This document shows, one piece after another, positions 1 to 64,000 of a stretch of DNA of 64,000 bases. The notes beneath the pieces are model-generated. The model made no database searches. It had not been told where the DNA came from and saw only the letters and a program-made list of their open reading frames with translations. Position 1 is the first letter of the stretch. Every line of letters begins with the position of its first letter. Source of the stretch: Hexactinellida sp. DTS-2022 (Eukaryota; Porifera; Hexactinellida); the NCBI GenBank assembly GCA_028753945.1, contig JAPNXP010000006.1:4092001-4156000 (forward strand), written 5' to 3'. The position numbers were made by a program, and so were the translations under genes.

Positions 1-242
1 ATTATATTGGAAATTGGAATGCTAACTGAATTTATCCAGTCATAATTACGTGACAGTTATTCAAATCCATCATCAATTACGAACTGTAAAAACCGAAATT
101 AGCATTGAAATATTTTATATTGGTTTCAACTTGATAATTCGGAATGTATAACCTCGTTACTAAAGACCCATATGTACAAGCTCAAACTCCCAAGTAGCAG
201 ATAGAAATTCGAATTATCAACTGTCTCACTTTTTGAATTGCA

Positions 243-1259
243 ATGGATTGCACTTTAGAACTGACAAGATTTCTGATTTACTGCTCTGTATTAGGTATCT
301 TGATAATCTTTTGTTTCATCTTTCTCACAATATACATCATCGCTACTATTATAATTATACGAAATTCGAAAATATGTCAAACAAGAGAAGACCAAAGTGA
401 CGATCTAAAAACAGGCAGCCAAACTCCGCTTATATTTTCAAACAGAAGAATGAAACCACCAACCACAAGACCCGAAGTTGCTCCTAATGAATTTAGAGAC
501 ACCAGTTTGGTTAGAAAGCAATTCGACCGTGTCGCTTTAGAAGCAATTTACGGGACAGACTACGCAATAGAAACTGTTTTGACGGAGAAAGTTATACTCG
601 GTTCTCCTTCGAGAGGGCGAATCGCTGAAAGAGCGAATGTGTTTGAGAACCCAAGTGCAGGTGGTACTCCAACACGACAGATAGAATTGCGAGATGTGAC
701 GAAACGACGGACAAACGAGTTGTCTCAAAAATTCAGAGATGATCCTAATGTCCCTACTGGGTTATTACTAAAGCCAGGGAAACCTGAAGAAAGTAAGGAG
801 GATGAACTAACCGAAATACCAGTTGAAACATCCCCGAAACCGAAAAAGGCAGTTAGAAAATACAAAGATCCGCCTAGTGTATTCAAGGGACGGCATCAAC
901 GAGAGGAATTTCTAGATATAGAATTCGCTGATCTGGTAGAGGAAACGAATAAGCGACTCGCGGAATACACACTAGCCGGCATTGAAGAAACCGATGTACA
1001 AATTTTCGCGAATCAACATCTAACTGAGAAAAATATAAAACGATCCAAGTTGGAATTTGATAAAACAAAATTGCAATCGAAAGACAAAGGAATTCCGGTA
1101 CGTAAACTAAGTGATCAAAAAAGCATGCTTCTAACCGCCAAGTCGGTTATGGATGATATTGACTTTGACCTGTCTGTAAGGAAAGGTGCCAGTGTAGAAA
1201 GTATGCTTTCTGGTCGGACTCAGATCACAAATATGAGTCATGATGACTTGAGACAATGA
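243..1259 (+). CDS. Orphan single-pass membrane protein, 338 aa
   Basis: Single uninterrupted reading frame. Residues about 7-40 form one long hydrophobic segment rich in Ile, Leu and Phe, which reads as a signal anchor or N-terminal membrane span. The remaining 300 residues are hydrophilic, highly charged (many Glu, Lys, Arg) and probably cytosolic, with no cysteine-rich or repeat domain I recognise. A basic, Pro-containing stretch (about 180-215) and a Ser/Asp-rich C-terminus are visible. No start other than the first ATG is needed, because it lies just before the hydrophobic segment. It could be one exon of a larger gene, but the frame ends in a stop followed by AT-rich non-coding DNA. I cannot assign a family. 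Confidence 0.6.
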   Translation: MDCTLELTRFLIYCSVLGILIIFCFIFLTIYIIATIIIIRNSKICQTREDQSDDLKTGSQTPLIFSNRRMKPPTTRPEVAPNEFRDTSLVRKQFDRVALEAIYGTDYAIETVLTEKVILGSPSRGRIAERANVFENPSAGGTPTRQIELRDVTKRRTNELSQKFRDDPNVPTGLLLKPGKPEESKEDELTEIPVETSPKPKKAVRKYKDPPSVFKGRHQREEFLDIEFADLVEETNKRLAEYTLAGIEETDVQIFANQHLTEKNIKRSKLEFDKTKLQSKDKGIPVRKLSDQKSMLLTAKSVMDDIDFDLSVRKGASVESMLSGRTQITNMSHDDLRQ

Positions 1260-1493
1260 AATAGAACGAAAGTAATTTACAACCCCAAAAGACACTTATT
1301 TTATACACACACTATTTATTATTGTCTTATTTTATACTATTAGGTATATTTTAATAAAAAATTGAAAGAGTTAGTTATTGCAACCATGGATAGTTAACAT
1401 GAGACAATTAAAAAATATTATAATTTACAGCCCCGAAAGAGACTATTTTATACACACACTTTATTATCGTCTTATTTTATACTAATAGATATA

Positions 1494-1677
1494 CAGGTAA
1501 ACCTCCCAAAGCGGCACCTCCGAGTAGCGGCAACCTCCGAGAAGCGGCACAAAATGATTCTCCCGATGGGTGCCGCTTTGGGAGTTTTACCTTACGAGCT
1601 ACCTCCCAAAGCGGCAACCTCCGAGAAGCGGTACAAAATCATTCTCCCGATGGGTGCCGCTTTGGGAGGTTTACCTG
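1494..1677. mobile_element. MITE family L, tandem double copy
   Basis: Flanked by TA. The left end starts CAGGTAAACCTCCCAAAGCG and the right end is its inverted copy. The internal motif (a string ending in the Cys-Gly-like GC-rich gcggc box) occurs twice in the same order, so two units are fused head to tail. It is more GC-rich than its surroundings. Confidence 0.75.
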
Positions 1678-1696
1678 TATTTTAATAAACACACTA

Positions 1697-1875
1697 TAGT
1701 CAGGTTCCTTATATTATGAACATTCAATGGTCCAAAAATTGTATTCATAATAGAGAGACTTCATATAAGAAAACTCAACTTAATACAAACACTATGTAAG
1801 TTGTTAAATTGGGACCATAGGACTTGTTCATAATAAAAGTTTTTCATATTAAGCAGACGAAAGATTGTTTAGAAA
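1697..1875. mobile_element. MITE family K, degenerate copy
   Basis: Alignable by eye with the full family K copy at 32895-33077: same order of blocks (cattcaatggtccaaaaatt, a cttaatacaaacactatgta block, gggaccatagg and aagcagacgaaa). The right end has run into a family F terminus. Confidence 0.65.
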
Positions 1876-1960
1876 ACCGATTTTGACTGTACATTGTGTA
1901 TATAAGATGGATTCGCATGCAAAGAATTTGTTAGAAAAAACCGGTTTCGACTGTCAATGG

Positions 1961-3823
1961 TTATATAGGGCCTAGTACTAACCCTCGTTGATATGGATAT
2001 GCATTATTCCTTGCGGATTGGTAAGGAGGGAGCATCTGTAATACCTCAGGATCGTCATAGGTGTCCTCAATGGGATTAGCATCCTCTGGTGCTATGTAGA
2101 GGTCGTCGTCTGGTGCTATGTAGAGGTCGTCCTCCAAAGGGGGAGTTGATGGTGCCTGGTTCTGTAGGGAAGAAGTTAATGAGAGATACTTTATTTCCAA
2201 GAACTACTGTGTGTATTTTGATATATAAACAATGGATGCCGGTTATAAGAACACCGGTTATAAGAACATGCCGGATATAAGGTTATTCGACTGGAAAATG
2301 GTTGCCATATACCCTATATAATTTATGCCGGTTATAATAACATTATATTCAGTTCCCGACTATGTTCTTATAACCGGCATAAATTATATAGGGTAGATGG
2401 CAACAGTTTTCAAGTAGAATGTTCTTATAACCGGTGTTCTTATATCCGGCATCCACTGTACTTTGGTAACAAGGATTCCTACTATAACTTCATGGTTACC
2501 TGTTGGTACTGATGGAATGGATATCCATTGCTCTGAGTAGTGTGCTCATTGTTTAATTCGTCAGGAGCTGCGTACTGATCTTCATCACCGAAGTCAGGCA
2601 ATGGGGGAGTTCTCGGTTTCTGGTGACCCCAGTAGGGATCTTGTGTTGGGTAGTGAGACATCTGGTTGAACTGTGAACTCTCAAAGTAAAGTGTTAGCAC
2701 AAGGGTCAATTATTAGTACAGTAGATTAGGTTATAACGTACCCCCTTAAGAATGGGAATAAATACGTAGTAATCTCATTTTAAACCACTGTGACACCAAA
2801 TTAAGTGCCAACCGGGCACCTAAATGGAATCATACTGCGAGCACTTTTATCCCTCAACCGATGATACCTAGATCAAGGAATTATCCAGGAGCCGAGACGC
2901 TCCTTTTGGAGCATGATTTTTGGAAAATTTTGATTTTAGGAGCGCGAAAATTTGAAATCCTCTCCTATACCGCAACTTTAATTTGTATTAAAATTGGATC
3001 AGACCAGGAATAGGAGCGTATTTACAAATGGCTGTATAATACACTGACCTAGATAAACCCCTGAACACCACGTACCACTGTATAGCCTTTATAAACCTAC
3101 CGTATCGTTTGTGTCTAGGTCCCCAGGAACTACGTACTCATCATCGAATGAGCTGGTGCTGCCTCTATCAGGAGGCTTAGACACGGGAGGAATGGGAGGA
3201 ACTTCTCGTCGCGCTGGCTTCCAAGTGCCTGGGTAGGGACTGGTGCTACGGGCAGGAAGCTGGGGCTCTACCTGCTAAGGGGTGGGTAATTACTTTATCG
3301 TAAATACAGTAGAACCTCGTTAGTACGAACACTGTTAATATGAATTACGGATAAGGCGAATGCATTTTGACGGTCCCCTGGTGTTCATACTAGAGGTTCT
3401 ACTATAGATTACATAAAAGTAAAATAAATGACGAACCTGCTCTGTGAGAGAGCAAAAAAAATTATTGGAATTTATTGGAATTAGTAAACTAGAAGGTCGT
3501 TAGTACGAACATAGTTAATATGAAATTCTGGTTAATACGAACACTAATTCATTCCCCTTCAAAGCTTTTCGAATACAAATGATATTTGGTTAAACTTAAC
3601 GAAAAATCTAAAATTACAGCTGTGCCGACAGCATGTCCTTTGGAGGCATGGTTCTACTGTAGTTACATACAATAAAAATCAAATTATGACGAACCTGCTC
3701 TGTGAGATAGCATGGCTTATTGGTAACAGGTATAGGCGGGAGAGTGTGTTGGCCGTGTGACCTGTCTGGTAGAGAGGGTGCCTCCCTGCCTTTAGTCGCT
3801 AGCTTGTTCTTCTTAGTAAACAT
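1961..3823 (-). CDS. Tyr/Pro-rich scaffold-like protein with repeated YxxP motifs, 4 exons
   Basis: Exons by splice consensus: 3823-3695, 3274-3101, 2670-2500, 2161-1961. All junctions are phase 0; the spliced CDS is 675 nt (224 aa). No enzymatic or binding domain is visible. Exons 2 and 3 share one plan: a proline-rich stretch, then an acidic patch with a tyrosine at -3 to proline (DEYVVPGD, DQYAAPDE). Exon 4 has DLYIAPDD, DLYIAPED and DTYDDPEV. Pro-rich PPxPP strings (PPIPPV, PPLPDF) resemble SH3 ligands; acidic YxxP sites resemble phosphotyrosine sites read by SH2 domains. The layout recalls adaptor scaffolds of the SLP-76/BLNK/Cas kind, without detectable homology. The start at 3823 is preferred because upstream DNA is a MITE end and the possible acceptor there is out of phase. 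Introns 1-3 hold family A and C elements. The function as a signalling scaffold is inferred. Confidence 0.6.
2230..2458. mobile_element. MITE family C, extended copy
   Basis: Long inverted repeat with TA flanks. Left end CAATGGATGCCGGTTATAAG, right end its inverse. It lies in the last intron of the scaffold-like gene, 41 bases from the exon-3 donor, and has extra internal copies of the ccggttataagaaca block. Confidence 0.75.
3307..3414. mobile_element. MITE family A, short copy
   Basis: Starts CAGTAGAACCTCGTTAGTAC and ends in the inverse. It is about 108 bp because the middle is deleted. It lies in intron 1 of the scaffold-like gene. Confidence 0.75.
3489..3659. mobile_element. Chimeric MITE (family A ends, family G insert)
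   Basis: Left half and the extreme right end match family A, but 3600-3640 carries the family G terminal sequence (aaaaatctaaaattacagct) also seen at 17126-17249. Reads as an insertion followed by deletion. Confidence 0.55.
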
Positions 3824-3843
3824 CGCTAAGTGTAAACACAATA

Positions 3844-3892
3844 CAGTCGAAACCGGTTTTTTCTATCTAGTAAACGGTTTTTCTAACTAATT
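3844..3892. mobile_element. MITE family F fragment
   Basis: Left end CAGTCGAAACCGGTTTTTTC, truncated. It lies 20 bases upstream of the scaffold-like gene start. Confidence 0.5.
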
Positions 3893-4179
3893 ATTTATTA
3901 TAAATCTGTAAACAATCCAATTTTGATTAATGTTATATCGGTTTATTCTATTAATTAAGGAAGGTTCAAGTATGATGGGTTGTACTTTGGAAATGTGATC
4001 TTTTGTTATTCTCACTGAATTGCAATTAGGACAGAATAGAAGAACTTCAACCCATTCCTTACAGAATCCTAGCAAAGAGACATTACAACTACACTTGTAT
4101 AACTTGTATGTTGTTTATTACCACATTATAGTCACATCATAATCTCATCACTGTTTGTTGTAACAAACAAATCAAAACA

Positions 4180-4187
4180 TATAAATA
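4180..4187 (+). promoter_or_regulatory. TATA-like box of the NHL gene
   Basis: TATAAATA about 66 bases upstream of the start codon at 4253, with no competing ATG between. Confidence 0.4.
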
Positions 4188-4252
4188 CACAGATTATCCA
4201 TAGCAATCAATTCGTACATCAACCATTCAATTCTTCTTCTACAAACAATCAA

Positions 4253-5480
4253 ATGGCAGCTCGCTATCCCATTCCCCCTCCAGCAGCAGACCCCGTAGAG
4301 ACACGAATAAACAGAGCCATAGACGGCCTCATAGCGCTACTGAATCTCCGCAGAGCTCAGCTGCTGACTCAGGTCCGCGACGCACGCGAGGAGAAGAGAG
4401 CCGCAGAGGTGGCTCGACGAGAAATGGACACACAACTAACCACCGCCCGGACAGCTCTACAGACACTTTTGAAGGAGAACCCCCTTCAGTCCATGCAGGA
4501 GAGAATGGTCTCAGAACTGGACCAGAAAATGAGGGAACTGAGAACGAACATTCCAGCTGAGACAGAATTAAGGTGGCGGTGCGACACACGAGACCTCGAA
4601 GTGAGCATTTCCCGTCTCGGAGAGATTACACAGGTACCAGTAGGGCCCAACTACGCCACATTCCATTTGCCTACTATCGCTACTGGGAAAGAAGGTTCAG
4701 GTCCTGGCGAGTTTAATTGTCCATGTGGTGTCGCCATTAATCGAGCTACAAACCAGATATTCGTAGCTAATTGGGGGCAATGACAGAGTAGAGATATTCT
4801 CCGAAACAGGAGAGTATCTCAATCAGTTAGGTGACATACAGCTAAATAGACCATGGGGCATAGCTATTCATGGGAATAATGTGTATATTAGTAGCGACCT
4901 GAAACACACTGTAAGCAAATACTCGCTAACTGATTTTAGCTTCGTTAAGCGGATTGGGAAGATGGGATCGAATAACGGAGAATTCCAATATCCGAGACAA
5001 CTAACAACAGATCCCAACGGACAAGTGTTCATAGCAGATAGTTATAACGACAGAATCTGTGTATTCGACACAGACTTACACCATTTGAGGAACATCACAC
5101 ATCAGGCATTATCACAACCATATGACGTCAAGCTATCGCATGACTGCGTATACGTACTGTGCCCAAAGAAGAATCCGTGTATGCTGGTACTGTCACTAGA
5201 GGGAGACATGCTACACTCCATCATTAGCTGTGGAGAAGGAATGGATGTGTTGAGGCCATTGTTCTTCTGTTTGGACACAAATAACAACATTGTCATTAGT
5301 GATCTAGGCATACACTCCATTCGAGTATTCTCCCCAGCAGGCAACCTCCTACACACCATAGGAAGAGAGGGAGACGAACAAGGGATACCCTATTTGCCCC
5401 AAGGAATTGCTATAGATACAAACGGGAGATTTGTTTGTTTGTCCCCTAACAAGAATTTTGGTCTACAAATATTTTGTTAG
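4253..5480 (+). CDS. Coiled-coil + NHL-repeat protein, frameshifted
   Basis: Two consecutive frames form one protein of about 408 aa. Residues about 15-110 are Arg/Glu/Gln/Leu-rich and heptad-like (coiled coil). From about residue 130 there are NHL-type beta-propeller blades, with repeats of the pattern GxFxxPxGVAI..(N)..VFVAN..NDRVxxF: for example GEFNCPCGVAI, GEFQYPRQLTT and PYLPQGIAIDTNGRF. The first frame stops just after FVANWG because a run of five G at 4773-4777 is one base longer than the frame needs; with four the next blade reads NDRVEIFSETG. No RING or B-box is present, so this is not a full TRIM2/3/71 protein, although the propeller is of that kind. A single-base sequencing or assembly error, or a young null allele, would explain the break. 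AATAAA lies at 5517. Confidence 0.75.
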
Positions 5481-6005
5481 CTCGTTGTATTAGTTTGTTG
5501 TTCATTATCTTTGCAAAATAAACATTAAAAATAAAATTTCTCTCATTTTAACACCTATTATTTCACAAACTATAAGCCATTGTGGAAGTAGAAATGATAA
5601 ACATGCAAATTAAACAAAATGGGAAGTTTCTTATCAAACGATGTATCTAGGGATGTTGCAGAAACTTGCAGATAGGATAAGGGCCAGTTAACATAATTTG
5701 TATTTGAAAATACGTAACTTAAGCATACGAGTAACTTTACATGAAGATTCACTGATTAACAAATTAGGAATAATTCCTTAGATAAGAACAATTGGTATAA
5801 TTATGCAGGTTATACAAACACTTAATAAGAACATATTTATCTACTCCCAAGTCCAACAATAACCTTATAACCAGTATAGTATCCACTGTACTATCAAAAC
5901 ATAAATAATCTCAAAAGGAGCAACTGATACTCAATGAAATAAATAATAATAAATCAGTTACATTAATATTTGTACACAATTATCATCCAATTACAAGTAG
6001 ATAAG
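5481..6005. other. Spacer, 3' end of NHL gene and repeat fragment
   Basis: Holds the poly(A) signal (AATAAA at 5517-5522) and a short family C remnant near 5830-5893 (cttataaccagtatagtatccactgtac). Nothing else is supported. Confidence 0.5.
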
Positions 6006-6827
6006 TTAACTATAAGTCTTGCTTTTAGAAGCGGAATACCTTTCTTCATATTTATCATAACCCTTTACGTTCTGAAAGTCAGTTTGCGAGAACAAATTCC
6101 CATCAATCTTAAGTAAACTGATTTTCGACAGAGTTAATATTTCAGTCGACAGATCTCCAAGTTTTATTCTATTATTTTCAGCTTTCAAAACTTTCAAGTA
6201 AGGGCAGCTCGCTATCTCACTTGGCAGTGACGTAATAGAATTGTTATTAATATTCAATTCGTGAGCATTCAAGTCACAAATTGATAGAGGCAATTCGCCT
6301 ATGTGATTATGCGATAAATCTATGATAGCTATATTAGGCAGGAATGTTATAGATGGAGGAAAAGTAGGAAATTGGTTGTTTGACATTTCAAGGCTTTTCA
6401 GTGACTTTAGACTCAAGAATGTTTCAGGTAGACTAGCTAGTCTATTACTGGATATATTGAGTATCTCGAGTTTCTTCAGTAACCCTATATCATCCGGTAA
6501 TATCTCTATTTGGTTGGTGTGTAGTGTTAATGCACGTAGTGATTGGAAAACTGAAATTTCAGGTGGAACTACAGTTAGGCTATTACGGGATAAATCTAGT
6601 GTGCGTAGGTTTTTAAGCTGGAATATTTCAGGAGGGAAAATAGTTAGTTTGTAATCTTTGAAAGTGAAAATGCCAGTCGAAGAGGCTTGCTTTACGTGTA
6701 AAGCTAATGATTGGGATTTGCTAGGGGCCCCCCTTACCTTACTGAGACCTGTGGGCTTAGTAGCTGGTTTCTCTTGAATAGGAATTGGTTTGGACTTTGG
6801 TTCGCTTTCAGATTGAGTATTACCCAT
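6006..6827 (-). CDS. LRRC57: LRRC57-like leucine-rich repeat protein
   Basis: I choose the ATG at 6827 (protein about 273 aa) rather than the longer frame to 6896, because the sequence then begins MGNTQSE. Vertebrate LRRC57 also starts Met-Gly-Asn, a likely N-myristoylation site. After a low-complexity Lys/Pro segment comes the family block GIFTFKDYKLTIFPPEI, then about seven LRRs of the LxxLxLSxNxLxxLPxxI type. The C-terminus has the LRRC57-specific ending LLKIDGNLF...GYDKYEERYSASK. Vertebrate LRRC57 is about 239 aa; the extra length lies in the Lys/Pro-rich insertion after the N-terminus. Its role is poorly known; membrane association through myristate is inferred. It is single-exon here and lies head-to-tail with glycogenin. 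Confidence 0.85.
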   Translation of the reverse strand: MGNTQSESEPKSKPIPIQEKPATKPTGLSKVRGAPSKSQSLALHVKQASSTGIFTFKDYKLTIFPPEIFQLKNLRTLDLSRNSLTVVPPEISVFQSLRALTLHTNQIEILPDDIGLLKKLEILNISSNRLASLPETFLSLKSLKSLEMSNNQFPTFPPSITFLPNIAIIDLSHNHIGELPLSICDLNAHELNINNNSITSLPSEIASCPYLKVLKAENNRIKLGDLSTEILTLSKISLLKIDGNLFSQTDFQNVKGYDKYEERYSASKSKTYS

Positions 6828-7229
6828 CCTTATGCTCATAAATACTAAATACAAACATTCAAATGTAAGAGGAATAATAGTATATTTACCAACCATTCTC
6901 TGGATTTGGTATTTAGGGGGATTTGTCTGAAATAGGTATACGTAGTACTATAGTTTATATTATAGTTTTCAAACTATCTTTTCGAAGAATAATAAACCAT
7001 CCAAATGTAATTGTAAATACTAAAAATGTAAAATATGAGGCGTGCTTAATATTCCGGGATTTTGCGTCACGAAAGCCTATAAATCCCTGGATAACCGGTT
7101 GCCTAGTATGACAGATAACTATTCGGATAAATACAAACTTAATATCTATGATTCAAATATACCTTCTAGCGTGATCAATTGTAATATGTATAATAGACCT
7201 ATAATACAAACTTCGCATAGCCTGGATGT
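6828..7229. other. Intergenic spacer
   Basis: About 400 bases of AT-rich DNA between LRRC57 and the 3' end of glycogenin. No feature is supported apart from a short ccctggataaccggtt stretch that resembles MITE sequence. Confidence 0.4.
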
Positions 7230-8336
7230 TCACTTCAATCTTTGTACTATATTCTCTATAATAGAATCGGACGCATCTTTACCCTCATACTCAATATGTC
7301 CTTTTTGCCAATCGAGTCGCCATTTATTCTCGTCAATAACTTCCTCTTTTGGTGGCGCTTCTATTGACAACTCTTGAATTGCCAATTCAGGTAATTCATC
7401 CTGGGTTGCTTGGTTACCAATATCAGCCTCTGGAATGCTAGGGTTTACAGCTGACATGGAAATGATGTAATCTTGCGAATCGACTTTTTCTACTATGACG
7501 TCAGGAAGTATAGAATGAGATGTGCTGTCAGCTGTTTGAGGCGTTAAAACCGGTTTTTCTTTTACTTCTACCGCTTTACTAAAGTAATTTTCCTTTTCAT
7601 TATAAACGTCCCACCATTTGCCGTAGAACTCGCTATTGACATCGATTGGCAGATCTTTTGTTTTGTAGAAAGGCCTTACCCAAGGTTTCGTAAGTCCCAA
7701 ATAATGTAATACACGAATATCTTTCTTGTATTTCAGCATTGCTGCGTTATAAAAATACGACATGTTGATGGCCACATTGAAAGTGAATGGCAAGCGTTTC
7801 TCATGTTCCATAGCCCAGTTGCTCCAGTATGTATTCAGTAGGCCCTGGTCTGCTCCGTCAAATGAACCTGTGTCCGTTGAAAGCTGAATAAGGTTGTGGT
7901 ATGTATCGAGAGATGGTGTAAACACAAACACGCCTGAATTGAAACAATCAGGCCAACCTGTGTCAGGAGCAGCTGATAATTCGGGTCGCGAAAATAGCTC
8001 GTCGATATTTCGCAATACTAACGTGTCAGCATCGAGGAAAACACATTTTTTGAACTGAACCAATTCCCAAACATGGAGTTTAGAAAATGTGACACCTAAT
8101 TCGGGACGACCTATTATAGACAGGTTGTTCGCATCTCTGCTATCCAAAATATCTATTTCTATTACAAAGTCCCAAATGCAGGCTAACTTATCTCTCAATT
8201 CAGTTGTCACATTTTCAGATACCAAAACAACCTTCTTGCATAAAGTATCGGTTTTGCATAAGGAAATCCCGAGTGCAATCGCGCCATGAAAATAGAACTC
8301 ATTCGTTATGAGAGTGACAAACGCATTCTCTTCCAT
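7230..8336 (-). CDS. GYG1: Glycogenin (GT8 self-glucosylating primer of glycogen), 368 aa
   Basis: Self-glucosylating glycosyltransferase that uses UDP-glucose to make the primer for glycogen synthase; cytosolic. The whole GT8 domain is present: AFVTLITNEFY at the N-terminus, RPELGVTFSKLHVW (about 78-91), the Mn/UDP-binding DAD triplet at 102-104 (FLDADTLVLRNID), AAPDTGWPDCFNSGVFVF, GADQGLLNTYW, and HYLGLTKPW near the end of the fold. The acceptor-tyrosine region is represented by INMSYFYNAAM, so Tyr at either of two positions could be the glucosylated residue. A variable Glu/Pro-rich linker precedes a C-terminal block (NKWRLDWQKGHIEYEG...SIIENIVQRLK) that matches the glycogen-synthase-binding tail of animal glycogenins. 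It is one exon and the length is normal for the family. Confidence 0.95.
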   Translation of the reverse strand: MEENAFVTLITNEFYFHGAIALGISLCKTDTLCKKVVLVSENVTTELRDKLACIWDFVIEIDILDSRDANNLSIIGRPELGVTFSKLHVWELVQFKKCVFLDADTLVLRNIDELFSRPELSAAPDTGWPDCFNSGVFVFTPSLDTYHNLIQLSTDTGSFDGADQGLLNTYWSNWAMEHEKRLPFTFNVAINMSYFYNAAMLKYKKDIRVLHYLGLTKPWVRPFYKTKDLPIDVNSEFYGKWWDVYNEKENYFSKAVEVKEKPVLTPQTADSTSHSILPDVIVEKVDSQDYIISMSAVNPSIPEADIGNQATQDELPELAIQELSIEAPPKEEVIDENKWRLDWQKGHIEYEGKDASDSIIENIVQRLK

Positions 8337-9243
8337 CTGAGTTAGCTCTAACTAATTGCATGCTTAGAGTGTTTATATACTAATTATAAATACACAAATA
8401 AATACCTGGCTTTTGTAACACAAATATAATAGTGCTATTAGCCAAATTACAATAATATAACCACTAAATAAGTCCCAAATATCGGGGCTTACCACACAAA
8501 GCTAAAATGAAATAAGTGTAACTGTTGGAAACTTCAAACTAAAGCGAAGTTCAATGGATACAGTCTTAGGACCACTTCTCGAAAGATTAATGGTAGGAGC
8601 GTTCAAACGTTAAGTAACGCTTCCAAGGGGGGAGGGGTTAAAGATGTGTTACAAATAATAATTTTGAATCACAAAATGGTCAAAATATAGTATAACATAG
8701 GCAGGAGGGTCTAATTTTCGGGGATTTGCCGTAATGTAACGTTCAATTAAACTGCCTAGCTCGCGAAAAATAGTGCTAAAATAGTCGCCGACCTATTATA
8801 GATAATACTGAGTCACCGTTCCACTATAAATATCGTAAATTATTCCGACGCTGCCCCAAAGTTACTAAATATTCAAAGAAATAAAAATTTTGATAATCAA
8901 AATGAGTTCGCCTTATACGGAATTCGTATTAACCAATATCATTTGTGTTGGAAAAGCTTTGAAGGCGACTGAAATATAGTTCATATCAACCGGAATTTCG
9001 TACTAACCGTGTTCGTACTAACGATGTTCTACTGCATTTACACTTTTATCGAGAAAGTGTTGATAATTTACTGGAATTTTTGGAGTAGAAGTGTACTGGA
9101 AATTTATGTAAACTACTAATAGGATTAATATATAATTAGGTTTAATTAAAATATCCAATTACTATTATAATGCAATTTTAAAGTAAGAAACAACCAATCG
9201 AACATATAAATTGAAATACAATACCTAATTCCACCGAGCTATA
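8337..9243. other. Intergenic, divergent spacer with family H and A remnants
   Basis: Upstream of both glycogenin (-) and the first orphan paralogue (+), so it must hold both promoters. Contains a family H element (about 8597-8752; termini like gttcaaacgttaagtaacgc) and a decayed family A copy (8902-9034). Confidence 0.5.
8597..8752. mobile_element. Family H repeat copy
   Basis: Left end cgttcaaacgttaagtaacg, right end the rough inverse (gtaatgtaacgttcaatt). Related copies occur near 10419, 17264-17372, 40517-40671 and 42072-42215. The CAGT-type ends of the other families are absent. Confidence 0.5.
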
Positions 9244-11008
9244 ATGGCAACAGAGCAGAGCGATAAAATAACTATAACAGAAGAGCCTACTGAGTCCCTA
9301 AAGTTTGAAATAGTTCAGGAATCTGGTGAGGGCAAAGAGATTTTATTGGAAAGACCGAAGAATGGAAATGAACCTAATGATCAAATAGAAACGGCTGAAG
9401 AAGTTATAGAACTCACTGAAGAGGAAAAAGCAGAATTAGTGATTAGAAATGAAGAGATTGCAAGGAAAAGGGAAGTTGAAATAAAGTTGTTGTACGAGCT
9501 AGGAGATAAGTTTACTCCTTCGGAAGTTAGTGATATTAAAATCCATATTACGATTGATATAGCAGATTGGAAGAGAGCTATGAATGGGTATGATCTAATT
9601 AGGTATTTGCACGAGCTCAGTGAGAGAGATCCTAAGCCGAGTTTGTACATTACTGGAAAGTTAGACCATCCACCGGTATTTACAGCAAAGAAGATTGGAC
9701 ATTATCTCTTTCGGTTAGGTAAGTACAGTAAACTAAATAACTGCTTATAACGAAATGGATATTCCCCCAGAGCACTAAATGCAGTAATTATTATCCGCTT
9801 ATAACGAATATAACGAAGGGATTTACAGTCCCAAGCACTTCGTTATAACGAGAGTTCACTGTATACGATGATGATGACGAAACAAAAAAATAAAAAACCG
9901 GGGGCCATCGAAGTGTGTTTGTATTAATCGGTTAGGTAAGTAAGTAATAAAAGTTACACAAAAATACTCAGCGCATGCGGTGCATTTAGAGAAGGGTGCA
10001 AAGAATATTCGAAATGAATGAACTAACCTTTTTCCTAAATGAACTGATATTAGAATTTCGTTCGTTATGATTATTAAGTCAAGAAAACCTGTTCTAGAAT
10101 TAGACGGTCTATAGTCTATAAGTTTAATTCTTATTAAAAGGACTGAATTAATTAGGTAAAAAGGAGTTGAGTAACGAAGCTAGGTGCATCGAGATACTAA
10201 CCAGTATGGATAAAGTAAGCGAGGATTCCACTGTAGAGAGTTTATTCCAGAGCTTGCTGAATAAGATAGCAACAGAGGGGGAGTACAATACTTTGTTTAC
10301 AGAACTGAGGTATAAGACCAAAACGAATCCGAGCCATATTGGGCAGGTTAGCTATCCCATTCAACAACATACTTGCCAACACTCCTAGATCAGTGCTTTT
10401 ACCTTAATATTAGGGGGTGTTAAAACGTTACGTAACGCAAAAATTCAGGAAAATTACTCCCTATGTAAGTTGTAACGTTTTTTGGACCATTTTGTAAAAT
10501 TCATAAATCCTTATAAATTTCCAGCGAATTTGCAGTACAGTGATGTTCGCCGAAAAGCAATATTGCTCTATTAGCAAGTTATTTCAGTTCCTAAGCGAGC
10601 ATTTAATGTTAATTCTGTCGTCTAATAGCAAGTTTGCCAATTAGCAAGCAAATTTCATGCAAAATGCGACTTGCTATTACGCGAACACCATTGTATATCA
10701 ACGGGAAATATAAGCGGTTGGTAAGTATGCAACAATTAGATAAGTACCATAAGTTTATTGTATTCTGTGTTGAGTAGATTTTAGAGGATTTGGCTGAAGA
10801 AGAGTTCTTCAAAAGAAACTTAGTAGAATTCTGTGCAACACTTGACTACAAAGGGTTGTATAAATGGAGGGAGGAAATACAAAACCAGTATATACTGTCG
10901 TTTGATACGAGATACACGGATAAAGAATTTCAAGATATTTTCCTGAGATTGGCTAGGGATCGTGCGGCTACCGAACCGACAAGACAGCCAGAAGAAATTT
11001 ATGATTAA
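9244..11008 (+). CDS. Orphan family protein, paralogue 1 (3 exons, 295 aa)
   Basis: Exons 9244-9718, 10156-10346, 10787-11008; phases 1 and 0; CDS 888 nt. The product has an acidic N-terminal tail (about 1-65), a conserved core starting at LTEEEKAEL, then SEVSDIKIHITIDIADWKRAM, and helical segments ending ...FFKRNLVEFCATLDYKGLYKWREEIQNQY. It is predicted soluble and mostly helical, without signal peptide or membrane segment. I do not recognise the family. Its tandem neighbour (11728-13928) aligns along the whole length, including splice positions, so the models support each other. Intron 1 starts gtaag-TA and is followed immediately by a family B element; intron 2 holds a family D element. 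Confidence 0.7.
9726..9861. mobile_element. MITE family B, at +8 of an intron
   Basis: TA-flanked, left end CAGTAAACTAAATAACTGCT, right end the inverse of CAGTGAACTCTCGTTATAAC. The left TA forms bases +6/+7 of intron 1 of paralogue 1. Confidence 0.75.
10538..10693. mobile_element. MITE family D
   Basis: TA-flanked; CAGTGATGTTCGCCGAAAAG ... gcgaacaccattg. It carries the repeated internal word attagcaag typical of the family. It lies in intron 2 of paralogue 1. Confidence 0.75.
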
Positions 11009-11727
11009 TAACTGATTGAAAACACAGGTTCTATAAACTGAGTTATACTTTGTATATATAGTGTGGTGTATACGTTATAGATAAGGTATAACTTATATGT
11101 AGACCGTCTATTTATAGACCAGTTTTTCTTGACTTAAATAGTACAGTGGATACCGGTTATAAGCACATCGTCGGGAACTGCATATAATGTTCTTATAACC
11201 GACATAAATTATATAGGGTATATGGCAACCGTTTTCCAACATAGTGTTCTTATATCCGATATGTTCTTATAACCGGTGTGCTTATATCCGACATCTACTG
11301 TATTACCATAGACGGCAGGGCTTTTGGTCTACAGAATTTATAGACGGTCTACAACTTTTTGCTTAGTTTGTATGGGCTTATATAGACCGTATACATATAA
11401 GGAAGTTCTACAGATAGATACATTAGTTATTACAGTCGTTGATTTTAACTTAAACTGAATAGTGCAATTTTTAATATGATAAATACGTAGATTATTGCAT
11501 AAAATAGTTCACAATTCAATTTAGCCGATTGCGTAAACAATTGTTTCTATAAATATTCTGGTTAGAGTCTACTGGAAATTTAAATCTAAAATATACTGGA
11601 AATTTATGGTCTATAAGAGGCATAATCACAATATCCAATTACTATTACTATTCAGGACTGAATATAAATTGGAGAATTAACATTAGGTTTGTAATTAAAG
11701 AATTATAATTGTGTGTGAGCTTGAATA
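11009..11727. other. Spacer with nested repeats
   Basis: Contains a repeat I recognise from 16970-17040 (tttcttgacttaaatagta ... gcttttggtctacag ... tagcttagtttgtat), split by a complete family C element at 11144-11300. TATAGACCGTC-like ends recur near 10107 and 11395. The 3' part is the presumed promoter of paralogue 2. Confidence 0.55.
11144..11300. mobile_element. MITE family C, nested in another repeat
   Basis: CAGTGGATACCGGTTATAAG to its inverse, 157 bp, TA on both sides. The flanking sequence matches the uninterrupted repeat at 16970-17040, which shows the insertion point directly. Confidence 0.8.
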
Positions 11728-13928
11728 ATGTCAACAGAAGATAATGGAAACATGGATGTTTCTGAGGGGAAAAATGAACAAATGGACGTGACTGAAAAAG
11801 ATCAAATTGAAAAAGACGATAGTGAAACAGACCAAACTGAAAATAAAGATGAACAAATGGAAGTGACGGAGAAAAAGGATGAAAAGCCGCCTACAATTGG
11901 AGGGACAGGGCCAATTGTGATTCCTATCGAGGAACAGAAGTTAATATTCGGAGTAGACAAGCTAAGACCAGAAAGAAGTATGTATATGCTTTGTATAGTG
12001 CGCCCCCGTTATTACGTTATTATGTTACAGTATAACCTAGCTAATTCGAACAGGAGATTCAAAACTATTTTTCGTATAAATTTGGGAAAAATCATAAATA
12101 CAGTCGACTCTGCTTAATAGAGCTACCGGTTAATTACTAGATTTATCCGCTTAATCGGGTCAAAATGTCACAGGATTTATAGGATGGAATTTAACAATAT
12201 AATGTACGTCTAACAATAGGTAGTTGCATATCAATAACTAGGTATTAACAATAGATATTAACGTCTAACAATAGGTATGTACGACCTGCTACGAAACTCA
12301 GACCCAGAGGTCGAACTAACGGAGGAAGAGAAAGAAGAATTAAAAAGAAAAAAGGAATTAAAGGCTGAAAGGAAAATATGGGAGAAAGAGCTACTGCATA
12401 AAATGGGAGAAAAGCTAACTAGAATAGAAGTCAGTGATATTAAAATTCATTTCAAGATTGATATATACGAATGGAAGAAGGCAATGACAGGACCTGAATT
12501 GATGGAATATTTTGATAAACTTAGTCAAAGAGAACCGACACCGAATAAATACAATCCCGGGAAATTTGATCACCCGGCTAAGTTTGATGCTAAAGTGATT
12601 GGAGGTTACTTAAAGCGGTTAGGTAAGTAGTCAGGTTATTGAATTATGAGCATTCGAGGGATCAAAAGTTGTGTTTATAAAAGCGAACGCAATTTAATGC
12701 AAACCCTATGTAAGTTGTTAAATTGGGACCATACATAAAATAAGTTTTCATATAAGCAAATGGAAAAATGTTGACAATAAGCAAAACTACTGTATATGTT
12801 TCGAATTGTAAATAGGGCATATTATATATCGGCTAACACCTTTTCTATATAAAAGCACGGCTTCTACTGTACACTCTTTGCCGAATAAGTTTCTTTTTGC
12901 CGAATACACCAAAAGTGTCTTAAAACCACCAGGCTTTGACTATTTTACACTATATTACATATTTAACTACAGTAGATACCGGTTATAAGAACAGATCGGA
13001 TATAAGAACATTATATTGTAAACGGTTGCCATATACCCTGTATAATTAATCCCGATTATAAGAACTCTATATGCAGTTCCCGACGATGTTCTTATATCCG
13101 GCATCCACTGTATTAGGTAAATGGGAACTGAGTAACGAAGCGAGATGGATCGAAGTTATAACGAGCATGCAGGAACCTGATGAAGAACTAACTGTAGAGC
13201 ATTTCTTCAGAAACATGGTCGCTACACTAAGAATGCCTGACAATGATCATTTGTTGAATGAACTCAAGCAGAAGACTAGAACAAAGCCAAAATACATTGG
13301 ACAGGTTGTATTATGCTTATATATCGGCAAACACATTTGCAACATACAGTAAACTCCCGTTATACAGAAGCGTGATAGTATAACGAAATAACCGCTTATA
13401 ACGAATGGAGATTTCCCCCAAGAGCACTAAATGCATTAATTATTATCCGCTTATAACGAATATCCGGATATAACGAAGGAAATTACAGGTCCCAAAAACT
13501 TTGTTATAACGAGAGTTCCCTTATCCGTGTTCCTATTAAAACGAGAGTCTACTGTATGTAGTTAATTTCCAAGGGTTAATCGAAAACCAGTAAACATGAC
13601 AGAAAACATAAAATGACTTTGTCAGTACATGAATTTCCATTAGAAAAGTACTTTGCAAAAAAGTAGTTGTAAAGTGTTTTATCCTATTTTCCAAATATAG
13701 CTTTTAGAGGATTTGGGTGAAGAAAGTTTCTTCAAAAGGGATCTAATCGAGTACTGCGCTACTCTCGATGTCAGGAGGTTATTCCATTACAGGAAACTAC
13801 TACAGGATAACTACCTTATGGGGTTCCATACAAGGTATACTGAAGAGGGATTTCAAACTTATTTTCTGAGAATGGCAAGAAACCTTGCACAGTCTGAACC
13901 TCCAAGAGAAAAGCCAAAGCATGAATAA
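11728..13928 (+). CDS. Orphan family protein, paralogue 2 (4 exons, 325 aa)
   Basis: Exons 11728-11977, 12302-12622, 13117-13304, 13710-13928; phases 1, 1, 0; CDS 978 nt. The N-terminal tail is highly acidic and repetitive (MDVTEKDQ / MEVTEKKDE). The core then matches paralogue 1: LTEEEKEEL, EVSDIKIHFKIDIYEWKKAM, ELSNEARWIEVITSM and FFKRDLIEYCATLD. It has one more intron than paralogue 1, between the tail and the core. A family E end lies in that intron; family K begins at about +6 of intron 2; family C ends six bases before the exon-3 acceptor. No recognised domain. A soluble, helical, intracellular protein is inferred. Confidence 0.7.
12101..12192. mobile_element. MITE family E, half copy
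   Basis: Left half only: CAGTCGACTCTGCTTAATAG followed by the ccggttaat and ggatttataggatgg blocks; the right terminus is missing. It lies in intron 1 of paralogue 2. Confidence 0.6.
12628..12765. mobile_element. MITE family K, partial
   Basis: AGTCAGGTTATTGAATTATG followed by the family blocks aaaccctatgtaagttgtta and ttgggaccata. The end lies within the donor region (intron position about +6) of intron 2 of paralogue 2. Confidence 0.6.
12970..13110. mobile_element. MITE family C abutting a splice acceptor
   Basis: CAGTAGATACCGGTTATAAG to ggcatccactg, TA on both sides. The right TA is followed by ttag and exon 3 of paralogue 2, so the element supplies the branch/pyrimidine region of this acceptor. 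Confidence 0.75.
13347..13554. mobile_element. MITE family B
   Basis: CAGTAAACTCCCGTTATACA ... gagagtctactg, TA-flanked, with the internal family word cccccaagagcactaaatgc. It lies in intron 3 of paralogue 2. The right end is fused to a family A-like end. Confidence 0.75.
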
Positions 13929-14398
13929 CTGGGGTGAAAGGATGCCAGTTTTGATATTTGTTTGTAGTTATCAGTAAAGTATACATAGAGTGTGGTGTAA
14001 ATTTCAAGAAACAAACTGTATGTATCCATATTAAGCTAGGGTTTTAAGGGAAAATATCGTATTTACCCGAATACAGTAAAACCTTCAGAAAGTGAACACT
14101 CTGGACTATATTATGTGGGATTGGACAATTATAAGTTACGTAATTAATTAAGGAATTGCAACATCATAGTGCTCATATAAATTACTATAATGATTAGTTT
14201 AACGGGTTCTATATTTAGTACACACACTGTCACAGATCCTAAATATCTAATTCCATTTAAATGAATGCAATGATTAGGCGCTCTCAAATTTCATAAATAT
14301 GAATTCAAAATTGAAATGCTATATTGAATAATTTTTTACTTCCCATATATAATTCATACAAAACTCCCGCATATAACACAGTATTTCGCAAATAAATT
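13929..14398. other. Spacer upstream of ABCG gene
   Basis: A lone MITE left end (cagtaaaaccttcagaaagt, 14083) is seen; otherwise AT-rich DNA without coding signal. It must include the ABCG promoter. Confidence 0.4.
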
Positions 14399-16848
14399 AT
14401 GGTAGAATTTGCGTTGGAATATTCTTTGAGTGTAGATGTATTCGATTCCCGTCAGTCCCAATTCAAGAGGGTGCTACACCAGATAAGGGGGAGTGTCCGT
14501 AAGGGAGAAATGGTGGCCGTTATGGGCCCCAGTGGTAGCGGTAAGACCACGCTACTCAATACACTGGCAGGTAATGCTGGGAGTGTGTATGGGTGGATTA
14601 ATATACAGGGACAAGTGGCAACCAAGCAACTACAGAAACGCATTGGTATGTTGATATATAAGTAGCTTTTGTATCATATAATTACGGTAACATGTACCAG
14701 TTTTCTTTTGCATACGTATTAACGAACTGAAATCAATCACTTAAAATGGCCAACTAAATTCAAATAACACTACAGTTGAAACCGTTTTTTTCTAACCAAT
14801 TCTTTGCAGGGAAATAATGTAAGGAAAATCCGATAGTTAGAATAAACCGATTGAAAATAGTCAAAATACAACAAAATTGGAATTTTTTACACATTTAGAA
14901 TAAATAATACTGTGGAGTTCGCTTAATAGCAACCCGTGTTGCCACTAAATCTGGTTGCTAATAGGGGAATTAAATTAACAGTATTATCACACTTGGGACC
15001 CGAAAAGCGGTTGCTAATAAAGCAATATAATTTGAATATAGCTAATAAGGGGAGTTGCTAATAAGCATAAAAGTCCACTGTAGTTAGAAAAACCGGTTTC
15101 GACTGCACCATATAACAAGCAGTACATTGCTTATACTGACTAACTATCTTACAGGGTACGTTCTGCAAGAAGACAGTTTCCTGGCTAACCTAACGCTGCG
15201 AGAAACGCTGCTATTCATGGCAGTGGTTAAGATGGAGCGGAGAATTCCTTTCTCCGAGAAGAAGCGACGAGTGGACAGTATAATACAAGCGCTGGGTCTA
15301 GATATGTGTTGTAACACTATAGTGGGGGGGCCAGGAAAGCGCGGGCTGAGTGGAGGTGAGAAAAAGCGCGCGAATATCGCGTGTGAGATGCTAGCCGAGC
15401 CGAGTATACTCCTGTTAGACGAACCAACTTCCGGTCTAGACAGTACCTACGCTTATACTATGATACAGCAACTTAGGAACCTATGTAACACAAGAGGCAT
15501 TGCAATAGTGGCTTCAATCCACCAACCAAGTTCTGAGCTCTTCCACTCATTCGATTCTCTGCTAGCGCTTAGCTTAGGACGCACTGTGTACAGTGGTCCT
15601 GTAGGAGGGTTAGTGGGGTATTTGGATAAGGTAGGGTTACCTTGTCCGTCTTATTACAACCCGGCAGATCATCTTATGAACCAAAGTGTGATGGTGGATA
15701 GCAGTAGGAAGTTGATTACTCTTTGGAGCGAGAGAGAGATTGAGAGTACAGTGGTTATGAATGGTAAGGCAGGGTTTTGTGATGTAATGGATACGGATAA
15801 ACCTGTTGCACATTTGTCTGCAACAAAATCGTTGAATTTCTGCCAACACTCGACTTACCCTAGTTCTTGGTTAACTCAGTTTGCAGCTATTTTATGGCGG
15901 ACTTACAAGAACTCAAAAGCTCTTATAATAAGCACACATATGACCAGTACAATGATATTCACTGCTTTGATAGTAGGTTTTGCTTACTTCCAAATGCCGC
16001 ATACTGAAGAGTACATTAATGATAGATATGGACTAGTTTTCTTCGTGTTACTTTACTTAACGTTTATGTCTGCTTTTAATAATCTCATTACTTTCGCGGC
16101 AGAACGTAATGTAGTGGAAAAAGAACGAGCTTCCGGTTTATATCACATTTCTGCTTATTACGCGGCTAAAAGCATAGCAGAACTACAATTTCAGTTTATA
16201 TTACCAAGTCTCTTCTTTAACATTATATACTGGATGTCAGGGCTGCATAAACTACCTGAAGACTTACCTATGTATATTGCACTATGGTTGGTGTTGTTGT
16301 TGTTGATAACAGCTGGTAGTAGTGTTGGTTCGTTCTTTGGAGCATATTTTATTGAAACTGGTTTAGCAATTTTGTATATGCCGGTGCTTATATTAGCATG
16401 GATGCTTTTCGGTGGTTTTTATTCGCGATTACTTCCATCTTGGTTGGTGTGGGTGAGTTATTTATCACCGATTAATTACGGGTTTGACGCTGGTTTGCAA
16501 GTGGTATTTACGGGAAATATGATCATTCAATGTCGAGGCAATAACAATTCTATTTTTGCTGTGTGCAATAATAGAGTTACTACAAATGTGACTGGATTAG
16601 ACGTGTTGAGATATGGTGATATTATAATAGATTTTCCGCTATGGTTTAATTTGCTTGTGTTGTTCTTGACAGTTGTGATATTTCGGAGTTTAGCGTATTT
16701 AACTCTTCGGTTCCTGAATAGACCGAATAATCTTATAACTCGCACCAAACAGAAGATTCATAATATTGTATGGACACGGTATAATATGTACAAGGAGAAA
16801 TTTCTGTATTTATGTAGTAAGAAATATTCCTATTCTACTCAAGTGTGA
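14399..16848 (+). CDS. ABCG-family half-transporter, 2 exons, 646 aa
   Basis: Exons 14399-14645 and 15155-16848 (phase 1; CDS 1941 nt). Nucleotide-binding domain first, as in ABCG proteins: Walker [10 protein letters not shown] (about 43-51), Q-loop in YVLQEDSF, signature [15 protein letters not shown], Walker [15 protein letters not shown]-loop [11 protein letters not shown]. Then a six-helix ABC2-type membrane domain (about 270-640) with the family motif [21 protein letters not shown] and a Cys-bearing extracellular loop ([15 protein letters not shown]) before the last helix. The length is right for a half-transporter that dimerises. The export substrate cannot be told; sterols, lipids or xenobiotics are the usual ABCG cargoes. 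The intron holds a family F element with a family D element inside it. AATAAA is at 16932. Confidence 0.93.
14773..15105. mobile_element. MITE family F interrupted by family D
   Basis: Left end CAGTTGAAACCGTTTTTTTC at 14773; right end ggtttcgactg at 15095-15105. The halves are separated by the family D copy at 14910-15080. Lies in the ABCG intron. Confidence 0.75.
14910..15080. mobile_element. MITE family D nested in family F
   Basis: CTGTGGAGTTCGCTTAATAG ... aaaagtccactg with TA on both sides and the family word ttgctaata repeated. It lies entirely inside a family F element. Confidence 0.75.
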
Positions 16849-17582
16849 TATTTAGTTTATTAGATTTATGTTCTTATCCAGTTATGTATTTATCCATGGT
16901 ATTTATGATTCGTTTATTGTTATTTATATCAAATAAAACTGTGTTTAGATAAAGAAATATAAGTTTTCTTGACCTAAATAGTAATAACTATAGACAGCAA
17001 GTGCTTTTGGTATACAAATTTTTAGCTTAGTTTGTATTGACTTAATAAAAACAACTTCCAATTTCCTTATGGCACGTAACACCTTCACAAATGGGTTTTG
17101 ATAGCTTGAGGTTAAATGACATGACGAAAAATCTAAAATTACAGCTGTGCCGATAGCATTTTATTTTGGAGGCACGTCAATCAACAAACCACGAAACTAT
17201 TGTGCGTCTAAAGAAATGTTGTTGGCACAGCTGTAATTTTAGATTTTTCTTAGTTATTTTTTTGTAACGTATCCAAGGGGAAGGGGATCAATCAATGTGT
17301 GACAGACCATCCTTTTAATATTAAAAATGGTCCTTTTCCTGGAATTTTGCTTTACGTAACTTTTGAACGACATACTTAATTAAACTCACTTTGTGTTGAA
17401 CCAAATTCTTGCAGAAAATTAAAAAAATCTTGATTATTATCATCCCCCCTGAATAAGCCTATATAAAGGCACAAGACAAAACAATTTAATTGAATAATTA
17501 ATGTTTAAAGATAATCCATTAAATAACATATCTAAAGAATAGCATGCTAATTCACCAGTGCGTCCATGGTGCGAATCTATAC
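16849..17582. other. Intergenic with family I, G and H repeats
   Basis: Convergent space between ABCG (+) and the mucin-like gene (-). The repeat of 16966-17050 matches the one split at 11144. A family G palindrome lies at 17126-17249 and a family H remnant at 17264-17372. Confidence 0.55.
17126..17249. mobile_element. Family G palindromic element
   Basis: Termini aaaaatctaaaattacagct and its inverse, about 25 bp each, with a short unique middle. A fragment of the same terminus is embedded at 3600-3640. It lacks the CAGT ends of the other families. Confidence 0.65.
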
Positions 17583-18915
17583 TTATATCTTTACTTCTGC
17601 GAAAGATGGCATCGCGTCTTCTAGCGTGGGGGCTCTCGCGTAAGCGCCTTTATTGCCGCGACCGGAAGCGAAGTTCTTGTAGAAATAAGCTTTCAGCTAA
17701 GAGAATAGATCTGGTTAACAAGTACAGTAGAACCTCGTTAGTGGGAACACGCTTAATACGAACACTATTCCAGTTCCCTTCAAAGTAGTATTTTCAATAC
17801 AAACGACACCAGTTAATACAATTCTGGATAGGGGGAACACATTTTACGGTCCCCTGGTATTCGTATTACGTATTAAAGAGGTTCTACTATCGATGATATT
17901 TGTATTTTCAGGTTGAATCAATTAAATCGGGGAAACCCCAAAAAATTCCCCCAAATCTTAAAATCCAAGGATTTTGCGTTTAATAACTTGTCTTATAACT
18001 CGCTATTATCCATGTGTGTACAGTAGATGCCGGATATAAGAACACCGGTTGTAAGAACATTATATGCAGTTCCCGACGATGTTCTTATAACCGGCATCCA
18101 TTGTATTAACTCACCTTTCGCCTGCTTATGTACAGGAAGTAGAGAGAGAATATTGCCATAAGAGAGCAGAATAATAGGAAAAAGAAGAGAGAAGATGTGT
18201 AGAAATGTTTCTGAGAGGGATTTGTCTTACTGGGAGATTTTGATGTCTCTACTACAATCGTTAATTCATCTTTAGTTGTCTCAATTCTGTCTTTGCTTGA
18301 AACATTAGTAGGTTGTGTAGTTGTGTTTGTAGTAGCAGTTGTATGGGCTGGTGTAGTAGTATTATCAGTTTTTGTTGTTGCTGTTGTTGTTGTTTGTTTT
18401 GTGGTAGTTTCTACTTCTTCTTCCTTTTGCATTTCTGTAATTCCACCCAATCCAAAATTAAGACCATTTAACATTCGTTGTAACTCTTTAATGTTATGTG
18501 TCATTTCTGTATCAGAATTATGTAGTAACAAATCAAATATTTCCTTTTCTATACCGTGTAGCTTGCTTTCTGTAACTTCAGTTTTGTCCTCTTCTGGTTC
18601 TGCTGTATCCGTGGGACCTTCATTATCAGGTATATCCGTGGTTTCCTTTTCACTTGAAACTGTGGTACCCTTATTATCAGGTATAACCGTGGTTTCCTTT
18701 TCACTTGAAACTGTGGTACCCTTATTATCAGGTATAACTGTGGTACCCTTATTATCAGGTATAACCGTGGTAATCAGAGTATTAGTTGAATCGATGATAT
18801 CCCCATCTGGTGGCTTATCAACCGGGTTTCCACCTTGCGCTGCTATTTCTATTGAGCTGTGGAGCAGAATTAGAGACAGGATCAACACACAACTCCATAG
18901 GTACTTTGTCTTCAT
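17583..18915 (-). CDS. Mucin-like single-pass membrane protein with separate cytoplasmic exon, 304 aa
   Basis: Exons 18915-18115 and 17696-17583, phase 0, CDS 915 nt. A cleavable signal peptide (about 1-27, Leu/Ile core, ending near AAQGG) is followed by an ectodomain rich in Thr, Ser and Pro. It holds imperfect tandem repeats around VIPDNKGTTV / SSEKETTV (about 50-100) and a poly-Thr region (about 170-215), both likely O-glycosylated. The membrane span (about 241-262, Phe/Leu/Ser-rich) ends in ISRRK. Exon 1 would otherwise stop two codons after a perfect AAAG-gtgagt donor; the downstream exon (acceptor ctcttag) adds a 37-residue tail rich in Gly, Ala and Tyr ending EVKI, which fits a class II PDZ ligand. 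The intron carries family A and C elements. Ligand and function are unknown. Confidence 0.65.
17725..17889. mobile_element. MITE family A in intron of mucin-like gene
   Basis: CAGTAGAACCTCGTTAGTGG to gaggttctacta, 28 bases from the acceptor of the cytoplasmic exon. TA flank on the left. Confidence 0.75.
18021..18103. mobile_element. MITE family C, short copy near a donor
   Basis: CAGTAGATGCCGGATATAAG to ggcatccattg with TA flanks, 83 bp. It ends 11 bases from the exon-1 donor of the mucin-like gene. Confidence 0.75.
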
Positions 18916-19042
18916 GCTGTGATATTATCTAGCTTAGTAACGGTAACTTGCAATAGATATTCACAGGAATAAAAGCAGTAAAACCTCCTATTAGGAATTA
19001 ATGAACAGTTTTTACTTGTGTCTATATAGAAGTTTAACTATA

Positions 19043-19364
19043 CAGTAGAGCCTTAATACGTACTCAAAGGGACCGTCAAAATATATACAGTCGACTCCGC
19101 TTAATAGAGTCACCTCGGGACCAGGTTACTTTGACCCGATTAAGCGGAGAAATCTATAAACCGAAAATATTTTAAGTCAAACTGTCATTCCATCCTATAA
19201 ATCCTGTGAAATTTGACCCCAATAAGCGGAGAAATATATTAACCGGTGGCTCTATTAAGCGGAGTAGACTGTACTTCATATTAACCAGTGTCATATTGAA
19301 AAGGCTTTAAAGAGGACTGAAATGTGTACGTATTGACAGTGTTCGTAATAACGAGGTTAAATTG
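19043..19364. mobile_element. MITE family A interrupted by family E
   Basis: Left end cagtagagccttaatacgta and right end gttcgtaataacgaggtt flank a complete family E copy. Confidence 0.65.
19088..19271. mobile_element. MITE family E nested in family A
   Basis: CAGTCGACTCCGCTTAATAG at the left and its inverse at the right, TA on both sides, 184 bp. Confidence 0.8.
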
Positions 19365-19587
19365 CATTTACTATAAACTTGGTTGGGATTACTAATGCTA
19401 GCAATTAGGTATATGTAGGTTTCTGGGATATTATATCAATTTATATGATTGCATTTATGCATACAATCAAGCCACATTATCTATCCTACCAACATATAAT
19501 ATATTTATGTCATAGAAATCTGAGTGTACCATGGATATTCTAGTCTAATAGTAATGTTGACCGTTACTTATTATGGCAATATAATTA

Positions 19588-19728
19588 CAGTGGTGTTAGC
19601 GTAATAGCAAGTCACATTTTGCACCAAATATGCTTGATAATAGAGGAACAGAATTAACATTAAATGCTCGCTTGGGGACTGAAATAAATTGATAATAAAG
19701 CATTATTGCTATTAGGCGAACACCACTG
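19588..19728. mobile_element. MITE family D, complete
   Basis: CAGTGGTGTTAGCGTAATAG to ggcgaacaccactg, TA-flanked, 141 bp. Confidence 0.8.
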
Positions 19729-19772
19729 TACCTCTATTACTATAATCAGGGAATTGTAGATAATTAAATATA

Positions 19773-19960
19773 CAGTCGACTCCGCTTAATAGAGCCACCG
19801 GTTAATAGATTTCTCCGCTTATTGGGGTCAAATTTCACAGGATTTATAGGATGGAATGACAGTTTGACTTAAAATATTTTCGGTTAATAAATTTGTCCTA
19901 TTAATCGGGTCAAAGTAACCTGGTCCCGAGGTGACTCTATTAAGCGGAGTCGACTGACTG
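19773..19960. mobile_element. MITE family E, inverted relative to the copy at 19088
   Basis: Reads as the reverse complement of 19088-19271 block for block (cggttaatagatttctccgc first, gggaccaggt last). The right terminus carries a duplicated actg. The pair could fold as a long hairpin about 500 bases apart. Confidence 0.75.
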
Positions 19961-20052
19961 TACGTACTTCGAAAGCGAAAAGCAGATTTACACTTGCCTT
20001 ATAAAGTATTCAGAATCATAATTCAAAACTGTTAAAAGTACAAATAGAATAA

Positions 20053-21456
20053 CTAAGGAGTGGTAGGGTTGCCGTTGGAAATTACTTTCTTTCGATTGAT
20101 GCTTTCGGGTAACAAAACACTAAACATTATGCAGATAATTAACACAAACCCATTGAGTATGAAAATGAGATGATAGTCGAAAGGAAAAGTGTGATTGTTG
20201 AGAGAAACCGCGAATACAGAGCCTCCGTAAATAGGCGCGAAACTGCGGAAAATGCTACAAATCGAAATACAGAGTCCATTGATAGCCCCAAGTTTATCAG
20301 GTGTAACAGAATTGTTGGTAAACATCGAAAGCGCAGCAAATACTGAGGCAGTAAACACTCGAAATAATCCATTGAATATCCCAAGTAACAAAGCTGGAGT
20401 TATGCCAGGTAGCATTGAAATGCTGGGCATTAAAACACAGACTGGGATTAGGAAAAGTAGCGAAATGTGAGACGACTTAAGTGCCCCGAAACACTTCTCT
20501 AAAGCTTGGAATATAAACAAACTGAATGGGAAACAGAACACTGCACTTATAGATGTTATCAATGAGAGCTTACGGATTGATAGTTCTAAGCCACCTAATT
20601 CTACAGGAACCTTACTCCACAGAGGTACGACTTCATCTATAGACAATACAACCACTGAGAATAGAGAGTATAAGACGAGTGATAAGATTACAACCCAATC
20701 TGTTATGAGCTCGTAAAACACGTTATTACGTAGCGTATGCTTAAGTCGTGATAATGGCCCTCTTAATCTTATAGGTTCTGTTAATAACAACGGGCCACTG
20801 GTCTCATTTAAGGTTTTTTCTATCGGGCGTATGACCTTTGATTTCTCCATGAATAAGTACACAGTCAGAGCTCCTATTAATAGAATGCAAGCGTTTACAA
20901 TGCCAGGCAAAACGTATGGGTATTTTACGAAGAGTTTGTATTTCGGTATATTGTACTGCATTATGGGGTCTGCCAAGAAACCACTGAATCCAGAGCCAAA
21001 TACTAATCCTAGGCTAAATACCGCGCCGAGAAATCCCATAGCAAATGGCTGTGTTGTGTCGTCACAGTAGTCAGCTAATGCAGCTTTGGCTGAGGGAATA
21101 ATTCCATTGAAAAATCCTACAAAAAACCTGAAGAAAATTGCCATGAATAACGTGGTAGAAAACCCATAACAGAAAGTTGCAAATGCAAGCAAGATGCCTG
21201 AGATAATAATTATAATTCTACGTCCGTATTTATCAGCTAGCCAGCCCCATAAAAACGATCCAAACGTTCGTCCTACGAATTGAGAGCTCGCGATTATACC
21301 CGAGTAATATCCGATATCTTTCTCACTCAGCCCTGGCATTAGGTGTTGCACCATCCATGGGAGGTAGGGGAATAGCTGTACCATTGTGTACATGCTCGAG
21401 AACAAAGCGATTAGGGCCGGGATGCTCCTCTTGAGGACAAGCAGGTATTTGTTCAT
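20053..21456 (-). CDS. MFS transporter, DHA1-type, 467 aa
   Basis: Twelve hydrophobic segments in two six-helix halves with a cytoplasmic central loop (about 210-235). The MFS motif A is clear after helix 2 (GWLADKYGRR, about 71-80), followed by RFFVGFFNG in helix 4 and a GSGFSGFLADP turn in helix 5, as in drug:H+ antiporter-like DHA1 proteins. The closest remembered layout is the ZIFL/tetracycline-resistance-like group (short N-terminus, SQFVGRTFGS, ADYCDD). The cargo cannot be inferred. One exon, normal family length. The start at 21456 gives a short cytosolic lead into helix 1. A family B element lies about 100 bases upstream. Confidence 0.85.
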   Translation of the reverse strand: MNKYLLVLKRSIPALIALFSSMYTMVQLFPYLPWMVQHLMPGLSEKDIGYYSGIIASSQFVGRTFGSFLWGWLADKYGRRIIIIISGILLAFATFCYGFSTTLFMAIFFRFFVGFFNGIIPSAKAALADYCDDTTQPFAMGFLGAVFSLGLVFGSGFSGFLADPIMQYNIPKYKLFVKYPYVLPGIVNACILLIGALTVYLFMEKSKVIRPIEKTLNETSGPLLLTEPIRLRGPLSRLKHTLRNNVFYELITDWVVILSLVLYSLFSVVVLSIDEVVPLWSKVPVELGGLELSIRKLSLITSISAVFCFPFSLFIFQALEKCFGALKSSHISLLFLIPVCVLMPSISMLPGITPALLLGIFNGLFRVFTASVFAALSMFTNNSVTPDKLGAINGLCISICSIFRSFAPIYGGSVFAVSLNNHTFPFDYHLIFILNGFVLIICIMFSVLLPESINRKKVISNGNPTTP

Positions 21457-21500
21457 TCCAAAGGTACTGATGTGTTGCTAGCTAAGTTGTGGAATGTATA

Positions 21501-21865
21501 CAGTGAACTCCCGTTATAACGAAGTGCTTGGGAGCTGTCTTATTTATACATGCTACTATAGTGAACTCTTGTTATAACGAAGTCGGATATAACAAATAAC
21601 CGCTTATAACGAAATAGAAAATTCCCCCAGAGCACTAAATGCATTAATTATTATCCGGTTATAACGAATATCCGGATATAACGAAGGAATTTACAGGTCC
21701 CAAGCACTTCGTTATAACGAGAATTCACTGTACGTAATTAAGCTCACATATTACGTAGTATATTCGCCTAATAGAAATTGCAGTAAAATATTGTCTATTA
21801 GCAGTTATTTTCATCCCCAAAGCGACCATTTAATTAATGTGAATTCTATTACGCGAACACCACAG
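21501..21865. mobile_element. MITE cluster: family B (21559-21730), B end (21501-21540), D remnant (21768-21865)
   Basis: A B left end (CAGTGAACTCCCGTTATAAC) is followed by a full B copy ending gagaattcactg and by a D remnant ending acgcgaacaccacag. Together they fill the spacer upstream of the MFS gene. No other feature is seen to 22109. Confidence 0.7.
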
Positions 21866-22109
21866 TATAACTTGATAAATTAGAAACACTATCAAACTCT
21901 AAAACGATAATACAATTTTTACTGAAAAAAGATCGCAATCGTGATCCAATGAATGTAATACAATTAGGATACAAGTTTAAAATATTTTCAAAAGCAAACT
22001 AACTGTTGCAATTAGTAACTTAGAATAGAAATACCAAAACATTAGTGAGACAGTAAATACCCAACCATTACATAATAGTGTTGATTAATAGAGTATAGTT
22101 ACTCAGTTC

Positions 22110-24807
22110 TCACTTTAGGTCAGAAAGGTCATGCTGATCACCATAACTCTTTCTCCTTTCTGCGGCTGTGAACACTTGGCTTGAAGATTTTTCTTTAATT
22201 CTAGGAAGTGTGTTACTTTCTATAAATTTCCCTTCCTTTCCCTCTGGATGCACCAGATGTGAATACCCTGTCATTTCTTCTATTGGCAATAAGGGCAGTG
22301 TTGATATGTACGTAGGGTTTGCTGGCATTACGATAACACTATTTGTTCTGTCTGCTTGAAGGGGGATTGTATTGTATTCCGTTGTTTTGCAATATTCATT
22401 ATTAACAACTGGTTCATCGAACTGGATAGATGCATAGTTTGTATCGAGTCTTTCTAACTGGTATTCTGTGCTAATGGTTCTAGTGTAGTTGTTGTTCTCT
22501 GAAATTTGATGCGTTGTATAATGGGTTTTATCATTCTTTTTCTTATTAAAGTATTGAATCGCGAAATACACGTTTATAACTAAACTTGTAATAAATAGTG
22601 CGAGAAATATAAGTGCTATTATAACCACAACTATGATGCGTAACTCCACTTGGCTGGATTGTGGCTCTTGGCTGGATTGTGGCTCTTGGCAATTTTTGTC
22701 ATTATCGCCTTTTTCAATGATGATTTCACTGAATGCAATAAGTTGTGTGACATTATAATCTGCTTCAACGTAAAATTGAAATTGTATTGTATTAGTCTTC
22801 ATAAAAGGGAACAGATTTATAAGGTAAATGTCACCAAATACAACTCGATCTGAAGTATCAACCGTTATGCCATTCATTGTCACAAAAGTTGGTGCAGAAA
22901 TAACTGTTTCGCCTATTTTTAAAGTTCCGTATATTTTTACAACTTTTATTAAATACACGTTATCCAGTATAAATAGCATTTTCAGTAGTGATAGACTCTT
23001 GTCTCCAACAATGATATTAGGTGCATTCAGTTCCCATAATACGAACATGTCTGGAGTGGTGTACAAGGTTAAGTCTATAAGAATATTTAGTGATAATATA
23101 GTGGATTCCGGTTATAAGAACATCGTCGGGAACTGCTATAATGTTCCTATAACCGTCATAAATTATATAGGGTATATGGCAACCGTTTTCCAGTATAATG
23201 TTCTTATACCCGGTATGTTCTTATAACCGGTGTTCTTATATCCAATATCTACTGTATTGTGTGTGCTGAGGGAAAGCCCTTTTCGTAGCTACAAATTTCA
23301 TAAATAACAAAGTTGCAATTTAATATTTATTGGATTTTGTAATTACTCTGTTTTATTGTGAACAATTCTCCATAATATTAATAACTTCACTATAAACAAG
23401 CCTATGGTCCCAATTTAACAACTTATTATATATAGAATTTGTATGAAATTAAGTTCGTTTATTTTAAAGTAAGACTTGATAAATCTCGTTAATACGAACG
23501 CGATTCATATAAAATTCCTATTACACTATTTCAGTCCCCTTCAAAGCCTTTTCAATATTCAAATGATTTGGTTAATACAAATTCCTTATAATGCGAGCGC
23601 ATTTTACTGTTCCCTGGTGTTCCTACTAACGAGATTCTACTATAATTACCAATCTGTTTGTCTGTTAGTTTTCCTGTACCCCCAGTGCATGTAACCTCGG
23701 AGCATTTTCCGGTGTAAGTACTGTCGCTACTCAATGTAGAACCCGGTAGTGGGATCGGTTGATACATTTGATACTCGAGTATAATTGTGTCCAAATCGAA
23801 GGATTCTGTGTTAGTTTGACAGCCATATAATTCAAACTGAAGGCAAAATATTCCGGCGTTATAGATTTCGTTGTTGACTTGTACAATCCTTTTCTCGATC
23901 TAATCAATAAGGTAATATAATTCCTATAATTATCATTAGAAATGTTAAATTACGAGCAAGCTTTGCTTTCTTTGCTGGGTTCCAACTAAATTATAATTGT
24001 ATTGTATTAATTATTCACGAATTATTGCTGTTTTTTTTTAAATACAGGTATTATTAATATAATTTCTTTAAGAATATAATTTTGTATACTAAATCTCATC
24101 TAAATTCATGAAAATTTGCTACCGATTATACGAGGGCCTTATTCCAATGTACCCAGCATTTTGAAAATGTTTAGAATAGATGCTATGAAATATCATTGAA
24201 CTCCCGTTATAACGAGTCGGATATAACGAAGGGATTTACAGGTCCCAAGCACTTCGTTATAACGAGAGTTGACTGTACTTACGGTTATAGTCCGCATTTT
24301 TGTTGATATTAATGCTACTCTTAGTGTCTTCTTATTGAGCTCGGGATTTGATATATCTTGATAGGGCAACATGGTGCTTGGATTAATTATACCCATACAA
24401 ACCCCAGGTGGATAATCAAGTGTTCTCTGTTCATCTGAATTTGAGTCTGTGTATGTTATATTGTAGCTTGCCCAGGGATCGAGATGTATCGAGGATTTGC
24501 ATTCGTCTTGAACCTCAGTAGTATTGAACCTTTGCCGTATTCCTATTCCAGTTATATTGTACGGTTTGTCGAGAATTAAAGTAATTTTGTTTTCCGGTTT
24601 TTGTGAGATTTTGAATACGAAAACACTCGAGTTCACGAGAGAACCAGATTTGATAGGCATTGCACTGTGTTCGTCACCATTTGTTGTTGTATTATATTGT
24701 AACGTCTCATTACAATTAGGCACTGCCTTGGCTATAATGGTTAATATTATTACCAAAATGAAAATTGTCAGCGTGAATTGATTAGCCATTCTGCTCATAA
24801 CTGACAT
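22110..24807 (-). CDS. Single-pass receptor-like protein with TxYxx tyrosine motifs, 3 exons, 579 aa
   Basis: Exons 24807-24283, 23899-23650, 23074-22110; phases 0 and 1; CDS 1740 nt. Signal peptide at the N-terminus (FTLTIFILVIILTIIA, preferred Met at residue 7). The ectodomain (about 30-400) has many N-glycosylation sites, paired cysteines and beta-rich segments; no named fold is recognised. A small QEPQSS tandem repeat precedes the membrane span (about 405-434). The 145-residue tail carries TEYQLE (461-466), TNYASI (470-475), TEYNTI (490-495) and TGYSHL (527-532). TNYASI and TEYNTI fit the immunoreceptor switch motif TxYxx[IV]. The middle exon lies between two unlinked-looking frames but has consensus splice sites and matching phases. 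A receptor using tyrosine phosphorylation is inferred; the ligand is unknown. Confidence 0.7.
23099..23254. mobile_element. MITE family C in receptor intron 2
   Basis: TAGTGGATTCCGGTTATAAG to ccaatatctactg; it ends 24 bases from the exon-3 acceptor. A family K remnant follows at about 23350-23470. Confidence 0.75.
23473..23642. mobile_element. MITE family A at +8 of receptor intron 2
   Basis: Right edge ends gagattctacta; on the minus strand the intron reads gtaatTA then TAGTAGAATCTC. The TA lies at +6/+7. Confidence 0.7.
24194..24275. mobile_element. MITE family B (short) at +8 of receptor intron 1
   Basis: CATTGAACTCCCGTTATAAC to gagagttgactg, 82 bp. On the minus strand intron 1 reads gtaagTA then CAGTCAACTCTC. 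Confidence 0.75.
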
Positions 24808-26733
24808 AGAGGTGCCCCGAAGCTCTTAAATATGCCTATTGGTTTTATTGTGCAGACTGACTTCGCTATTCTCACAGAAAGTATTTCCATTTAAATAAAT
24901 TAGACTCTCAGCAAGTAATTAGATCCACGCTTTATTTGGAAAGTGTGTGGTGCATTAATTAATGTTAAAGGATTTTTAATTCATTTAATTTTGCATCTTA
25001 CTTGATGAGGATGCAATGTCTTATGATTTGATTGTTTGCAATTTTTGTGTTGTTTGTAAAATTAAACTTGTGTACAACTAACTTTAAAAGTTCATTATAC
25101 TATTCGTTATATCTACAGTAGACTATCGTTTGATTAATTAAAATACCAATTACAAAAGGGGGTCGTCATAATTTGTTTGTATTATCCTGAAATTCGTATT
25201 AACCAGAGTCACATGCTTGCATTTGTATATACTAACTAGGGAAATTAAACCTTGTAATCCTTAACCGATATTTCACCTTTTCTGTGTTCGTATAACGACG
25301 AGAATCTACTATACTAAATTAAGACTATCTACATAGATACGGTATAACTCATAGGAATTCTGTATAAGAGTATTAGTGTCAACGTAGAATATATTCTTAT
25401 TTCTACGTAGATTATCAAACCACTGATAATGCACGTAGATATCCTGAACACGAGTTTAGCATGCAATTATAATTATACTACACTCTATTAATATTCCTTA
25501 GCAATCGTTACGTATGTCAGCTGCTAATTACCTGTCAAATCTTTAGACAATGGAAGGAAGCATATTTCTCTAACAATCTGTCTCCAACATTGAATGAATT
25601 CGAATAAACAAATTAATTAATTGTTAATTGCTAATAGAGAATCCCGTAAGTTGTTAATCTTACACGTAATTCAAGACATTAAATTATTATGGCTTTTCAA
25701 ATAATAGATCGGAATTCACAGCACTGTATACTCACATAATATTTGCTACAATTTGCTGACGAATATTATATTCTCAAAGTGTATTATAATTTCTGGAGTG
25801 AAGCATTAGAAATGAACAATGTAAAGCGAATACTCATTTGGGATAAATTGAGAATTTGTCGAGTATTTCGTATTTCTCCGATTCAGTTACAAACCACAAT
25901 CAATTGTTTAATTGTTTGGAAATGCAAAAGAAATAACTCGTTATTTCCCCAAATGGAATACTTGTATAAAACGAATGATTACATCTGAATTTCGCAAAAA
26001 CGATGAGAAACCTAATTTATATTATGTAATAAGCGAAAGTTCAATTCGAAACATTTTGTTTGAATAGTCGAGCAATAATATATTGCAAAGCCCTTCACGA
26101 GTAATGTGAACATACATGTGACATGGTTGGTAGAGAAATATCTTAGTAACGCAAGTGGAAGAGTGGAATTCATAGTGGTTGAATGTAGCAAGTGGTTGCA
26201 TATATATTTCCATAGCGACAATAAGTGTAACTTGTTATGTGTTAAAGCTTCAATAATTCATTGTTTTACAATAAATCTCCTAAAATTAGCGTTAATATCC
26301 GCAGAATATTTAACTAACAACGGTAAAGCCACTTAGGTATTTTTCATAGACAACTGAGATTAGAAATCATAATAGAATGCCTCACATAACAACAACAATG
26401 CAACTAAAGTATGTCGTTATTAGTATACAAATCCCATCAACAACCATCAACAAATGCCATCTGATCTGTCTAATAAAACCACCACTTAATATCTACTATT
26501 GTTGCCATTAATTAGTCAATAGTGTTTTGTATAAACAGAGTGTAGTTAGAGTGGCCTACGATTACATCACTACCAATGTGTACAATACGAATTCACTCAT
26601 TATGCACTAGTACTGCCCCTAGTGATCTGATCAGTATAAATAGAAAGCAATCCAAGTCAAAACGAATCAACACATTCAAACTGAAAGTGATAATTTTCGC
26701 GATATACACTAATTTCATATTGATATATTCATT
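24808..26733. other. Intergenic, 1.9 kb
   Basis: Divergent spacer between the receptor (-) and the AT-hook gene (+). A decayed family A element lies at 25115-25311. Several 60-80 codon open frames are present but look random (no domain, AT-driven composition). No gene is supported. Confidence 0.5.
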
Positions 26734-28939
26734 ATGCACGCAACATTGCCAAGCACTATTCCTCCAATGCAAATAAAGCCGGATTCGCCTAGCATTGTGG
26801 ATTCTATTTTGACAAAAAGTCCTTGCTACTACTCGAGCCCAAAAGTTCCCTGCTACAGGGAAGTGAAAACCGGAGGCGACCTTCTGAACTTTTTGAAATC
26901 TGCTACACTAAATTCTGTAAAGTTGGAGATCTGCGAAAAGCCGGAAAAACGCCGAAAACGAACTGTACATCCCAGCAAGCACATTCTGCGAAACATGAAC
27001 GAAGAAGGACTTGACTGCGGCGCCTACGCGAAACGAAGAGTCGGACGAAAACCGCGACCCAACGTGATACCCGACGAAGTGATGAAATCCGAAGATTATT
27101 TCGATCCGTTGGTTGAGGCCTTGTTCACTGACGCAAGCAAAGTTGAGAAGTTACCTGAAGAGGCATTCCACACACCGGAAAAGGACGGACTCAGATATTT
27201 CCAGAATCCACCGAGACTCCGGGGAAGACCTCCTAAGAGGAAGTGAGTTATAGGAAAACCATAATTAGGTTGATTGATTTATAAGTAATTCTATCTAAAT
27301 TGGCTTGTTTAGAAATTGAATTCTAAATTAGATTATTTTTGTAACATTTGCTAACTTTTATTGCGCAATAATTGGATTAGTATTTAGAAATTCGATCTAA
27401 ATTAGTTTATTTAGAAATTCGATCTAAATTACTGTCGAAACCGGTTTATTACAACTCGGTTTATTCTAACTATTAGTGATACAATCTTTTGTAAGAAATT
27501 CCAACTTCACTAGTATTTTCATCGGTTTTATTTTGCTATTCTTATCAAAAAAGAAAGGTTAGAAAAACCCGGTTTCAACTGTAGTATATTTAGAAATTTT
27601 GTATTTAGAATAGTTTTTTTCTAAAATTTGCAAACTTTTATTGCGCAATACTTGAAATAATGATCTAACAATTATGCAAATTTCCCACACGTTTGTTTGA
27701 ATTAATTATTAAAATCCTATTGTAGTTTGGTAAAAAAAGTAATTGGTTAACACTAATTTTAGGCGCCTGGAATTCATTTTGGTTATAACCAGTGTTATTG
27801 TACCAAAAAATTAGAATTGCACCATAGTTCCAATTCTGTTTCCATTCTAATTTGTTCCAATAAGTTCAGGTTCTAACAATGGCGCGTAATTTTAGTTCTG
27901 TTCCCATTTAGAGTTACGAGTGATATTCCAATCGAACAATTGGTATCCCTACATGCAAACTACAATTACAACTTCAACAACAATAATAACAACAACAATA
28001 ACAACAACAACAACACTCACTACACAATAACAAACAGCCAGCAATGTTTCTCCGATCCAGCACTCGCAAACATACTACAAGACGAACTTCAGTTCCTACC
28101 AGCGACAATAGAAGAGTTATACACTAACACAGTGCAAACTAACTATTACAGCACTCCTTGCAATATGTCGCTTAGCCATCTAACTCTACAGACACCAGCC
28201 AGCCCTAAGAAGATACGACCACAATCTGAGGTGAGTATTAGTATAGGAAAATAGTTAGTTTTATTATAGGAAAATATTTGTATTATTTATAGGAAAATAC
28301 CTAGTTTTATTATAGGTAAATAGTTAGTATTATAATAGGAAAATAGTTAGTATTATAAATTATAATAGGAAAATAGTTAGTTTATAATAGGAAAATAGTT
28401 AGTATTATTATACGAATACAGTTAGTATAATTATAGGAACACAAAATGGTTTATACATGATACCATACAATACAACTTGCAATATTTATATTTATATTCC
28501 ACAGAAACCTACTCACCGCAATTGCCGTAGAAAACTAGACCTCTCACTCGAACCTGCCTTTACCCCAAACCCTCTTCTCTCCGACGAATTCCTAATACCG
28601 CCGCCTTCAAAGAGACTTCGAGAAGACAGTCAAATTCCCCCTCTCCCCTCTATAAACGCTATATCCTATCCCTATCTCGCCACAGACCTTATACCCTCCC
28701 CTGTCGATCCAGTTCCACTAGACAGTTGGATAGTTGGGTACCAACCTAATTCAGTCCCCTACACTTACTATACCAGCTCTGATCAGTACTCCACTAGTTG
28801 GTCAGAAGTAACGCAAACGCCTACGAATTGTAGTACTACGGTAGAAGCTCCATACGATTTAGAACTTGATCAAATGCTGGATTTACTCGGACGCGATCAA
28901 AGCCAAAATTTCATCGCAAATGGGATTCTCGTTGAATAA
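26734..28939 (+). CDS. AT-hook-like nuclear protein, 3 exons, 420 aa
   Basis: Exons 26734-27242, 27912-28230, 28505-28939; phases 2 and 0; CDS 1263 nt. Exon 1 has basic clusters RRKRTVH and KRRVGRKPRP, then ends RLRGRPPKR. The two GRxPR/GRPPK cores are of AT-hook type, suggesting minor-groove DNA binding in the nucleus. Exon 2 encodes a run of about a dozen Asn, then FSDPALANILQDEL. Exon 3 is Pro/Ser/Tyr-rich with PPPSKRLRED (possible NLS), and near the end DLELDQMLDLLG, an acidic-hydrophobic string that looks like a transactivation helix. I do not recognise a defined family; a transcriptional regulator is the best reading. Intron 1 holds a family F element; intron 2 is almost wholly tandem repeats. 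Confidence 0.65.
27432..27581. mobile_element. MITE family F in intron 1 of the AT-hook gene
   Basis: CTGTCGAAACCGGTTTATTA to cccggtttcaactg, TA on the right, about 150 bp. Confidence 0.75.
28231..28440 (+). repeat. Minisatellite making up intron 2 of the AT-hook gene
   Basis: About eight degenerate copies of a unit like taggaaaatagttagtatta, starting within the donor region (gtgagtattagtataggaaa). Copies vary by small indels. Confidence 0.75.
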
Positions 28940-30267
28940 GTCTCGTTGTGAATCGATCGGATTTTTATCTCTTGGCCTCTCATTGTACTTATTGTAAACT
29001 ACGTAAATATGAGTATCAACCGATGGATGGATGTACGAACGAAACTGTAAATCAGATTTTGTAAAGACGTGTATTTTTTGTATATACACAATGTGTACTT
29101 AATATTATGTAATCTAAATCATTTCTAAATCACTTGTAAATTTGTTTATATTGATTATACGGTGTGATTATTTCTGTAACATAATTAGTTTTTGTTGTAT
29201 TAAAGCTTACTCATTAATTAAACTGATGTTTGCAACTTGTGTTTAATTTCTTCGTAATTAATAGTAAATAATGAAAATTAATTTCCTCGCTTGTAGCATA
29301 ATTATGATCTGACAAATAATGTGAGACATTGAACACGATAATAATTAGGATACAAACTTTCCCTAGTAACTGTATAGCTGGTACAAATATTTATGAATTA
29401 TGCAATATAAACAAAAGGAAATGATGCAATTTAAATGAAAGCATTTTTATCTGTTAAACCGTTACTAGGAGAATATTTAGCCCAATGATGAATGATCAGT
29501 TTAACTTTTATGGGTCATGTCCCTAAATCAATAAATCTGGCGCCTGTAATGTAATGTCACGTGTTTTTCAGTTTGTTTATCTATTGAGTAATCAGAACTA
29601 GTTCTTGTCAAAACGAAAATTATAAAGTGATATTGAAAATAGATCATGCTATAATTTGCGGGTTAAAATAATTTGTTTATTTGATGTCATTTAGCGCCTG
29701 TATTAAAATTATCACTTGTCTATGTTACTTCCTTTTACAAATGAATAAGACAACGTTTGTATTGTTCAAAACGTGAAAATACAAAACTGATATTGAAAAT
29801 ATAAAATACTTCAATTGCGTCAAAATGTTATCATTTTTTAAGGTATCTTTCTAAAATGAAATTATTATCCTACAAATAAAATAGCACTTATATTTTATGA
29901 ATTCTTATAGTTTTAGTGCTATCAGCTTATGATGTGGTTATAAGAGCTCTGTGGTTATTACATAACGATTGTGGTTGTGATCTAAGTGGACTCATATGGG
30001 ATTCATTGTGGAGCATTTTACAAACCCAGGCGTTTAATATACGTTTATACAAGTTAATATGAGCATATCTATGGAGTAATATCGTATCCAAGGTAGATAC
30101 ACTGTGTTGAACGGGCTGTTTATTTATTACATGATATTAACATAGCCATTTTGGTAGTAGCATTAGTGAACATTTATTTAATAGAGTTTGTTCAATCAAA
30201 TACAGATAATAATTGTAAAATTTATTAACCTACATTATTAGCTGGATAAGTTCATACCAAATATAAA

Positions 30268-30454
30268 CAGTAGAACCTCGTTAATACCAACACTGTTAAT
30301 TAATACAAATTCCGTTTAATTATAAAGAACACTATTTCAAAGCTTTTTCAATACAAATGATATAGGTTAATTAATTAATTAATTAACTCGAATTCCTAAT
30401 AAGGCGAACACATTTTAACTGTCCCCTGGTATTCGTACTAACGAGGTTCTACTG
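30268..30454. mobile_element. MITE family A
   Basis: CAGTAGAACCTCGTTAATAC to aacgaggttctactg; about 187 bp, TA on the right. Confidence 0.8.
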
Positions 30455-30596
30455 TATTTACTTTGCAAGTTAAAAATTTCCCAAATAAAATCCCTGGAAT
30501 TCCCTGGATAATGATATTTTTTCCAGGATTTCTATTTCTAAATACCTGAATATAAATTCTAAATTCTTTTCTCTTATTATTACTTGTACTCAGGGT

Positions 30597-30745
30597 TTTT
30601 CCAGGAGCGCGCCATACGCGAAAGTTACCAGAAAGTCCCTATAGAGTTATACAAAACTATCCTTTTAGGTGGTACAAAATTCCTACTCTAGTGACCTTAG
30701 GAGTGTTCAATTCTACTCCTGTATAATATCCTGATTGTACTCATA
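30597..30745. mobile_element. Family J element, partial
   Basis: The block ggagtgttcaattctactcc with the preceding acaaaactatccttttaggt reappears inverted at 58549-58640. Ends are not well defined here. Confidence 0.5.
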
Positions 30746-31634
30746 TTCAGGGCTGTAAATAAATAAAATTTTCTTCACTCGCACTCTAACCAAAATAAAA
30801 TATTTGACTATTTCAAATAATCTTTTGTCGAATCTAATAACTACAGTGGACTCTCGGTTTTACAAACAGAATTAAGCAATATTGGTTAAGGCGAATAAGG
30901 TTTAATTCCAATGACCTATAAAATTCATTAAAATGACAATTATTTATACGAATTCCCGGATAATCTAATAATAGTTAAAAATATGGACTAAGTTACACAT
31001 GTAATTTGAATTTATTTATTTGAAATGATTTGCCATTTTTCAAATATCAAATCATTTTGAGCCATCACTTTTACAGCCGTTTATAATGAATAATTATTAG
31101 AAAACCCAAAGCCATTAATTATAAATTCATTAAATCCCAGCAATTTCCATGAATCCCTTGATTATATTACATCGAGATGCCCCATAGTATTTCTAGTGAT
31201 TATTAATTACAGATGTTTATTAATTCGATATTTAGTTATTCCATTTTGCAATAAAATGTGTGGAAGTTAGTATTAGCACAGTCTAAGCTGCAATTATTTA
31301 CGAAATAATTGACGTATGGTCCGTAATATATTTGGAAATGTAGTCTTGGAAAATAATTATTTATCTTTCAACTTGTGAAATAAGATATGCATTATATGAT
31401 AGACATTACAGTCAATAACTAATTTTGGCAAAGATAAAGATAAAATTATTCCACAAAAATAGCATAAACAGAAACATGTCTGTTTTAAAAGGGGAATATT
31501 TCTGTCTTAAATTATTCTAATTCAGATATACTTGTTAGTTGTTGTCTAGACAATAACACGGTACTAACCTTTATTGGTAAACCCTATTAATTTGTGCAGT
31601 TAGACATTCACAATGCACCTGTATAATTATAATA

Positions 31635-31736
31635 CAGTCGAATCCACTTAATAGAGTCACCTCGGGACCAGGTTGCTTTGACTCGATTATGCGGAGAAAT
31701 CTATTAACCGGTGGCTCTATTAAGCGGAGTCGACTG
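31635..31736. mobile_element. MITE family E, short copy
   Basis: CAGTCGAATCCACTTAATAG to ggagtcgactg, TA-flanked, 102 bp with an internal deletion. Confidence 0.8.
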
Positions 31737-32894
31737 TAAATAAATAGTACAAATAAATGAATATTGAACTATTAATTTCTAGTTATTAGACAAATACTTA
31801 TACGAATAATGAAAGAAGAATATCGTGTAGAATTCTTATGAAAAAATATTTATTCATAAGTAGAACCAAAATCGAGCACAACAAGTCCACATTTCAAATA
31901 ATTAAATTCAGATGAATAAGCAATATTTATTAGCGATGATGAATAATCAAGAAATTTAGTTTCCTAACTAGAGTATTTGAAGATAATGAAAATCAAATCA
32001 ATTCCTCACAAGAAATTACACTTTGTATTGAACTCTATAATTCATTTAATTGATTTTTAAACAGCCGTTCGTCATCTGATTCCACTCAATAACATTATTC
32101 GTTAATGATCGAGCGATATTAGATCAAAGCGCTAAGTTGTTTGTACTCTATTTTAGTCTAAATATATATATTTAGTTTTACATAGCAACTTGATGCTTAG
32201 CAAAGAATTCATTTAATCAATAGTGTATATCACGTAACTAGGCAACATATAATGAGAATGGAATTTAGATGCATACACTTCCACTATAAAGGGATATTGA
32301 ATTAATTTATCATTCCTATGTGCCAACTTGAAAGTAGGGATTGTAACTAAACTTGGTGCAATACATTCCACTCTGGTTATATAGTTGCTATAGAGAGAGA
32401 ATTGCGAAATTATTAACTTTTAAATCTCTTTGTAAATTAATTATCTCTTATCTTGCCAACTCAATGTAGCAATTGGCATGTGTTGGAGATACAAAGTTTA
32501 TCAATTTAAATTCAATAAATATAAATTCTGCAACTGATTAACTTCCCGATTTCCAACAAACCAACAAGAGAAGCCAATAGTACAACTTATTTCATTGAAC
32601 CAAAATCTCCCATTGAATTAGACTGTTCATGTAACCTTGTAAGAATTTGGAAAATGATGTGTTAGCCGATTGCGAGTATAATAGAATGAAATAAAACTCT
32701 ATTTTAATTATGCATCACTAATGAACGCGATAAAATAGAAAGAAAATGATTTCATAATATGAATGAGATAAAATCTATTATTGGAAAATTTGTAAATAAA
32801 TATTATCACTGTTAACCAATAAATATTAGCGAGAGTCTACTGTACCTTGTATTAGCTATAGTGATTAGGAAATACATTAAATTATTATATTGTA

Positions 32895-33077
32895 CAGTCA
32901 GGTCTGTTTATTGTGAACAGTTTTTCGTCTGCTTAATATGAAGAACTTTTTAATATGAACATATAGTCCCAACTTACATAGAGTATGTATTAAGTTGAGT
33001 TCGCTTATTTATGAAGTCTCTCTATTATGAACACAATTTTGGGTCCCTTCAATGTTCATAATATAAGAACTTGACTG
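32895..33077. mobile_element. MITE family K, complete
   Basis: CAGTCAGGTCTGTTTATTGT to ataagaacttgactg, TA on both sides, 183 bp. Best copy in the window and used to recognise others. Confidence 0.8.
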
Positions 33078-33954
33078 TATTAGGATAATAATATAATTGG
33101 AATTATTAATTAAGGAGCACTTTTGTAGGAATCTAGCTCCTAGTTGTTAATATAGTATGTGGCAAATTATATTAGAAATTGTTAGTAGAGTTATATACAA
33201 ATCAGATGGAAAACAGGAATTTTAATGTAGACACAATATTCTTCTGGTAGCGCATTACTTTGGAGTGATTTTAAAAGTGTTTACTTGTTAGTTTTGTAAG
33301 TTGTGTCTTTGTATGTTGTTTATTGAAATATATCTCTCTCCTGATATTGAATCTAAATTATCTAATGGTATTCTTAGAATACTATGCTCGCTATGTGTAT
33401 TTAGTTCTAGAATTGAGATTACTTTTTATTGTGTTTAACAACAGAAAATATACTTACAATAGAACTAGACCTTCGATAATCCGTAATAATTTGTCTATAG
33501 GCATCAATAAAATGAGAATCTCGATAATAAAGCTATCAGAACCTTTGTAATCAGAACAAATTATCTAATTTATTACTCAAAATACTTGTAAGAGACTTAT
33601 TACATAGTTACTCTTGAATTGTAATAAATATTTTAAAATTTCCCCACTTTTATTATAAGTATATACGTATTTGGATTACCGAGGGTGTACTGTAGTACGG
33701 TTTAACCTGACCGGTTTAAAACTTAATGCTAAGCCCTTGTAAATATGTAAGAAAAGCCATATGTAAATATATCCTGTGTTATTCTAACTCTGGATAAAGT
33801 GGCACAATATTTGCAAAGGAATACCTATGTATGATAACTCTATTGGGTGTGTATATATTTGTACTGTACCAATATTATGTAATATTAACCTCTGATGGCT
33901 TACTTATTGCTAGCTAATGTAAACTGATGAAAGCTAGATAGTTATAGTCAAGGT

Positions 33955-34134
33955 CTGCTTAATGTGAACAACTTTTCGTCTGCTTAATATGAAGAACTTT
34001 TATTATGAACAAGCCCTATGGTCCCAATTTAGAACTTACATAGGGTTATAATAAGTTGAGTCGCTTATTATAAAGTCTCTATATTATGAACACAATTTTT
34101 TGTCCATTGAATGTTCATAATAAGAATCTGACTG
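33955..34134. mobile_element. MITE family K, complete
   Basis: TAGTCAAGGTCTGCTTAATG to ataagaatctgactg, TA on the right; same block order as 32895-33077. Confidence 0.75.
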
Positions 34135-34458
34135 TATTACTTCTTCAACTAATCGAACTATACTACATTTCAATTAATAAAATTACAACATTTAATCAAA
34201 ATTAATTACAAATTTAAATATCTAAATCGCTAATACATTTGAAAAAGGAATAATCAATCAATCAATGATTAATTCATTAATTCTAAATAGTTATTCTTAA
34301 TAAGTTCGGAATATTTAGACTATCCTGTGTATCCTAATGTGGTTTAATTACACTGAAACTACATTATAATATTCATTAATATAACTATATAATAACATGA
34401 GCACATAACTGTATAATATCACATTCAGTTCTAATACAATGCAACTAATTACCACACA

Positions 34459-34902
34459 CTACTCCTCAGTAAGGAATAGAATAAAGTAGATCAGACTACC
34501 GATTGCGTAGGCTAGAAACATAACTAAATGGAATGTAATTTTCACCCAGTGTTCTATATTGATGCGCTTTAGTGTAGTGTGGTTGAGAATAGTTGTGGAG
34601 TCGTATAACTCAGTGCTATTCTTGGGAATTCGCCGCATATAGCGATACGTTATGTACAGTATTAACGGTACATTTATTAGCAGAACCACATAACGGAATG
34701 TGATTAAGCTGAGGAAAAAGAGCGTAAAATCGAGACCGTATTCTGGGAGAAAAAGCTTGTTGAGAGTTCTTGTCGCATCAATTGGGTTCTTAAAATCATT
34801 CGACAAATCGTCTAGTATTATCAATCCCCAGCATACAATTGCAACAGTAGCCAAGTCAAATACAAGGAACAGTAAATACAGACACAGATCCACTTCGTAC
34901 AT
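34459..34902 (-). CDS. CNIH: Cornichon family ER cargo receptor, 147 aa
   Basis: Cornichon/Erv14 proteins select transmembrane cargo into COPII vesicles at the ER. Family hallmarks are present in order: an N-terminal membrane span with a short lead, IILDDLSNDFKNPIDATRTLN (family pattern ..DEL..DYKNPID..NxLN), LFLPEYGLDF, a second span ending VPLILYITYRYMRR, then LYDSTTILNHTTL (family LYDPTTIMN) and a last span. The length is typical (about 140-160 aa). It lacks the long extra loop of the vertebrate CNIH2/3 pair that binds AMPA receptors, so it is closer to CNIH1/4 in layout. Single exon. Confidence 0.92.
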   Translation of the reverse strand: MYEVDLCLYLLFLVFDLATVAIVCWGLIILDDLSNDFKNPIDATRTLNKLFLPEYGLDFTLFFLSLITFRYVVLLINVPLILYITYRYMRRIPKNSTELYDSTTILNHTTLKRINIEHWVKITFHLVMFLAYAIGSLIYFILFLTEE

Positions 34903-36026
34903 TCTAAATGGACCACAAATTTGGTTAATTAACTTATTAATGGCTTAATGATATTATCAAGTTATTTAAATGCACTCATTATTAGCTTATTGCCATTAGA
35001 AATCAATGTCATTAGGGTAGGTAATAAGTAATATTATCTATGCAATACAGTATGATTTAGAGACAGTATTCTACCATATATTAAGTAATATGAGCTCAAG
35101 GGTTTAGTATGGATAATTTGTGGCATTTTGTTCAGGGATTATTTTCATTGTAGCACTATTACGTGTAGGCCAGTTATAATTCTTTTGTGAAATTAATTAC
35201 CTTTTGTTTATGCAACAAGTTGAGTTAGATTGCAACATGTGGATATTTAAAATTCCAAGGAATGAATAAATCTATAAGGAATTTGAATATTAACATTATT
35301 CATCATAAAAGATATGTTTTAATCATAAACTAATAATTCCTATTTATTTATGAATATTAAAGTGCCCAGCGCGTACTGTTTTTGTTGACCAAATTTTCCC
35401 TCAAATATTTGAAAAATCCAGAGAATTATATTTTAGGTGGATTCTATAATTATAATGCTTATCAGCAAACAGAAAAATTCAGAAAATGCTTGAATAAATT
35501 TAATTACACTGGTTCTCAATTAATTGATGAAAAATTTATCTTACAATAGTTATTTTTATTGCCCAGCGCTTACTAAGGGAAATACGATATTTTGGTGGTT
35601 TTTATTGAGATAAATAATTAGTCTTATTAAATGAGCATCATCATTGTCAGATACCATAAACTACTTTATAGCAAATTAATTAGTCATTGTTAACAAGCTG
35701 TAATTCAGACGAACCATATTGAATTTGTTTGAATATTCAAATTCAGCATCAAAATATACAGTTCAATGCAATATCAGCGAAATGCTAGTTCCATTGCCAA
35801 ATTAAACAGACCATAAAATTAATGAGAGATGTCCTTTCAATTACATTGAAACAAACTTAGTTAATAGAATGGTTTGGATCGCGTGGTCTTTTGAAAAGAT
35901 TTGCACATAGATTATAAACCATATAATAGACAATCTGCATATTAACCACTATCTCGGTTGCCATGCTGGTATATATATTGCAGTGAATACTCCTCTATTA
36001 TACAATTGTATTTTCTTATATCGATA
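34903..36026. other. Divergent spacer
   Basis: 1.1 kb between cornichon (-) and the UNC13/BAIAP3-like gene (+). AT-rich; a phrase around gcccagcgcgtactg (35366) recurs as gcccagcgcttac at 35560. No element with clear termini and no ORF. Confidence 0.4.
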
Positions 36027-39000
36027 ATGGACATAATACATGCAAATTTAAAAAAACGGGCTTCAGTCCCTAATCATCCAGCATTTGACTCGCAATCGTT
36101 TGTCGGGTCAATTCCTATCCTTGAGAGTTCCTCTGGTGAATCGAACAGTGGACAAACTGGGTTGAGTGACACAAAAATAACTGCAAATGACTTATACTTC
36201 CTTTCCAACTCGATTATTCACAAAAAGAATAATTATTTTTCTACGAATATTTTGCCGGTTCTAAAGCACATCGAACAAACTGCTGTCAACAAAGTGGCAT
36301 TGCATAACGAAGGCCTCAAAGCTTCCAAACTTACGATGGAAACCAAGAAAGAATTATTCCTGCTTGCAGTTCGCGCCAATAAATGTCTTATTTCCAGCAA
36401 GGAGCACGAAGCAACGTTAGTCGTCACCAGGACCGGAACCCCGAATAACCGCAAGGATTCGCGGAAAGAAACTAGAGACACGCATTCAATTATCGCGAAA
36501 ATTCAAAAAATGTTGAATATCGCCCCGAGGCAAATAGAAGATTGGACTAACGAGATAGAAGGCACCACTATGGTAGAGAGGTGGATCGAGGTCACCATTG
36601 AGGAAGCGGGTGGGATTTTCGATGGCGAAGGCGTAGGGACAGAAGCAGTTGTATATCCTAATCCTTTCTGCAAATTCGGTCTTATGTCGAAAAACGAAGC
36701 GTTTACGAATAATAAAAAAGGCAGTGCAACTAATTGGGATGCATGTGATTCCGTTTGTATTACAAACGCAAAGCAAAATACCAATAATCCGAAATGGCGT
36801 GATACCTTCAAGCTGCCACTATTCCCTAATAGGAATCTAGTGGTTGTAGAGGTATGGGATCAGAGAGAGCCTAACTTAGAGCAGAGCACTCGACGCAGGG
36901 GGAAATGCATCGGTACCTTGGGTAGGAATAAGAAGAAGGAGGTTGGAAGCCAGTATATAGGGAGGTGTACGTTCGATATCGGTAATATCGGCGCTGAAAG
37001 GGAGTCACTTGTAGGAAAGTTACTGTCGCATTCTGGAAAGTCGGTTCGTGGACAGATTCAAATCAGCACTCAGGTCACAACTACGTCACATGATGAGGGG
37101 TTGGAGCAACTAAAGAGATGCGACCATGGGTTAGAATTGTTCCAGCTGATCCTTACTGAGTGGGGACGCTTTCAACTCTCCAGCGGGAAAACCACACTCG
37201 ACAATGCATTACCAGAATCTCTGATTACTCTACTGCGGAAAATAGCGGAATTGCTCGACATTTCGCACTTCCAATATACGATGGCTTTCTGGCCCTACTA
37301 CACTGATTACCTAGTACAGCATTCGAACAACAGAGAACAAGTGTCTCACTCGCTATTCACAATTTCATCGCTTTGGGAGACCGAAGGCCAAAGACTGTCC
37401 CAAGGGCAGTTGGAAAGTTTCACCAATTCTCTGCTCAAAATCTACAAGCACGACTTAGAATTGATTGAGAGGACACGAATACTTTTCCCACCAAATAACC
37501 AAGCAGGAGTCCATAGCCTAACCAACATAACAAAGTGTCTGCAACAACTGTTCAAGTTCCTAAAGAAGTTAGGCGTTATCGCGGAAGAGGTTAACTTCAA
37601 AGATGAAATATTAGAAAGAGTCGAAAAAGACGTTACAGATTGGTTCAACACAGTACTAACTAATGCACAGCCAAAGTTCGCGAGCAATGACGAACTCGAC
37701 CAGTCTAGCTCCATAGCAGATGTGCTACAGGTATTAGCACAGGATTTGGCAGATTCGTTAAAGTATTACCCGAATGCCTTTGGGAAAATAGGTTTGAATT
37801 ACTTCGAAACTTCACTTATCATCTATGATCGGGAACTTCACAAAACAATCAAGGAATACTTCGCTTCTTATGACCTGAATGCATACTTTAGCGAGGGCAA
37901 TGAATACGAAGAAGATTTGGATGACATTTGCGAGCGAACTCAGTGTTCCTTATGTTTATTCCGTCTCTACATTGGCATTAGAAATCTCGTAGCATTCAAG
38001 CAATTCTCATCAGATACCAACATCGAACTTTCGCTTGAAAAATACCATTCGCTTTTCAAACCGTTCGTTAAGACTTGGATCGACAGCCTGCGCTATTTAA
38101 CACATATCCACACTGAGACCATCTCGCTATATAGCGAGCTACAGACCTCTCAAGATATCAAGATGAAAGTGTCAAATTCTGCTTTGGAAATACTGCAAAT
38201 ATTCGAGCACTGCTATGATGTCTACAACAAACTCCAATGGCCATTCATTGAGGATAGCTTCAATTATGCTGTGAAAGTAACCGATCTCATCAAGGACCTT
38301 GGGAAACTATACGTGCATTTTGAACGGGAGCGAATGACCAAGAAAACACAGAGGATGTTCACCAAAGGGGATGGGTTTGATGTTTGCGAGGACTTGTGTT
38401 TAGCCTTGAACAACTGTCAGTACGTTATTCAGTACCTAGAGCAAGCCAGGAGTCTTGATAAGTGGACAAGACTAACGGATTGCTTTCCACTGCAAGCCAG
38501 TTCTTTCCTTGAAACAATTGAAAACATATATGACCAGTCCATCAGTGAAATTCATTCTTTCATGGCGCAAATGATAGAATCGCTAGCCGTTGGATTCCAG
38601 AAACAATTCAAGGAATATTTCGTAGGTTTCATGGCCAAACCGGATATCATCGAAGTCAAGAAAGCCATCTATGACCTGAAAATTTGGCTCGAATCGAACA
38701 TTGAATCGACAGATGAGCATTTACCGGTAACAATTTCACCAGTTATGATTGAGCAAATGTGGGCAAGCATTGTGAATGTCATCATGCCGTATAAGGAGGA
38801 TATAAGTAAATGCGATCAACAATACAGTAAAATCTTCGATGCGATTGAAATAATGTTTGAAATGTTTTCTTCCAAAGGCAAACTAACTAGAGAAGCCTTA
38901 TGGACTCAAAACTATACCATCATATACGACTTTTTCAAACTCCATACTATTTCCACTCCCAAACTAATCCAGGAATACTGCAAGGAATTAGTTAAAGCGG

Positions 39001-39644
39001 ATAAAATGCTTGGCGATAACTTGGGGACTCTAACTTTCACTACAACTTATTGTGTCAAATCTGGGAAACTCGAGGTTAATATCATAAAGGCAGCCGGACT
39101 TAATTTCCTCGAGGAATATTCGAACTTCAAGGCTTGTCTTAAAGTTAACGTTTTCCCTGAACAGAGCCACGTTGAATCCACTAAAACTAAGGTCTTCAAT
39201 TCAGGAGTTAACCCCACCATACTGCAAGAAGTCACCATAGGAGTTCCAGTGGAAATAATGAATAAGGAGGGTGTACTACTTCAGCTATCGATTTACAGCG
39301 AAGCTAGCAAAGATAACGGGTACGGTGGATCAGTTTACTTCCCACTCAACTCAGTTCAACAGGTGGTTCTGACTAATGATGATGGAAAAGGCGAAAAGAT
39401 AGGAAAACCGGAGTCGCAAACGCAGGCATTCATCCTACCGATTAGCTCGGATATCCTAACCGTGTTGCAGGAGAGGAATAATGAGAAAGCTGCGACAGGA
39501 TTCCTAAAGAAACTGAACAAACGCAAAATAAAGGATAAAGCTAAGTTGTCAGCGTTGAGAATCAAACAGACTCAATCCCCTACTGATAGCATCAAGAGTG
39601 AAAAGAAGGGAAAATTCTTGTCGAAGTTAGGAAGAAATAAGTAA
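36027..39644 (+). CDS. UNC13/BAIAP3-like C2-MUN-C2 protein, about 1205 aa
   Basis: I start at the second Met (36027, MDIIHANLKKRAS), since the 23 extra residues of the longer frame (from 35958) are hydrophobic and look untranslated. Munc13/BAIAP3 proteins prime secretory vesicles for fusion through SNAREs. Order (numbered from 36027): an N-terminal helical region, a C2 domain (about 180-345; WIEVTIEEAGG ... NPFCKFGL ... NPKWRDTFKLPLF ... VVEVWDQREPN), a long helical MUN/MHD region (about 360-1020), and a second C2 (about 1030-1150; GKLEVNIIKAAGLNF ... LKVNVFPEQ ... NPTILQEVTIG). The tail is basic. No C1 or N-terminal C2A of neuronal Munc13-1, so the layout is that of BAIAP3/UNC13D. The Ca-binding Asp residues are depleted: the first C2 has NPF in place of DPY and the second has none of the usual Asp pairs. 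One exon of 3.6 kb is notable. Confidence 0.82.
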   Translation: MDIIHANLKKRASVPNHPAFDSQSFVGSIPILESSSGESNSGQTGLSDTKITANDLYFLSNSIIHKKNNYFSTNILPVLKHIEQTAVNKVALHNEGLKASKLTMETKKELFLLAVRANKCLISSKEHEATLVVTRTGTPNNRKDSRKETRDTHSIIAKIQKMLNIAPRQIEDWTNEIEGTTMVERWIEVTIEEAGGIFDGEGVGTEAVVYPNPFCKFGLMSKNEAFTNNKKGSATNWDACDSVCITNAKQNTNNPKWRDTFKLPLFPNRNLVVVEVWDQREPNLEQSTRRRGKCIGTLGRNKKKEVGSQYIGRCTFDIGNIGAERESLVGKLLSHSGKSVRGQIQISTQVTTTSHDEGLEQLKRCDHGLELFQLILTEWGRFQLSSGKTTLDNALPESLITLLRKIAELLDISHFQYTMAFWPYYTDYLVQHSNNREQVSHSLFTISSLWETEGQRLSQGQLESFTNSLLKIYKHDLELIERTRILFPPNNQAGVHSLTNITKCLQQLFKFLKKLGVIAEEVNFKDEILERVEKDVTDWFNTVLTNAQPKFASNDELDQSSSIADVLQVLAQDLADSLKYYPNAFGKIGLNYFETSLIIYDRELHKTIKEYFASYDLNAYFSEGNEYEEDLDDICERTQCSLCLFRLYIGIRNLVAFKQFSSDTNIELSLEKYHSLFKPFVKTWIDSLRYLTHIHTETISLYSELQTSQDIKMKVSNSALEILQIFEHCYDVYNKLQWPFIEDSFNYAVKVTDLIKDLGKLYVHFERERMTKKTQRMFTKGDGFDVCEDLCLALNNCQYVIQYLEQARSLDKWTRLTDCFPLQASSFLETIENIYDQSISEIHSFMAQMIESLAVGFQKQFKEYFVGFMAKPDIIEVKKAIYDLKIWLESNIESTDEHLPVTISPVMIEQMWASIVNVIMPYKEDISKCDQQYSKIFDAIEIMFEMFSSKGKLTREALWTQNYTIIYDFFKLHTISTPKLIQEYCKELVKADKMLGDNLGTLTFTTTYCVKSGKLEVNIIKAAGLNFLEEYSNFKACLKVNVFPEQSHVESTKTKVFNSGVNPTILQEVTIGVPVEIMNKEGVLLQLSIYSEASKDNGYGGSVYFPLNSVQQVVLTNDDGKGEKIGKPESQTQAFILPISSDILTVLQERNNEKAATGFLKKLNKRKIKDKAKLSALRIKQTQSPTDSIKSEKKGKFLSKLGRNK

Positions 39645-40516
39645 TAATCATGATTTCAAACAATCTTACAGTGTATTTGTAATCCCTCTATTATAAAACT
39701 TTTACAATTAGATACATACTTGTGTGTACCTTCTTTGTTGTAAATTGGAATTAACTAATTAGTCTGTTCTCAAGAATGGTTTAAATTAAAAATTCATATA
39801 AAACTTGATTTTGCCCCATAGTTTGTTTCTTTGGCAAACGATAATGCTTATGGGCACATAAGTGAACATAAATAATTCTGAATTAATGTTATAAAACTGA
39901 TTATTGGACAGAAGTAACTTATACAAACATCATTACAGCTACGCAATCTTAAGTCTAATGACCAAAATTGCAACATTGATTATCACTTTCGATAAGGATA
40001 CCAATTATTGGTTTGATAGTTAATGAGTGTCCTGAATAATTGATTACTAAGCCAACATTCTACAGATTCGAAAACACAACTATGACAACAAATAAATCCT
40101 TATGGAATGGTGATGTTCCTTGACACAATTATATAGTGTCCAATAAATGTCCAATAAATAAATATCGAATGATCGTGAAGTCTTGTAATCATATTAAACC
40201 CAAATAATTAAATTCCAATATTTATTGAGCAGAAACATGAACAACAGACATTTTGGCTCAGTCTACGATCTTCTACACAAGTAATACACTAATATCACCC
40301 GACCTTACAAACCCACTCTAGCATCCAATGCATGTAAACAACACTAGTCTGTAGGAGTAATATTATCCTCCAAGCAATTAAATATAGGATAATTATAGAC
40401 TAATAGACTCTCAATTATTAGGCACTAGTATTGTGGGTAATTAAATAGATGAGTGCTGTGAGTTTCAAATTAGTTAATTGAGTTAATCACTAGAGAAACA
40501 TTTATCCAGCATATTC

Positions 40517-40671
40517 AAACGTACGTAACGCAGAAATTATATGAAAATTCGACACCTTCCTTCCTATCTCACGATTTTTACAATTTTGTAATGCATAAAT
40601 GATGGTAATGCACACATTGGCTAATCTTCTACCCTTTGGAAGCGTTATACGACGTTTGAATGGCCCCTTAA
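40517..40671. mobile_element. Family H repeat copy
   Basis: attcaaacgtacgtaacgca at the left, inverse-like gcgttatacgacgtttgaat at the right. Confidence 0.6.
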
Positions 40672-40726
40672 TTAGCATACAGTTATCAAAATATATAAGA
40701 AACCGTCGTTAATTCGAATACTTGTA

Positions 40727-40883
40727 CAATGGATGCCGGTTATAAGCACATCGTCGGGAACTGGACTTAATGTGCTTATAACCGACATAAATTATATAGG
40801 ATAGATGGCAACCGTTTTCCAACATAGTGTTCTTATATCCGATATGTTCTTATAACCGGTTTGCTTATATCCGACATCTACTG
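40727..40883. mobile_element. MITE family C, complete
   Basis: CAATGGATGCCGGTTATAAG to ccgacatctactg, 157 bp, TA on both sides; near-identical to 11144-11300. Confidence 0.8.
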
Positions 40884-41055
40884 TATTATGACACATTTCA
40901 ATAATGTGATATCTGGAAGATTAGGATTATCGAGGGTGTACTGTAACGAATGTCTTAATTAGCAACAAAACGACTCTCGAAAAATCTCGGAAAGATAACA
41001 CCCACTTAGAAATACTAAATAACATTGCAATATATTAGCAACAAAACATCACAGA

Positions 41056-41769
41056 ATGCAATTGAAGCGTATTATCCGTGTGGAGCTGTACCAGCTAGGA
41101 GACTCCATTAACTGTGTACACATGTGCTACTCCCCATCCGACTCTGTTATACGTCTCAAGCAGAGACTGCAGCTGATCACTGGGATACCAGTCATCTCCC
41201 AGACTCTCTCCATAGCCAGCTATCTCCTATCGGACTCTACTGCGCTACACACTCTGGCTACCCATCGTAATGCTATTCCCACTATACACATGCAGGTGCC
41301 TATAAGGGGAGGGGCGTCTACCTCATCCTGTGGATTCCAACCGTTTACATTCAAAGACGTAACTAAAGAAGAATGCTTTGAAAAAAAGTCTTTTGGAGGA
41401 GGTGCTACATACTATCGTATAATAGGCAAAGGTTTAAGTTTCCAAGCTACCTGCGCTAATCAACAGTGTGAGTCTGTGAGAGCAGGAAGTTGTGTGTATG
41501 TCAGCAAGGGAATGTATCCAGACCAGAGCGGATATGTATCAATCAGGAAAGAAGTTTTCAGGCTAAAGTGTCCAGCTTGTCAAGCGAAAATCCCTGCTGA
41601 AAACTGGACAAATATAGTCTTTGTAGATTGCACTGCGGAAATTGAATGGATTTTGGTAGACGATAGGGAAGGAATAACTACGTTGGTGACTGAAAAAGGG
41701 AAATATACTCAAGCCAAGCAATGTGCTGCTATAATCCAGTATCATGCTTTGGATGTTAAGCTAAAATAA
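41056..41769 (+). CDS. Ubiquitin-like (RGG-ending) + Cys-rich domain protein, copy 1, 237 aa
   Basis: Residues 1-86 read as a ubiquitin-like domain: MQLKRIIRVEL start, SDSV..LKQRLQLITGIPVISQTL in the place of ubiquitin SDTI..VKAKIQDKEGIPPDQQRL, then LLSD.TALHTLA and HMQVPIRGG. The Gly pair at 85-86 matches the ubiquitin C-terminus and is followed by a 150-residue extension, like a ubiquitin-tail fusion precursor. The extension holds a Cys-rich block: Cys133 and Cys138 (CANQQC), KGMYPDQSGYVSIR, Cys172 and Cys175 (CPAC), and Cys192 (FVDC), likely zinc-binding. I do not recognise this domain. Cleavage after GG, or use as a fixed N-terminal ubiquitin-like domain, are both possible. Single exon. 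The 5' 45 bases and the ubiquitin-like part are almost identical to copy 2; the tail is not. Confidence 0.8.
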   Translation: MQLKRIIRVELYQLGDSINCVHMCYSPSDSVIRLKQRLQLITGIPVISQTLSIASYLLSDSTALHTLATHRNAIPTIHMQVPIRGGASTSSCGFQPFTFKDVTKEECFEKKSFGGGATYYRIIGKGLSFQATCANQQCESVRAGSCVYVSKGMYPDQSGYVSIRKEVFRLKCPACQAKIPAENWTNIVFVDCTAEIEWILVDDREGITTLVTEKGKYTQAKQCAAIIQYHALDVKLK

Positions 41770-42641
41770 AAGTTACGTAGTACCTCGAGTACTTTTGAGG
41801 CAGAAATGCAGCATAGTAGTATCTGTAGTAGTGTAAGAGATAAGGAACTTTGTAACTAATTACTGAATAGGTTGTGCACTTGTAGTAAAAGATTATGTAG
41901 CGAGGATTTTGAATACATTGTTGATTGTTTAATTGGATAATATTTGTATTTTTGTTAAAATTCATGGGTTATTTACTGTTATTGAATTTATCAATGTTTT
42001 ATGTGGTATTCTTCAGGAAAATCAGACACCAGTAGCATTTGATTCTGATAACCAGAATTTAGTATTGAAAGGGCCGTTCAAACGTTAAGGAAAGCAAAAT
42101 TCAAGAAGATTAGACACCGTTCTCCTTATTTTAATCTTTAGGCCATTTTATGATACAAAATGAAGATATGTCACGCATTGGTTAAATCCCTAGGAGCATT
42201 GCGTAATGTTTGAAAAAAAAGTAGTACATTTAATTATTACAACCTTAGCAGAATATGTTATTCAATTGAGACTATTATCAGGACACAGTTCCAAATTTGG
42301 TCATAACTTACAAGTTATATCAAAGAATCATATTACAGTCAATATGCTTACACTTTTCAGTTAAGTTGTATACCGGTTAGAGTAAATTAATTAATTAGTA
42401 TTTGTAACAACATAATATTTGTTGCATTTTTGTTGGTATTGTTCGTAACAATTCTTTAACATTCAAATTGTGTTAAGTAATCATGTATTTATGGACTGTT
42501 AAAAATAAATTGTTAGGAGCGCAAAAACAAGGACAATTTAGTTCAATAAAATGTCAATTAAGTGTCAATAAAATAAAACATTAACCAAAAAGTTATAATA
42601 CTAAATAACATTGCATTAAATTAGCAACAACACAACACAGA
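41770..42641. other. Spacer between the UBL copies
   Basis: Family H copy at about 42072-42215; otherwise AT-rich. The final 45 bases (cattgcattaaattagcaac...) repeat the sequence upstream of copy 1, so they likely carry the promoter or 5' UTR. Confidence 0.5.
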
Positions 42642-43361
42642 ATGCAATTGAAGCGCATTATCCGTGTGGAGCTGTACCAGCTAGGAGACTCCATTAACTG
42701 TGTACACATGTGCTACTCCCCATCCGACTCTGTTATAAGTATCAAGCAGAGACTGCAGCTGATCACTGGGATACCAGTTCTCTCCCAGACTCTCTCCAAA
42801 GCCAGCTATCTCCTATCGGACTCTACTGCGCTACACACTCTGGCTACCCATCGTAATGCTATTCCCACTATACACATGCAGGTGCCTATAAGGGGAGGGG
42901 CGTCCAATTCAGATCTACCAATCGCTCCTTTTGATTTCAAAGATATAACAAGGAAAGAGTGTTTCGAAAAGTGCTCATTTTCATCTTCAGCCCATGGCTA
43001 TAATATTATCGATACGGGGATTAACTTTGAAGCCCAATGTTCTAACCAAAATTGCATATCTGTAAAGGAGAATAGGAGAGTTGATATTCAAAAAGGAATG
43101 TACACTAAGCGAGGTGGGTATATGTCTATCAGGACTGAATTATTTAAAATGGTGTGTCCCGCGTGCGGTTGGGAAATTCCACCAGAAAATTGGACAAATT
43201 TAGTATTCACAGATTGCACTGCAGAAATTGAATGGGTCTTAGCTGACAGATGTAGAACTAAAGGAAAGTTAACACTGATAACTGGGAAAGGAGAGTTTAA
43301 ACAGGGAAAATCCAATGTTGGGATAATTAGTTATCATGTATTGGATGTCAGTCTTAAATAA
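42642..43361 (+). CDS. Ubiquitin-like (RGG-ending) + Cys-rich domain protein, copy 2, 239 aa
   Basis: Same plan as copy 1. The ubiquitin-like domain differs at only a few codons (for example VIRLK to VISIK, PVISQTLSIA to PVLSQTLSKA) and again ends VPIRGG. The Cys-rich extension diverges: CSNQNC, KGMYTKRGGYMSIR, CPAC, FTDC, ending ISYHVLDVSLK. The conserved skeleton C-x4-C ... KGMY...GY.SIR...F...CPAC...IP.ENWTN.VF.DCTAEIEW shows that the extension is one domain. The sharp step from near identity to moderate identity occurs right after the codons for RGGAS. It is read in the same direction as copy 1, 872 bases downstream. Confidence 0.8.
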   Translation: MQLKRIIRVELYQLGDSINCVHMCYSPSDSVISIKQRLQLITGIPVLSQTLSKASYLLSDSTALHTLATHRNAIPTIHMQVPIRGGASNSDLPIAPFDFKDITRKECFEKCSFSSSAHGYNIIDTGINFEAQCSNQNCISVKENRRVDIQKGMYTKRGGYMSIRTELFKMVCPACGWEIPPENWTNLVFTDCTAEIEWVLADRCRTKGKLTLITGKGEFKQGKSNVGIISYHVLDVSLK

Positions 43362-43801
43362 TAAGAATGACTAGATTGTAAAACTTGTGATACTATTAGT
43401 TTTCTAGAATGTGTGGTTTTATATATCTGTTACTGACTAAGGTGCTAATTAGTGTGTAGCTATATTTAGGTAGATATTGTGTGTTGAATCTCTCATTTTT
43501 ATATTTTTTATTAAGTGGATTATGGGAGTTGAAACTAGGATAATTAAGCAAACAAACAAACAAACAAACAAACAAACAAACAAACAAACAAATAAACAAA
43601 CAAACAAACACATTCATCTAATTTTGATATAATAAATTTGTCTCTAGTACACAACTAGAGCTGAAACTAATACTCGAAATGCAACGAACGAATATCGAAT
43701 ATTCGGTATATTCGTTTCAGCCCTAATCATAATACTTGGATAAATTTTTCAAATTTACAATAACTTTAAGCAACGGTTAGCTTATTTGCATTGAGCTATA
43801 G
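43362..43801. other. Spacer with tetranucleotide repeat
   Basis: Holds the (AAAC)n tract at about 43548-43612 and the phrase gaatatcgaatattcggtat; no coding signal. The minus-strand open frame here is produced by the repeat. Confidence 0.6.
43548..43612. repeat. (AAAC)n microsatellite
   Basis: About 16 units of aaac/caaa with one interruption (aaat). Confidence 0.9.
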
Positions 43802-44851
43802 ATGGCAGAAAAACAAGCCTCTAACTATGGTGGGAAAGAAAGCAACGGAGGAAGCAAAAATAAAGAAAATATAGAAAAATTTGAAAAATCAAATCATGAT
43901 TTTTGGAATGAGTACAGTTCAAAATACGAAGATAGAAGTTATACAAATTGTAAGCCGTTAACAAGTTTTAATCCGTCAAATCAGTATGAATATTATCTCA
44001 ATCCAAACACTGGAAACTCATCAGTTGGTACGGAGCTTTTAAAAAAAATGGACTCGAGAAAAAGTATGGATAATTATGGCCAACAGTGTGAAGTTGCGAT
44101 ATATCAAATTCCTAACATGCAAGCATTTCAATATAATCAACAGTCTCAATATGACGAACGCTCTAAATTTCAGCAGCAAAATCTATGTATGAAAGAGATT
44201 CAACCTAAATCAAAGAGTACATCATACGTGCGTTCATTTATTGATTGGGGCAACAATTATTTTGGGTCGCCTACACAACCGGAGTTAAAACAACATGAAG
44301 TTAATCAAGAATCCGTGGCTAAGAAAGTTCACAAGAAACTCCATGCAATTGTGTACAAACCGAACTTCATTAGAGAGAGGGTAAGACAAGGGGTAGAACT
44401 GTTTAACCTATTAGAGAAGTGTCATACAAGCTGTGAATTCAAAATAGGATTCATTTCAGTTAAATATAATTGGACAGAAACACACCTTAAAATAGAACGT
44501 GGATTAAATATCTTGGCCACTTGCAAGAATATCGATTGTACTTTACATTTGAAGGGCATTGTTTGTCCGAGAGGACGTTTCGTAGATAGAAATGGCTACT
44601 GTACCTTGGATATGCAACTATTCAAAGTTATTTGTCCCAAGTGCAAACTGAGCATTACACCAGATGAGTCATTTGGATTTGGGTTCTATGATTGTAGTTT
44701 TGAACTAACTTATAAATTAGTTAACCAACAAGAATATCGAACAAATGTAGAAGGACATTCCGGGGTATTCTACTTTGGGAAATTTTGTCCTTTCATGGAG
44801 AAGTTTCTTTTTTTGGAAGCTCAAATTGCAATTCTGAGTGGATTGCTATAG
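43802..44851 (+). CDS. Cys-rich domain protein with Asn/Gln-rich N-terminus, 349 aa
   Basis: The C-terminal third (about 215-345) has the same domain as the UBL genes: GLNILATCKNIDC, then CPRGRFVDRNGYCTLDMQLFKVICPKC, then GFYDCSFEL. The first ~190 residues are hydrophilic and rich in Asn, Gln, Ser and Tyr, with no ubiquitin-like fold; Tyr-rich, low-complexity and probably disordered. It shares with its neighbour (45419) the extra Cys in the CPRG box and the motif NWTETHLKI / DWTDTHLQV, so these two form a subfamily. Single exon. Function unknown. Confidence 0.65.
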   Translation: MAEKQASNYGGKESNGGSKNKENIEKFEKSNHDFWNEYSSKYEDRSYTNCKPLTSFNPSNQYEYYLNPNTGNSSVGTELLKKMDSRKSMDNYGQQCEVAIYQIPNMQAFQYNQQSQYDERSKFQQQNLCMKEIQPKSKSTSYVRSFIDWGNNYFGSPTQPELKQHEVNQESVAKKVHKKLHAIVYKPNFIRERVRQGVELFNLLEKCHTSCEFKIGFISVKYNWTETHLKIERGLNILATCKNIDCTLHLKGIVCPRGRFVDRNGYCTLDMQLFKVICPKCKLSITPDESFGFGFYDCSFELTYKLVNQQEYRTNVEGHSGVFYFGKFCPFMEKFLFLEAQIAILSGLL

Positions 44852-44972
44852 ATTTGTGTGTAGTTGAATTGTATTCTATGTAAGCCTTCATGAGACTTGT
44901 TAAGGTGAATTGTAGATTTTTAGTTCTTAATAATTGTCATAAGTTAACTTATCGTATATACGGTTAAAAGTA

Positions 44973-45150
44973 CAGTATAACCTCGTAAGTACGAACACGG
45001 TTAGTAAGAAATTCCGGTTAATACAACACTATTCCAGTTCCCTTCAAAGCATTCAATAAAAAGATAGGAGTTAATACGAATTCCGGATAAGGCGAACGCA
45101 TTTTTACGGTCCACTGACCACTGGTGTTCGTAATAAACGAGGTTCTACTG
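44973..45150. mobile_element. MITE family A
   Basis: CAGTATAACCTCGTAAGTAC to aacgaggttctactg, about 178 bp; TA at the left. Confidence 0.8.
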
Positions 45151-45190
45151 TGCATAATTCCAAAATTGCTATCAAACAAGGTTGGAAAAA

Positions 45191-45375
45191 CAGTCGACTC
45201 CGCTTAATAGGTTCACCTCGGGACCAGGTTACTTTGACCCGATTAAGCGGAGAAATCTATTAACCGAGATTTTTTTAAGCCAAACTGTAATTCCATCCTA
45301 TAAATCCTGTGAAAATTTGACCCCATTAAGCGGAGAAATCTATTAACCGGAAGCTCTATTAAGCGGAGTCGATTG
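45191..45375. mobile_element. MITE family E
   Basis: CAGTCGACTCCGCTTAATAG to aagcggagtcgattg, 185 bp; TA on the right. Confidence 0.8.
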
Positions 45376-45418
45376 TATAATTAAACTGTACTATAATAGT
45401 AACATCTAACGAGTACTA

Positions 45419-46162
45419 ATGTCGTTACGTCACGAGAGAACACCCAGAAGGAAAAAGAGAAATACTAATGGGGTTCAGCCATATAATGTGAGACAACGAT
45501 CTCCATTGTATACAGATCCTGTTGCCGTAATTCCTTTAAAAAGATGTAAATTCACACTGACTAGCAGCGAAATTAAACCCATTACAGATACAGCGTATTT
45601 ATCTCACTTAAAAAGCCCTGTTTTGCCGCACATTGAGCTATTTGGCATGAACAGAACTTATAATAGTTTGGATTCAGTTAAGCCAGGAGATATAGTTATA
45701 CCAGATAAAGATAGGTTATTCGATTCACTAGGTGAGACTGACATCACGTACAAATCGGGCTACAAACAAATTCAAGTTGACTGGACAGACACACATCTAC
45801 AGGTAACTCCAGGGGTTAACCTGTTAGTCACTTGCAAGAACGACCTTTGCAAATTCTATTTGAAGAATGTAATTTGTCCGAGAGGGTTATATCCGGATAG
45901 AAAAGGGTACTGTCCGATGGACCGAGAAATGTTTATGATAAAATGTCCGATTTGCAAACTCCCAATTAGACCGGATGCCTCTGTTGGCATAGGATTCTAC
46001 AAATGCGAGTTTCAGGTATCCTACATGCTGAAGAGGGATAATAGCAAAGTTAAGCTTAGAGCTATAGGAGATACCCTGGTATACGCCAAGTTTGGAAAAG
46101 CTAACAATGAAAAGTTTCTATATCTCGATGTCAATGTTGAGGCGAACATAAGTTGGGATTAG
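45419..46162 (+). CDS. Cys-rich domain protein, 247 aa
   Basis: Short basic N-terminus (RTPRRKKRNT) then about 90 residues without known motif, then the shared domain: VDWTDTHLQVTPGVNLLVTC...C, CPRGLYPDRKGYCPMD, CPICKLPIRPDAS and GFYKCEF. The domain end EKFLYLDVNVEANI parallels EKFLFLEAQIAIL of the upstream gene. It lacks a ubiquitin-like domain. The basic lead could direct it to nucleus or RNA; that is a guess. Single exon. Unknown function. Confidence 0.65.
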   Translation: MSLRHERTPRRKKRNTNGVQPYNVRQRSPLYTDPVAVIPLKRCKFTLTSSEIKPITDTAYLSHLKSPVLPHIELFGMNRTYNSLDSVKPGDIVIPDKDRLFDSLGETDITYKSGYKQIQVDWTDTHLQVTPGVNLLVTCKNDLCKFYLKNVICPRGLYPDRKGYCPMDREMFMIKCPICKLPIRPDASVGIGFYKCEFQVSYMLKRDNSKVKLRAIGDTLVYAKFGKANNEKFLYLDVNVEANISWD

Positions 46163-46474
46163 TATTAGTTTTTATGTATTTTCTATTGGATTGTGAGCAC
46201 TGTTGTATAATTGTTTGTTGAGTGTAAATGTTCGTAGATTTAGGAACTTTTAAGACACTTTTTCTTAGACATAAGCCAGGTTATTTAAGGAAATGCTTTT
46301 GCCGATTGGAATTTTTTTTCAATCTAAGCCTAAGGACAGTTTGTAAATTGTAAATTCAGATTAGTTAAACTTTTAATATATAAACAGAGTACTTTTTAAT
46401 GACATTATATTGTTGTTCAACAAGTTCAATTATACAGTAAGTTCTATAAATAGTGTATACAGAGTACAAGTGTA

Positions 46475-47362
46475 TTACAATGCTATTCCTAGGCCCATAG
46501 CCTGTAGAGATTCTCTAGGCACAGTGCCTCTCCTTGGACACAATTGTGGATTGTTGGTATCCACTTCTTTTCTCGCGTGGTACCTCCAGGCTGAGGATAT
46601 CAAGCTGACGGGAATGTAGTTCTTTACTTCGTTCTCTTTCTCCACTAGTGTAAGGTACTCTTGGTCTAGCAATGGGAATCTGACATGGCATATTACTTTA
46701 TCTACGGTTTCGCCCAATGGTTTGTTGCTGGCTAAAGCGTTAACTCCAGCCCATTCTTTAACGCGACTTAGAATCTCAACTTCGTCAATGTTTAGGAGGT
46801 CGGATTGTAGAATGAATGCGAGCGCTTCGTCTGATATTTCCCTGAATGCACTTGTCTTGAATACTTCTTCAGTTTTCTCTTCAATATACTGCAGACATTC
46901 AGCTTGTAAGTCAATTTGTTCGTACATAAGCGCAGCCTGTACGTACTCACACACTGTGTCCACACTCATGTTCTCTCGCATGAACTGAACGCATATACGG
47001 CGTAAGCCATCCAGTCCGAATTCAATGGCAGCTCGCAAGACTTCCGATACGATATCTGAGCTCAGCTTGCAACTATTGGTGTATATGAACTCTAGAACTG
47101 ACAGGAATATATTAGGGGATATATCTGATAGCACTAGAGGAGTACTAGGATCTTCTCCCTCACTCGGTGGGACCGAAAGCATAGCGCGAAACACGGCACA
47201 GCGAGCAGCTAGCATGGAACGGTGCGCGCATATAATTCTACGCTCGTCGCCTACAAGGAACTTAATGTCACTCCACTCTTCGTCATCAATCATCTTGCTC
47301 ATTTCCTCTGCAAACGCATCTGGGTCTCCGTAAAGAGTCTTTTCTGTAATCATGCGAGCCAT
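46475..47362 (-). CDS. BTBD19: BTBD19-like BTB/BACK protein, 295 aa
   Basis: BTB/POZ domain about 20-120 (DDEEWSDIKFLVGDERRIICAHRSMLAARC..FRAML ... VLEFIYTNSCKL), then a BACK domain about 125-235 (CEYVQAALMYEQIDLQAECLQYI ... EILSRVKEWAGVNALAS). The C-terminus RRGTVPRES is the BTBD19 signature ending (RRGTLPRE in vertebrates) and the length matches (about 291 aa). BTB-BACK proteins usually serve as Cullin-3 substrate adaptors; BTBD19 itself has no settled role. Single exon. Confidence 0.88.
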   Translation of the reverse strand: MARMITEKTLYGDPDAFAEEMSKMIDDEEWSDIKFLVGDERRIICAHRSMLAARCAVFRAMLSVPPSEGEDPSTPLVLSDISPNIFLSVLEFIYTNSCKLSSDIVSEVLRAAIEFGLDGLRRICVQFMRENMSVDTVCEYVQAALMYEQIDLQAECLQYIEEKTEEVFKTSAFREISDEALAFILQSDLLNIDEVEILSRVKEWAGVNALASNKPLGETVDKVICHVRFPLLDQEYLTLVEKENEVKNYIPVSLISSAWRYHARKEVDTNNPQLCPRRGTVPRESLQAMGLGIAL

Positions 47363-47961
47363 GTCTCCTGCGCGATCTCAACAGCAAGTATAGTAGTAGG
47401 ATAAACAGTTTGTGCAGTGTAGCGGACAGGGGTTTATTTATACGAATTCACATCGGACTATTGAGTCTGTGGAAAGGGAGAGATTTGATTGGGCTACAAC
47501 TGCCAAACGATTTTGTATGCGCAGTTAATTCTTTGGGTAGCAATTTGATAGGTCAGAAATAACCTTAGTACAATTTAATGGGCAAATAATACTTTGGAAT
47601 CTCTGTATGTAGTAGACTCTCGTTAATCGTTAATAAGAACATGGATAAGGCGATATATCTGTTAAGGAGACAAGATTTAATTGCCCTAATAGTCTATACG
47701 AATGCATTCAAGTTTCATTTAGCACGAAATTTGCTTGCTAATAGGCGAAATTGGTATTAGAGGAACAGAATTAACATTAAATACTCGCTTGTGGATTGAA
47801 AATAATTTTCTAAAAGAGCAATATTGCTATTAGTGCAATCGCTATTTGGAGACTACCACTTTAAATCACTCCAATTAATACTTAATTTCGTTCAAATTCC
47901 AAGTGTTTACTGTACTATATCTCTACCAAAATACACTATTACTAACAGAACTACACAACTC
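47363..47961. other. Spacer with family D remnant
   Basis: Contains a degenerate family D stretch (about 47715-47850: ttgctaataggcgaa, attaacattaaatactcgct, gcaatattgctattag). Otherwise the BTBD19 upstream region. Confidence 0.5.
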
Positions 47962-49625
47962 TTATTTAATCAGGAGTCCGTTACACAGCGGGTCCCCAGA
48001 CTCACAAGAGAACCGACACACCCCCGAATAGAACCCCTGTCCGGACACCTCCACCACGAGGCCCCTATTCCCCCCGCTGTACTCAGTCTCTCTGAGAGCT
48101 CTGGCGGAGAAGGCACCCCCAGAGGGACCGGAGAATGTCCGCACCTGTCCCAGCTCCAGTTTGTGTTTGTAGAACTGAATAGCCATGCGGGCTGTGACGC
48201 CTGAACCACAGGGGCTACGGTCAACCTATACAGGGAATTCAATGCAGATACTAATGGGTCGTTATAACGTTATGTAACTCTTTAGGGGTATACAGTAGAA
48301 CTCGGTTCGTACGTACCCCCTTGGGAGAAAAAATCCAAGTGTACGTACTAACTGTTGACAATACATAGAGATACATAAAGATTCACAAACTTTGTTTATA
48401 CAAGTTAGAACGTACTAACAGAGTTCTACTGTATATAAATTGTCACTCTGTGTTACATAACGTAAGAAGGCCCTTAGGCTATACAGTAGATACCGGTTAT
48501 AAGAACATTCTACTCGAAGACGGTTGCCATATACCATATAATTTATCTCGGTTATAACATTATATGCAGTTCCCGACGATGTGCTTATAACCGGCATCCA
48601 CTGTACAAATTCTGTGTATACAGACCTGAGAGTCTGCGAATACACAGAACCCAGCAAACTCCGTATCTGCACTAGTATCCCTATCGTCTATAAGGATTGT
48701 ACCGTACAGAAATGCTAGCTCGGGGGACTCCGGATGTTGCAACACGATTTCCTTTCTCACAGCTTCGCTGCAACATGTCCCAGCGGACCTCAAACTCTCG
48801 AAAGGAGAACTCTGCAGATCCAAACCGAACTGCTTAGCAGAAGCAAACGCATAGAAAGCCCCTCCATAGGCTACGTCATAGCGTATAGTCCCGTAGCCAG
48901 CCAGCTCTACTTGCAAGTCTCGCGCGAATACAAACGCCGGTACTGACTCGAAACGAGCAGCACCGGATATACCATCGGAATACTTAACAAACACTGTTAT
49001 GAGACCGCATGGACACTGTATGTTAACACGAGTCTCGGGAGCTACGGGGGCTACTATACCGTAGTCGAGAGCGTATCTGCCTAGGGATATGATAGCGTGT
49101 CCACACATTGTAGAGTAGCCTGTAGACAATGTGTTGTATAAGTCAGTAGAACCTCGTTAGTAGGAATACGGGTACATAATACGAATCTCAGGTTAGTACA
49201 AAGACAATTTTTTGACCCTTCAAAGGATTTCAATACAAATTACACAGGTTAAAATAATTTCGGATAAGGCCATCAAATTTTGACTGTCCCCTGTTGTTCG
49301 TACTAACGAAGTTCTACTGTATAAGAACCGAACCTTTATTATCCATGAATAGAACTGCCATATCTGCATCTGAGTTGTCTGTGGCTACTGGAATAACTCC
49401 ATACATAGAGCTACTGCCTCTCGGTTCGTGCATAAGTCGAGTTCTCAAATGATCCAAGTGCTCACTAACGAATCTCCGCTTATCCAAGATAGTACTGCCC
49501 TCAATACTGGGATATCCGGATCTTATAATGCGTACGGGCTCGCAACATGTGTGCATTTCTATGGTCACTATTGGTTGCTGTCCAGGGGGTGTTTGTATTT
49601 CCAACCAGTTAGTACCTGTAGCCAT
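47962..49625 (-). CDS. Proline racemase / hydroxyproline dehydratase family enzyme, stand-alone copy, 349 aa
   Basis: Exons 49625-49334, 49119-48626, 48225-47962; phases 1 and 0; CDS 1050 nt. The start MATGTNW is chosen because the longer frame runs into a MITE. Family features: VTIEMHTCCEPVRII near the N-terminus, LDKRRFVSEHLDHLR.RLMHEPRG, Cys103 in TMCGHAIISLGRYALDYG, and Cys268 in VDRSPCGSGVTARMAI. Overall sequence and length (human L3HYPDH about 354 aa) match trans-L-3-hydroxyproline dehydratase. That enzyme has Thr at the second catalytic position, whereas this protein keeps Cys as in proline racemase and 4-hydroxyproline 2-epimerase. A cofactor-free two-Cys racemase/epimerase is therefore predicted. 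Intron 1 is 214 bases, 176 of them a family A element. Confidence 0.88.
48484..48603. mobile_element. MITE family C in intron 2 of the stand-alone racemase
   Basis: CAGTAGATACCGGTTATAAG to ggcatccactg; it ends 22 bases from the exon-2 donor. A family H-like end (cgttataacgttatgtaac) and a family A-like fragment lie in the same intron. Confidence 0.75.
49144..49319. mobile_element. MITE family A filling intron 1 of the stand-alone racemase
   Basis: CAGTAGAACCTCGTTAGTAG to cgaagttctactg, 176 of the 214 intron bases; TA on the right. Confidence 0.8.
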
Positions 49626-51182
49626 TTCTGAAATACTTACTAAGTTACTATGCTTATGTGCGAAAATTAACGGATAATTTAGAGTTAATCTCAGTAAAAA
49701 CAGCTGAATACAGTAGAACCTCGTTAATACGATACCAACGGACGGTACAAATTTGTTCATATTATCCGGAAATTCGTATTAACCGTGTTCGTACCAACGA
49801 GGTTAACTGTAGTTCCTGAAAAGAACTAACTTATTACATTTGCATAATATTGAAATGTCATGCACAAATCAACCAAAATGATAATATGAAATCATTAAAT
49901 GATTGGAGCAACTTTTGAATGCAAGGTTTGCAATTCAGTTTGGACAACATATTATCCTATTTCATCGGGTAAGAATTTGAAATTTAAACCTTTAAAACAT
50001 TATCAGATACCTGGTAATTGCGTGTACCAAAGGAATTTGCTGACGAGCAGTTTGTTCGCCTAATCAGACATTGCAATTATTTTCTTAAAATGAAAATACT
50101 ATGAAAGTATAAACCATTAGCATTTGGGTAATCTACGTATGGCGTCGCTAGCATTTTTGGAAGTGCAAAAGTTAATCTTGCAATGAGAACATTCTTTTGA
50201 GCTATCTTTAATAGTGTGGGACTTTCAAAATGAATATTCACCTGTTTGCAACTGGTCCTAATTTTGGTTAATTAATTATGCTAATAAGTCCTTTTATAAT
50301 GCATAGCATTGTGTAGGAATTAATGCCGCAAATTTGTTGAAAATTGTGATTATTAACTGCTGATTTATTAGGTATTGTTATGCGGTTTTAACTAGATATA
50401 AGTTTTCATTTGTGGGCTAATTAATCTATTGAAAAAGAAAATAAGTTTTAATTCATAAGCATAATTATCGCTGAATAGCCACAAATTTGATAAACATTTG
50501 TTTTTGAAACAAAGAATTCATCGTCAATGAATTAATTAATGCATTCTTAACTTACCACTGACCAGTGCTTTCAATAAAGTAAATCAGTTTTAAATATGGA
50601 TGAGTGCTCGGAATTACAGTCACTTCAAGGGACCAAAAATTGTGTTCAAAATAGGGATACTTCATAATAAGCGAACTCAACTTAATACAAACCCTATGTA
50701 AGTTGATAAATTGGGACATAGCATAAGGCTTGTTCATTATAAAAATTTCATCATAATAAACAGACGAAATATTGTTCAAATTAATTAGGCAGACTTGAGT
50801 CTATAATGAAAATCGTATTATATTTGTGGCCATATTAAGGGGAATTAAATGTAAATAATTTTATGGAATGAAATCTTTCAATTCTCCAATCTGTTTAACC
50901 ATAGAAGTATTCAAATTATGTGTTACGAAATATTCATTGAATCAAGCATGGCGAAATGAATATAATATATGGCTTATTACATGTACAAAGCAATGTACAA
51001 ATAACATTAATTATAATAAAGCAACAATAAGCAACATTCTCAATGGCGCATCACGAGTAAAAGAAAAATACAATTAATTACGAATACTTTGTAATATTAT
51101 CTGCATGCGGGTGTGGGTAGCTAACAGCGAAATAAATTAAACGCGAAATATTGCGGCTGTGCAGCACTGCGAATAGCTAGCT
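49626..51182. other. Spacer between the two racemase-family genes
   Basis: A short family A copy lies at 49711-49809 and a family K remnant at about 50617-50805. No other coding exon is supported; the 49809-50600 stretch is plain AT-rich DNA. Confidence 0.5.
49711..49809. mobile_element. MITE family A, short copy
   Basis: CAGTAGAACCTCGTTAATAC to aacgaggttaactg, 99 bp, TA on both sides; just upstream of the racemase start. Confidence 0.75.
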
Positions 51183-54100
51183 TTATTTCAAATATATTCC
51201 ATTAGAAAGTGAGTCATCCTTTTCAAAGCTAAACTTGCTCTCACCAGTATAAAACCCCTGTCCGGTCACTTCCACTACGACACCGTTTCTATCACCACGC
51301 GTCTCTTCTCGCAGAGCCCGCCCTGTGAAGAAACCGCCGGAGGGTCCGCGGAAAGTGCGCAGGTCTCCCAGCTGAGTAGCGCGCTTGTAGTACTGCAGAG
51401 CTATGCGGGCAGTGACGCCACTGCCGCAGGGACCGCGAGCAACCTACGGACATTGTATGGTTATACACACTGGGATATAGTTAGGTTATACACACTGGGA
51501 CATTGTATGGTTATACACATTGGGATAGTTAGGTTATACTAGTTGGGAATAGTTAGGTTATACCAATTGTAGTTATGGTAATACGAATTGGAATAGTTAG
51601 GTTATATTAATTGAGGATAGTTAAGTTATACACATTAGGATAGTTAGGTTATATCAGTTGGGAATAGTTAGGTTATAACATTGTAGTAATTGTAATACCC
51701 ATTGGGATACGTAGTTAGGTTATTCACAGCTTTCAAACATGTACTGTAGTTGTATTTGCAAACCAATGCTATGAGATAATTATATAACTCATTAATAGTA
51801 AGAAATTTAACGGATATTTAAGTCCCATAAAACTATAAAAATATGACTCACCTGTCCGTCATGTGAAATACAAATATTCGCAGACACATTCTCTGGGTTC
51901 AACTCGTTGTCATCCACAAGAATAACACCTGCTAGATACCCCAAATCCGGTTCCTCTTGATGTTCTATTTTAACATTTCTTATAACCGCTTGAGCTAGTG
52001 CTACTCCAGCAGCTGATAAAGCAGAAATCGACGAATGTTTTAAATCCAATTCAAACTGGCTTGCAGTTGCTATTGCATAGTAAACGCCTCCAAATGCAAT
52101 ATCGTAACGGATTATACCGTATGTATCAAGCTGTATTTCTAAATCCTCAGCGTAAACAAATGCCGGTACTGAATGGAAGCGAACTCGACCGGATTTTCCA
52201 TTTGAATATTCAACAAATACTTTGACTAAACCGCATGGACATTGAATATTGATCTTTGTCTCTGGTGATTGAGGTTTAACTAGTTTGTAGTCTATCGCGT
52301 ATCTTCCGACCGAAATAATGCAATGGCCGCACATTGTATTATATCCTATAGGAATAAATGCATAACAATTGTAACTAGTACAGTATAACCTCGTTAATAC
52401 GAACACCAACGGACGGTCTAAATAACCATATTTGTTCGCTTTATCAAGAGTTCGTATTAACCGGAGTAATACCAATTAACTAGCCATTGTAGGGACCTGG
52501 TTTTGTGAAATTATATGTACGTTTTATCCGGAAATTCGTATTACCCATGTTCGTAGTAACGAGGTTCTACTATATGTATATAGTATATTCTAATAAATTC
52601 GTATTAACCAGGTGACATTATTGTTGAGCCGCAACAGGTGCTTGTAGGTCGAATAATTTGCATTCTTGCGTTATAGAAACAGTTTGTTTGCATAGGAATG
52701 TTATATCAATTGAAATGGTAAGTCATAGATAATAATTATACGGCTGGGCCAACGAATAATGTCAGCTGAATTGTGGATATATAGTGTTTTTGAGGTTAAC
52801 TCATTTTGAATGTATTTACGTAGGTTTCTATATATCGTGGCCGCAATTTGAAATTTAGAATAAACAAATAAGAAAGTGAATTAAATCTAATACTTTCTGC
52901 AAATCCCGAATTATCATCATGATAACTAGCAACATTTTGTGATATTTTATTTAATTTTAATGGTTTAATCTGTAATTTCTATTAAGATGAATACTAAATG
53001 CGTTAATTATAATCTGCTTATAACGAATATCCTGATATAACAAAGGGATATACAGGTCCCAAGCACTTCGTTATAACGAGTGTTAACTGACCCCTAGCTA
53101 TACATATACATACAAGTGACTCCGGTTAATACGAACATATTAAGACGGAGAAGGTACTGTATCATAAATTGTAAGACAATGTTTGTTGTTGTTTATGTGT
53201 TTGTTTGTTTAGTTAAGTTGTAGTATAAAGCATGGTTTGTAAACTAACCAGAGCTATCCATGAATAGCACTGCTATGTCAGCCTCAGTATTATCAGCTGT
53301 CACTGGCAATACGCCCCACATATCTTTATGGCCTCGCGGCTCTAGAATTAGACGACTGCGGAAAGTATCAAAATGTTCCTGTAAATAGCGACGCTTGTCT
53401 AGAATGGAGTTTCCTATAATATCTGGGAAACCGGAAGTGACTATTCTAACTGGATCTCCGCAAGTGTGCATATCTACGGTGGAAATGGTTGTTATGCTGT
53501 CAGAGCTCTGTGGCGTGTTGTTGTTGTTGTGAGATGGAGAGCGACGCTTTTTGCAAGGAATATCTACATACAGGAGTTAATGAATAGATGTTTCTTCTAA
53601 TTCATTTGCTAATTTCAAGTGTTATGCAGAATTTCTCATATTCGTTAATCACCGTACAGTTGAAACCGTTTTTTCTAACCATTTCTTTTCAGAAAAAATA
53701 GTAAGAAAAAAACTGATAGTTAGAAAAAACCGATGAAAAATACTAGTAAAGTTGGAATTTCTGACAAAAGTTAGAATAAACCGGATTCGACTGTATTTCC
53801 ACGAATAAGCCCCGGGTCAAAACATGCATAGTATGATGGCATTATTATAATTAGTTTATATTGAATTGTAAAAACAATGATTTAAGCATTTTCAGTATGA
53901 TTACTGTCGCTGGGAACCATTAGAGTCCATCTAATTATTATTTTCTTGATTTAGCAAAAAAATTGTGGCTAAATTTGGGCCACGAAAGCAATTATCATCG
54001 GGGCGCTTATTCGGGGAAATCGGTAACCCACACTTTGTTTATGGCATTCATGGATTGTATAGCTTTTCTCAAGTATTCGCAACAAGTTTTATAGCATAAT

Positions 54101-57100
54101 ACAGTGAACTGCCGTTTTAACGAAGTCAGATACAACGAAGGAAATTACAGGTCACAAGCACTTCGTTTTAAATAGAGTTGATTAACTGTATTATATATTT
54201 TCAAATGAGCTACTTTTGCTACCCCGTATAACCTTTTTTCTAACTTTATTTCCATGCAAGAATTGGGTCATGCAAGAATTAGCTGCCTACCTTGATGAGC
54301 TGAGTTGTCATGCGGCCGTTTCTGTGTAGGAATATCAACTTCCAACTCTGCATTCTGTTTAAAGAAATTCTCCGTCTTTAAGTACTGACAGAGACTCAGG
54401 TTCTGTCTCAAGGTGTTGTTGCTTATAGATACCACTTCCGGTCTTATGTATTGCTGTGTTGCGGCTATATATTAAGTGATAAAATAATTTGATACTATAC
54501 AGGCACCATTGCACAGTATAACCTCTTAATACGAACACGGTTATACGAACACTATTTCAGTCATATTCAAAGCCTTCTCAATACAAATGATATTGTTTTA
54601 TAGGAATTCCGGATATGGTGAACGCGTTATGACAGTCCCCTCATGTTCGTACAGTATCTTATTATTGATATTTTCGGTTATTTTTCTTTAAAATATATTG
54701 GTTTATGCAATGGGTATTTTATATCATGGTTTATAGTGTTTCATAGAGGCCCTTGATTTGTGTGCGTCCACATTAATTAATTAATTAGCTCTGGGATGTT
54801 CTTGTATAAGATTAGAAAGAATACGAATATAACAACACACTTACCGTCAGAGCTTATCAAGTACGGGGTTGCTTTCAAAGGTGCCTGCAGTGGGTAAGGC
54901 AGCGTAGGCGTGTTAGGCATAGCGACGATGCCTATGGTGCGGTATGGGTTAGCAGGAGAGGCTATCGAGGGAGAGGGAATGGCCTGTCTGAGGGTGGAGC
55001 TGCAGGGTATCTCAAGACCAGAGCCATTCGGGAGCTAAACACAGGAATATACAGTAGATACCGGATATAGGAACATACCGGATATAAGAACACTGGTTAT
55101 ATGAACACTGGTTATATGAACAATGGTTACAAGAACATCAGGATATACTAATTCATACTTACAATAATTCCCTGGTTATATTGCTAAATCCCTGGATTTT
55201 GGGATTTGCATTCCAGAACAACATTATTTGCAAATTTTGTACTCATATTGGAAATTCAAATCAATCAAATGGTCAAATCCCTGCAAGTTTGCTAGTTTAA
55301 TAGACGATCCAAAAACAGTCCTGGATTCATGAAAATAGCATTCAAATTTCATGCAAAATTATTCCTATAAAATCCAATATAAACCATGTACTTACCTTTT
55401 GTCCAGAGGGCGTAGAAGGGAGCGAGTAGGGGGTGACGGGATGCATTTTCTTCTTATAGGGGGAATTAGAGGGGAATATAAGGGACAGCCCGGTTATATC
55501 GTGCTTAGTGTCTACTCTATGTAGAGCAGTAGATGGGGAAGTTAGTATAGAGTTTATTTTAGTGTTCGATGGGTCGAATGGGATCGGGGTTAGGGGGGAG
55601 AGATGGGAGTTTGCTACAGTGCCTGGCATTACAATGTAGCTTCTGTTGAACTGTAGTGTGGGGCTGTTAGGCGTTAGTTCTTGCGAGTTCTCAAAAGCGG
55701 TGAGACTGTTGAGCTTCTAAATTAAACGAATTTAAAGCAAACTTATAATCAGGGTCGATTGAGAGACTTTATAATATGCAAACTCAACTTAATACAAACC
55801 CTATGTAAGTTGTAAAATTGGGACCATATGGCTTGTTCATAATTAAAAAAAACCTACACGAAAAATTGTTCACAATAAGCAGACCTGACTGCTGTAATGT
55901 GTGAAATACCACATTTTTGTATTACAGAAATGACAAAATCTAATATTCGTGAATTTTCGTTACATAACGTTGTAACTACAGAGTGGGTACTTACAGCAGT
56001 CACTGATTGCTGGGAACTCAAAGACTCGGTCTGTGAGGTTATGTGGAGCTGAGGCTGAGAATTTGCACTGTAATTCGGGAAAATATCAGATGTTAGAGTT
56101 TTGACAGAATCGTCGTAATTGCAGCTACTGAGCTCATCTGGAGTTTCCGAGTTTGGCTTTGGAAATCCGGGAATTTGTGTTGGAACCTGCGGATATTCCT
56201 TACAAGGCGTATCTACTGTGCCGTCTGTTAGCTCGTATACCCTGTGGCCCCTTATGTAGATGTCTTTTCGCTCTTTTATGCCGCGAACTGAGTACAGGGC
56301 ACAGCTATAGAAATATGTAGGCTGAAACGAATATTCGAACGTTTTGATAACTAAGCAATAATTTATTATTAAATAAAATTCAGACTCAAAATACAGTGGA
56401 AAATAGATTTTTGCAGCACTAGAAATATGCATAAATTAATTCGTGTGAATATAATTAAGATAATTTATGTAAATAGTCTCTTCACTACCCTTTGAATTGG
56501 AATTCCTAAAAATGTGAGACAAATTAATTAATCGGATAGATACTTAATCTAATTAAAGAAAACCTCAAATAAATTAACACTAATTTATTATTGTATTTCA
56601 CCAAGTTGCATCAAAACTTCTATTATAATGCAGAAACCCTATTCCAATACCACTTATGATCTTAGATATGGACGAACTGAAAGGATTTTAAATTCAACAA
56701 CCACGTATATTTTAGATTAAAATAAATTTACATATGAATACAAAAAATTAGAAAAGTATTTATCAACCGACCGGAAGTTAAGTTTCCAGTTGATTGGGTT
56801 CGCTTCGCTCTTTCTATGTTTTCCGGAATAAGACGCCCATTCCTTATAAAGCGCAGCATCTTTGTCCATACAGTAAGTTTTCTCTCTCGCGTGTTTCCAA
56901 GGAACTGAGAAAAGTGTTTTTTCAATTGAGAGCCATTTAAGGCCTTCGTATCTTCCTGAATTTATTTGTTCTACAAGCCATTCTTTCAGTCGTCGTTTTC
57001 CTGTGGATAGCACGTGGTAAAATTGCATTTGTTCAAAAATGAGATATGTTATAATGTTCCAGAGATTGAATAATCATTAAATGTAGGCGACTAAGTTCTA

Positions 57101-59056
57101 TTGTTTCAGTATGCGTTTGGTAATTTGGAATTGTTTGTTCAAACCAGAAAGGAAATTGCATTATGCAATAATGCAATTAGTTATTGAAAGTATTGAGTCA
57201 GGTTTTTAGAAAAAATAGTTTCTATTATACTCGATTGCGCAAGTATTAGGTAGTTTTATAGAAAAAATCGCTAAATTCATTATTTTCTAGGATAAATAAT
57301 TAATACGCTTTAGTAATGTTAATTTCACAGAAATCATGTTGCAGGCTATTTTAGGGAACTTAGTTATGTTATATGAATCATCCTTTTGTATGCATTATAA
57401 GTTATATTATGAAATACTAGCCTAGTGAATAATTAATATTGAATTAAACTCAATTGCAACAGAAAATAAAATTAAAATTCAGGGAAATTTGAGGGCGCGT
57501 GGACTTGTCTACAACACAGATCAAAAGATTTCAATTAATTGAAACAATGAAAGTTTAATGTTTTGTCACTAAATTCAACGATAACAGTTTCTACTGTATT
57601 GTATTTTCCCCCAAAATAGATATGCAGGTGTAATTATATAATTGAAAGTAACTTTATTGCAAGTGACTTGTAATTTTAAGGAATTTCAGTTTGGCTACAC
57701 TTTGCATTCCTTACATCACAAACATTCCAAAGCAGCCTCACCTCTGCTAAGGAATTGATTATATTGCTTTCTGTTTGGTTAACGAAATAGGAAATATAAC
57801 AGATAATCGATAACGAACATTGTATTCTCCCATTTCCCATAGAACAAGTTACGCAATTGATAGAATCACTACAATTCAGTTTGCATATTTGCAATTCATC
57901 TAATTGCAATATTCCCCTTTAGCCAGTCGCTTTTTCCCAAAGAGAGCATTTAATGTAATTAAATATATTCCTCTAATAGCAATATTAGCATATTTGCTAG
58001 CAAATTTCGTGCAAAACGCGTGTATAGTTAGAACCAAATAACCGCTTATAACGAAATGGATATTAATAAATTTTCTGTATTCTGCATCAAAAAAGGATCG
58101 AGATTAATTGCTAGAATAATTCGACCAGATGACAATCCTAGTTTCCAAAATGATTTATTTGCATTAGTGAGAATGCATTGTTATATCGTATATTATACAG
58201 CCATAACATATGTTCGCGCTCCTGATAATTCCTTTGTTTCCAACAACATATATACGATTTATACTACTGAGAATGCACTGTTATACCTGGAGCTTCTATG
58301 CTAAGGTCTCCCGCTACGAACTCCCCATCGAAGAAGCCGCTATTCAGCAGGTCCAGCTCCTGGCTGACAGGTGGGGACCTGGAGTCCTGAGAGAGAGGGG
58401 ACAGAAGCCCCTTGTCCGAGTCTGAGTAGCCCTCGGGCCGCGGAGAGGGAGACAGGGTGTCGGAGTGACGCTCCTCTTTTGTGTAGAAACCCGGCGTCTC
58501 CAAGCAAATCTACAGTAGTCAGTGTATATTATATACAGTGGATATACAGGAGTAGAATTGAACACTCGTAAGGTACTATAGTATGAATTTTGTCGCCTAA
58601 AAGGTTAGTTTTGTATTACTCTATTGGGATTTTCGGAAGTTTCCAAGAAATCCGGAGTCTCCAAGGAAATTTGCAGTATTTAGTGTATCTTGTACAGTGG
58701 ATGCCGGATATAAGAACACCAGTATAATTTATGCCGGTTATAAGAACATTATACAGTAGAACCTCGTTAATACGAACGGTAAAAATTTGTTCGCTTTATC
58801 CGGAGTTTGTATTAGCCGTGTTCATACTAACGAGGTTCTACTGTATAATGTTCTTATAACCGGCATGTTCTTATAACCGGTGTTCTTATATCCGGTATTT
58901 ACTGTATTAAATCACAAATATATGTTTGTTTACTTGTTACAATACAACTTATTACAGCGTACATGTAAAGTTAGCAAATATATACGGTACCTTGTCGATT
59001 TCTTCAAATTCCGGACTGATCGTGAGAGGCAGCGGAGAAGTAGTTTCGTTTGTCAT
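51183..59056 (-). CDS. IRF DNA-binding domain fused in frame to a proline-racemase-family domain, 10 exons, 860 aa
   Basis: Exons: 59056-58991, 58509-58287, 57000-56772, 56304-55995, 55716-55396, 55034-54845, 54464-54291, 53563-53249, 52345-51852, 51443-51183; phases 0,1,2,0,0,1,1,1,0; CDS 2583 nt. Residues about 98-200 are an interferon regulatory factor DNA-binding domain with its five tryptophans (104, 119, 131, 151, 168): RRLKEWLVEQINSG, GLKWLS, VPWKHAREK, DAALYKEWASYSGK, NPINWKLNFRCAL, ending HRVYEL. The exon 3/4 junction falls inside NFR|CAL. A Ser/Pro-rich region (about 210-500) follows. Exon 8 opens with DIPCKKRRSPSH (possible NLS) and, from about 528, a full racemase-family fold: TISTVDMHTCGDPVRIV, Cys615 in TMCGHCIISVGRYAIDY and Cys780 in VARGPCGSGVTAR. 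The usual Asp before this second Cys is Ala776. DNA binding plus amino-acid chemistry in one protein is inferred; the fusion junction lacks transcript proof. Confidence 0.65.
51444..51730. repeat. Minisatellite in the last intron of the IRF-racemase gene
   Basis: Ten or so degenerate copies of a unit like gggatagttaggttatacac (20-26 bases), starting next to the last-exon acceptor. Confidence 0.75.
52381..52572. mobile_element. MITE family A in intron 8 of the IRF-racemase gene
   Basis: CAGTATAACCTCGTTAATAC to gaggttctacta; contains a second internal family A-like end, so it may be two overlapping copies. It lies 35 bases upstream of the exon-9 acceptor. The same intron position in the stand-alone racemase also carries a family A copy. 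Confidence 0.7.
52986..53089. mobile_element. MITE family B remnant
   Basis: Right part of family B (ctgcttataacgaatatcct ... cacttcgttataacgagtgt) without a left terminus; intron 8 of the IRF-racemase gene. Confidence 0.6.
53657..53793. mobile_element. MITE family F, complete
   Basis: CAGTTGAAACCGTTTTTTCT to aaccggattcgactg, TA on both sides; intron 7 of the IRF-racemase gene. Confidence 0.8.
54102..54188. mobile_element. MITE family B, short copy
   Basis: CAGTGAACTGCCGTTTTAAC to gagttgattaactg, 87 bp, TA on the right; intron 7 of the IRF-racemase gene. Confidence 0.7.
54246..54251 (-). terminator. Possible alternative poly(A) signal after exon 7
   Basis: On the minus strand, AATAAA lies about 40 bases past the exon-7 donor, and reading through that donor reaches a TGA after eight codons. 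Together they could make a short IRF-only transcript. Such hexamers are common in AT-rich DNA. Confidence 0.3.
54514..54650. mobile_element. MITE family A, incomplete
   Basis: CAGTATAACCTCTTAATACG followed by the usual family blocks; the right end is lost near gttcgtacagtat. Intron 6 of the IRF-racemase gene. Confidence 0.65.
55052..55150. mobile_element. MITE family C, half copy with reiterated end
   Basis: CAGTAGATACCGGATATAGG then four more copies of a gaacactggttatat-like block; no right terminus. Intron 5 of the IRF-racemase gene. Confidence 0.55.
55752..55891. mobile_element. MITE family K remnant
   Basis: Blocks gagagactttataatatgca, aaaccctatgtaagttgtaa and agcagacctgactg in family order; intron 4 of the IRF-racemase gene. 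Confidence 0.65.
57001..58286. other. Large intron 2 of the IRF-racemase gene
   Basis: 1286 bases, AT-rich. Near 57920-58025 a family D remnant (agagagcatttaatgtaatt ... tttgctagcaaatttcgtgc); nothing else is supported. Open frames here have no domain. Confidence 0.5.
58549..58640. mobile_element. Family J element, partial
   Basis: gagtagaattgaacactcgt ... cctaaaaggttagttttgta; inverted relative to 30597-30745. Intron 1 of the IRF-racemase gene. Confidence 0.55.
58695..58904. mobile_element. MITE family C interrupted by family A
   Basis: CAGTGGATGCCGGATATAAG to tccggtatttactg; the middle holds a complete family A copy (58754-58843). The C sequence resumes exactly after the second TA. Confidence 0.8.
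58754..58843. mobile_element. MITE family A nested in family C
   Basis: CAGTAGAACCTCGTTAATAC to aacgaggttctactg, 90 bp, TA on both sides. Confidence 0.85.
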
Positions 59057-60515
59057 TTCGATTGCAAACTGAGAACATACGACAAAATAAATACAATGAA
59101 ACTTGAAAATAGGCAGGTATATATTGCAAATGCAGGCATTTATACAATTCTTACTCTGAAATTGAAAGTAATGTATTTGAAATATAGGCTATATTATCGT
59201 TTATGATAATTAAATTGCACGCATTTTTCGAATGACAGATCACTGCTAGGCTAGGAAATGCAAAATGAACTCACTTGCTATCTGTTCTCATTTGCTGGAG
59301 GAATAATAGTCTTTTCGTTTGTAAAATAATAGTCTTCGTTTGTATAATAATATTTATATTTCACTTATTCGACCAGATACAATTTGAAATGAATAGTAAA
59401 CGAAAGTGATTTTGCTAATTTCAAGTGGTTTATATACTTTTGACTTTATACTACAACTCTCTGGGCAATAGGAATGCTTTACTTTAGGCTCACCAACTGT
59501 TGCATATTTATAATATCGTTTTCTATTGAATCTCTACTAACTATATGTGTTCACGTACTTGTTGCACATAGTAAATTTCACAATAGCAGAACTGTAACCA
59601 AATCCTTTGCCTTTGAGAAGGCTAATGAATGAAGCCATTCCTTTTGCACTATCGAAGCAACAAAGTAGTGAAATCGAAATTCGCTTACTATCACCACAGT
59701 TGAAGCCAGATTCATATATTTGCTGTGATTCTGCTATTCAGGAATTTATTGATTTCTTACAAAGAATAATCTGAAGGCATAATATCTCGGAAACTGCTTT
59801 CAACTTAGTTTGATGGGCAAATGAAGAATCTATTAAATGAGAAGAATTCAGGAAAAACTTGAACTTGGAAACTCTTTAAGTGAAACCTGTTTGTTTTGGC
59901 AACGGCTTCGAAGGTTGACAAATTTAGAAAGAATTCTTCTTATGCTTTGATTCTCTTTCGTTTCCAAGTCTTAAGATTGCTAGGAAAACGAGCTAAGAGC
60001 ACTAAGTGACTTCCCACTAGCACATTATATTCATTTGCAATTAGGAACAAATTCGACAAACAACATTGGAGCGATATGTGTTTAATAGCAAACATTAGAA
60101 GTCTCAATTAAGAAGGGAATCTGCTACAAATCCTATTATACTCTACATTATGGGGATTATTGTTAGTGTTAGTTTACCATATAATCACAGTCCGAATTCG
60201 CGATTGTTTCATCTCTTTAATTTGATTATAACTTGAACTCGGTTAGATTCTGTAGAAATATTGAAGAGACAACAAACTCGAATCTCATCTTAAATTGAAT
60301 TTATAATAATAATAATAATAGTAATGCCGTTAATAAAGCATACATTATAACTACAATTATTATTTCTCACTCACACATTATATACAGGGCAAACCAAATA
60401 TAAACTAGAAAACAAAGAATATATAGTCCAGAAAGAAACTTCTCAAAATTGTAAAAATAAAATAAAATATGTATAAGACTAGGTGAGATCGCAATCTAAC
60501 CCCTAACATTATCTA
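59057..60515. other. Spacer upstream of the IRF-racemase gene
   Basis: 1.4 kb between the IRF-racemase first coding exon and the 3' end of the CARMIL-like gene. It must hold the IRF promoter and the CARMIL 3' UTR. An (AAT)n run lies near 60303-60325. I see no exon or element with clear ends. Confidence 0.45.
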
Positions 60516-63500
60516 TTAGGTAGAGGGATTTCCCTCGGTTTCAATTCCGTCTTTATTTCCGCTATCACTATCCTTATTCGAGTCAGATTCAAAGTTAGCA
60601 GTAATTTCGCTGCCTTGTAATTCTTTGGAACAATCTTCATTGTTTGGGTCCTTAACCTTAGGAGCTATTTCATCTAGCATATTTCCCATGGAAAGGCGCT
60701 TTGGTTTTGAGGGGGTTTTGGGTTTCTCTCTGATAGGTGGCGATTTAAGATTCTCTGCACTTTCCGTGGCAGACGCGTCAGAGGATTCTGTTGAAATATT
60801 CTTCTGTATTTTGGAAGGAACTTCCGGTTGCTCAGTGGGGGAAGTTATCCTGTCTTCTGACAAAGTCGGTTGATGTTCTGCTTCGTCAGATATTTCCTTT
60901 CCGTCAATTGGCGCTTTGGTTGGACTCTGAATTGGAATTTTAGGCTTGGCAGCAGCTGGTAACGGCTTTAGTGCAGGTTTATTCGAAATAGGCTTTGGAG
61001 GTTTGTTTGTGATGACTGGCGGTTTCTTTCCTTCGCCGTCTGCAACTTCGCTTTTGGAATCCTGTATTCTCTCCTTTGTGATGATAGGCTTGATGATAGG
61101 CTTACGAGAAACCGAAGGGGATTTCTTAATTTCTCCATCAAAGAGACTTATCGGCGGAATTATGGTGCCTGAGAGCTTCCTAGTTATCTCGTCCGGTTCA
61201 GAAATTGGTCTTTGTGCGCCTTCTATGGGTTTGGTTACAGGTTTTGGAGATTTGGATTGCTCGATTATTCCTGAAGTATGTCTTCTCCCTGCAACAGGAG
61301 GGGAAATAGATTTTTTCTCAGGACTCGCATCGCTAATTGGATCGGTAGACTCAACTATATTTTCCTTTATCTCGGTTGGAATATGAGCCGCACTATTCTC
61401 AGTTTCCTTGGATTCAGATTCTAATGCATTTTCAACAGGTTTAGGTTCCTCTACAGGTTCTTTTTGATTTTTATCATTCTCAGGAATTGCTTCCTCTGCA
61501 CTTGCTTCTGGAGGTGCAACGTTAGATCTTTCCACAGATATCTTTACTTGTGAATCCTCTTGTGTAGTTTGTATCGCTATTTCATCCTCTTCTTTAGAAA
61601 CTGTGGCTATTTCATCCTCTTGCTTAGTTTGTATAGCTATATCCTCTTGTTTAGTTTGTAAAACTGTTTCATCTTCTTGTTTCGATTCTGCAGCGATTGA
61701 GTCCTGTTTAGAATCTTCGTTTTCAGATTCTTTAGCTACCGTATCCTCTTGCTTTGGTTCTTTAGCTCCCGTATCTTCTACTGTTGTTTTATCCTCGGAG
61801 TTTGGTTCTACAGTTACTTTATCCTCTGGTTTACATTCTGTAGACACTTTATCTTCTGGTTTTGATTCTACAGCTACCTCAATTTCTGGTGTAGATTCTA
61901 TAACCAAGGGCTCGGCTTTAGATTCAGTATCTACTCTATCCTCTTGCTTTGGTTCTACAGTTATTTTATCCTCGACTTTAGATTCTGTAGTTACGGGATG
62001 TACTTGTGGTTCTTCGGGTGCAGCTGTCTCTTCCAACTTATCCTCTGGAAGAAGAATTTTACTATTTGGCCTTGGGAGGGGCTTAGGTTTTCGCATGATA
62101 GGTTGTGATTCCATTTTTCTTGCAGTCCTATCAGAAAATTTCCTGTGATCAATCTCTTCTTTGGCTGCGTCGTCGAATATGTTTTCATGCGATTTGGAAG
62201 CTTTCAGCTTAGCTTTGTCTAATCCCGCCTGTAGAATGGCCCCAAGCCCGGGGCCCATGCCTAGCGGTTTCCGCGGAGATGTCGGTGGTGGAGATTTGGT
62301 TTCTACTGGCGATCCCGTAATATCTGAATGTTCAGTTGGTAGTTTGTCTGTGAGGTCGAGAGTAAAGTTAGATTTATCTGCTATGTGAAAGTCTTCTAAT
62401 CCTGGGACAATTGCACTTGCTAGCTCAGCGAATATGTCTCCAGGAGTTTCGGTAGAGACAGCTAGTTGCTCGCGTCTGCGCGGCGGTCTCCTGGGAGGGC
62501 CTCGCGGTTTCGATTTAGCCACGTCTAGATCTGGTGCCCGGGTGGCTTCTTTGCTGAGTTCATTGAATGTTGCTATGTCTGGGAGGTCTGACTCTGGTTT
62601 AGCCGACCCACTTTTCGTAGTCTTGGTGGGTTTTGCTTTCTTATCCTCTTTCTTTTCTTTTTCTTCTTTCTTTTCCTTTTCGTCTTTCTTTCCTTTCAGG
62701 GAGGCCATGAATTTTGGTTTCGCAAAGCGCTTGGAACTTTGTTTCGGAGTGCTTTCTAGCTCGGCGTGAACATCGTCTTGTACGTTCTGCGTGGTTTCCG
62801 GGATATCTGTGGTAGGATTTGTTTGCATAATATTTGGGATGGGATCCGACGTTCCAACTGCCTCTTCTGGTTGCTCTGGATTGCCTGTCAATTCTGCAGA
62901 ATCCATAGATTTAGTGTCCACATCGAATTGAGGGTTGAATGATTGGTAGCTGACCCTATGTCGCTTCATGCTCGTACTGAAAGCTAGCTTTAGTCGGCAA
63001 GTGCCGCCCAGAGTATTTCGATCTGGAGACTTTGGAAATTCAGAAGTTTCTAGGTTGGAAACTTGTTGGTACATAGCGTCTAGCTCTCTGACAACTAATT
63101 CACATGTTTGTTGTACAAGGCTTTCAACTATTTTCAGGTTTCCAACATTAACATTTGAAGTCAATCCGTCGGAAAAAGCAGACATAACGTCTTTGGAACA
63201 CACATTTTGATGCTCAGTTGGTGAAATATTTTGTTTTATTTCTTCAATTTTATCTTCCGTTATCACATCGCCTAATGAGAATTGTAGCTTCTCTATCATG
63301 TCTGCCACTAATTTCTCCCTCTGGCTAACCACTTGAGGCATCAAACTGGATTTTGTCTGTTCGTTGATCAGATCGGAGAGTTGGGAACCGATCTCTGTCT
63401 CGAGTTTGCTAGAATAGAAGTTCTCACAGAGCGTAGTCACTAAACCGGCTTTAGCTTTCAAGTTATTTGCTTTAGAAATTATTTCCTTTCTAGAATCAGT

Positions 63501-64000
63501 CAAGTTGGAGACGTCATAAAGCTGAATCTCTTCATCCAATTCTACAATTTTCTTATCCAATACCAATTGCTGTTCTGCTATAAACAAATCAATGCGTTTC
63601 TTAATTCCTCCCAACGCTTGTTGGCGCTTCTGGGGTGACTGGTTTCTGGCCAATAGCTTTGTTATTTTCGATAATGCGGCATCTATATCGCGTTCGTTTT
63701 CCTTCTTATACCTGCAAAGATCTTTGAAGCGAATCGGCATTTCCTGTATGCTATAATTGTTCTCTAGAGCAGATGCGATATTAGCTATACAGGACGCAGT
63801 TGATAGGTTCTCGTCGAATTCGATCGCTTCCAAAACGCAATTGTTGTTAATTAATTTTGCAAGTTCTCTGAAAGAAGAAGGCCCCATGAGATTCCTGGAG
63901 AGTTCTATTCGTTTCAAATGATTGTTTCTTATCAGCCCATGCAGAATGTACGAAATGTTATCACCAAGTCTGCAGTCGTTTATCTTGAGAGATTCAAGTT
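60516..64000 (-). CDS. CARMIL: CARMIL-like (LRRC16) protein, 5'-partial
   Basis: The frame is open through the right edge of the window, so the N-terminus is missing; at least 1160 residues are present. The first visible part is leucine-rich repeats of the ribonuclease-inhibitor style (LESLKINDCRLGDNISYIL, LKRIELSRNLMGPSSFRELAKLI), then SIQEMPIRFKDL and a long helical segment. This is the order in CARMIL: LRR, helical dimerisation domain, disordered tail. The tail holds Pro-rich basic strings (RGPPRRPPRRRE, MRKPKPLPRPNS), an acidic repeat region about a 10-11-residue unit such as ESKPEDKV / QTKQEDEI, and more Pro/Lys segments. CARMIL proteins regulate actin capping protein at the membrane; a canonical capping-protein-interaction motif is not obvious to me. 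The family call rests on the LRR-helical junction. Confidence 0.6.
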   Translation of the reverse strand, partial: LESLKINDCRLGDNISYILHGLIRNNHLKRIELSRNLMGPSSFRELAKLINNNCVLEAIEFDENLSTASCIANIASALENNYSIQEMPIRFKDLCRYKKENERDIDAALSKITKLLARNQSPQKRQQALGGIKKRIDLFIAEQQLVLDKKIVELDEEIQLYDVSNLTDSRKEIISKANNLKAKAGLVTTLCENFYSSKLETEIGSQLSDLINEQTKSSLMPQVVSQREKLVADMIEKLQFSLGDVITEDKIEEIKQNISPTEHQNVCSKDVMSAFSDGLTSNVNVGNLKIVESLVQQTCELVVRELDAMYQQVSNLETSEFPKSPDRNTLGGTCRLKLAFSTSMKRHRVSYQSFNPQFDVDTKSMDSAELTGNPEQPEEAVGTSDPIPNIMQTNPTTDIPETTQNVQDDVHAELESTPKQSSKRFAKPKFMASLKGKKDEKEKKEEKEKKEDKKAKPTKTTKSGSAKPESDLPDIATFNELSKEATRAPDLDVAKSKPRGPPRRPPRRREQLAVSTETPGDIFAELASAIVPGLEDFHIADKSNFTLDLTDKLPTEHSDITGSPVETKSPPPTSPRKPLGMGPGLGAILQAGLDKAKLKASKSHENIFDDAAKEEIDHRKFSDRTARKMESQPIMRKPKPLPRPNSKILLPEDKLEETAAPEEPQVHPVTTESKVEDKITVEPKQEDRVDTESKAEPLVIESTPEIEVAVESKPEDKVSTECKPEDKVTVEPNSEDKTTVEDTGAKEPKQEDTVAKESENEDSKQDSIAAESKQEDETVLQTKQEDIAIQTKQEDEIATVSKEEDEIAIQTTQEDSQVKISVERSNVAPPEASAEEAIPENDKNQKEPVEEPKPVENALESESKETENSAAHIPTEIKENIVESTDPISDASPEKKSISPPVAGRRHTSGIIEQSKSPKPVTKPIEGAQRPISEPDEITRKLSGTIIPPISLFDGEIKKSPSVSRKPIIKPIITKERIQDSKSEVADGEGKKPPVITNKPPKPISNKPALKPLPAAAKPKIPIQSPTKAPIDGKEISDEAEHQPTLSEDRITSPTEQPEVPSKIQKNISTESSDASATESAENLKSPPIREKPKTPSKPKRLSMGNMLDEIAPKVKDPNNEDCSKELQGSEITANFESDSNKDSDSGNKDGIETEGNPST

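Follow-up and report, generated by a model that had tools for sequence, protein, structure and literature searches.

A predicted gene joining an IRF DNA-binding domain to a proline racemase-family domain in a glass sponge genome

The window, a stretch of 64,000 nucleotides of the Hexactinellida sp. DTS-2022 genome (contig C15, positions 4092001-4156000), contains on its minus strand a predicted gene of ten exons that spans positions 59056-51183 (Table 1). Rebuilt by script, the exons join in frame into 2571 nt, encoding 856 residues and a stop codon rather than the 860 codons claimed in an earlier note on this DNA. All nine introns have GT...AG ends, and the incoming exon phases are 0-0-1-2-0-0-1-1-1-0. 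At the junction of exons 7 and 8, codon 501 (GAT) is split across 54291/53563-53562, with exon 7 ending on the G that exon 8, which opens with AT, is missing, as the earlier note had read it. A Pfam scan of the model, with matches reported at E ≤ 1, revealed an IRF domain at residues 96-193 (PF00605; 95 bits over a cut-off of 27, E 4e-27) and a Pro_racemase domain at residues 530-853 (PF05544; 300.8 bits over a cut-off of 27, E 1.5e-89). The latter covers positions 2-324 of the 325-position profile and possesses both Cys611 and Cys776. The third match, DUF3336 (E 0.19), falls below its own cut-off. The proposal of a five-Trp IRF domain at the start, joined without a stop to a complete two-Cys racemase-family domain at the C-terminus, is thus borne out at the level of the gene model. 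Hereafter, the racemase-family part of this model (exons 8-10) is termed copy 1.

Table 1. Positions in the window of the exons, repeats and signals at the IRF-racemase locus.
Feature	Position	Strand	Comment
Exon 1	58991-59056	-	start codon, residues 1-22; aligned with P0001
Exon 2	58287-58497	-	from residue 23; aligned with P0001
Exon 3	56772-57000	-	first part of IRF DNA-binding domain, five Trp; 91% identity to P0001
Exon 4	55995-56304	-	end of IRF domain and start of linker
Exon 5	55396-55716	-	IRF linker; aligned with P0001
Exon 6	54845-55034	-	IRF linker; aligned with P0001
Exon 7	54291-54464	-	last IRF-side exon; donor AAG/GTAGGC, one base left over
Stop codon if exon 7 is unspliced	54268-54270	-	read-through frame
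AATAAA	54245-54250	-	candidate poly(A) signal for an IRF-only transcript, 18 nt past the read-through stop
Intron 7	53564-54290	-	727 nt, largely dispersed repeats
Intron 7 repeat A	54181-54099, some matches to 54211-54087		617 first-look candidates in genome, 40 scored
Intron 7 repeat B	54025-53790		467 first-look candidates in genome, 40 scored
Intron 7 repeat C	53796-53655		527 first-look candidates in genome, 40 scored
Exon 8	53249-53563	-	racemase N-terminus behind a basic Asn-rich linker; no ATG ahead of Met532
Exon 9	51852-52345	-	racemase domain with MCGH (Cys611)
Exon 10	51183-51443	-	racemase C-terminus with ARGPCGSG (Ala772, Cys776), stop
Copy 2 exon 1	49334-49625	-	own ATG
Copy 2 exon 2	48626-49119	-	
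Copy 2 exon 3	47962-48225	-	intact DRSPCGSG, stop

Elsewhere in the window, four plus-strand open reading frames between 41023 and 46162 (41023-41769, 42609-43361, 43802-44851 and 45410-46162) share, by eye, the Cys-pair pattern ..GY......F...CP.C...I.P.., and in the first two the initial ~100 residues are nearly the same. A Pfam scan of the frames 41023-41769, 43802-44851 and 45410-46162 gave no match. The window ends ~26 kb from the end of the contig, which is 4,182,165 bases long.

The IRF half shares the five-Trp DNA-binding domain of the IRF family and is 60% identical over 96% of its length to P0001, a 507-residue Trinity protein from a EukProt transcriptome that carries the flag 'ORF type:complete'. 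The alignment runs through the linker to the motif ELE[V/I] in exon 7, which supports exons 1-7 of the model; P0001 stops, however, where the window protein may continue into the racemase domain. The IRF association domain (IAD, PF10401) is present in many IRFs but not in all, and hence is not strictly defining. It has no match at E ≤ 1 in the 856-residue model, but its absence is not odd as such, as P0001 also lists PF00605 only. A genome search with P0001 gave five pieces at this locus and, besides them, a single further IRF domain on contig C18 (L009, ORF 4498-5247), in which the whole DNA-binding domain sits in one open frame, compared to two exons in the window gene.

If exon 7 is left unspliced, its frame ends seven codons into intron 7 and gives an IRF-only protein of 507 residues, with an AATAAA shortly behind the stop. 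By chance, intron 7 should contain about one AATAAA, and the 45 nt after the read-through stop contain the motif in 4.8% of shuffles. The distance from the ELE motif to the protein end is 24 residues in P0001 (ELEI) and 22 in the unspliced form (ELEV); the shuffle figure above applies to the AATAAA alone. The end of P0001, the position of the read-through stop and the AATAAA together suggest that the ancestral IRF may have ended in intron 7 and make a 507-residue IRF-only isoform a real possibility. The likeness of the P0001 tail to exon 8 and to the exon 7 read-through is not above that of shuffles (0.18-0.43).

Behind copy 1 lies a second racemase gene on the same strand (copy 2, 49625-47962), which has three exons, starts at an ATG of its own and carries both introns at places matching those of copy 1. 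A PF05544 profile search of the genome returned six exon matches, three in each copy, and the genome searches revealed no racemase gene besides these two and only one further IRF domain. Among the matches listed, the protein nearest to copy 2 is P0112 of Oopsacas minuta (65% identity). A 37-row tree gives copy 1 a long branch (0.88, compared to 0.26 for copy 2) and places it outside copy 2 plus Oopsacas (99/93), although a clade of copies 1 and 2 is not rejected (p-AU 0.074). The duplication thus either predates the Oopsacas split, copy 1 being missing from the Oopsacas proteins seen, or is younger and was followed by fast change of copy 1. Over 325 codons, the two copies differ at 31, 26 and 63% of first, second and third codon positions, and neutral simulations stay free of stops in 1% of cases at 10% change and in 11% at 5% change. 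The codon-position bias and the stop-free frame demonstrate that copy 1 was under past constraint and has not drifted for a long time. Copy 2 and P0112 have Cys at the second catalytic position, where 15 of 120 rows have Cys and 105 have Thr, so that copy 2 looks like the racemase/epimerase type and not the vertebrate dehydratase type.

Copy 1 keeps the whole family domain and both catalytic cysteines, Cys611 in MCGH and Cys776 in the GPCG of motif III. The earlier note speaks of a conserved DMHTCG site; the Cys of that motif is not one of the catalytic pair. In the proline racemase family, motif III reads DRSPCGXGXXAXXA, and Leu127, His132, Asp296 and Phe290 (Trypanosoma cruzi numbering) assist racemisation (PMC1964878). 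Motif III of copy 1 is ARGPCGSGVTARIA, in which the Asp is replaced by Ala and the Ser (Ser298) by Gly. The position of Asp296 is Ala772 in copy 1 and Asp in the other 119 of 120 rows, whereas at that of Phe290 copy 1 has Ser766, and copy 2 and all 118 hits have Phe. Copy 1 therefore lacks the combination of motif III, Asp296 and the racemase Phe290 by which functional racemases and epimerases are recognised. Overall, it departs from 22 of the 119 columns conserved at ≥95%, compared to 12 departures of copy 2 counted on its own columns. The alignment takes 118 of the best 120 matches listed out of 2371, many of them vertebrate, and conservation may be overstated for this reason. The best solved chain for the racemase half is 7qpo, a trans-3-hydroxy-L-proline dehydratase. 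Given that Asp and Phe are lost while both Cys are kept, copy 1 is probably a binding or dimerisation module and not a racemase; its role has probably changed, with the fold and the Cys pair retained and the proline chemistry lost. Of the amino-acid-handling domain suggested before, the racemase-family fold and the two Cys stand, but the handling is doubtful in view of the broken motif III and the lost pocket Phe.

Copy 1 has no evident start of its own. As the earlier note had stated, exon 8 contains no in-frame ATG before DMHTCG and is closed by a stop beyond its acceptor: the first ATG in any frame is at 53471, the Met532 of MHTCG, and the upstream frame is open to 53576. By themselves, these two features are weak pointers, because shuffling the 92 nt ahead of Met532 leaves the fusion frame without a stop in 0.28 of cases and without an in-frame ATG in 0.77; pieces of this length in intron 7 are stop-free in 81 of 635 cases. 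A stronger pointer to an upstream start is provided by residues -5 to -1 of Met532 (ISTVD), each of which is the first or second commonest in its column among 119 rows (118 hits and copy 2). In 118 of these rows, at least seven residues precede the equivalent Met, the exception being P0178, labelled partial. A start of the enzyme at Met532 was rejected as the main reading on these two grounds. With no ATG ahead of Met532 and a family-like ISTVD, the start of copy 1 should lie upstream of exon 8 if it is still translated whole, although ISTVD would also persist if the start had been lost only recently. The claim that exon 8 needs an upstream exon holds under that same proviso, and no convincing other start was found in intron 7.

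The 30 codons from the acceptor to Met532 score 0.083 per codon, at the 68th percentile of 684 held-out coding pieces, and outscore all 183 stop-free pieces from the introns of both genes (median -0.098 for intron and 0.041 for coding pieces). The N-terminus of copy 2 scores 0.049, at the 54th percentile. The frame margin of these 30 codons is 0.026 against a coding median of 0.028, but the margin is positive in only 66% of coding pieces; given this low frame power, base composition carries much of the signal, and GC is 0.46 in the exon 8 segment ahead of Met532 compared to 0.33 in intron 7.

The exon 7 donor scores 6.17 (2.0-10.1 for the ten checked donors) and is equalled or beaten by three of the 34 GTs inside intron 7. 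The exon 8 acceptor scores 8.25 (-1.2 to 10.0 for the checked acceptors), and none of the 28 other AGs of the intron reaches it. With only ten introns in training, these scores are rough. Dispersed repeats fill ~450-500 of the 727 nt of intron 7 and leave ~230-270 nt; the segment 53649-53564 at its end matches only itself in the genome search. The repeats fall into three families of short dispersed elements, each yielding hundreds of first-look candidates genome-wide, and inverted-repeat ends in some, e.g. 53795-53813 / 54002-54020, suggest a MITE-like nature. Copies 1 and 2 are separated by a spacer of 1555 nt, which has repeats at about 370-559 and 1369-1476. It is no fair control for intron 7, because only 40 of its 3459 candidates were scored and, of the introns of the gene, the search covered intron 7 alone. 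A likeness between the end of exon 7 and the start of exon 8 (DIP..KR), considered as an exon duplication, gave shuffle values of 0.0175 (protein) and 0.0315 (DNA); as it was chosen post hoc, no duplication is claimed.

Intron 7 was scanned for an alternative start of the enzyme. Five of its 16 ATGs open at least 23 codons, and these score -0.079 to -0.021 per codon (7th-23rd percentile of coding pieces), which is low yet within the coding range. Three of the 11 shorter mini-ORFs (54051, 53930 and 53920; 9-14 codons) exceed the coding median; the first is without a phase-1 donor, and the other two have poor donors only (1.23 and -2.0). Two ATG exons, 53842-53782 and 53682-53658, have donors matching that of exon 7 (6.48 and 6.18), but both sit inside repeats and score -0.057 and -0.024.

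For a racemase copy that was once constrained, lacks a start and stands in frame behind an IRF, we favour a real IRF-racemase fusion gene, its product perhaps one of two isoforms beside a short IRF, and put its probability at about one half. We infer that the junction 54291/53563 is used, perhaps beside a shorter isoform that has the IRF part only and ends in intron 7.

A serious, though less probable, contender is a pair of separate, tightly packed genes. The IRF would end by read-through of exon 7, and copy 1 would be transcribed apart through an unrecognised first exon, a non-AUG start or a spliced leader at the 53563 acceptor. This accounts for P0001 as a complete IRF-only transcript protein and for the read-through stop and AATAAA, which fit the end of an IRF. 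Trans-splicing has been reported for a glass sponge (PMC10282587 and PMC7986045): predicted leaders occur on 4% of long reads of Aphrocallistes vastus, whose genome is dense, with 12.4% nested genes (PMC10282587). Copy 2 likewise has an AG two bases ahead of its ATG, though this scores poorly (-0.83, within the range of the checked acceptors). A leader carrying an in-frame AUG could provide the start of copy 1. A leader without one, however, gives no start, as translation from the first AUG in exon 8, that of Met532, would cut off ISTVD, and the ATG exons with good donors are the low-scoring, repeat-embedded pair described above. Moreover, PMC7986045 describes operons as unreported in hexactinellids. 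An Rfam scan of the window gave no match; an Rfam SL1 search of the genome also returned none, but is uninformative, since the control genomes were likewise without a match.

Distinctly unlikely is a functionless run-on chimera, in which occasional read-through and splicing join the two genes and copy 1, a duplicate silenced not long ago, has lost its start codon. In A. vastus, run-on transcripts linking neighbouring genes are described at a rate of the order of 1:100, and 332 automatically built models were dismissed as false fusions (PMC10282587). Among the IRF hits, 12 of 107 are bird models named 'dual specificity protein phosphatase 15' that join an IRF domain to a DUSP15-type phosphatase domain, and may be annotation read-through between neighbours; unlike the window gene, they carry a phosphatase and keep the IAD. 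The larger number of departures in copy 1 would also fit a silenced gene. However, over its long branch copy 1 kept its codon-position bias, a stop-free frame and intact introns, which excludes long decay but not recent loss. An assembly or haplotype error joining unrelated pieces is very improbable, as a single 4.18 Mb contig of the 112.4 Mb assembly, which has 18 contigs, carries the exons, the repeats and the tandem copy in order.

In one full-length search with 7994 scored candidates, none of the four hits carried both an IRF and a racemase domain. Among the papers listed in a literature search over titles and abstract openings, with most subscription journals beyond its scope, none shows an IRF-racemase fusion, and the one paper listed for both names concerns Leishmania and T. 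cruzi; 'IRF' and 'interferon' are absent from the main text of the Oopsacas genome paper (PMC10280926). An old fusion should appear elsewhere, given the position of copy 1 outside copy 2 plus Oopsacas. Copy 1 sits behind an IRF domain, whereas among the 120 PF05544 hits listed only P0002, the L3HYPDH isoform X2 of the fish Gouania willdenowi, has another Pfam domain. This is PF13837, a Myb/SANT-type domain, so that P0002 is a second predicted architecture with a DNA-binding-type domain ahead of a racemase-family domain. It differs in being one member sequence and a Thr-type enzyme with the Asp intact.

Under the fusion reading, a racemase-family gene would have been duplicated in tandem beside an IRF gene, and the upstream copy would have lost its own start and been recruited as the 3' part of the IRF gene. 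A splice from 54291 to 53563 would then yield an 856-residue protein with an IRF DNA-binding domain, a long low-complexity linker and a racemase-fold domain. Proline racemase-family dimers have two active sites (PMC1964878). The C-terminal domain may no longer racemise but hold two IRF chains together, and may bind a proline-like ligand in the altered two-Cys pocket, standing in place of the IAD. It is a rather doubtful extension of this scheme that the protein is an immune transcription factor with its own metabolite sensor, in which a racemase-fold pseudoenzyme dimerises the IRF and gates it through a proline-like ligand, e.g. one released as collagen breaks down or bacteria are ingested. 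Should the junction be in use, a conserved regulator of innate immunity would have acquired a C-terminus derived from an enzyme, whose unfused sister still lies next door for direct comparison. The locus would then be a clean case of domain capture through tandem duplication and start loss, and its product a candidate ligand-gated IRF.
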